A DNA stretch of 40,412 bases from an uncultured Bacteroidota bacterium (GTDB lineage Bacteria; Bacteroidota; Bacteroidia; Bacteroidales; UBA12077), in assembly GCA_913055895.1 (NCBI GenBank), contig CAJXLE010000005.1, positions 1-40,412 on the forward strand, given 5' to 3'. A program made the translations under genes and the position numbers. The notes under the pieces are model-generated. The model did no database searches. It was not told the origin of the DNA and saw nothing but the letters and a program-made list of their open reading frames with translations. Shown one piece after another: positions 1-40,412 of the stretch (position 1 is the first letter of the stretch; each line of letters opens with the position of its first letter).

Positions 1-1
1 C

Positions 2-1681
2 AACCTGGTCGACCGCATCACAGTTTTGAAGGGTCCCTCCTCCTCCATTCACGGGGCGGCACTGGGCGGAACCATCCTCTACCGTATGGGCCCACCCTCC
101 CAACAAGGCATTGCCATCAGGCAGGAAACCTCGGCAGGAAGCTACCGGATGCTTCAAAACGCCACCCAGGTCAGCTGGAAGGGACAACGCACCGGCCTGC
201 GCCTGGCTTACGACAAACACCGGCACAAGGGCTTCAGGGAAAACGATGATTACAACCGCGACGCTTTCACCGCCCTGCTGCACCATCAGCTCACACCACA
301 CATAGGCATGACCTACCTGGGCCGTTACCAGAACCTGAAAGCCTACATCCCCAGTTCCCTGGCCCGGGATACATATCTTAACCATCCGGGACGGGCAGCA
401 GATAACTGGGATGCTGTCAGCGGCCACGAGACCTACAACAAGATGCTCCACGGACTATCCCTTGACATCGACCTGGGCAACAGCCTTCGGAACGAGACCA
501 GCGTGTTTCTCAAAAACTATGACGGAAAGGAAATACGGCCATTTAACACCCTTGACGACCAAACTTTTACCTCCGGCATGCGCAGCCTGCTGGAATGGAA
601 ACAGCAGGCGGCCGGCGGCAACATCACCGCCGAAGCCGGCTATGAGCTGTTTCACGAAAACTACCGCTGGAAGATAAACGAAACACTGGCCGAAGGAGAC
701 ATCGGTGATGTGCTGAACAAAAACCGCCAGCGACGTATTCAAAACAACCTGTTTGCCTCCCTTTCCATGAAATGGGACCGGCTGGGAGTAAGCCTCGGGG
801 CCAACCTGAACAGGACGGGTTACCGCTATGACGACCTCTCCAGTGACAGCCTGGATCTTTCCGACAACAAGAATTACGACTGGATCGCATCGCCCCGCGT
901 ATCTCTCACATACAACATGAGCGACAACCTGATGGCTTTTGCCACCATCAGCCACGGTTTTTCTGCACCTTCCTATGAGGAGACCCTCAACGCACAGGGA
1001 TTCGTCAATGGCAGCATACAGCCTGAAACAGGCTGGAACAGGGAGATAGGACTACGTGCCCGCTCGGCCAGCAACAGGTGGCTGGCCAAAGTATCCGGCT
1101 ATTCGATTGCCGTGCAAGACCTGTTGGTCACCAAAAGACTGGCGGAAGACCGTTTTCGCAAGATCAACGCCGGAAAGACCCGCCACAACGGCCTGGAAAT
1201 ACTCGGAAAGTTTCAGTGGCTCAGCCACCACCTGGTGCAAAGCACACTGGATGTGAGTTACATGTATACCGATTACCGCTTTCGTGACTTCACCGACGAA
1301 GGCAACGACTATTCCGGCAACCGGCTGCCTGGCATTCCCCGCCATAAAATGTTTGTGAAACTCCAGGCCCAAATGCCGGCAGGCGTCTACCTGCAGGCCA
1401 ACTGGATAGGCGTCGACAAGATGCCCATGGACGATGCCAACAGCCTCTACTCCAACCCCTACGGACGCTTAAACCTGAAAGCAGGCATCAGGCGTTCCTT
1501 CTCCGATCAATGGACACTGCATCTTTTCGGGGGCATACGCAACGCCACCGACAACCACTTTGCCTCGATGATCCTGATCAATGCCCCCTCCTATGGCGGT
1601 TCGCCCCCACGCTATTTCTACCCGGCACAACCCCGCAACTTTTTTGGGGGACTGTCCCTGAATTATGCCTTGAGCCCCTGA
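2..1681 (+). CDS. TonB-dependent outer-membrane receptor, 5'-truncated by window edge
   Basis: Frame is open from base 2 (NLVDRITVLKGPSSSIHGAALGG, plug-domain end) and runs into a beta-barrel ending NYALSP; the TTG 'start' at 26 is internal. Confidence 0.9.
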   Translation, partial: NLVDRITVLKGPSSSIHGAALGGTILYRMGPPSQQGIAIRQETSAGSYRMLQNATQVSWKGQRTGLRLAYDKHRHKGFRENDDYNRDAFTALLHHQLTPHIGMTYLGRYQNLKAYIPSSLARDTYLNHPGRAADNWDAVSGHETYNKMLHGLSLDIDLGNSLRNETSVFLKNYDGKEIRPFNTLDDQTFTSGMRSLLEWKQQAAGGNITAEAGYELFHENYRWKINETLAEGDIGDVLNKNRQRRIQNNLFASLSMKWDRLGVSLGANLNRTGYRYDDLSSDSLDLSDNKNYDWIASPRVSLTYNMSDNLMAFATISHGFSAPSYEETLNAQGFVNGSIQPETGWNREIGLRARSASNRWLAKVSGYSIAVQDLLVTKRLAEDRFRKINAGKTRHNGLEILGKFQWLSHHLVQSTLDVSYMYTDYRFRDFTDEGNDYSGNRLPGIPRHKMFVKLQAQMPAGVYLQANWIGVDKMPMDDANSLYSNPYGRLNLKAGIRRSFSDQWTLHLFGGIRNATDNHFASMILINAPSYGGSPPRYFYPAQPRNFFGGLSLNYALSP

Positions 1682-1751
1682 AACATTTTGAAAAAATCTT
1701 TTTTATCGGTATTTTAGTTGTTACAAACCAAAACAACCAGGAGATAGCGTT

Positions 1752-1949
1752 ATGCCCGAAATACGCCGTCCCAGAGGCAACTGTCTGATCACCATCCTGC
1801 TCATTCTCGTCTTTTTGGCAGCATTTGGCATCATATCATGGGACACCGTAGGAGCTTTTGCCCGCTTCATCGTATACGTGATTGTTGCAGGCATTGCCAT
1901 TATCGTGGGCATCCTTCTTTATGCCTGGTTTTTTGGAAACCGATGGTGA
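1752..1949 (+). CDS. small membrane protein (65 aa, two predicted TM helices)
   Basis: ORF with two hydrophobic segments (CLITILLILVFLAAFGII; FIVYVIVAGIAIIVGILLYAWFF). Confidence 0.55.
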   Translation: MPEIRRPRGNCLITILLILVFLAAFGIISWDTVGAFARFIVYVIVAGIAIIVGILLYAWFFGNRW

Positions 1950-1966
1950 TATCCCGACCCTGCCAT

Positions 1967-2018
1967 CGACCCTGCCCCCGCTAAGCGGGATTTATTCCGC
2001 TAAGCGGGGGCAGGGTCG
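1967..2018. terminator. 22-nt inverted repeat (one mismatch, 8-nt loop) between convergent genes
   Basis: cgaccctgcccccgctaagcgg - gatttatt - ccgctaagcgggggcagggtcg, directly before the sfsA stop codon. Confidence 0.5.
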
Positions 2019-2039
2019 GGGGCAGGGGCAGGGGCAGGG

Positions 2040-2732
2040 CTACAGAGAGAACGGCATTTCCCCTGCGATCTCAATTTTTTCAGGGGATACGCGGGCCTGC
2101 AAGGGGATGATTTCCACCCCACTCTGGTAGGCATCCCGGAGGGTTCGGGCATATTCGGGGTCGACGGACCGGGCGGGTGCAAAGCGGTCCACGTCCATCC
2201 GCTGGATCAGGTATAGCATCACGGTGCGATAACCGGCTTCACGGGCTTTGATAAGGGTGTCGAGGTGCTTTTTTCCCCTTTTGGTGATCGCATCGGGGAA
2301 AAGGGCGTATCTGCCGTCTTTCATGGTAACGTTTTTAACCTCCACGAAACACTTTTCCTTTTCGTTCTCGGCATAGACGTCAAAACGGCTGCCCTGCCAG
2401 GTCACTTCCCTTTGCACCCGTTCATACCCGCCGAGCCGCTCAATCTCTCCCTTTCTGATAGCATCATAGGCCAGGCGGTTGGGATGGTTGGTGTTGACAC
2501 CCACCCAGTCGCCGTTTATACGTATCATCTCCCAGGTGTAGCTGGTGCGGCGGTTGGGATCATCCACCGGGGTAAGGTATACTTCAGCCCCCTTCTCCAG
2601 GCAGGTCTTCATCGACCCGGAATTGGTGCAATGGGCGGTGGCCACCGTGCCATCATCCAGTTCCACATCAGCAAGAAAACGTTTATAACGCCTGATCAGC
2701 CTGCCATGTACCAAATCTTTTTTAAAATCCAT
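2040..2732 (-). CDS. sfsA: SfsA family (sugar fermentation stimulation protein / DNA-binding nuclease)
   Basis: SfsA-type sequence: AHCTNSGSMKTCLEKGAEVYL, RFDVYAENEKEKCFVEVKNVTM, YRTVMLYLIQRMDVDRFAPA. Confidence 0.93.
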   Translation of the reverse strand: MDFKKDLVHGRLIRRYKRFLADVELDDGTVATAHCTNSGSMKTCLEKGAEVYLTPVDDPNRRTSYTWEMIRINGDWVGVNTNHPNRLAYDAIRKGEIERLGGYERVQREVTWQGSRFDVYAENEKEKCFVEVKNVTMKDGRYALFPDAITKRGKKHLDTLIKAREAGYRTVMLYLIQRMDVDRFAPARSVDPEYARTLRDAYQSGVEIIPLQARVSPEKIEIAGEMPFSL

Positions 2733-3043
2733 ATCAATCTAATTATCCGTCTTAAAAAGACATCAAACAACCGGCTTTTGTGTTCAACAAGAAAGTCTGT
2801 CAAAAAGACGGTGATCAGGCCGATCAAACTTTCAGACCATCGGTGAATACTTGCCGCCATTGTCCTGGTTTCAGAACAACACGATAAAAAAAAAGTTGAA
2901 CGGATCATCATGTTAAAGAATATCTTCAACAAAAGCATTCATCAAAAGGAAGATCTGCAAAAAAATTGTATCATTGTCATGGACAATGTGCTTGCATCCA
3001 TGCTGTTTCCGATAAAATGACAACGATGATCAAATTTTAAACT

Positions 3044-3418
3044 ATGAATCTGCTGGGCAACATCATCTGGTTGATATTCGGCGGACTGGTCACCGCCGTG
3101 GAATACTTCATCTCAAGCGTTATCCTGATGGTCACCATCATTGGCATTCCCTTTGGTCTGCAATCCATCAAACTGGGGGTGCTGGCTCTTTGGCCCTTTG
3201 GCCAGGATGTACGTCGAAGGGAGACGGCTTCCGGCTGCCTGAGCCTGTTCATGAATGTGTTGTGGATACTGATCGGGGGCATATGGATCAGCCTGACCCA
3301 CCTTGCTTTTGGGGTCCTGCTGGCCATCACGATCATTGGACTGCCTTTTGCACGGCAACATTTCAAGCTGGCTCAGCTGGCCTTCATACCTTTTGGATAC
3401 GATGTTCAAATAAGGTGA
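3044..3418 (+). CDS. YccF domain-containing membrane protein
   Basis: Two copies of the YccF-like motif (NIIWLIFGG...TIIGIPFGLQSIKLGVLALWPFG; TIIGLPFARQHFKLAQLAFIPFG). Confidence 0.88.
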   Translation: MNLLGNIIWLIFGGLVTAVEYFISSVILMVTIIGIPFGLQSIKLGVLALWPFGQDVRRRETASGCLSLFMNVLWILIGGIWISLTHLAFGVLLAITIIGLPFARQHFKLAQLAFIPFGYDVQIR

Positions 3419-3550
3419 ACAATGCAAACAGCCTGCCAGGTCCAACCCAACATAAAGTTAGGGTGAGCAGGTAGGAAAATCATTTGGGCGCAGGAGCAGG
3501 GGGATGGCACGTTTTTTTGTATCTTTCCGAAAAATTTAAACAATAAGCGC

Positions 3551-4015
3551 ATGACCTACCAGGAATATATGTTGCCGATCATACTGGCCAACCTGATAGC
3601 CGTGGTGCTGGCCCTCTCCTCTTATAATTTCCCCCGTTTCATGAGGTTCGTATGGGGGCTGATCTTCATCATAGCCGGCATTGTGAACCTGATCAATGTG
3701 TACAATGAACCGGGCATCTATGTGGATGCTTTTGGTCCTTCAGCCATAGAGCCCTACAAAGAAATCATATACGGTATTTTCGCCAAAAACTCGGACATAT
3801 ATGTGAGCCTGATCGCCGCCGCCCAGGTCATCATTGGGGGACTCATATGGTCGGCCGGGTTCTGGTACTACCTGGGATTAACCGGTGGCATCATTTTCCT
3901 ACTGGCCATCGCACCGCTGGGAGTGGGTTCTGCCTTCCCATGCACCGTCATCCTGGCGATCGGTTTGATGTTGATGATGCGCAAAAGGCGTAAGAAAAGC
4001 ATTTTTGGAATTTAG
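3551..4015 (+). CDS. integral membrane protein (DoxX-like size and topology), uncharacterised
   Basis: 154-aa ORF with four hydrophobic helices. Confidence 0.6.
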   Translation: MTYQEYMLPIILANLIAVVLALSSYNFPRFMRFVWGLIFIIAGIVNLINVYNEPGIYVDAFGPSAIEPYKEIIYGIFAKNSDIYVSLIAAAQVIIGGLIWSAGFWYYLGLTGGIIFLLAIAPLGVGSAFPCTVILAIGLMLMMRKRRKKSIFGI

Positions 4016-4260
4016 CTACAGCAATCAAAATTTCTCAACCACCGCCACCGGGTAAGAACATGCCTTGCTGGCTGGCCTCAGAACTTTGTCCACTGTAAAA
4101 AAGATCTGGTTCCCGACCCCGGAGAAGTGAACCCGGGCCTTTTGATCAACCAGTTTTTGTCCGGCGGGACATTCTTCTCACCGTTCACTCAGAAAACTAA
4201 TAAACCCTGGTGTTTCTTTATCGTCATAGGTAAAAGTCTAATCAAAACTTCTAACCCAAC

Positions 4261-5355
4261 ATGAAAAGAGCTGCTATCTTTATTTCATTGATTCTTTTTG
4301 TTACAGCTGCTTATCAGCCTGTTGTCGGACAGGAAAACAGCGAAAAAGATGAGATCATCGAAACCATGTCCAGGCATATGCAATATATGCAACACCGCAT
4401 GAACGAGCTGGAGAAAGCCGTTGATGATGTGCTCTGGTACAACAAGGTGGGTGATGTCGCCCACATCGACAAGGTATACATCACCGGACCTCCCCTTTGG
4501 AAAGAGAAGAACCCCGATTCGCAGGGTTACGGCAACCCGGTTAAGTTCAGGTCGTACGTGTTCATCCCCAAGGGCATTGACACCGACAAGAAGTATCCCC
4601 TTATTGTCTTTCCGCACGGTGGGGTCCACAGCAACTTCAACACTTATTATGCCCATATTGTGCGTGAGCTGATGGCCCAGCAGTACATTGTGGTAGCGGC
4701 CGAATACCGGGGTAGTACCGGTTACGGAGGAAGCCATTACCGCAAGATTGATTATGGCGGACGTGAGGTAGAAGACGTGGATGCCAGCCGTCAGTACATG
4801 CTGGACAACTACCATTTTGTGGATGAGAACCGGGTGGGCATCATCGGCTGGAGCCATGGTGGACTGATCACCCTGCACAACATCTTCGATTATCCCGACA
4901 ACTATGATGTGGCCTATGCGGGTGTACCCGTGAGCGACCTGATTGCACGGATGGGGTATAAGACCCAGGGTTATCGCGACCTGTATTCGGTCGATTATCA
5001 TATTGGCCAGACCGCCTATGAAAATGTGGAGGAGTACCGCCGGCGCTCACCTGCCTGGAATGCCCACAAACTGAAAGATGTGCCCTTACTGGTCCAAACC
5101 AACACCAACGATGCCGACGTCAACGTGCTGGAGGTGGAGCACCTGATCAAGTCGCTGAAGGCACATGACAAAGACTTTGAATATAAAATCTTCCAGGATG
5201 TGCCGGGCGGGCACAGCTTCAACCGCCTGGACACCAAAAAAGCCAAGGAGATACGGGTAGGCATCTACAAATTCCTGGACGAGGAGCTGAACCCGCCAAA
5301 GAAAATACGTTCGGTAAGCGACATCAACAGGGCTGCTTACAAGGGTTTCCGGTAA
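4261..5355 (+). CDS. secreted alpha/beta hydrolase, prolyl oligopeptidase (S9)-like catalytic domain
   Basis: Signal peptide; nucleophile elbow GWSHGG; HGG oxyanion region; C-terminal His region GGHSFNR. Confidence 0.85.
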   Translation: MKRAAIFISLILFVTAAYQPVVGQENSEKDEIIETMSRHMQYMQHRMNELEKAVDDVLWYNKVGDVAHIDKVYITGPPLWKEKNPDSQGYGNPVKFRSYVFIPKGIDTDKKYPLIVFPHGGVHSNFNTYYAHIVRELMAQQYIVVAAEYRGSTGYGGSHYRKIDYGGREVEDVDASRQYMLDNYHFVDENRVGIIGWSHGGLITLHNIFDYPDNYDVAYAGVPVSDLIARMGYKTQGYRDLYSVDYHIGQTAYENVEEYRRRSPAWNAHKLKDVPLLVQTNTNDADVNVLEVEHLIKSLKAHDKDFEYKIFQDVPGGHSFNRLDTKKAKEIRVGIYKFLDEELNPPKKIRSVSDINRAAYKGFR

Positions 5356-5382
5356 GAATTTTTCTGTTTTGAAAATGAATTT

Positions 5383-5420
5383 GCCGCAGAAGGAATTGTT
5401 TTTCCTCTCTGCGGCTTTAT
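5383..5420 (+). terminator. intrinsic terminator after the S9-like hydrolase
   Basis: GCCGCAGA AGGAA ttgttt TTCCT c TCTGCGGC followed by TTTATTATT. Confidence 0.75.
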
Positions 5421-5633
5421 TATTGAACAAGGTCAAGTTGCCCTTCTTTACAGGTGTTGTGATAACAACAAGCCGCCCCTCATTATGGAAAACGTTTCTT
5501 GGTGCTTTACTTTGTATGACTGAGCAGACAAGATACCGCCACCGGTTGTGCCATTGGCAAGCGTCCATTTCCAGCCCTCCAATGGCTTTTATCCGCCTTC
5601 AGGGACAAGGACAACAAACCATTGGCAGGCCGA

Positions 5634-6938
5634 TCAATCAAAGTGGATCAAAAATTCGGTCCAGCCGTCCCGGTTGGTGGCCAGGGAAAAAGAAAAACGG
5701 TGGGCCGTCAGCACTTCCCTGATAAAGGTGAGGCCAATTCCCTGGCCATTCTTTTTATCGGAATAAAAGGGGGTGAAGATCTTGTCTTTTGTAGCCGGCG
5801 AGAGACCGCGGCCGTTGTCCATGACCCTCAGCCGGAGGGGCCTGGCAGATGTTTCAATCCGCAGCACCCCAGCTCCGTCCATGGCTTCCATGCTGTTTTT
5901 TACCACATTTACCAGCACCTGCTCCATCTGGGGCCGGTCGGCCTTTATCTCAGGCTTTGGGCGGCAAAGGTCTTTTTCCACCTGCACCGACCGGTTTCGC
6001 AACTCATTGTCAAACAAAACCAGTACTTTGTCAACCAGGTTGTTGAGGTCCAGTTGCTGCAGGTTGGGATCGGGAATCTTCACCACGCTGGCATAGTTGG
6101 CCATAAAATGGTTCAGGTTGCTGTTGCGTTCAATGGAGGCCTCCAGGGCTTCCCGTATATCCCGTGAAGCTTCGTCATCCTCATCTTTATGCAGCTCCGT
6201 CAGCGAATGGAGAAGGGAATTGATGCTTCCCACCGTATTGTTGACCTCGTGCGACATGGTACGGATGACTTTCTCGTACGATTTTTTCTCAAAACGGACC
6301 CATTCCCGGGTGAGTTCTTCGACAACATAGAATGCCCGGCGAAAGCCTTTGTCCATGAAATACCTGCGGTGCACCTGGTAGATGTTCATCCCGTCGAGCT
6401 GAATGAGCGAGGAGCTGGGTATGTTGATGGCTGCCAGCTTACGGGCCAGGGGGTGATCCAGATCCCGGAGCATGCGGCCGTACAGCACCAGGGGATCATC
6501 CACCTGAAGTTGTTGAAGGGCCGCCGGGTTGGTCTGCAAGATGCGTTCCTCCAGGTCGAGGATGATGATGCCTACAGGGCTGGCATCCAACAGCAGGTCG
6601 AGGAAATGGTTGCGTTCTTCCTTTTGCACCCGTTCCTGACGAAGTTCCTCCACCATCTGGTTGTATACTTCCACAATGCCGTCCACCTCTTTTTGTCCCA
6701 CTTTCTGGAGGTAGGTGGAAAAATTCTTCTCTTTCAAAAGGGATATACCGGAGCTGATGGTTTGGATGGGTTTGAGCAGCTGCCGGTAGAAGATGGCAAA
6801 AAGCACGATCATGCCCACAAGCAATATTTCTCCCACCAGGAACATCCATTTGTTCTGCCGGAGCACTTCAAAGAGGATCAACCCGTATGAAAGGAAAAAG
6901 AGGCTGCCAAAGAGTATGTATCGTCGCTTAAGACTCAT
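5634..6938 (-). CDS. sensor histidine kinase (two TM helices, HAMP/PAS, DHp, HATPase)
   Basis: H-box RTMSHEVNNTVGSINSLLHSL; N box NVVKNSMEAM; G boxes DNGRGLSP and NGQGIGLTF. Preferred start ATG at 6938, overlapping the regulator stop. Confidence 0.92.
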   Translation of the reverse strand: MSLKRRYILFGSLFFLSYGLILFEVLRQNKWMFLVGEILLVGMIVLFAIFYRQLLKPIQTISSGISLLKEKNFSTYLQKVGQKEVDGIVEVYNQMVEELRQERVQKEERNHFLDLLLDASPVGIIILDLEERILQTNPAALQQLQVDDPLVLYGRMLRDLDHPLARKLAAINIPSSSLIQLDGMNIYQVHRRYFMDKGFRRAFYVVEELTREWVRFEKKSYEKVIRTMSHEVNNTVGSINSLLHSLTELHKDEDDEASRDIREALEASIERNSNLNHFMANYASVVKIPDPNLQQLDLNNLVDKVLVLFDNELRNRSVQVEKDLCRPKPEIKADRPQMEQVLVNVVKNSMEAMDGAGVLRIETSARPLRLRVMDNGRGLSPATKDKIFTPFYSDKKNGQGIGLTFIREVLTAHRFSFSLATNRDGWTEFLIHFD

Positions 6939-8292
6939 ATCGTATGTTGTACTTATCCAGCCGCCGGTATAGGGCACCCCTGCTTAGTCCCAGTGAACGG
7001 GCTACCTGCGAGAGATTTCCACGGTAAAAATTGATGGTCTCCTGTATCAACTGTTTTTCCGCTCCTTCAATGGTTTGTAGTCCCATCCTTTTGTTGCTGG
7101 CATTTACAGGGGCCTGTTTTTCTATCTGAGCCTGGAAGTCATCACCGGTCAGTTCAGATCCCGAGGCAAGCAGGACGGTCCGCTCTGCCAGGTTTTTCAG
7201 CTCCCGGATATTTCCAGGGAAGGGATATTTTTTCAGCAGGTTTTCGGCTTCTTGTGTCATGGTGGCACCAGGCAGGTGGTTTTCATGGCACACCTGCCGT
7301 ACAAAGTGCCTGGCCAGCATGGGTATGTCACCGGGCCGTTCCCTGAGCGAGGGTACGGTCAGGTTGATCAGGTTGATGCGGTAATAGAGGTCCTCGCGGA
7401 ACGATCCTTCGGACACCATTTGCTCAAGGTTGCGGTTGGTGGCACATATCACCCGAACATCGGCCTCACACGTTTTGCTTTCACCCAGCACTTCGTACTG
7501 TCGTTCCTGCAGCACCCGCAGGAGTTTGACCTGGGAGGCCGGTTCCAGCTCACCCATCTCATCGAGAAAAATGGTGCCGCCTTCGGCAATTTCGAAACGC
7601 CCTTTGCGGTCGCTTCTGGCATCGGTAAAAGCTCCTTTTTTGTGTCCAAACATCTCACTCTCGAAGAGGGTGGATGCTAGGCCTCCCAGGTTGACCTTCA
7701 CGAAAGGCTTATCACGGCGAAGGCTGTTGTTGTGGAGGGCTTCGGCTATCAGCTCTTTGCCAGTGCCACTCTCACCGTGTATGAGCACCGTGGCTTCCGT
7801 AGGTGCCACTTTACCCACGTCATTGAGCAATTGCAGGAACAGGGGATCCTCACCAATGATCCCGGCCAGTGCATACAGTTCGTCCAGTTCCCGGCGGTCC
7901 ATGGATACGTCTTCCCTGTTGCTCATCATCTGATGGGTCCGGATGGATTCCAGCAGCCTCTTGTTGTCCCAGGGTTTGGTGATAAAATCGTTGGCGCCTT
8001 TTTTGATGCCCTCTACGGCCAGGTCGATGCTGCCCCACCCGGTAATCAGGATGACGGGTACACCGGGTTGAAAGACACGCACTTTCTGCAGCAGCTCCAG
8101 GCCTTCCCGGCCACTGGTGTCACTGGAAAAATTCATATCCATCAGGATGGCAGAGGGCGTTTGCCGGCGTATCCAGTCGAGGGTCTCCCCGGGACCTGCG
8201 AGGGTCTCCACCGCATAGCCGGACTGCTTGAGCAGGAGTTTCAGCGAAGAGCGCACAGCTTTGTCATCATCAACGACCAGGATCATATTCAT
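6928..8292 (-). CDS. sigma-54-dependent NtrC-family response regulator
   Basis: Receiver (VVDDDKAVR, ILMDMNF), AAA+ GESGTGKE, sigma-54 contact loop GAFTDA, Fis-type HTH LSQVARSLGLSRGALYRRL. Confidence 0.96.
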   Translation of the reverse strand: MNMILVVDDDKAVRSSLKLLLKQSGYAVETLAGPGETLDWIRRQTPSAILMDMNFSSDTSGREGLELLQKVRVFQPGVPVILITGWGSIDLAVEGIKKGANDFITKPWDNKRLLESIRTHQMMSNREDVSMDRRELDELYALAGIIGEDPLFLQLLNDVGKVAPTEATVLIHGESGTGKELIAEALHNNSLRRDKPFVKVNLGGLASTLFESEMFGHKKGAFTDARSDRKGRFEIAEGGTIFLDEMGELEPASQVKLLRVLQERQYEVLGESKTCEADVRVICATNRNLEQMVSEGSFREDLYYRINLINLTVPSLRERPGDIPMLARHFVRQVCHENHLPGATMTQEAENLLKKYPFPGNIRELKNLAERTVLLASGSELTGDDFQAQIEKQAPVNASNKRMGLQTIEGAEKQLIQETINFYRGNLSQVARSLGLSRGALYRRLDKYNIRYES

Positions 8293-8317
8293 AATTTATA
8301 GGCTAATATACAAACTT

Positions 8318-9499
8318 TTACTCCTCTTTTAACGCCAGGGCCGGAGGTATTTTGGAAGCCTGCAGGGCCGGATAAAAAACACTGACAAACACCAGCAGCA
8401 GGATCACCAACAGGGCTGCTGCCATACCTTTGATAAATAGGCTCCATTCCACAGGCAGCAGGTCCAGGGCAGGTACCTGTACGATGATCAGAAAAGCCGG
8501 GATAAAAGCCATCAGGGTCATGGCCAGCAGCTCGGAAAAGATCAGGCCGCGCACATGTGAACGGGTGGCCCCTACTGCCCTTCGGATACCTATTTCCGAC
8601 CAGCGCTGGTTCACATTGTAACCCAGTATACCGATCAGGCCAAGGACCAGGTTGAAGATCAGAAAGCCCACCAGCAGGCCCACAAAAACCATGTCGCCAG
8701 AGCGGTTGGCGTTGGATACCTCCTTCATCGACTCCAGCGGCATGGACCGGGCTATCTTGTATTGATCCCTGGATAAGACCGAAAAAACTTCCCGGGCGTA
8801 CCCACGTGGCTGTGGATGGGTACCTTTCTCATACCTCACCAGCAGGTCGGTGCTGGCATAGACCCCGGTGGCCGGGTGGTTCATCGGAATGAAGATGGAA
8901 GGGCCCGAGGGCACAAAATCCCGGGTTTTAAAATGGCGAACCACCCCAATCACCCTGTATTGGTGCTCCATACCTTTTATACGCCGGCCCAGCGGGTCGC
9001 CCTCTGCGAAAAGTTCATCTGCCATGTCCCGGTTGATCACCGCGGGCACCACAGAAGGGGAACTCCCGTCAAAATCGCCGATCCAGCTCCCCTTTGCCAG
9101 CTCCAGGTTCAAGACTTGCCGAAAGCCTTTATCCACGTAATGGATGCGTGCGCTCGTGATGATCTCTCCATATTTGAATGACCAGCTGGAGGCCTGCATG
9201 ATATGGGGTGCCGCATACAGGGAAAAGCTGGCTGACTCCACCCCTTCCAGCTGTTCAATACGCTGGCGGATCTTCTCAAAATGATTGTGGGGACTTGCTT
9301 TCTCTCCTTCATGGTAGTTGATGTCCAGGCAATAAACCCGCTGGATGTCACATCCCGTACCTTCCAGGTAATTCGCTGCCTGGTCCACCATGTAGAGCAT
9401 GGTGGAAATGATGATCAGGAAGATGGCAAACAGTTCAAAAATGATGAAACCATATTTCCTCTTCTGGTTCCACATGATTTTAAATCCATGGAAAATCAT
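8318..9499 (-). CDS. ABC transporter permease, MacB/FtsX-like (short form)
   Basis: N-terminal TM, periplasmic domain, three C-terminal TMs; EIGIRRAVGATRSHVRGLIFSE. Confidence 0.88.
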   Translation of the reverse strand: MIFHGFKIMWNQKRKYGFIIFELFAIFLIIISTMLYMVDQAANYLEGTGCDIQRVYCLDINYHEGEKASPHNHFEKIRQRIEQLEGVESASFSLYAAPHIMQASSWSFKYGEIITSARIHYVDKGFRQVLNLELAKGSWIGDFDGSSPSVVPAVINRDMADELFAEGDPLGRRIKGMEHQYRVIGVVRHFKTRDFVPSGPSIFIPMNHPATGVYASTDLLVRYEKGTHPQPRGYAREVFSVLSRDQYKIARSMPLESMKEVSNANRSGDMVFVGLLVGFLIFNLVLGLIGILGYNVNQRWSEIGIRRAVGATRSHVRGLIFSELLAMTLMAFIPAFLIIVQVPALDLLPVEWSLFIKGMAAALLVILLLVFVSVFYPALQASKIPPALALKEE

Positions 9500-10758
9500 A
9501 ATACACCTCCTTTCATTACATAAGCGGGTTGCAGCCGGGAGATCCGCATGGCAGGTATCAACCCCGAGAGCACACTGAATATCAAAGAAACACCAATAAG
9601 TATGAAGAAAACCCCATAATTCAATTGCAGGGACACCTCCGACGGGTTGTTGATAAACCAGGCCGTAAAAACCTGCTCTTTAAAGCCGGTGGCAACTGCG
9701 TAAGCCATGATCAAGCCCATCACCCCGCCCAGGAAGGTGAGCAGGATGTTTTCGGTCATCACCTGCAGGGCCAGGTTCTTGCGGGTTGCCCCAAAAGCCT
9801 TCCTGATGGCTATTTCCTGGCTCCTTTCCTGAATGCGCGTCATGTTGATGCTCACCAGGTTGAGGGCCGGCAGGAAAAGGATCAGAAGGGCTTTACCTGC
9901 CATACCAAGATAGCTCATCCACAGGCCTCCATAAGCTTCGGGGTCGCGGTACCCTCTGAAGTAAATCTCTGCAGCCGGAGCCGGTCCTGCAAAAATCAGC
10001 TCCTGGTCGCCGTTCAAATTGTTCAACCGTTCGTTAACCTGACGTACCTGCTGTTGAATCTGCTCCCCGGTCCAGGTTTCAGTCGACCTGAAGGTTACGC
10101 CATAAGCGCCCGTATGACTGTAATCAGCATTCACAGGTGAATTGTTGCGCCGGGTATAGGGCAGCCATATCTGGGCGTAGGTGTTTCTGGAGAGTGAACT
10201 GACGTCTTCCACAACACCTGTTATCCGGTATACCTCCCCGTTGACGTCCATGGTGGTGCCGAGGGCATCCTTTTTGCCGAAGAGCTTACGGGCCAGGCTG
10301 CCTGAGACAACCGCGACATTGTGTTGTTCCTCAACATCCTTTTCATTGAAGGCATGTCCGTGAAGAAACCGGAAATCAAAGACCTTCCAAAAGTCTGCGT
10401 TGGTATACCGCAGGGAAAGATCACGAGCCCGGTTGTTTTTGAAGAAGGTTGCGCTGCCGGTTGACGAAAAAGCCAGGCTGTTGGGGGCAGCCAGCGGCCG
10501 GAAATGATTTTCAATGATGTTTAAAGGCACACCTCCCCAGGCTTCTGTCCCATCCTTACCATTGATCTTGACTTGCTGGATAAACAGCATCTCATCGTTG
10601 TTTTTCTCGGGACCCGATGGTTTGATGGACATCTCCACCTTGAGCACCATGATCATGATGACCATCACCGGTATGCTTATCCCAAAGAGGCTTAGGAAGG
10701 TAAAAAACCGGTTTTTTCGCAGTTGTTCCCAGAACTGTTGCAGATTCAAATATTTCAT
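9496..10758 (-). CDS. ABC transporter permease, MacB/FtsX-like (short form)
   Basis: EIAIRKAFGATRKNLALQVMTENILLTFLGG. Preferred start ATG at 10758 (MKYLNLQQFWEQL). 4-nt overlap with the next permease. Confidence 0.88.
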   Translation of the reverse strand: MKYLNLQQFWEQLRKNRFFTFLSLFGISIPVMVIMIMVLKVEMSIKPSGPEKNNDEMLFIQQVKINGKDGTEAWGGVPLNIIENHFRPLAAPNSLAFSSTGSATFFKNNRARDLSLRYTNADFWKVFDFRFLHGHAFNEKDVEEQHNVAVVSGSLARKLFGKKDALGTTMDVNGEVYRITGVVEDVSSLSRNTYAQIWLPYTRRNNSPVNADYSHTGAYGVTFRSTETWTGEQIQQQVRQVNERLNNLNGDQELIFAGPAPAAEIYFRGYRDPEAYGGLWMSYLGMAGKALLILFLPALNLVSINMTRIQERSQEIAIRKAFGATRKNLALQVMTENILLTFLGGVMGLIMAYAVATGFKEQVFTAWFINNPSEVSLQLNYGVFFILIGVSLIFSVLSGLIPAMRISRLQPAYVMKGGVL

Positions 10759-10845
10759 ACGATTATTTTTTTTTCTAATAATTTGGCCATATGGAACCTG
10801 CATGAATAATCGTGTCCCTGTTGTGAAGGTTACTGGATGCAGGTT
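10759..10845 (-). promoter_or_regulatory. two interlocking perfect 9-bp inverted repeats in H-type pseudoknot order
   Basis: Minus strand: AACCTGCAT-N23-ACGATTATT-C-ATGCAGGTT-N27-AATAATCGT-ATG. Confidence 0.5.
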
Positions 10846-10930
10846 TCATTTGATTGTGTTATAATTCATCTATAGGTCAAATGGAGCTTACTCTTCCACA
10901 AGGGGTCAAAATACCTCGTTTTCTGATCTT

Positions 10931-11596
10931 TCAATTGACCTGTCTGCCATCAAAAAGGTGCACGATACGTCCTGTTTGGCTTGACAGCGACCGGTCGTGG
11001 GTCACCATCACAATGGTGGTGCCCAGTTCACTGTTCAGGGACCTGAGCAAAAGCATGACTTCCTCACCCATTTTGCTGTCGAGGTTTCCCGTGGGCTCGT
11101 CGGCCAGCAGCAGTTCAGGTTTGCCGGCAATGGCACGGGCCACTGCCACCCGCTGGCACTGTCCGCCTGAAAGCTCGGAGGGAAAGTGTCCCGACCGGTG
11201 TTTGAGACCCACCTGCTCCAGGACTTCCTGCGCCCTCATTTTCCGCTTTTTAGCAGGCATATTGCGGTACAAAAGTGGCAGTTCCACATTGTCGAGCACA
11301 TTGAGAGAGGGTATCAGGTGGAAATTCTGAAAGACGAACCCCAGCTTGTGGTTTCTCATCATAGCCAGCGATTTGTCGCTTTTGCCATTGATGGGGGTTC
11401 CGTCAAGGAAAAGCCGTCCTCCGGTGGGATTATCCAGGAGGCCCATCACATTGAGCAGGGTTGATTTGCCGCAGCCTGAGGGGCCCATGACTGAGAGAAA
11501 TTCACCCTTTTGAATCTTCAGGTTGATGCTGTCCAGGGCCAGGGTTTCAATGGTCTTTGTCCGGTAAAGCTTGCTGATGTTTTCCAGTTCTATCAT
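10931..11596 (-). CDS. ABC transporter ATP-binding protein (MacB/LolD type)
   Basis: Walker A GPSGCGKST; signature LSGGQCQRVAVARA; Walker B LLLADEPTGNLD. Confidence 0.97.
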   Translation of the reverse strand: MIELENISKLYRTKTIETLALDSINLKIQKGEFLSVMGPSGCGKSTLLNVMGLLDNPTGGRLFLDGTPINGKSDKSLAMMRNHKLGFVFQNFHLIPSLNVLDNVELPLLYRNMPAKKRKMRAQEVLEQVGLKHRSGHFPSELSGGQCQRVAVARAIAGKPELLLADEPTGNLDSKMGEEVMLLLRSLNSELGTTIVMVTHDRSLSSQTGRIVHLFDGRQVN

Positions 11597-11612
11597 GTGT
11601 AAAAGGGTTTAT

Positions 11613-12866
11613 TTAATTTTTGTATTTCAATCGCTGATGATCGGGGTATTTATCGTATATGGCGCTGCTGAGCACCACTTTTTGTCCGGCTTCCAGCCCC
11701 CCTTTCACCACCACATGGTGGTATGAACAGGAGCCCAGCACCACCTTTTTTCGAAGCAGTTCGCCGTTTTCCAGCACAAAAAGCTCGGTTCGGCCTTCTC
11801 CCTGGTAATATGCGGTATGTGGTATTCGGAGGGTATCGCAAAGATTTTGCTGGACCAGTCGTATCTCCACCTTTTTTTGCGCTTTCAGTCCGGGGTAAGA
11901 GGAATGTTCCAGTTTCACCGAATAGTTGATGTCGCCATGCTCCACACCGGGGGTAAGGCTGCTTACGTGGCCGTATAAAGCAGTATCGTCGACCAGTACC
12001 ATGGCCTGCTGTCCGGTATATACCTTATCCACCATCTTGTCGGGCAATGCGCCCCGTATGCGAAAAACATCGAGGTTGGAGACCCTGGCCACTTCCTGGC
12101 CTGAGGTGACCGTCTGACCGGGTGTAACGGCTATCCGGGTTACCACACCGTTCATGGAGGGCCTTATATCCGCCTGTTTTAACAGCTGCTGCATCTCCTC
12201 CAGCTCCTGCCGCTTCATAGCCATTTGCAGTTTCAGGGATGACATATCCAGGCGGATCATTCTTTTAAAGGAGGCATATTCTTTCTCTAGTTTTTGTTGT
12301 TCCAGCTTACTCAGCTGATAATCGATCTTGGCCTGTTCCACCGACTGAAGGGATGTCCCGCCAATCCCGAGCAACTCTTTCTCCTTCTCATAATGCGCCC
12401 TCAAACGGGCTGTGGTCAGGGAATCAGCCCGCAAATCACTTTCAAGTCCAAGCCTTCTTTCCCTGAGCTCTTCCTTCTTACGCTTTACGCTGTTCTCTTT
12501 CAAAGCCACCTCCTGCCTTACTTTTCTGTACTTGCGCTTCAGGGCATCCAGGTCAAGGGCGATCAGGCTGCTGGTGGTGTCGACCGTATCACCCGGGTGG
12601 TGGTTGACCTTCAGAACCTTTGCATGAACCGGTGTGGTGATCACTTCGTGGTATACCGGCTCCACCTTACCACCGGTGCTGACGCTTGTAACGACGTCTC
12701 CTCGTGTTACCGGGGCCACCTGGTAACCATCAAGCTCCACCACAGGTTCCATGAAGGAGGGGATGACAAGCCACATGCCCGCAAAGACAAGCAGGATGGA
12801 AAACCCTGTGATCCACCGCCTGAGGGTTCTTTTGCGCAAATACGATTTCGACAAATCTCGGTCCAT
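11613..12866 (-). CDS. HlyD/MacA-type periplasmic adaptor subunit
   Basis: N-terminal TM; VTRGDVVTSVSTGGKVEPVYH lipoyl half-motif; coiled coil; MNGVVTRIAVTPGQTVTSGQEVARVSNLDVFRIRG. Start moved to ATG 12866 because a sigma-54-like element lies in the longer ORF. Confidence 0.92.
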   Translation of the reverse strand: MDRDLSKSYLRKRTLRRWITGFSILLVFAGMWLVIPSFMEPVVELDGYQVAPVTRGDVVTSVSTGGKVEPVYHEVITTPVHAKVLKVNHHPGDTVDTTSSLIALDLDALKRKYRKVRQEVALKENSVKRKKEELRERRLGLESDLRADSLTTARLRAHYEKEKELLGIGGTSLQSVEQAKIDYQLSKLEQQKLEKEYASFKRMIRLDMSSLKLQMAMKRQELEEMQQLLKQADIRPSMNGVVTRIAVTPGQTVTSGQEVARVSNLDVFRIRGALPDKMVDKVYTGQQAMVLVDDTALYGHVSSLTPGVEHGDINYSVKLEHSSYPGLKAQKKVEIRLVQQNLCDTLRIPHTAYYQGEGRTELFVLENGELLRKKVVLGSCSYHHVVVKGGLEAGQKVVLSSAIYDKYPDHQRLKYKN

Positions 12867-12885
12867 CGGTTTTTGACCAAAGCTT

Positions 12886-12901
12886 AGCAAGCTCCCTGCC
12901 A
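12886..12901 (-). promoter_or_regulatory. putative sigma-54 -24/-12 promoter for the HlyD operon
   Basis: Minus strand TGGCAGGGAGCTTGCT versus consensus TGGCACRN4TTGCW: one mismatch, correct spacing. Confidence 0.6.
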
Positions 12902-12955
12902 AAAATGTTATCAATCTGATATTGTGTATTTTAATCATGAACCCATGCATCCCTT

Positions 12956-12992
12956 CCTGTCCACAAATGGACAGGTTGTCCGCAAGTCAACA
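12956..12992. promoter_or_regulatory. putative tandem enhancer sites for the NtrC-type regulator
   Basis: Perfect dyad CCTGTCC-ACAAAT-GGACAGG (12956-12975), then TGTCC-GCAAGT-CAACA (12977-12992). Confidence 0.45.
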
Positions 12993-13010
12993 ACATTGTG
13001 GGGCAACCAT

Positions 13011-13036
13011 TAAAAAGCCCCGCGTGGAAGCGGGGC
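13011..13036 (-). terminator. intrinsic terminator of the S46 peptidase gene
   Basis: Minus strand GCCCCGC-ttccac-GCGGGGC followed by TTTTT. Confidence 0.85.
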
Positions 13037-13103
13037 GTTAAAACATTTTTGTCATGCAGGTTTCAGGACCAGCCAGGGGCCATCCTGATATCTCTCATAG
13101 CAT

Positions 13104-15272
13104 CTAGTTGACAAGATCCATCTCTTCAATAAGCCAGTCGACCTCACCGTATTTGTCCAGTATAAAGAGCAAATAGCGGATATCGGTACAGACGGTTTTC
13201 TGCATGCCCTCCTCATACTCAATGTCGCCTGTCATACCTTCCCAGTTGCTGTCGAAAGCCAGGCCGATGAGCTCGCCTTCGCCGTTCATCACAGGGCTGC
13301 CTGAATTGCCTCCGGTAATGTCGTTGTCGGTTATGAAACACACCGGCATCTGGCCGTTGTCGCCATATATTCCGTAGTCTTTTTTGCTGTAGAGTTTTTT
13401 AAGCTTATCGGGTATGATGAACTCGTAATTGTCGGGGTCTTCCTTTTCCATCACCCCTTCCAGGGTGGTATAATATTTATATTTTACCGCATCTCGGGCC
13501 TGGTAACCTCCCACCTCACCATAGGTCAGGCGCATGGTAAAATTGGCATCGGGATAGAAGGTCTTTTCCGGCTGCATCTCCATCACCCCTTTGACGAAAA
13601 GGCGCTGACCCTTCTGCAGCTGGTTGTCGTATTCACTGGAGCGGTCCCTGAGCTGGTAATACTTATCATAGGCCGATTCAGATAAAACATATGCCGGATC
13701 ATTGCGAAGCTGCTCCAGGCCGGGATCATCCAGGAAACCTTCAAAGCGGCTTGGATCGGTAAAGATGGAGTTGGCGAAAACATCAACTGCAACAGCCGAC
13801 ACATCGTCCTGGTGTTTACCCAGGTACTTTTTCAGGGCTTCCGGATAAAAACGCTGATCGATGTCCGCCTGGAGCATTTTCCACAGGGCCTGGGCTATCT
13901 CCAGGTCTGTCGTCCGGTGGTAATCCCGAAAATATTGTCTCCCCTGTTCTCTGAGCCTTTTCACTTCCTTTCTCAGGTCCTTACCTTTGAACAGGCGCTT
14001 GAGGAAGGAACGGTCCAGGAGCTGCTCCAGCTTCCTGGCACTGCGTGCAAAGCCCACCAGTTCCGGTCCGTAGAGCATGGTTTCACGAAGGTACTGGCCT
14101 GCATGCTCATATTCCCGGCGTTGCTCGTATGCCTGCTGTATCATGTCGAGGGTATTGCCGTATTTTTCTTCTCTTTCAGGCCGGCCATTGATCCACTGGA
14201 TGAAGTTTTTCTCCAGCTTTTTTCTCTTGGACAGCAGGTCGATCCTTTTGAAGCCTTCCATCTGTCCAATGCTGTATTTCCAGTAGTTGCTGGTGCCTTT
14301 ATACTTGGAGGCATACATGATTCGGTGTTCGGGGCTTCTGTTCATGATCTTGTTCATGATTTCCAGCTTTTTGCCCCTTATCTTGATGCGGTTGGGATGT
14401 TCAACTTCCTGGAGTTCACGGATGCCGTAGGAAGTCATAAACCGATCGGTGTTGCCCGGGTAGCCCATGATCATGGCAAAATCGCCTTCCTCAACTCCTT
14501 TCACAGAGACAGGCAGGTGGTGTTTGGGCTGGTAGGGCACATTGTTGGGGGAATAATCGGCCGGTTTGCCTTCGGGCGACATGTAGACGCGGAAGATGGC
14601 AAAATCGGCCTTGTGACGCGGCCACATCCAGTTGTCGGTAAGGCTGCCAAAGTCGCCTATCGAGGTTGGAGGAGAGGCCACCAAACGGACATCCTTATAG
14701 GTTTCGTAGACCATCATGTAGTATTGATTGCCTTCATAGAAGGGGCGGACGGTGGCAGAAAAGTGTGTGCCCTCCTCCGCTTCTTCCTCCACCTTATTGC
14801 TGATCTGCCTGATGCGCTGCTGCCGCTCTGTTTCGCTCATGCCTGGATCAACGCTGTTGAGCACCTGGTCGGTGACATCTTCGATGCGTTTGAGAAAGCG
14901 CACACTTAAGCCGGGGTTGGGCAATTCATCGTCCATCGACTGGGCCCAGAACCCATTCTTCAGATAATCGTTCTCGACGGTGCTGTGCGACTGTATCCTG
15001 CCATATCCGCAGTGCATGTTGGTGAGCAAAAGTCCCTGGTCGGTGATCATCTCGCCGGTGCATCCGCCCCCAAAAATCACAATGGCATCTTTGAGGCTGG
15101 ACTGGTTGATGCTGTATATGTCCTGGGCATCGAGCTTCAAACCTTTCTCTGTCAACTCACCATAGTCAAGCTGCTTCAAAAGGTTTACCATCCACATTCC
15201 CTCATCGGCCCTGGTGAGGTGAGAAAATAGCAGGGGGATGGTGATCAAAACGGCAAAGGTCAGTTTTTTCAT
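13104..15272 (-). CDS. S46 family dipeptidyl peptidase (DPP7/DPP11-like)
   Basis: Signal peptide; DEGMWMVNLL; catalytic His LLTNMHCGYG; catalytic Ser GGNSGSPVMN. Confidence 0.96.
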   Translation of the reverse strand: MKKLTFAVLITIPLLFSHLTRADEGMWMVNLLKQLDYGELTEKGLKLDAQDIYSINQSSLKDAIVIFGGGCTGEMITDQGLLLTNMHCGYGRIQSHSTVENDYLKNGFWAQSMDDELPNPGLSVRFLKRIEDVTDQVLNSVDPGMSETERQQRIRQISNKVEEEAEEGTHFSATVRPFYEGNQYYMMVYETYKDVRLVASPPTSIGDFGSLTDNWMWPRHKADFAIFRVYMSPEGKPADYSPNNVPYQPKHHLPVSVKGVEEGDFAMIMGYPGNTDRFMTSYGIRELQEVEHPNRIKIRGKKLEIMNKIMNRSPEHRIMYASKYKGTSNYWKYSIGQMEGFKRIDLLSKRKKLEKNFIQWINGRPEREEKYGNTLDMIQQAYEQRREYEHAGQYLRETMLYGPELVGFARSARKLEQLLDRSFLKRLFKGKDLRKEVKRLREQGRQYFRDYHRTTDLEIAQALWKMLQADIDQRFYPEALKKYLGKHQDDVSAVAVDVFANSIFTDPSRFEGFLDDPGLEQLRNDPAYVLSESAYDKYYQLRDRSSEYDNQLQKGQRLFVKGVMEMQPEKTFYPDANFTMRLTYGEVGGYQARDAVKYKYYTTLEGVMEKEDPDNYEFIIPDKLKKLYSKKDYGIYGDNGQMPVCFITDNDITGGNSGSPVMNGEGELIGLAFDSNWEGMTGDIEYEEGMQKTVCTDIRYLLFILDKYGEVDWLIEEMDLVN

Positions 15273-15329
15273 GATGTTCTGTTTTTTGTTTTATAAGGAT
15301 ATTATGGGGTTCGTTATTTCAGACCCCTG

Positions 15330-15337
15330 CAAATATA
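15330..15337 (-). promoter_or_regulatory. Bacteroidota-type -7 element upstream of the S46 peptidase
   Basis: Minus strand TATATTTG, exact match to TAnnTTTG; the -33 element is unclear. Confidence 0.4.
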
Positions 15338-15490
15338 CTTCGTTTAATAAGCCCGATTGCATCCGGGATGAAAAACACCTGCTGTTGCAGATCATACTGA
15401 AGAGTTTTTTCAGCCCGGTTAATAGCGTTTCTCTTTTGAACAAGCTATTGTGAAACACCACCAGCAAGGAGACCATGGCTTTCATCCTGG

Positions 15491-15527
15491 AAAATAAAAA
15501 GAAGGACGCAGCTGGTGTGCGCCCTTC
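15491..15527 (-). terminator. intrinsic terminator of the NTF2-like gene
   Basis: Minus strand GAAGGGCGCA-caccagc-TGCGTCCTTC (one G-U) followed by TTTTTATTTT. Confidence 0.8.
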
Positions 15528-15576
15528 CGGAAAAAGTGTTAAAAAACTGCTTAGCTTTTTACAGGCTGAAAACCAC

Positions 15577-16029
15577 CTATTCGTGGCGATAATAGATTTT
15601 GCTGACGATCTGCCAGCCTTCATCAAACTTATAAAGCTGAAGGTAATCGGTAAAAAGCTTCTTTTCTTTCTGGTACAGCTCAATTTTGGCCATGGCTGCG
15701 TTGCCGGTGACATCGATCGATTTGTACTTGCAGGTGATCTTTTCTTCCTCGGGTCTGCCGTCGGGATTATTGGCCTTGCGTTTCTCAAAGCTTTCGATCC
15801 AACTGTAGATGGGAAATTTGGTGAGCATGTCGTTGCCGTTCACACCCAACAGGTTGAAACCGGGATGAAAACCATTTTTGATATCTTCCAGTTTGCCAAG
15901 GTTTTGGAGGCCGTCTACATAAGCGGTCTGTATGACCTTCTGGATGGCTTCTTTTTCCTTTTCTGTGTCGTTTGCCCGGGCTGCAAAAACAAAAATGGCC
16001 AGGGCTAAAAAAAGTACGGTCTTTTTCAT
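15577..16029 (-). CDS. secreted NTF2-like / putative lumazine-binding family protein
   Basis: Signal peptide; KEKEAIQKVIQTAYVDGLQNLGKLEDIKNGFHPGFNLL and DYLQLYKFDEGWQIVSKIYY. Confidence 0.75.
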   Translation of the reverse strand: MKKTVLFLALAIFVFAARANDTEKEKEAIQKVIQTAYVDGLQNLGKLEDIKNGFHPGFNLLGVNGNDMLTKFPIYSWIESFEKRKANNPDGRPEEEKITCKYKSIDVTGNAAMAKIELYQKEKKLFTDYLQLYKFDEGWQIVSKIYYRHE

Positions 16030-16072
16030 CTTTATCTATTTATAGGGTTAAGCAATCCAATGACTAAGATAA

Positions 16073-16372
16073 TCATTCCATCCGGTTTTTCTTTCTGAAC
16101 AGCACCTGTATGTACTTCGAATTCTCAGGAGGATTGAATATCTGGACCAGCTCCCAGCTTTTGTCATAAGTGTTGATGGCCTTCCTGAGTCTTTCAATCC
16201 GCGCAATGGAGCGGGTCAGATCATCTTTCCCGGCACTGAGCTCATCCTCGGCATCCCAGAGGAATGATTCTATGCGAAAGTCGTAAGATATCTTTTTGTC
16301 GCCAATTTTCAGGTACAGTTCGGCGACTTCATCTTCTTCAAATCCGGGTATGGGAACACAAATGTCTTTCAT
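16073..16372 (-). CDS. hypothetical protein (99 aa)
   Basis: Intact ORF in operon-like orientation; no recognised family. Confidence 0.55.
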   Translation of the reverse strand: MKDICVPIPGFEEDEVAELYLKIGDKKISYDFRIESFLWDAEDELSAGKDDLTRSIARIERLRKAINTYDKSWELVQIFNPPENSKYIQVLFRKKNRME

Positions 16373-16625
16373 AGCATATCGCTTTAGGAGTTAAAAATCA
16401 TCGACCCCGAGGCTTTTCCGACGGGGGGGAGGAGCCAGCCTACCTGCAGGACGGGTGGGTTTGGTTAGCTGAGTGAGCGAACATCGCCTCTTGTTTTCCA
16501 TCAAAAAACAAGCACCGTACCAAAAAAGGTAAAACCCTGACAACCAAAGCCAAAAACAAACAACTGTCAGTAACGGACTTTCTTCCCGTGTCAAGATGAT
16601 ACATTGCTGTGCGGTTGCGTACGTT

Positions 16626-18995
16626 TTATTCATCGCGCAGGGTATGTGCCGGATTGGCATTGGCTGCTGCCACGGTCCTGCCCAAAACCGTTGCAAGGGC
16701 AATGAAAAAGGCTAAAAACAGTGAACCACCAAAAAACCACCACTCTATTGGACTGTGGTAGACAAAGTTGTCGTACCAGTTGCGGATAAAATAGTAGGCA
16801 ACAGGAAAAGCAATTGCAGCTGAAAGAAGAATCCACAAAAGATATCTGCCGGCAAACATACGTACTATACGGCTGGCGGAAGCTCCCATGACCTTCCTTA
16901 TTCCAATCTCTTTGATTTTACGGCTTATATGAAAGGCTGTTAAAGCGAACAGTCCCATGACAGCAATAAGCATGGCCATGAGCGTTCCGGCCACCATTAG
17001 ACCGGCGTATTTCTCTTCTCTCCGGTAATAGCGCCTCTGAAGATAATTGTCCAAAAAATAATGCTGATAAGTATAAGATGGGTCATGATCCTCAAGTACC
17101 GTTTCTGCATATTTCACAACCTGCCTGGCCTGCCCGTCAGCAATCTTTATGTATACGTGGTTGATGAGATTCTGTTTCTTCCCGATATGAGCCAACACCA
17201 CAGGTCCCAATTCACGGTGTAGCGACCGGTTGTGGTAATCGGCAAAAACACCGATGACGGGTCCCGAGTTTCCCCAGATATGAATTTTTTTACCCACGGC
17301 CTCTGTTAATCCCAACATCCGGGCAGCCTTTTGGTTGATCAGGAAGCCCTTGCGGTCGGTGTTCAGGCGGGGGGAAAAGGTCCGCCCTTCTGTGATCGGT
17401 ATTTCATAGAAATCCGTGAAACCTGGCTGAACAAGATTGGCCCTCACCTGGAAGGATTCTTTTTCCTGTTGCCGGGCAGTACGCAGGTTGGTCCCGCTGC
17501 CACGTGTACCAGGAACAGCCATGGAAGCCGTCACATCCAGGATACTGGGATTCTTAAGCAATTCCTGACGTATGGAGGCATACTGATCCTGGATGCCGGA
17601 GGTCAGATAACCCACCACCAAAACATTTTTTTGCTGGAAGCCCAGGTCCTTGTTCTTAACATAACGCACCTGGTTTAAGATGCCGGCCAGTGAAACCATC
17701 ATTATGATGGCAATAACAAACTGGAGGGACACCAACACCTGTTGAAGGCCCATTTTGTTTTTCCCCTTACTGGCAGATCCTTTCAGAACCGTCAAAGAAC
17801 CCAGGCGCGACAAGTAGAAAGCAGGATAGGCCCCAGCCCCCATACCTATGAATAAGGAAAGCAAAAACCCGGCAACTATCCATCCATAATCACGTCCAAA
17901 GCTCAAATGAAGCCGGCTGTCGACCAACCGGGAAAAATCATCCACAAAAACCTCCACCAACAAGATAGACAGGATAAAAGAACCCATTGCCAGGAGCGCG
18001 GCTTCCCCTATAAACTGCTTGCGAAGATCCGCGGGACTGGCACCATGAACCTTGCGCACACCCACTTCACCGGTTCGTGTTTCTCCCCGTGCCATGGAGA
18101 GATTAACAAAATTAAAAGCGGCAATGACAAGGATAAAAAATGCAATGGCAGAGTAAATCCATATATACTGAATATCGGTAGTTTTTGCAAGGTCGGAGCT
18201 AAAACCGGAATGTAGATGAATGCGTGTCAGGGGTTGCAATTCATGGGTGAATTGGACAGAGGTTTCGCCGTATCTTTTGTCATCAATATTTTCTGTCACC
18301 CGGCATATCTTCTTCTCCAGGTTTGTGTTGACGGGCTGGTTCAGCCGAAGGTAGGTATTAAAATCATGGCCGTGTTGGCTCAGTTTCTTCTCCCCAAGCG
18401 TTCTCAGGCTCAGAAGGGCGTCGAACTGGAGATGGCTCTTAACGGGCAGATCATCCATGATGGCCACCACACGGAATTCTTCTTCATCTATTTCCAGGGT
18501 TTTGTTGACAGGATCTTCATCGCCAAATATTTCGGCAGCCGTCTGACGGGTAAGCACCGTTGTATTGGGTTCTCCAAGCGCCCCGGGGTTGCCCTCCAGT
18601 ATCCTGAAGGAGAATATGTCAAAAAAGTCCCCATCCACGTAACTTTGTTGGTATCTTCCATGGTTGTTGTCCTGATAACGGATATACCGGAAATACCTGC
18701 GAAAGACCACGGTTGACGCTTCCACCTCCGGCACCTTTTCGGCAACCTGCTGGTCGACCTCATAGATGCTTTTGGGCATGGTCATTTCCTTACCCCTGCC
18801 TTCATAATGGGTGACCAACCTACCGATGCGGTCGGAGTCTTCAAAAAAACGGTCGTAAGTCATCTCATGATGGATAAAAAGAAGGAGAAGTATTACAGAA
18901 GCCAGGGCCAGGGCCATTCCAGGGATGTTGATCAGGCTGAACGATTTGTTCCTACTCAAATTTCTCAGGGAGGCTTTCATGTAGTGCTTGAACAT
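16626..18995 (-). CDS. double-FtsX/MacB_PCD ABC transporter permease (789 aa)
   Basis: Two MacB_PCD-FtsX modules: GEVGVRKVHGASPADLRKQFIGE and EIGIRKVMGASASRIVRMFAGRY. Start may be ATG 18980. Confidence 0.93.
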   Translation of the reverse strand: MFKHYMKASLRNLSRNKSFSLINIPGMALALASVILLLLFIHHEMTYDRFFEDSDRIGRLVTHYEGRGKEMTMPKSIYEVDQQVAEKVPEVEASTVVFRRYFRYIRYQDNNHGRYQQSYVDGDFFDIFSFRILEGNPGALGEPNTTVLTRQTAAEIFGDEDPVNKTLEIDEEEFRVVAIMDDLPVKSHLQFDALLSLRTLGEKKLSQHGHDFNTYLRLNQPVNTNLEKKICRVTENIDDKRYGETSVQFTHELQPLTRIHLHSGFSSDLAKTTDIQYIWIYSAIAFFILVIAAFNFVNLSMARGETRTGEVGVRKVHGASPADLRKQFIGEAALLAMGSFILSILLVEVFVDDFSRLVDSRLHLSFGRDYGWIVAGFLLSLFIGMGAGAYPAFYLSRLGSLTVLKGSASKGKNKMGLQQVLVSLQFVIAIIMMVSLAGILNQVRYVKNKDLGFQQKNVLVVGYLTSGIQDQYASIRQELLKNPSILDVTASMAVPGTRGSGTNLRTARQQEKESFQVRANLVQPGFTDFYEIPITEGRTFSPRLNTDRKGFLINQKAARMLGLTEAVGKKIHIWGNSGPVIGVFADYHNRSLHRELGPVVLAHIGKKQNLINHVYIKIADGQARQVVKYAETVLEDHDPSYTYQHYFLDNYLQRRYYRREEKYAGLMVAGTLMAMLIAVMGLFALTAFHISRKIKEIGIRKVMGASASRIVRMFAGRYLLWILLSAAIAFPVAYYFIRNWYDNFVYHSPIEWWFFGGSLFLAFFIALATVLGRTVAAANANPAHTLRDE

Positions 18996-19007
18996 GGAAG
19001 ATTCTTT

Positions 19008-19036
19008 AGGTTTACGGGCAGGTTTACGGACAGGTT
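19008..19036. repeat. 12-bp tandem repeat (two copies plus a partial)
   Basis: AGGTTTACGGGC / AGGTTTACGGAC / AGGTT in the gap between the two large permeases. Confidence 0.6.
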
Positions 19037-19055
19037 GAAGTTTACAGGTTAAAGA

Positions 19056-21443
19056 TTATTCGTCCCTCAGTCTGCTGGCCGGGTTCACAGCAGCGGCCCG
19101 CAGGGTTTGCATGCTGATGGTGGCGGCAGCAATGCCCAGGGCGATCAGTCCGCCCAGCAGGAACATCCATATCTGCAGGTCGGTCCGGTAGGCAAAATTC
19201 TGCAGCCAGTCGCTCATGAAATACCAGGCGGCCGGCCAGGCCAGCACGTTGACCACCATTACCCATCGCAGGATGTCGATCAGCAACAGGCGCACCACCC
19301 GCTGGTAGGAAGCACCCATGGCCTTGCGGATGGCGATCTCACGGCTGCGCTTGACCACCGTGAAGGAACTCAGGGCGAAAAGGCCCAGGATGGCCAGGAA
19401 GATGGCCAACACCGACCCTGCCATGATCATCCTGTTGGTTTGCCGCTCCTGTTGGTGCAGCTGGGCAAAAACATCATCAATAAAGGTATACCTGAAATAA
19501 TACTGCGAATCGAACTCCTGCATGACCTGTCGCACATGCTCCAGGGTAGCCGGGACATCGCGCATGTCCATCTTGATGGAAATGTTCTGAAAATATCCCG
19601 AGTAATGGGAAAGCACCATAGGCTCTATCTGATGGTGGAAAGAGCGAAAATGAAAATCACGCATCACACCAATGACTTTCCCTTTTTGCTGAAAAACCTC
19701 TATCCGTTTGCCGATGGGATCGCTCAGTGCCAGCTTATCAACGGCCTGTTGGTTGAGAACAAAGCCGGTGCTGTCGCTGGCCAGCTCTTTGCGGAAATGC
19801 CTGCCTTCAACCATCTCAATGCCGTAGGTCTCCACATAATGATCCTGCACACGGTTTTCCTGTATGACGATGGACTCGGAAGAGGGATCCTCGGCCTTCC
19901 TGGCTGTCTGCACTGCACGGTCGGCACCCGGGTAACTTACCGAGGCGGTGACCGACCGGATGGAGGGATGTTTCATAAGCTCATCCCTTACGGACTGGTA
20001 GCTGCCACGGATGTCGCCTGTTACGTCCTGTACCACAAGAATATTATCCTTGTTCACACCCAGGTCTTTGTTGTTCAAATAGTTGATCTGGCTGCGCAGG
20101 ATGATCAGCGAGGTGATCAGGAAAATGGCGATGCCAAACTGCACCACTACGAGACCAATCTGCAGGGTCCTGTTGCGGGAGCCGCGGCTTCCTGTACGGC
20201 TGAAAATTCTCACCGGGTCGAACCGAGAGAGGAACAAAGCCGGATAAGAACCGGCCAGCAACCCGACAACAACAGCAAATCCAAGCAAACCTAGAATAAG
20301 TGCAGGATTCAACCAGTCGATGACCAGCTCGCTGCCCAGCAGGTTGCCCAGGGGGCCGGCCAGCCAGTTGACCAGCAGCAGTGAGATAAGAAGAGACACA
20401 AAAACCACCACAAAGGATTCCAGCAGGTGTTGGGCGATCAGTGATTTTCGGCGGGCTCCCAGCACCTTGCGCATGCCCATCTCGCGCGAGCGGTACTCAC
20501 CGTGGGCGGTGACCAGGTTAACGAAATTGACGATGGCAATGACCAGGATGAAGGCGGCCAGGAAGGAAAATATATAAATGGTGTTGATGTCGCCCTGGGG
20601 GTCAATCTCAAAATTGTAACCTGAATACAGGTGGATGCGGGTCAATGGCTGAACCCGGGTCTGCACATCGAAGGCTCCCTCCGATCCAATCTCCTGCATC
20701 ATGCTGGTGCCAATGCTGTTGGCCAGGCTCCTGACTTCCTCTGCCCATTCTCCTTCCGGTGCACCGGGTTTCACACGGAAATAGGTAAAAAAATCCCAGC
20801 CATGTTGCTGCATAAAACGCTCCGGATGCTCCATGGTGTAGAAGGAGGTGAGCATGTCGAAGTCGAAGTGGGAGTTGGCAGGTATCTCTTCCAGGACGGC
20901 CCCAACCGTATAGCGCTCCGTTTTTCTTCTTATCTCCTTACCAATGACCTCGTCGCTGCCAAAATAGCGGTTGGCCAGGGAACGGGTGATCACCACCTCT
21001 CCGGGGGTTTTCAGTGCAGATGCCCCGTCGCCCCGGTGAACCTTAAAAGAAAAAACATCGAAGAAGGAAGAATCTGTATACATCAGCTCGATGTTGGGAT
21101 ACATATTCTCTTTCCGGTCGATCAGGGTCACCTCATCTTCATAGAGCTTGTTGGTTTCCACGACTTGTGGTATCTCCCTTTTCATAGCTCCCGATACCTT
21201 GGCCAGGGTGCGCGGTACTACCATGGACTTACCCCCCGGCCGGTCCACATGCGAGACAATGCGATAAATCTGTTCATGCCCCTGGTGAAACTTATCGTAA
21301 CTCAATTCATAACGAATGTAGAGGAACAGCAGGATGGAGGCGGCCAACCCAATAGCCAGACCGGTGATGTTGATGATGGTATAAAATCGGTATTTCTTAA
21401 GATGTCGTATGGCGGACTTTAGATAATTGCTGAACATAAACAT
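19056..21443 (-). CDS. double-FtsX/MacB_PCD ABC transporter permease (795 aa), paralogous to its neighbour
   Basis: SREMGMRKVLGARRKSLIAQHLLES and SREIAIRKAMGASYQRVVRLLLIDI. Start may be ATG 21437. Confidence 0.94.
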   Translation of the reverse strand: MFMFSNYLKSAIRHLKKYRFYTIINITGLAIGLAASILLFLYIRYELSYDKFHQGHEQIYRIVSHVDRPGGKSMVVPRTLAKVSGAMKREIPQVVETNKLYEDEVTLIDRKENMYPNIELMYTDSSFFDVFSFKVHRGDGASALKTPGEVVITRSLANRYFGSDEVIGKEIRRKTERYTVGAVLEEIPANSHFDFDMLTSFYTMEHPERFMQQHGWDFFTYFRVKPGAPEGEWAEEVRSLANSIGTSMMQEIGSEGAFDVQTRVQPLTRIHLYSGYNFEIDPQGDINTIYIFSFLAAFILVIAIVNFVNLVTAHGEYRSREMGMRKVLGARRKSLIAQHLLESFVVVFVSLLISLLLVNWLAGPLGNLLGSELVIDWLNPALILGLLGFAVVVGLLAGSYPALFLSRFDPVRIFSRTGSRGSRNRTLQIGLVVVQFGIAIFLITSLIILRSQINYLNNKDLGVNKDNILVVQDVTGDIRGSYQSVRDELMKHPSIRSVTASVSYPGADRAVQTARKAEDPSSESIVIQENRVQDHYVETYGIEMVEGRHFRKELASDSTGFVLNQQAVDKLALSDPIGKRIEVFQQKGKVIGVMRDFHFRSFHHQIEPMVLSHYSGYFQNISIKMDMRDVPATLEHVRQVMQEFDSQYYFRYTFIDDVFAQLHQQERQTNRMIMAGSVLAIFLAILGLFALSSFTVVKRSREIAIRKAMGASYQRVVRLLLIDILRWVMVVNVLAWPAAWYFMSDWLQNFAYRTDLQIWMFLLGGLIALGIAAATISMQTLRAAAVNPASRLRDE

Positions 21444-21463
21444 CTTGTTTAAAATATTTCTTT

Positions 21464-21479
21464 TTCAAGTAACGTGCCA
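21464..21479 (-). promoter_or_regulatory. putative sigma-54 -24/-12 promoter for the large permease pair
   Basis: Minus strand TGGCACGTTACTTGAA versus TGGCACRN4TTGCW: one mismatch, correct spacing. Confidence 0.55.
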
Positions 21480-21567
21480 GATAATGCAATTGTTTAAAAA
21501 ACAGACCATTAAACTTAAATGCACCATCCATTTGCCCTCCAAATGTGTACGGTATCACAACGGTTTG

Positions 21568-21583
21568 TGTCCGGCAACGAACA
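21568..21583. promoter_or_regulatory. putative enhancer site resembling the HlyD-operon dyad
   Basis: TGTCC-GGCAAC-GAACA, one mismatch from TGTCC-N6-GGACA. Confidence 0.35.
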
Positions 21584-21744
21584 AGGCAGACCGTAATCGT
21601 ACATTGCTCTCTATACGCACTCTGCAACATTTAAGATCGGATATCTTTATCCTCAGTGCATGGCCCCTTTCCGGCCCCTGGCCTGGCTTCGGCAAAATTA
21701 CCCGCCCATGCGGGGTGGAACCACCTGTGTATAATTTACCGGAT

Positions 21745-21815
21745 TTTGTTAACAAACCCTGAGTCCATTGAGGGGATGGGACCAAAAATTTTAAGAAATT
21801 TGAGAAAAGGTCCCA
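21745..21815. promoter_or_regulatory. dyad elements upstream of the EndoQ-helicase gene
   Basis: TTTGTTAACAAA (21745-21756, perfect palindrome); TGGGACC...GGTCCCA (21777-21783/21809-21815), ending 3 nt before the ATG. Confidence 0.4.
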
Positions 21816-21818
21816 ATT

Positions 21819-24800
21819 ATGGAATTTATAGCCGATCTTCACATACACTCCCATTTTTCCATGGCCACCAGCAAACAGCTGCGGCCGGAATACCTGGATT
21901 ACTGGGCCCGCATCAAGGGCATCAAAGTAGTGGGAACGGGTGATTTTACCCACCCCGGATGGCTCAAGGAGATGAAAGAAAAACTGGAACCCGACGGTTC
22001 AGGTCTTTTCCGGCTCAGGGAAGACTACAAGCTGCCCAACATCATCCGGGAGAAACCAGAAAATGCTGTTCGCTTTCTGCTCACCGCCGAGATCAGCAAC
22101 ATCTATAAAAAAAACGGGCAGGTTCGCAAAGTACATAGCGTTTTGATGGCGCCCGACTTTGCAACGGCCGAAAGAATACAACAGCGGCTTGCCTCCATGA
22201 ATTTTAATATCACCTCCGACGGACGCCCCATCCTGGGCCTGGATGTGCGCGACCTGCTGGAGATGACCCTGGAGGCCAACGAAGACAATTTCTTTATACC
22301 CGCACACATCTGGACACCCTGGTTTTCGGTGTTTGGCTCCAAGTCGGGCTTCGACAGCATGGAGGAATGTTTTGACGACCTCACCGGACACATCCATACT
22401 GTAGAGACAGGTCTCTCCACCGATCCGCCCCTGAACTGGATGTGCAGCTTCCTGGACCGATACACCCTGGTCTCCAACTCCGATGCCCACTCACCGGAAA
22501 AACTGGGAAGGAATGCCAATTTGTTCAGGACAGAACCCAGCTATCATGGAATCGTGGATGCCATGAAAACGGGCGACCCGGAAAAATTTGGCGGTACCTT
22601 CGACATGTTTCCCCAGGAAGGCAAATACCATTACGACGGGCACCGCAAATGCGGAATAAGATGGGATCCGGCAGAAACGCTGAAACACCGGGGCATCTGT
22701 CCCGTATGTGGCAAAAAGATCACGGTAGGTGTTGTCAACCGTATTGTCAGGCTCTCCGACCGCGAGGACATCTTTGAAAAAGACCACCGCCTGCCTTACT
22801 ACAGCATCATCCCCCTCAAAGAGATGCTCTCAGAGATCGAGGGCGTAGGCGAAAAATCCAAAAAGATCTCCCGTCAGTATGAACAACTGATCCGCAAAGC
22901 CGGCAGTGAATTCAACATCCTGCACTACCTCACACCCGATGAGGTAAGTCATGCCGGAGGGGAAGTGCTGGCCGAGGCCATCAGGCGTATGCGCAACAAC
23001 GAGGTGATCATACATGAGGGGTTCGACGGCCAGTACGGAGAGATCAAAGTTTTCCAGCCCGGCGAGCTCCGGTTTGTCGGAAGCCAGGAATCGCTTTTCA
23101 ACGCCTCGGCATCTTTTAACAGACCCGCCAAAAGACAACTGATCAATTTCGACCTGGCTGAATACAAGAGACTGGAAAACTCCAGCCAGGTTTTCGATCA
23201 GGCTGCTGAAGATCCTGCCCGTTATGGCGCAGATGAGCAGGGTCCGCTGAAGGACTTAAACCCGGAGCAGAAACAGGCAGCTGCCCATTTTGAAGGGCCA
23301 GCCGCTGTTGTAGCCGGACCGGGCACCGGGAAAACACGGGTCTTGACCCGCCGCATGGCCTACCTGGTTGACGACAAGGGCATCGACCCCTCCCACATCC
23401 TGGCCATCACCTTTACCAACAAGGCTGCCGGAGAGATGAAAGAGCGATCTCGCCGGCTGATCAGCAGCAGCGATCAAGCCAGCCAGATGACGGTGGTCAC
23501 TTTCCACGCCTTCGGATACGTTTTCCTGCACGAGCACCCGGGGGAAGCCGGGCGAACAGCAAGCTTTTCGGTAATCGACGGGCAGGAGCAGCAGGAGTTG
23601 ATCAGGGAACTCTTTGGTGTCGGCTCCCGGGAGGCCGGCTCAATGGCCACAAGCTTCAGCCGCATCAAACATATGGAGGAAGCCCCGGAAAGCATAGAAC
23701 CGGAAGACAAGGCACCGACAAACAGAATCCCGCAGAACAAAGACCAGGAAAACCAAACAGCCGATAAAAACGAGAAAAAAAGATACAACGCAGATAAAGG
23801 GTCTGCCAGCGAAGTGGATGAGAAGACCCGCCAGGCGTTTGATGAGTATGAAAAGCAGCTGAGAGACCGCGATCTTTTTGACCTCGATGATTTGATCTTC
23901 CAGACGGTAAGGGTGATGGAAAACAACCCAACCCTACGCCAACAAGCCGTCAGCCGGTATCCGTGGATACTGGTCGACGAGTTTCAGGACATCAACCCCA
24001 TGCAATACCGCCTGCTCAGGCTCCTTAGCCAGGACAACCAAACACCCAACCTTTTTGTCATTGGCGATCCCAACCAGGCCATATATGGTTTCCGCGGATC
24101 CAGCACCCGCTTCATCTCACGCTTTATTGAGGATCATCCGGGAGCATCACAATACACCCTGCATACCAGCTACCGCTGCCCGCAAAACATCCTGAGGGCA
24201 TCAGGCAATGTGCTCCATCAAAAAGGACTGGAAGGTCTCAGCGAAGGTGTAAAGATTAAAATTGCACCGCAGCAGACCGGTAAGAGCGAGGCCGAATACA
24301 TTGCCCGGACCATCGAGTCGCTGAGCGGCGGCTTGCGTTTCTTCTCCATGGACAGCGGGATAACCGGCGGAGAGGGCGATAAAAAGATAGGCAGCCTCTC
24401 CGATTTCGCCATCCTGTGTCGCACAAAGGCACAAATGCGGGACATCGGCAAAGCACTTCGCGACCATACCATCCCCTATCAGTCCGCTGTTGATGAGTCG
24501 TTTTTCAACCACCCCCTCGTACAGAACGTACGGCGCATCATCGAATACCTGGAAAATCCGGACAACCGGCATCTCAAAGCCACCCTATCCAACATCATTT
24601 CTCCTGCCAAACCGCCGGAAAACATCCTTGATGAACTAAAGCAACATGAAGACCTGAAAACCAGGGTTCACATGACCCTGGAGTTGCTCGCCGGCAATAA
24701 CGGAAGCGATGACCAGGCTGAGATAAGCCAGAAAATAAAAGACCTGACCCCGTCCTTTGAACAGGCTGCAGATGATTTCATCCGTTATCTCAAACTGGGG

Positions 24801-25163
24801 GCACCCGGAGATGCTTACCAGGACAACACCGAGAAGGTGACGCTCATGACCCTGCACGCATCCAAGGGACTGGAATTTAAGTGTGTCTTCATTGCCGGTG
24901 TCGAAGACGGACTCATCCCCTATTCCCTGTTTAAAAACCAGCAAAGCGACCGTGAAGAGGAAAGACGCCTGCTCTATGTGGGCATGACACGCGCATCCTC
25001 CTACCTCTACCTCACCCATGCCAGGAAACGCAGCATCATGGGGCAGGAGAAAGATATGACCAGGAGCCCATTCCTGGACCAGATCGAGAAAGAGCTGACC
25101 GAAGTGGCGGAAAACACTTACCAGAAAAAGAAACAGGACGATTCCCAGCTGAAGCTTTTTTAG
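21819..25163 (+). CDS. endonuclease Q-like PHP/Zn-finger nuclease fused to a UvrD/Rep-type SF1 helicase
   Basis: N-term EndoQ/PHP: ADLHIHSHFS, VGTGDFTHPGW, NSDAHSP, Zn finger GHRKCG...CPVCGKKITVGVVNRI. C-term SF1A motifs: AGPGTGKTRV, AITFTNKAAGEM, LVDEFQDINP, GDPNQAIYGFRG, TSYRCPQNIL, TLHASKGLEF, RRLLYVGMTRA. Confidence 0.95.
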   Translation: MEFIADLHIHSHFSMATSKQLRPEYLDYWARIKGIKVVGTGDFTHPGWLKEMKEKLEPDGSGLFRLREDYKLPNIIREKPENAVRFLLTAEISNIYKKNGQVRKVHSVLMAPDFATAERIQQRLASMNFNITSDGRPILGLDVRDLLEMTLEANEDNFFIPAHIWTPWFSVFGSKSGFDSMEECFDDLTGHIHTVETGLSTDPPLNWMCSFLDRYTLVSNSDAHSPEKLGRNANLFRTEPSYHGIVDAMKTGDPEKFGGTFDMFPQEGKYHYDGHRKCGIRWDPAETLKHRGICPVCGKKITVGVVNRIVRLSDREDIFEKDHRLPYYSIIPLKEMLSEIEGVGEKSKKISRQYEQLIRKAGSEFNILHYLTPDEVSHAGGEVLAEAIRRMRNNEVIIHEGFDGQYGEIKVFQPGELRFVGSQESLFNASASFNRPAKRQLINFDLAEYKRLENSSQVFDQAAEDPARYGADEQGPLKDLNPEQKQAAAHFEGPAAVVAGPGTGKTRVLTRRMAYLVDDKGIDPSHILAITFTNKAAGEMKERSRRLISSSDQASQMTVVTFHAFGYVFLHEHPGEAGRTASFSVIDGQEQQELIRELFGVGSREAGSMATSFSRIKHMEEAPESIEPEDKAPTNRIPQNKDQENQTADKNEKKRYNADKGSASEVDEKTRQAFDEYEKQLRDRDLFDLDDLIFQTVRVMENNPTLRQQAVSRYPWILVDEFQDINPMQYRLLRLLSQDNQTPNLFVIGDPNQAIYGFRGSSTRFISRFIEDHPGASQYTLHTSYRCPQNILRASGNVLHQKGLEGLSEGVKIKIAPQQTGKSEAEYIARTIESLSGGLRFFSMDSGITGGEGDKKIGSLSDFAILCRTKAQMRDIGKALRDHTIPYQSAVDESFFNHPLVQNVRRIIEYLENPDNRHLKATLSNIISPAKPPENILDELKQHEDLKTRVHMTLELLAGNNGSDDQAEISQKIKDLTPSFEQAADDFIRYLKLGAPGDAYQDNTEKVTLMTLHASKGLEFKCVFIAGVEDGLIPYSLFKNQQSDREEERRLLYVGMTRASSYLYLTHARKRSIMGQEKDMTRSPFLDQIEKELTEVAENTYQKKKQDDSQLKLF

Positions 25164-25363
25164 ATCTTTGCTCCTATTAATGGGGTAAATTCATCATTTT
25201 AATAGCAGGAACCTTTTTAAAGTACGTAGGTTGAATGATGGAAATGTTTTTATCCTTCCGTAGGTAAGCCTCTCAATGGATCAATTTCCTGTCGCCCAAT
25301 TTCAGATATGCTTTAATAGTGATGCCTACCATAACAACAGAATTCAATGGGAGGCAATTTTTT

Positions 25364-25392
25364 CCCGAAAATGAAAATCGGGGGCTTTTTTC
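25364..25392 (+). terminator. intrinsic terminator
   Basis: CCCGA-aaatgaaaa-TCGGG followed by ggcTTTTTT. Confidence 0.6.
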
Positions 25393-25506
25393 AACAATAA
25401 TTCCCGTGAATGTTCTATTTTTATGCTAACATGCGATTTTTTTACACAAAGGTCATGTTATACTGATATAGGTTGATTTCCCATCATAACAAGGGATAAA
25501 GATTTC

Positions 25507-26283
25507 ATGGAGACAAAAGATCAAACCGGCCGCAGGGTAAACATCCCTGAAAATCCCCAGCGCATTCTCTCTCTGGTACCCTCCATCACGGAGTTGCTTT
25601 TTGACCTGGGACTGGATGAGCGGATGGTGGGGCGTACGCGTTTTTGTATTTATCCTTCAGAGCGTGTGAAACGCGTTCCCGTTATTGGTGGGGTTATGGG
25701 CCTGAACACCCATGAAATAGACAAGATTGCCCCGGACCTGATCCTGGCCTCGCGTGAGGAAAATGCCCGCAACGAAGTGATGGACCTTGCCAGGCGGCAT
25801 CCGGCATGGGTGAGCGATGTACACAACCTGGATGATGCCCTGCAGATGATCCAATCCATTGGTGAGATATGTGGCGTGAGCGAAAAGGCAACCGAAATAA
25901 AAACCAACATTGAAGAGGCCTTCCACCAGCTTGACCACATACCCCCCGACATTGTCCGGGCGGTGTATTTGGTATGGAAAGACCCCCTTTACACGGTCAA
26001 CCGCAACACTTTCATACACGAGATGATGGCCCGCTGTGGCATAGAGAATGTCTTTGCCGACAAGGAGGATTCTTACCCCATCATCCGGGAGAAAGAGATA
26101 CGCGAGCGCAAACCCGATTTCATCCTGTTGCCCAATGAACCTTACAATTTCCAGGAGCACCACCGGCGCAAATTCTCGGAATCCTTTCCCCGGTCTGAAG
26201 TCAAAAGGGTGGAGGGAGAATACTTCACCTGGTATGGTTCACATTTGCTGAATGCTCCTTCTTATTTCAAACAATTGTTTTAA
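25507..26283 (+). CDS. BtuF-like helical-backbone metal/cobalamin receptor protein without a signal peptide
   Basis: DQTGRRVNIPENPQRILSLVPSITELLFDLGLDERMVGRTRFC...KIAPDLILAS; begins METKDQTG. Confidence 0.85.
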   Translation: METKDQTGRRVNIPENPQRILSLVPSITELLFDLGLDERMVGRTRFCIYPSERVKRVPVIGGVMGLNTHEIDKIAPDLILASREENARNEVMDLARRHPAWVSDVHNLDDALQMIQSIGEICGVSEKATEIKTNIEEAFHQLDHIPPDIVRAVYLVWKDPLYTVNRNTFIHEMMARCGIENVFADKEDSYPIIREKEIRERKPDFILLPNEPYNFQEHHRRKFSESFPRSEVKRVEGEYFTWYGSHLLNAPSYFKQLF

Positions 26284-26316
26284 GTTTGTCCCTTAAACTG
26301 CACAAAAAAGCTTGAC

Positions 26317-26790
26317 ATGAAAAGAGCTGTCTTCCCCGGGTCGTTCGACCCCTTCACCATAGGCCATGAATCCATTGTCCGTCGGGCCGTCCCTCTCTTT
26401 GATGAGATCATCATCGCAGTAGGTTACAACGTCAACAAGAAAGGCTATTTCCCCCTGGAGAAAAGGAAAGAGTGGATCAGGTCGGTATTTCATGATGAAC
26501 CCAAAATACGGGTGGACCATTTCGAGGGCTTGACCATCAACTACTGCAAAAAGATGAAGGCCGGTTATCTCCTCAGGGGCTTGAGAACTTCCGCAGACTT
26601 TGAATACGAGCGGGCCATTGCCCAGGTCAACAAAGCCATGCACGAAGGCATTGAAACCGTCTTCCTGCTGACCATGCCTGAGCACACACCAGTCACCTCG
26701 ACCATCGTGCGCGACATCATCCGCAACGGGGGCGACGCAAGCAAATTTTTACCAGAAGGAATGGACATCCATGAAAACCCGCAGCCGTAA
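26317..26790 (+). CDS. coaD: pantetheine-phosphate adenylyltransferase
   Basis: AVFPGSFDPFTIGHESIVRRA; LRGLRTSADFEYERAIAQVNK; EHTPVTSTIVRDI. Confidence 0.97.
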   Translation: MKRAVFPGSFDPFTIGHESIVRRAVPLFDEIIIAVGYNVNKKGYFPLEKRKEWIRSVFHDEPKIRVDHFEGLTINYCKKMKAGYLLRGLRTSADFEYERAIAQVNKAMHEGIETVFLLTMPEHTPVTSTIVRDIIRNGGDASKFLPEGMDIHENPQP

Positions 26791-28192
26791 ACACATCCTA
26801 TCCCTCACCCTTCTCCTGGCAGCATTGATGCTGAAGGGAACGCCGGCCGGGAGTCAGAACCCTGTAACAGTCCGGGGACAGGCTCCCTCCTATGCCGGCG
26901 GTGAGATCACCTTTTACCGGTACACCGATTACATCACAAGGGACACGACCCACCTGGCCCACAGCACTTTTGACTCGACGGGACACTTCTCCTGCCGCTT
27001 CCAGGTGGAACACACGGGGAAGGTTTTCACCAACCTGGGATCTTACCAGGGCTATTTTTTCGCTGAGCCGGGAAAAGACTATGAGCTGGCCCTGCCCGAA
27101 AAAAAGGAAAAGACCCAGGCACAAAAGCTCAACCCCTTTTTTGAAGGCATCCCTGTCCACCTGGGCATTGAAAGAGGGGAGCGGCATAAGCTGAATTTTA
27201 AGATCTACCGCTTTTCATCGGCTTATGAAGATGTGGTGAACAAGAACCTTGAAAACATCAGGGGACTGTCACGCCGCCGCGATTCTGTCCTGCTCCACCT
27301 GGATACAGTAGTCACAGCCAACCACCCCTTCTTCAATAATTATAAGCAATACACCCTGGCCGGACTGATGCTGCCCCTGGGAAGGGCACCGGAAAACATC
27401 AAGAAAGAATATTTTGCCAGCCGGCCGGTTATGTACAACAACCCGGCCTATATGGAGACTTTCTCCACCCTGTATGACGGTTACCTGATGGACCTTTTCT
27501 CCGACCATGGTAACCGTCTGTACTGGATCATCAACGGTTTGGGCAGCTATTCAAAGCTCGACTCCCTGTGCCGGAAAGATACCTTGCTGGCCAAAAATGA
27601 CAGCCTCAGGGAACTGGTGGCGATCAACGCCCTGAATGAGGCATACCATGATGAGCGTTTCTCCAGGAAAGCCGTCCGGGACATGCTCAAAACACTTGCA
27701 TCAGAAAGCAATATTGGCGAACATAAGCAAATGGCCAGGCGCATGTACCGGCGAGAACATGTGCTGGCGGCCGGCAAACCAGCACCATCCTTCTGTTTGT
27801 ATGATGCCGACAGCAACAGGGTATGTCTGGACGATTACCGGGACCAGTACATCTACCTGGGGTTCTGTACATCCAAAAATTACAGTTGCATCCGGGACTA
27901 TAAGCTGCTGGAAAACTTACAGGAGAAACACCGCCGGCACTTCCGCATCATCATCATTTCCTCCAACAGCTTCAAGAGCATGAGGCGGTATGTGCAGCAT
28001 CACGATTATTCCTTCACCTTCCTGCATGATGGGGGCAATGACAAGCTGCTCAGGGAATACCGGGTGAAAAACATGCCGGCCTATTATTTCATTGAGCCCG
28101 GCGGCAAACTTTCTATAGCTCCCGCTCCACCACCATCAGAAAACATCGAGGAGAGAATATACAGAAAGATGAAGGCCAATGGCGACTTATAG
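26771..28192 (+). CDS. secreted thioredoxin-fold protein (TlpA/DUF4369-like), non-canonical cysteine motif
   Basis: Signal peptide; C-terminal thioredoxin-like domain FCTSKNYSCIRDYKLLENL...VKNMPAYYFIEPGGKL. Confidence 0.75.
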   Translation: MKTRSRKHILSLTLLLAALMLKGTPAGSQNPVTVRGQAPSYAGGEITFYRYTDYITRDTTHLAHSTFDSTGHFSCRFQVEHTGKVFTNLGSYQGYFFAEPGKDYELALPEKKEKTQAQKLNPFFEGIPVHLGIERGERHKLNFKIYRFSSAYEDVVNKNLENIRGLSRRRDSVLLHLDTVVTANHPFFNNYKQYTLAGLMLPLGRAPENIKKEYFASRPVMYNNPAYMETFSTLYDGYLMDLFSDHGNRLYWIINGLGSYSKLDSLCRKDTLLAKNDSLRELVAINALNEAYHDERFSRKAVRDMLKTLASESNIGEHKQMARRMYRREHVLAAGKPAPSFCLYDADSNRVCLDDYRDQYIYLGFCTSKNYSCIRDYKLLENLQEKHRRHFRIIIISSNSFKSMRRYVQHHDYSFTFLHDGGNDKLLREYRVKNMPAYYFIEPGGKLSIAPAPPPSENIEERIYRKMKANGDL

Positions 28193-28801
28193 TATGCTGC
28201 CTGCCTTGAGCACTTCCACAATGGACGAATAGGTGTTTCCCACAACCTGGTCCATCCCGGATGCCGGCATCCACTGGGCCGTGACAATGTCTTCATGGGT
28301 CTGGGGTTCAAGCTTCTCATCTCCGCTGTAATCCATGCGATACCAGTAGGTCTTCTTCAGTATCATCACCCCGTCCAGAGTATAGGAATGATAGGTTGTG
28401 TGAAGCAGCTTGCCCGGGCTTGGCGATGTGATGCCGCACTCCTCCTCCACTTCCCTTACCGCTGTGGTCACAGGGTCCTCCCCCGGCTCCATCTTGCCTT
28501 TGGGCAAATCCCACTTGCCGCGCCGGTGTATGACCAGCACCCGGGCCTCCTGATCAAACACCAGGCCCCCGGCAGCTTCCATCTCCCTGAAAAAAGAACG
28601 GAAAGCATTGAAAGCCACCTCCACGTCGTGATGGATGATAAAAACATTGCGTATCTCCCGGACATTGCGAAACAACTCCAACACATAAGCCAGCTGTATG
28701 TCGTTCAGATACCTGACGAACAAACCGTTATAAGAATGATAATATTTCTCGAATTCATCGGTGAAGAATACCGTCCGGCTGTCAAAAAAAACTTTATACA
28801 T
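28187..28801 (-). CDS. NUDIX hydrolase
   Basis: NUDIX box region GKMEPGEDPVTTAVREVEEECGI. Start most likely ATG 28801 (MYKVFFDSRTVFF); ATG 28810 also possible. Confidence 0.9.
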   Translation of the reverse strand: MYKVFFDSRTVFFTDEFEKYYHSYNGLFVRYLNDIQLAYVLELFRNVREIRNVFIIHHDVEVAFNAFRSFFREMEAAGGLVFDQEARVLVIHRRGKWDLPKGKMEPGEDPVTTAVREVEEECGITSPSPGKLLHTTYHSYTLDGVMILKKTYWYRMDYSGDEKLEPQTHEDIVTAQWMPASGMDQVVGNTYSSIVEVLKAGSIL

Positions 28802-28808
28802 TTGTAGC

Positions 28809-29444
28809 ATGGAAAAAATCAATCAACAAATTGCATCGCAACTGCTACAAATTAACGCAATTAAATTCAATCCTGCAAATCCTTTTCAATGGTCTTCGGG
28901 CTGGAAATCGCCCATATATTGTGACAACAGAAAGACCCTCTCCCATCCTGCCCTGCGCAGCCAGATAAAAAATGCCCTGGCATCTACAATCCAGCAGCAA
29001 TACGGGTTGCCTGATGTTATAGCTGGTGTGGCCACAGGGGCCATTGCCATCGGGATCCTGACGGCACAGGCCCTGGACCTGCCTTTTGTTTATGTTCGTT
29101 CTTCACGCAAAAAGCACGGACTGCAAAACACCATCGAAGGAAGCCTGGAGCGCAACCAGCGGGTGGTGGTGGTGGAGGACCTGGTCTCAACCGGGCAAAG
29201 CAGCCTGCAGGCCGTCGACGCCCTACGCGAACAGGGAGCCACGGTTCTGGGTATGGTGGCCATCTTTACCTACGGCTTCGACCTGGCCCGCCGCAGCTTT
29301 GAAGAGAAGGACTGCCCGCTCCACACCCTTTCCGACTACAACAGCCTGGTGGAAATAGCCCTGGCAGAGGGTTACCTGAAAGAAGAAAACAGGCCCTACC
29401 TGGAACAGTGGCGGCAACATCCTGACAAATGGGGGCAGTCATGA
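28809..29444 (+). CDS. pyrE: orotate phosphoribosyltransferase
   Basis: PRPP motif RVVVVEDLVSTGQSSLQAVDALR; MEKINQQIASQLLQINAIKFNPANPFQWSSGWKSPIYCDNR. Confidence 0.96.
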   Translation: MEKINQQIASQLLQINAIKFNPANPFQWSSGWKSPIYCDNRKTLSHPALRSQIKNALASTIQQQYGLPDVIAGVATGAIAIGILTAQALDLPFVYVRSSRKKHGLQNTIEGSLERNQRVVVVEDLVSTGQSSLQAVDALREQGATVLGMVAIFTYGFDLARRSFEEKDCPLHTLSDYNSLVEIALAEGYLKEENRPYLEQWRQHPDKWGQS

Positions 29445-29860
29445 GCAAGGTGGTCAGCAAAATAAGGGCCGTCCAACACGATGAGGACAAAGTCTACGCT
29501 TTTCTTTCTGATTTCAGAAACCTCGACGAGCTGGTCCCGGCCGACAAGATCCGAAACTGGGAGTCATCAGAGGACAAATGTCGCTTTGACATACCGGGGT
29601 TTGGCTCACTGGGCATGCAGGTCGTGGAAAAGGAACCATATAAACTGGTGAAGTTGGCCAACACAGGGTCAGCCTCCTTTTCCTTCACCCTGTGGATACA
29701 GATCAAACAGGTGAACCCTGCCGACTCCCGCGTTCGGCTTACCGCCCGCGCCGAGATGAATGCCATGATGAAAGCCATGGTACAAAAACACCTGCAAAAA
29801 GGCCTCGACGCCATGGTTGACAAACTGGCAGAATATCTCAACAGCCGGTCGGATATCTGA
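29441..29860 (+). CDS. SRPBCC-family protein
   Basis: EDKVYAFLSDFRNLDELVPADKIRNW; ATGA overlap with the pyrE stop. Confidence 0.75.
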   Translation: MSKVVSKIRAVQHDEDKVYAFLSDFRNLDELVPADKIRNWESSEDKCRFDIPGFGSLGMQVVEKEPYKLVKLANTGSASFSFTLWIQIKQVNPADSRVRLTARAEMNAMMKAMVQKHLQKGLDAMVDKLAEYLNSRSDI

Positions 29861-29929
29861 GCGGATCCAACCTTGATGGGGCTATAAATCCTGTTTTATC
29901 ATAATTCATGCTTTCCGGCGGCCGTGGCT

Positions 29930-30679
29930 TCAGAGCATGAATTCCACCTCCTTGAAATTGTATTCCAGGGTCTTGCCGCTCTCATTCTCCAGGATGAGTT
30001 GTCCGTAATCGGAAACACCCACAATCTTGGCACGGAAGGTCTGGTCTCCACTCTGGTACCACGACATGGTGTTCAGACGGAAAAGGTGTTGGTGGTAATC
30101 CCTGTTGATGCGGTCAACCTTTCCCTGAGAGAGCATCCGGTAGCGCCTGTCAAGATGCGCACACACCTTGCGCAATTCCCGCTTCAGGTGAAGCCTTTTT
30201 TCCACCATTTGCCTGATAGAAACAGGATTGGGTATGTCACCGGGAAAATGGTCCTCGTTCAGGTTCAAACCAATTCCCACAATGCTGTCCTTCAAGACCG
30301 AACCCACCAGGTCGTTCTCTATCAAAATGCCGGCAATCTTACGGTCCTCCACATAAATGTCGTTGGGCCACTTGATGCTCACATCCGAGATGTAATCGGA
30401 GAGGTAATCAAAAAGGCCCAGGCTGATGGTCTTGGAGATTAAGAACTGCTGGTTGGCAGCAACAAAATCGGGATAAAGGATCACCGTAAAGAGAAGATTC
30501 TTTCCCCTCCCGCTGTACCATGTACTGCTTCCGTAGCCACGGCCTTTCTTCTGTTCGCCTGCAACAATCACCAGACCCTCCTCAGGAAGGTCGCCCTCAA
30601 GCATATCCTTCGCATAATCATTCGTGCTGTCTGTGGTGAGCAATGACACCAATTGACTCCCTATGATTCTATCTTTCAT
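29930..30679 (-). CDS. birA: biotin--[acetyl-CoA-carboxylase] ligase, catalytic form without HTH
   Basis: TTDSTNDYAKDML; AGEQKKGRGYGSSTWYSGRGKNLLFTVIL; IKWPNDIYVEDRKIAGILIEN; VGIGLNLNE. Confidence 0.95.
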   Translation of the reverse strand: MKDRIIGSQLVSLLTTDSTNDYAKDMLEGDLPEEGLVIVAGEQKKGRGYGSSTWYSGRGKNLLFTVILYPDFVAANQQFLISKTISLGLFDYLSDYISDVSIKWPNDIYVEDRKIAGILIENDLVGSVLKDSIVGIGLNLNEDHFPGDIPNPVSIRQMVEKRLHLKRELRKVCAHLDRRYRMLSQGKVDRINRDYHQHLFRLNTMSWYQSGDQTFRAKIVGVSDYGQLILENESGKTLEYNFKEVEFML

Positions 30680-30907
30680 AACCTTTCAACAGCATATGTG
30701 GGACCCGTCCCGCTTCAGCCGGATAAGTCCCATGTGGCCGATAAATCAATCAAAATATTATCAAACAAAACAAAAGTAATTATTTTGCACCGATAAAATA
30801 AATTGCGACATTTTTTCATTATAATTGTTAAGGTACAATATTTGACTGGTAGAAAACCACAAGGCACATATGCATCTTTCTAAGATGATGATTCATAAAA
30901 ATTTGAT

Positions 30908-30915
30908 TAATTTTG
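30908..30915 (+). promoter_or_regulatory. Bacteroidota-type -7 element upstream of rsfS
   Basis: TAATTTTG, exact match to TAnnTTTG; the -33 element is not clear. Confidence 0.4.
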
Positions 30916-30928
30916 TAAAAAAATTTGA

Positions 30929-31309
30929 ATGATAAAAGGCAAGCAAGAAGACATCACAGCGGAACAATTGTTGGACAAAATTATAAAAGGAATACAGGAT
31001 AAAAAAGGAAGAGACCTGGTAACGTTAAAACTCAGCGAAATCGAAAACTCTATATGCGATTATTTTGTTATATGTCATGGTACCTCCAGTACGCATGTAG
31101 ATGCCATTGCCGATTCGGTAGAGGAACATGTCAAAAAATCACTCAATGAAAAGCCTTACAGCAAGGAGGGGATGGAAAATCTTACCTGGGTATTGATGGA
31201 TTATGCCAGCATCATCATACACATTTTCCAGAAGGAATACAGGGATTTCTACAACCTGGAGGACTTGTGGGCAGATGCCCCCATGACAACGTATCAGGAG
31301 GACCAATAA
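30929..31309 (+). CDS. rsfS: ribosome silencing factor
   Basis: ICDYFVICHGTSSTHVDAIADSVEEHVKKSL; WVLMDYASIIIHIFQKEYRDFYNLEDLWADAP. Confidence 0.96.
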   Translation: MIKGKQEDITAEQLLDKIIKGIQDKKGRDLVTLKLSEIENSICDYFVICHGTSSTHVDAIADSVEEHVKKSLNEKPYSKEGMENLTWVLMDYASIIIHIFQKEYRDFYNLEDLWADAPMTTYQEDQ

Positions 31310-31333
31310 ACTAACCACGGAGGAATTTTTAGC

Positions 31334-33622
31334 ATGACCAATAACAATCAGAACCAAGATAGAGAGAACAACCAGGGATCCAATAACAACAACGACAAAA
31401 AACCCTTTCCCAAGTTCAACATATACTGGGTATACGCTTTGATCGCCATTTTCTTTATTGCCCTGAACTTCATGAACCTGGGAGGCAGTCCCAAGGAGAT
31501 CACCTGGCAGGAATTTCAGCGAAACATGCTGAAAAACAACGATGTTGCAAAGATCGTTGTCATCAACAAGCAGAAGGCGGAGGTGTATTTGAAGGAGGAG
31601 GCTCTGAATGCCGACCAGTACAGCGATCTGTTCAAAGATGGCATGTTCTCTGTTCCCAAGGAGGGCCCGCATTACTTTTTCACCATCGGATCCATCGAGA
31701 TGTTCGAGCAGCGCCTGTCAGATGTTCAGGACGGCATGCCGGATGGCGAATATATTGAAGTCAAATACGAGACCCGCAAGGATATCCTGGGTGAGGTGCT
31801 CACCTGGCTGCTGCCCATCTTCATCCTGGTGGCCATCTGGCTCTTCATTTTCAGGAGAATCGCCCGCGGCTCCGGAGGAGGCGGCGGCGGTAACATATTC
31901 AATGTGGGCAAGTCGAAAGCCGTACTTTTCGACAAGGAGTCGAACGTAAAGATTGATTTCTCCGATGTGGCCGGACTCGATGAGGCCAAGGTGGAGGTGC
32001 GCGAAGTAGTGGAATTTCTTAAAAATCCCAAGAAGTACACCGAACTGGGGGGTAAGATCCCCAAGGGCGTGTTGCTGGTGGGACCACCAGGCACAGGCAA
32101 AACCCTGATGGCCAAAGCGGTGGCCGGCGAAGCCAGCGTGCCTTTCTTCTCCATCTCAGGGTCCGACTTTGTTGAGATGTTTGTCGGTGTCGGTGCCTCA
32201 CGGGTGCGCGACCTTTTTAAGCAGGCCAAAGAAAAAGCCCCCTGCATCATCTTCATCGACGAGATAGACGCCATTGGCCGGGCACGGGGCAAAAACCCCA
32301 GTATGGGAGCCAACGACGAGAGGGAAAACACCCTGAACCAGCTCCTGGCCGAGATGGACGGGTTCAGCAACAACATAGGCATCATCATCATCGCCGCCAC
32401 CAACAGGGCCGACATGCTCGACAAGGCACTGCTGCGTGCCGGCCGTTTCGACCGCCAGGTTCATGTGGACCTGCCCGACCTGAACGAACGCAAACAAATC
32501 TTCAAGGTCCACCTCAAACCCCTGAAGATAGATAAAGACCTGGACATCGAGTTTCTGGCCAAACAGACCCCCGGCTTTTCCGGAGCCGATCTTGCCAATG
32601 TCTCCAACGAAGCAGCCCTGATTGCTGCCCGGAAAGACAAGAAAGTCGTGGAGAAAGAAGATTTTCTCGATGCCATAGACCGGATCATAGCCGGTCTGGA
32701 GCGCAGAAACAAGCTGATCACCAGCTCCGAAAAAAGGGCCATTGCCTTTCATGAATGTGGCCACGCCATTGTCAGCTGGATGCTCAAACATGCCAGCCCC
32801 CTGGTGAAAGTCACCATCGTGCCCCGCGGCAAAGCACTTGGTTCGGCCTGGTACCTGCCTGAGGAACGCAACCTGACCACCACCGACCAGATGCTTGATG
32901 AGATGAGTGCCGCCCTGGGTGGCAGGGCTGCCGAGCAACTGATATTCGACAAAATATCCACCGGTGCCCTCAACGACCTGGAGAAGGTTACCAAACAGGC
33001 CTATGCCATGGTGGCCTATTTCGGCATGAGCGAAAAAGTGGGCAACCTGAGTTTTTATGATTCCACCGGTCAGCGTGATTTCACCTTTACCAAGCCCTAC
33101 AGCGAAAAAACAGCAGAGCTGATCGACCAGGAAGTGCAACAGCTGGTGGACCAGGCCTATGAACGGGCATACAACATCCTGAGCAAATACCAGGAGCAGC
33201 TCAAGCAGCTGGCCGAACTGCTCCTGGAAAAAGAGATCATCTTCACCGAAGATCTCGAGCGGATACTGGGCAAGCGGGAGATCGACGACGAGAAGAAACA
33301 AAAGATCCTCGACGAAGGCAAAAAGGTGCAAAAGATCCACGAAGACAGTGAAAAGAAAAGCAAAGAGGAGGAGGAGAAAGAAAGCCGTGGCAAAGAGCAG
33401 AACCAGGAGAAAGAAGATACACAAAGCAAGGATGACGGAGAGTCCAGCCAAAAAGAAAAAGAGGCCGGTGGCCCGACACAACAGGCCGGGAAGGAGGAGG
33501 ACAGGGACCCTCATCAAGAGAATAAGGGCAACACCCAACAAACCGAATCCGGCCGGGAGGAAGATTCCCGGAACAAGTTCTCCGGCAACAACCGACCTTC
33601 GTCTGACAAAGACCAAGAGTGA
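31334..33622 (+). CDS. ftsH: ATP-dependent zinc metalloprotease FtsH
   Basis: [54 protein letters not shown]; protease motif HECGH; charged C-terminal tail. Confidence 0.98.
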
Positions 33623-33651
33623 TTCTCCTAAAGATGCTCCAAAGTTATTAT

Positions 33652-34473
33652 ATGAGCAATTTCTGGAAACGCACCATCTCAGGAATCCTTTTCGTGGCAG
33701 TGATATTATGGGCCCTATGGGCAGGGCCCATTTCTTTTTCCCTCCTGTTTGCAGCAATCACAGCCCTTACCCTTCATGAATTTCTGAATCTTTGCGGAAT
33801 ATCCCCCAAAAGCCCTTTAAGGCCCATTGCCATTGCCGCCGGTGTGGTGGTATTTATTTTCCATTTCCTTTTGGCCGGAAATTTCATTGAATTCCATCAG
33901 CTGATCGGGCTACTGGCCCTCCCATTCATCCTGACGGCTGTGGCTACCTTTGCCAGGTCACACCAACCGGTCAGCGACCTGGTATATGCCCTGGCCGCAC
34001 TGATCTATCCCGCCACCTTCATGGGAGCAATCAACTACCTGGTATACCAACCACCCGAAGCCACCGCTTTCAACAGCATGCTGGTGATCGGCATCTTCCT
34101 GCTCATATGGAGCTATGACACTTTTGCCTACTTAACAGGTAAATGGCTTGGCAGACACAAACTGATGCCCCGTCTTTCGCCCGGTAAAAGTTGGGAAGGA
34201 TCGGCTGGTGGGCTTATGATGAGCCTTTTGGTGGCCCTGCTCCTTCATCTCTGGATTGGCCGGCTGGACCTTCTCAGCTGGCTGCTCGTCTCCGTCATTG
34301 CAGCTGTCGCAGGCACGGTGGGCGACCTGTTTGAATCCATGTTGAAGCGTTCGGCCAACGTCAAGGATTCAGGCTCGCTGATACCCGGACACGGGGGCAT
34401 GCTCGACCGCCTGGATGCTGCCCTTTTTGTCTTTCCCGCCATCCTGCTCTATCTTCAGATCGCCAGCCTTTAA
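33652..34473 (+). CDS. cdsA: phosphatidate cytidylyltransferase
   Basis: CdsA signature GDLFESMLKRSANVKDSGSLIPGHGGMLDRLD. Start could instead be GTG 33619 overlapping the ftsH stop. Confidence 0.95.
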   Translation: MSNFWKRTISGILFVAVILWALWAGPISFSLLFAAITALTLHEFLNLCGISPKSPLRPIAIAAGVVVFIFHFLLAGNFIEFHQLIGLLALPFILTAVATFARSHQPVSDLVYALAALIYPATFMGAINYLVYQPPEATAFNSMLVIGIFLLIWSYDTFAYLTGKWLGRHKLMPRLSPGKSWEGSAGGLMMSLLVALLLHLWIGRLDLLSWLLVSVIAAVAGTVGDLFESMLKRSANVKDSGSLIPGHGGMLDRLDAALFVFPAILLYLQIASL

Positions 34474-34625
34474 AGCTCTGTCAAGGCTGCGCTTGGGGGA
34501 CAACTGCCTGCCCATGAGATACATCCCCCAGGCCAATGGAAAAGGCATTAAAATTGTCTTAAATATAAAATACGCTTCACCAGTGATTCGTTTTTTGGTT
34601 ACCTTTGTAATCAAACACATCATTA

Positions 34626-35279
34626 ATGCATATACACAAAGAAGGATATCCTGTCATCAGATGGTTCCTGCTGGGGCTGATCGGGTTGAACCTTTTGGTT
34701 TACCTCCTTTCGGTGAAGCCGGCTTACAGCATCACCATTGGCTCCCTGTCGCTGGTGCTGCTTTTCCTGGTGGTCAGGTTTTTCCGCGTACCCCATCGTA
34801 CACCTGTCACGGATGATTCTTCTGTTATAAGTCCTGCCGACGGCAAAATTGTGGCCATCGAGGAAACTACAGAAGATGAATATTTTAAATGTAAGATGAT
34901 CCAGATCTCCATCTTCATGTCGATTTGGAACGTGCATGTCAACTGGAACCCCATTGGGGGTTCGGTTGAATACCACAAGCACCATCCTGGCAAATACCTG
35001 ATAGCCAAACACCCCAAATCGTCTCTTCTGAATGAACGCTCCTCCACCGCAATCAGGAAAAACGACACCCAGGCCGTCATAGTGCGCCAGATTGCAGGAG
35101 CTGTGGCCCGTCGGATCATAAGCTACACCAATCCTGTACCTGAAGTGGAGCAGGGTTCCCAGCTGGGCATCATAAAGTTTGGATCGCGCGTGGACATCTT
35201 CCTGCCGGTGGATGTAAAGATCAAAGTCAATCTTAAAGACAAAGTCAAAGGCCAAAAGAGCATCCTGGCCGCCTGGTAA
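34626..35279 (+). CDS. psd: phosphatidylserine decarboxylase (short Psd form)
   Basis: SPADGKIVAIEE; FMSIWNVHVNWNPIGGSVEYHKHHPGKYL; proenzyme cleavage region IIKFGSRVDIFLP. Confidence 0.95.
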   Translation: MHIHKEGYPVIRWFLLGLIGLNLLVYLLSVKPAYSITIGSLSLVLLFLVVRFFRVPHRTPVTDDSSVISPADGKIVAIEETTEDEYFKCKMIQISIFMSIWNVHVNWNPIGGSVEYHKHHPGKYLIAKHPKSSLLNERSSTAIRKNDTQAVIVRQIAGAVARRIISYTNPVPEVEQGSQLGIIKFGSRVDIFLPVDVKIKVNLKDKVKGQKSILAAW

Positions 35280-35412
35280 GGCAGGCCCATAACCTTGTGC
35301 TGTAACCCTCCCTTGCGGCCCTAAGCTTTACTCATGAATGTACCCATCCTGCCGGGGCAACCCCTACCTGCTGTGGGCATGCCCGACAAAAAGATTCTAT
35401 TGCCCTCCCGTG

Positions 35413-35928
35413 TTATTTAAAATAATTGTTGATGAACACCGCCTTCAGTTTGCTTTCATCGAAGACAAACACCCCCTGGCGCTTATCGTTTTGAATGGTT
35501 ACCGTATCCCTGAAATTGCTGGGGAAGTCGGAAATCCTTTCCTCCAGTTCTATCCGTGAGATGCCCACCCGTATACAGTGTCGCAGTTCCACCGATTCAT
35601 CGGCTATCTTGGAGGTCAAAAACGACTGGTCGCCTGCAGCCGTTTTATAAAACACCAGGCTGGTATGGCGGTTGTGAAAACGATAAATGGTATCCTTGCT
35701 ATGTCCCCCTTCGTCAACTTTCCGTAAAAAGCGGGTTAACTTCAGACGCTCGCCATAGACCTTTCGGACCGGGTCGATCTTCAAATCCACATAAAAGGGC
35801 CGCTCCAGAAATTCCTCCGAGGTAAGCGGGGTGCAGGGCTCCTGGTGTTGACTCAGCTGTTGGCTTGCACAGCCAAAAAGCAAAACCATCAAAACAGGCA
35901 GGATGTATCTGGGCGAAATGTCAAGCAT
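35413..35928 (-). CDS. putative lipoprotein, unknown function
   Basis: N-terminal hydrophobic stretch and lipobox-like VLLFGC; intact 171-aa ORF. Confidence 0.65.
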   Translation of the reverse strand: MLDISPRYILPVLMVLLFGCASQQLSQHQEPCTPLTSEEFLERPFYVDLKIDPVRKVYGERLKLTRFLRKVDEGGHSKDTIYRFHNRHTSLVFYKTAAGDQSFLTSKIADESVELRHCIRVGISRIELEERISDFPSNFRDTVTIQNDKRQGVFVFDESKLKAVFINNYFK

Positions 35929-36069
35929 GGTTCAAAGATAAACAGAATCTTTCGTTTGTTATAGCAGAATGAATTGTTCAAGGGTTCAGATCCCTGTTTT
36001 GGGGATCTATCGGCAACATAGAACCGTTGACAACCTTCCTTGTAGGTCCCTGCTGCCCCTTGGCGGAAT

Positions 36070-37023
36070 CTAAAGAAAGAAGAGTGCCACCCCGCCAAAA
36101 GCAATGAAAGCACCAATGATTTCAATCACATTGATTTTCTCCTTGAAGAAGAACACGGCAGGGGGTATGATCAGCACCGGCACCAGGGCCATCAATGTCG
36201 ACGCAATGCCTGTCAGGGTATGTTGCACCGCAAGCAGGGAAAAAGACACTCCCAGGAAAGGCCCAAAAAATGCCCCGACCGTCACACGCTTCATGGCCTT
36301 GCGGTTACTCAAGGCTGTAAAGACACGGTTCCAACGGCGAAGAATAAAAAACAGTACGGTGAAACCAACGGTTCCGGCCAACACACGGATCTGGGTGGCG
36401 GCAAAAGCATCGTAATCCTGCATGCCATATTTGCTGAGCACCAACCCTGTGGCCTGCCCCACAGCCCCGCCAAAAGCCATGATGATGCCCACCACATGGT
36501 AGGAAAAATTAACCTTCAGTCGTTTTTTCTTTTTGGGCTGAACATGCAGGGGGTCGGCAATCACCCTGGAAGGATTGGGATTGCGGTTTTTACGCTGGGT
36601 GATCACCAGGATGATGCCTGTCAGGGTAATGGCCATGCCGGCTATGTTCTCCAGCGAAAGCCGCTCATCCATAATGATCCAGCCTATCAGGCCGGTGATG
36701 GGTGGTACAAAAGACATGATAAGCGAAGAGATGCGGGCTCCTATCCGGACATAGGCTTCAAAGAGAAAAAGATCGCCAAGTGAAAAGCCGATCAATCCCG
36801 AGATGATCAGCCATTTCCACTGATGGAGGCTCGCATCCAGGGGGAAAAACATGGAACGGGTGATCCAGGTATATATCCCCAGGAAAAAGATGGCCATGAA
36901 AAGTCGTATGAGGTTGACACTTAATGACCCTACTTTTTTCCCGGCCGATTCAAAGGCCATGGCCGTGGTGGCCCAGCAAAAAGCAGCCAGTAAACCCGCT
37001 ATTTCTCCAAAATATGATTCCAT
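36070..37023 (-). CDS. DMT-superfamily EamA transporter
   Basis: Two EamA repeats, about ten TM segments (GEIAGLLAAFCWATTAMAFESAGKK; VVGIIMAFGGAVGQATGLVLSKYGM). Confidence 0.92.
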   Translation of the reverse strand: MESYFGEIAGLLAAFCWATTAMAFESAGKKVGSLSVNLIRLFMAIFFLGIYTWITRSMFFPLDASLHQWKWLIISGLIGFSLGDLFLFEAYVRIGARISSLIMSFVPPITGLIGWIIMDERLSLENIAGMAITLTGIILVITQRKNRNPNPSRVIADPLHVQPKKKKRLKVNFSYHVVGIIMAFGGAVGQATGLVLSKYGMQDYDAFAATQIRVLAGTVGFTVLFFILRRWNRVFTALSNRKAMKRVTVGAFFGPFLGVSFSLLAVQHTLTGIASTLMALVPVLIIPPAVFFFKEKINVIEIIGAFIAFGGVALFFL

Positions 37024-37265
37024 GTGCTATGTTTTTTTCTTTCTGCTTCTAAATAAAACCTGGTAGAGAAAATCCGTGCAAAGAAATAAAAAGACAGGTT
37101 CGTTGGATAGATGCCAGCAAAAAAAGTTTAAACCCATGGAATTTTCAATGACACCCCATGCTTTCCACCCAGCCCCAAAGTGTCCCATAGCGGGCCATCC
37201 CACACATTATCAACCTTCCTTTCGGCCATTGGATTGACCCCCCGTTAAAAAAATCAACACAAAAA

Positions 37266-37298
37266 TTTGAGATAATAAATGGCTATTTTATATATTTA
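37266..37298 (+). promoter_or_regulatory. Bacteroidota-type promoter for the T9SS cargo gene
   Basis: TTTG (37266-37269) - 21 bp - TATATTTA (37291-37298), about 20 bp before the ATG. Confidence 0.5.
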
Positions 37299-37318
37299 CG
37301 TGAACAAATCTACAGGGA

Positions 37319-37948
37319 ATGGGCCAAAATAAAGTTTTCCTTCTTCTTTTTCTGATTCTTTGCGCATTCGTCAGGCCATCTTTAGCCCAGTACGATGGCA
37401 TAACATTCAAGGACAGTGTTTATGCGGCCACCCGGACCCATTACTTCATCCCCGAGATCATCTCCGGAAACGACACCATGCGTGTGAGCGATCCGGATGC
37501 TTTCACCCAGGTCGAATGGCGGGAAGACACCAACCCCATCGATCCCGACTCCTCCACGCAACGTGGTTACCTGGTTTACCGCCATGAATTTGAAAATACC
37601 GGAAACTTCGAAATCACTCTGGATATGGTGGATACCTCAGGGCTCTCCTATTTTGCATCCAAAAATGTTCTTGTCAGCGACCAGATAGAAGTCCCCAACG
37701 TCTTTTCGCCCGATGATGACGGCATCAACGACATTTTCCTTGTCAAATCCGGGGGCAACAGCCAGCTCAACCTAAGGATCTACACCCGTAACGGAGATCT
37801 GATCCACGAAAAGATTGGCGAGGTGGTGTACTGGGACGGCAAACTGGCCTCGGGCAATTACGCCAGGCAAGGGGTTTATTATTATGTGGTCACCTCCCAG
37901 GGCTCCGACGACATTGTCCGCAAAGGTTTCTTCCACCTCTTCCGCTGA
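37319..37948 (+). CDS. short secreted protein with gliding motility-associated / T9SS type B C-terminal domain
   Basis: Signal peptide; VPNVFSPDDDGINDIFLVKSGG...LRIYTRNGDLIHE...YWDGKLASGNYARQGVYYYVV. Confidence 0.88.
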   Translation: MGQNKVFLLLFLILCAFVRPSLAQYDGITFKDSVYAATRTHYFIPEIISGNDTMRVSDPDAFTQVEWREDTNPIDPDSSTQRGYLVYRHEFENTGNFEITLDMVDTSGLSYFASKNVLVSDQIEVPNVFSPDDDGINDIFLVKSGGNSQLNLRIYTRNGDLIHEKIGEVVYWDGKLASGNYARQGVYYYVVTSQGSDDIVRKGFFHLFR

Positions 37949-38169
37949 CCCCTTTTTCAACAGGCCTGCCCCGGGGGAAAAGCCCGTTCCTTTTTCTGAA
38001 ACTTCATAGACCCTTCAAAAGAGCTTGCTTACAAAACAGATCGGTGTTTTCCCATAGGCTTTTCCTGCCAGCCATTTGTTTCCAGTGGATTTCACCGACA
38101 CACAGCAATGGGGTAAGCCCTAGAATATTTGGTACGATTTGTGTTTATAGAAAGCAAACAACCCCCAAC

Positions 38170-39336
38170 ATGAAAACCAGGATTTTGTATGCAGCCTTGC
38201 TGATGCTCTATTGCTGCAGTGGATGCCAGGGCCCGCGCCAGCCCGAAAAGATTCTCCATAAAACCGCCCGGCAGATAAGCCAGCTGGACAAAATCAACTA
38301 CCAGGCAAGTATCACCACCTGTGATTTTGGGTCGGCCGACTCCCAAACGGTGGAAACCACGTTATGGGCCCATAAATGGTCGGAAGATCCCCTTCTGGGA
38401 TACAGGATACGTATGAAAAAAAACGGGGAGTCATACATTTATAACCCACCTCATCTCTACCGGTTGGACCATCAGAAAAAGAACATACTAAAAGTCAACA
38501 CATCCCATAACGCCAACGCCCTGGCTGAATTTCCCATGGAAAGGTTGCTTTTCAATGAACTGCTCTTCGAAGATTTCTACCGGCAGTTGCAGGCACCGGG
38601 ATATCAAAAGACACTGGACAAAGAAACCAGTGACCATTGGATCATAAGAATTGATTACCCACCTGAAAAAGAAATCAGTCAAATGTCCCGGACACTCTGG
38701 ATCAGAAAAGGCAACCACCTGCCCGACCGCATGGACTATCGGGTGGCCTATCGGGAGGAGACCTACTACCAGCGGACAGAAATTCACCATTTATCAACCA
38801 AGGCAGGTTTCAGCAAAGAGATATTTTCACCCGGTAAGGTGCTGGGAAAATACCCCCTCAAAAACCACCTGTCAAACAACTATTCCAACACCAGCCTTTC
38901 CATAGGTGGAGTGGTTCCTGAATTTGAGCATCCCACCCTGGAGGGCGGACGCACCAGCCGCCGCTCACTAAGGGGCAAAGTGGCGGTCCTGGCTTTCTGG
39001 TATAAGGATTGTGCCGCCTGCTCTGCGGCTCTAAAACGGCTGGATGGCCTGCAAAGCCGGTATGAGGACCAGGGATTCAACGTATTGGGGATCAACAGCA
39101 TTGATCGCGAAAGAAGCCTTCTGAAGGAGTGGAAAAACAAACACGCCATCAGTTTTCCCATCCTGCTGGGGGATGAATATACGGAAAACCTCTACCGGGT
39201 AAGGGTTTATCCCACCTTCTACCTGGTCGACCGCCAGGGGATCCTCAGACACATGCACCATGGTGCATCGGATGATTCCATGAGAGAGCTCACAGAAGAG
39301 GTCCGCAATTTGTTATCCGGGCAAAAGGGACCATAA
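38170..39336 (+). CDS. TlpA-family thioredoxin-like lipoprotein
   Basis: Signal/lipobox MKTRILYAALLMLYCCSGC; redox motif FWYKDCAACSAALKRL; VRVYPTFYLVDRQGILRHMHHG. Confidence 0.85.
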   Translation: MKTRILYAALLMLYCCSGCQGPRQPEKILHKTARQISQLDKINYQASITTCDFGSADSQTVETTLWAHKWSEDPLLGYRIRMKKNGESYIYNPPHLYRLDHQKKNILKVNTSHNANALAEFPMERLLFNELLFEDFYRQLQAPGYQKTLDKETSDHWIIRIDYPPEKEISQMSRTLWIRKGNHLPDRMDYRVAYREETYYQRTEIHHLSTKAGFSKEIFSPGKVLGKYPLKNHLSNNYSNTSLSIGGVVPEFEHPTLEGGRTSRRSLRGKVAVLAFWYKDCAACSAALKRLDGLQSRYEDQGFNVLGINSIDRERSLLKEWKNKHAISFPILLGDEYTENLYRVRVYPTFYLVDRQGILRHMHHGASDDSMRELTEEVRNLLSGQKGP

Positions 39337-39504
39337 CACAGGCCATTCCTTAGCGGGATCGCCGAGCCCTAAAGCACCCGAATAAAGAGCCATCCGAGAC
39401 TTTCAACAAATTTCCCGGTCTGTTGTTGTTAATTGTGGAACACTGTTATGACAAAAACGATCCAACAAAGGATCAATAAATGTTTTACCACAACAAGCAT
39501 AATT

Positions 39505-40412
39505 ATGATACAACAACAAAGGCATCAACATATATGGATCCCGGAGACAGACAAACCCCGTGTGGTGATCATAGGCGGAGGGTTCGCAGGAATAAAGCTT
39601 GCCTTTAAGCTCAAGGGAAAGGGCATGCAGGTGGTGCTGTTCGACCGCAACAATTACCACACTTTCCAACCCCTGCTGTACCAGGTGGCAACGGCAGGAC
39701 TGGAACCCGATTCGGTGGCCGGACCCATACGCAAGCAGCTGGAGCCGGATCCCGACTTTTTCTTCCGCATGGCCACAGTGGAAAGGATCGATGTGGAGGC
39801 ACAAAAGGTGTATACCGAAACAGGTGAGCTGGCTTACGACCGCCTGGTAATCGCCGCCGGATCGAAAACCAACTACTATGGCGTTCAAAGCGTGATGAAC
39901 AATGCCTTTCCCCTAAAGAAAATTCCGGATGCACTGGATTTCCGCCACCACATACTCCAGAATTTTGAAAAAGCTGTCAACCATCACAATCCTGAAGAAT
40001 CCAGCCCTTACCTGAACATCGTCATTGCAGGCGGCGGCCCGACAGGCGTGGAGATGGCAGGAGCACTCGGCGAACTGAAGAAGAGCGTCCTGCCCAAAGA
40101 TTACCCCGAGATGGACTTCAGCTCCATGAAAATCATGCTGGTCGAGGGACAGCAAAGACTGCTGGGTGCCATGCACCCCACCTCGTCAGAAAGAGCCCTG
40201 CGGTACCTGCAAAAATTCGGGGTGGAAGTGAAGCTCAACACCCTGGTGCAATCCTTCGACGGTCAAAAAGTAAAACTCAGCAGCGGGGAAGAGATCCCCA
40301 CTCAAAGCCTTTTGTGGACATCGGGCGTCAAGGGCAACCTGATAGCCGGCCTGCCTGAGCAGGCCACAGAGAAGGGCAGAATACGCGTGGATGCCTACAA
40401 CAGGGTGGAAGG
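39505..40412 (+). CDS. NAD(P)/FAD-dependent oxidoreductase, type II NADH dehydrogenase-like, 3'-truncated by window edge
   Basis: Hand translation, absent from the ORF track: MIQQQRHQHIWIPETDKPRVVIIGGGFAGIKLAFKLKGKGMQVVLFDRNNYHTFQPLLYQVATAGLEPDSVAGPIR...VIAGGGPTGVEMAGALGEL. In-frame alternative ATG at 39448. Confidence 0.93.
   Translation, partial: MIQQQRHQHIWIPETDKPRVVIIGGGFAGIKLAFKLKGKGMQVVLFDRNNYHTFQPLLYQVATAGLEPDSVAGPIRKQLEPDPDFFFRMATVERIDVEAQKVYTETGELAYDRLVIAAGSKTNYYGVQSVMNNAFPLKKIPDALDFRHHILQNFEKAVNHHNPEESSPYLNIVIAGGGPTGVEMAGALGELKKSVLPKDYPEMDFSSMKIMLVEGQQRLLGAMHPTSSERALRYLQKFGVEVKLNTLVQSFDGQKVKLSSGEEIPTQSLLWTSGVKGNLIAGLPEQATEKGRIRVDAYNRVE

Follow-up and report, generated by a model that had tools for sequence, protein, structure and literature searches.

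The locus considered here raises the question of whether a single bacterial polypeptide joins an endonuclease Q (EndoQ) to a helicase and, if so, what such an enzyme would do. It lies in a window of 40,412 nucleotides on a contig (CAJXLE010000005.1) from an uncultured Bacteroidota bacterium. An open reading frame with an ATG start, 1114 codons plus a stop codon and no internal stop occupies positions 21819-25163 of the forward strand (Table 1). The initial annotation had proposed from this reading frame that EndoQ and a UvrD/Rep helicase share one chain of 1114 residues, and that reading holds, as the frame is single and the same arrangement recurs in other genomes. An assembly chimera is ruled out by the presence of the same fusion in congeners and in distant phyla.

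Domain architecture and active sites

A Pfam search of the fusion protein returns helicase and AAA families only and leaves the EndoQ half unmatched; as had been foreseen, annotation based on Pfam would thus describe a plain UvrD-like helicase, and the nuclease half would stay hidden. The assignment of roughly residues 1-420 to EndoQ is borne out by several other comparisons. The NCBIfam model TIGR00375 matches residues 5-409 with an E-value of 1.7e-50 and 172.5 bits, which is under its curated cut-off of 326.6 bits, a score reached by no genome in the phylum sample. PfuEndoQ (5zb8) matches the N-terminal part with a phmmer E-value of 1.5e-51, at about 30% identity, and a search of solved structures with this part returned EndoQ entries only (5zb8 and 7k30-7k33). 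The predicted structure, an AlphaFold2 model built from the fusion protein and 48 relatives (mean pLDDT 84.8, pTM 0.65), agrees: when compared with EndoQ, as had been proposed at the outset, the modeled half appears to have the three-domain EndoQ fold, with a Foldseek TM-score of 0.90 to 5zb8 by target length and a deviation of 2.5 A. The placing of the EndoQ half relative to the helicase half is uncertain, as a pTM of 0.65 does not fix it.

The PHP metal ligands, which the initial annotation had expected to be intact, are H8, H10, D42, E91, H106, H163, E196, D222 and H224 by mapping onto PfuEndoQ. Three of them, E91, H106 and H163, align with Pfu E76, H84 and H139, substitution of which abolishes PfuEndoQ activity (PMC8307549), and the base-pocket residues H139, G169 and S171, by which thymine and adenine are sterically excluded in PfuEndoQ (PMC8307549), correspond to H163, G198 and S200. 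All of these ligands and pocket residues are invariant in the 49 aligned fusions. The zinc finger with Cys ligands, as first described, stands only in part: three Cys ligands are present, and the first is replaced by His275, so that the ligands H275, C278, C294 and C297 form an H-C-C-C set whereas PfuEndoQ has four Cys. The zinc-site residues, His275 included, are unchanged in 49/49 fusions, and by this conservation the site is plausibly still a zinc site, though not of the C4 form.

The helicase half is matched above cut-off by the Pfam families UvrD-helicase (PF00580, E 1e-75) and UvrD_C (PF13361, E 4e-40). The PcrA, Rep and UvrD models span residues 477-1098, each below its equivalog cut-off (367 of 911, 325 of 951 and 297 of 1144 bits, respectively), and the modeled fold resembles that of UvrD, with Foldseek TM-scores of up to 0.78 by target length. 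The full set of SF1A helicase motifs is present, as had been claimed, and K505, T506, D720, E721, Q753, R759, R786, R868, E1019 and R1058 do not vary among the 49 fusions. Two regions depart in length from related helicases. An insert in subdomain 1B is ~40 residues longer than in congeners (TFH-to-DExQD spacing 159 versus 120-122), and the stretch between motifs IV and V, which covers the 2B subdomain, has 149 residues compared with 211 in a PcrA-like helicase that this genome also encodes. Fusions have not lost the 2B subdomain as a rule, since their motif IV-V spacing ranges from 113 to 213; in a set of high-GC relatives (L039, L040, L041-L044, L047) this spacing is only 113-117, and most of the subdomain seems to be absent there. 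In trees the fusion helicase half forms a clade of its own, to which the genome's PcrA-like helicase does not belong.

Table 1. Positions of the fusion gene and its features in the window
Feature	Residues	Position	Strand	Basis
Whole gene, EndoQ-UvrD fusion		21819..25163	+	uninterrupted ORF; homologous fusions in many genomes
EndoQ half	1-412	21819..23054	+	PfuEndoQ phmmer match, residue mapping, conservation, Foldseek
Putative zinc site	275-297	22641..22709	+	mapped to Pfu C249, C252, C268, C271
Internal motif QESLF	423-427	23085..23099	+	EndoQ/helicase joint; column conservation
SF1A UvrD/PcrA/Rep-type helicase half	477-1098	23247..25112	+	Pfam/NCBIfam, Foldseek to UvrD
Walker A (motif I) AGPGTGKT	499-506	23313..23336	+	sequence; K505, T506 in 49/49
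Charged insert, subdomain 1B	621-662	23679..23804	+	pLDDT below 50; motif spacing
Walker B (motif II) DEFQD	720-724	23976..23990	+	sequence; D720, E721, Q723 in 49/49
Shortened 2B-subdomain region	~899-1000 (approximate limits)	24513..24818	+	motif IV-V spacing
C-terminal motif QLKLF	1110-1114	25146..25160	+	conservation; consensus in PMC12309361

Motifs of the clamp-binding type

The chain ends in QLKLF and carries a second motif, QESLF, at the joint between the two halves, both of which resemble the bacterial clamp-binding consensus QL[S/D]LF or its looser form QxxLF (PMC12309361). Q and F of the C-terminal motif are retained in 46/49 aligned fusions, and Q[LM]xLF forms the C-terminal end of all intact members of the first comparison set. 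For the strict form Q[LM]x[LF]F, 55 of 64 complete fusions show a match within their final 16 residues, compared with 11 of 644 other open reading frames of at least 250 amino acids at the same loci (10 of these 11 being fragments or split or stand-alone members of the EndoQ-UvrD family, and one unrelated) and with 3 of 3730 windows of 16 residues within fusion bodies. Residues 1101-1114, the tail that carries QLKLF, are of low confidence in the AlphaFold2 model. A conserved motif of the QL[SD]LF/QxxLF type in what appears to be a flexible tail is what characterizes beta-clamp clients, and by sequence the fusion would belong among them.

The internal motif is less strictly kept (Q in 36/49 fusions, L or F in 46/49, final F in 40/49). 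Its position is that at which stand-alone EndoQs of the Nitrospirota type (L082, L093), and that of an Omnitrophota locus (L128), stop, their ends being GQSMLF, GQATLF and GQLSFF. From these features we infer that the fusion binds the clamp via QLKLF and QESLF. Archaeal EndoQ binds PCNA through a C-terminal PIP box and is stimulated by it, and clamp motifs in bacterial EndoQ homologues were remarked by the same authors (PMC4858679). A clamp link of bacterial EndoQ has thus already been suggested in print; no description was found of a helicase fusion that carries the motif twice. At one further locus from the same order (L038:9875-11284), a stand-alone EndoQ of 469 amino acids retains a piece of the fusion-type linker and has QLRLF at its C-terminus, which gives the impression of an excised helicase with the tail left behind.

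Distribution and co-inheritance of the two halves

The fusion is present in three further members of the genus (full-length identities of 73, 71 and 68%), in a less closely related genome of the family (G014) and in 12 further genomes among the 297 sampled from the phylum, two of these 12 being frame-shifted; its distribution is patchy, at about 3% of the sample. TIGR00375 was also run on 396 genomes of the phylum, a family-model search with no bias toward fusions; its matches were confined to fusions, namely 11 intact ones, including that of this contig, and two frame-shifted ones. In two genomes of one family (L049, L050) the frame breaks at differing sites near residues 165-177; a programmed frameshift is disfavoured because the sites differ, and sequencing error or decay is likelier.

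A scan of GTDB species gave at least 594 EndoQ relatives. Among the best 80 of these, 69 loci are fused, a share that is biased upward since the ranking was by similarity to an alignment of 15 fused proteins and one stand-alone protein. These 69 fall in more than ten phyla, with members in Bacteroidota, Cloacimonadota, Calditrichota, KSB1, Elusimicrobiota, Desulfobacterota, Nitrospinota, Chloroflexota, Planctomycetota, Gemmatimonadota, Fibrobacterota, SAR324, Spirochaetales and Bacillota. Many are from metagenome-assembled genomes, and others are from long contigs and isolates (Desulfonema magnum, Geobacter argillaceus, Acetivibrio).

Distances between EndoQ halves and between helicase halves are correlated (Mantel r 0.80; 0 of 2000 permutations), which fits co-inheritance of the two over a long time, and the invariance of both active sites across many phyla suggests selection on both activities. 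The coupling is not obligatory, because the EndoQs of four loci (L082, L093, L095, L114) have no fused helicase. A separate helicase of the fusion type was looked for in genomes with a stand-alone EndoQ, and only ordinary-looking proteins of UvrD/PcrA size were present, 27-38% identical over the main stretches. The Omnitrophota locus (L128:6001-10183) has EndoQ and a fusion-type helicase as separate genes on the same strand with one gene between them, each ending in a clamp-type motif (GQLSFF and QLNLFDL). Both nest among fusions in their respective trees, and this arrangement suggests fission of a fusion. As to whether fusion or fission came first, the EndoQ tree needs 8 changes, and its archaeal outgroup is too distant for rooting.

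Genomic context

The fusion gene is flanked upstream by two tandem ADOP/MacB-like permease genes (16626-21443), which are divergent from it and seem unrelated, and downstream by genes for a TroA-like (periplasmic) binding protein, coaD and a thioredoxin-like protein. In six other loci of the Desulfobacterota type (L081, L084, L089, L098, L106, L113) a dnaN-family gene (beta clamp) stands close to the fusion, with gyrB adjoining in five of the six; these identities were confirmed by Pfam in L081. The six loci also carry two short, uncharacterised genes (products of 175 and 204 amino acids; L081: 4624-5766), both without a Pfam match. ATP synthase genes, recognised by eye from sequence, stand beside the fusion in four loci (L039, L042, L043, L047).

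The genome of this contig also encodes two proteins of the UDG superfamily and EndoV. A role as a stand-in for an absent UDG is ruled out, as UDG-superfamily proteins occur here and in 45/50 genomes with EndoQ relatives. A mobile or phage gene was likewise rejected, the EndoQ half having no phage match and the plasmid matches listed covering the helicase half only.

Proposed function and alternatives

Taken together these findings indicate that the fusion is probably a bifunctional, clamp-tethered enzyme of alternative excision repair. This reading draws on an EndoQ match that spans the whole half with invariant catalytic and pocket residues, on the concerted evolution of the two halves and the nearness of dnaN in six loci, and on conserved clamp-type motifs, archaeal EndoQ being stimulated by PCNA (PMC4858679). 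It is weakened by the score below the TIGR00375 cut-off, by the one zinc Cys that is His, by the EndoQs that lack a fused helicase and by the uncertain placing of the two halves in the model.

We infer the catalysis, lesion specificity, motor polarity and order of events. The two QxxLF motifs would dock the fusion onto the beta sliding clamp, and the EndoQ half would flip out a uracil, hypoxanthine or abasic site and nick 5' of the lesion. This cut would expose a 3'-OH and make the damaged nucleotide the new 5' end. EndoQ is reported to cut in this way, producing a 3'-OH on one side and, on the other, a 5'-phosphate on a downstream strand that begins with the lesion, and a helicase step has been proposed for one EndoQ pathway (PMC4357722). 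The helicase half would then load at the nick on the intact strand. UvrD-type helicases have an established 3'-5' polarity, and movement in this direction on the intact strand runs 5' to 3' relative to the nicked one, so that the downstream, lesion-bearing strand would be peeled away. A primed template would be left for a clamp-bound polymerase, with flap removal and ligation to follow, and the clamp would keep the enzyme at the 3'-OH and hand the primer to the polymerase. Two elements of the initial annotation are narrowed accordingly by what was found. Against a fully self-contained machine, the two clamp motifs argue that it works on the clamp together with a polymerase and ligase; and the alternative entry to excision repair would be better described as a parallel route, since two UDG-superfamily proteins and an EndoV are encoded in the same genome.

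The fusion shares its catalytic PHP and pocket residues, its fold and, plausibly, a zinc site with PfuEndoQ, TkoEndoQ and Bacillus pumilus EndoQ (TIGR00375/COG1379), as well as a C-terminal sliding-clamp motif, and differs from them in the attached helicase, the H-C-C-C form of the putative zinc site and the presence of two bacterial clamp motifs rather than a PIP box. The about 30% identity to PfuEndoQ, the sub-cut-off score and the altered zinc site could also mean that the specificity of the PHP half has shifted to a different lesion or DNA structure, for instance to AP sites alone, oxidised pyrimidines or flaps, in keeping with a genome that already has UDG-superfamily proteins and EndoV; the invariance of the pocket for uracil and hypoxanthine (H163, G198, S200) makes such a shift unlikely. 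With UvrD, PcrA and Rep the fusion has the SF1A motifs and overall fold in common, and it differs in its own clade, short 2B region, scores far below cut-off, N-terminal nuclease and C-terminal clamp motif. In mismatch repair a nicking MutL and UvrD strip the nicked strand. By analogy a clamp-bound EndoQ might nick misincorporated uracil in the new strand, with the helicase stripping that strand, a strand-discriminating role that the clamp-type motifs, the UvrD-type motor and the dnaN neighbourhood of one group would suit; nothing in the present findings, however, ties the fusion to MutS or MutL, and the EndoQ pocket would accommodate hypoxanthine and AP sites as well. This role is improbable.

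An SF1A motor is coupled to a nuclease also in RecB, AddA, AdnB and Gabija GajA-GajB. The fusion differs from these in having its nuclease in the same chain, of PHP fold, probably a lesion-specific nickase and apparently clamp-tethered, and in lacking a RecB-type nuclease or TOPRIM/ABC partner. A defence role, in which EndoQ would cut invading phage or plasmid DNA that contains uracil or hypoxanthine and the helicase would unravel it in a Gabija-like manner, would agree with the patchy distribution and the resemblance of the helicase half to GajB profiles (PADLOC), and an antiviral role of bacterial EndoQ was suggested earlier (PMC8307549). The GajB matches are, however, limited to the generic UvrD-like half, the PADLOC matches listed being helicase-only, and a separate GajA ATPase-TOPRIM nuclease is absent among the nearest large neighbours. 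The EndoQ half has no phage match and the listed plasmid matches are to the helicase half, the neighbours are housekeeping genes (coaD here; dnaN, gyrB and ATP synthase genes elsewhere), and the clamp motifs suit repair of the cell's own DNA; defence is an improbable function.

The initial annotation named no characterised EndoQ-UvrD fusion but left room for one, and no description of such a fusion was found in the open-access PMC literature. If the clamp-tethered repair reading is correct, the fusion may represent, as a tentative proposal, a widespread and so far undescribed route of bacterial excision repair, in which a single clamp-tethered chain nicks at deaminated bases and unwinds the damaged strand, and in which the two motifs could occupy both sites of one DnaN dimer and so keep the complex together from the nick through unwinding to polymerase hand-over. 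Archaeal models for the step after the EndoQ nick posit strand displacement or a helicase. The occurrence of the fusion in more than ten phyla with invariant active sites points to which activity follows the nick, and the fusion would offer a single protein with which to rebuild the EndoQ pathway.
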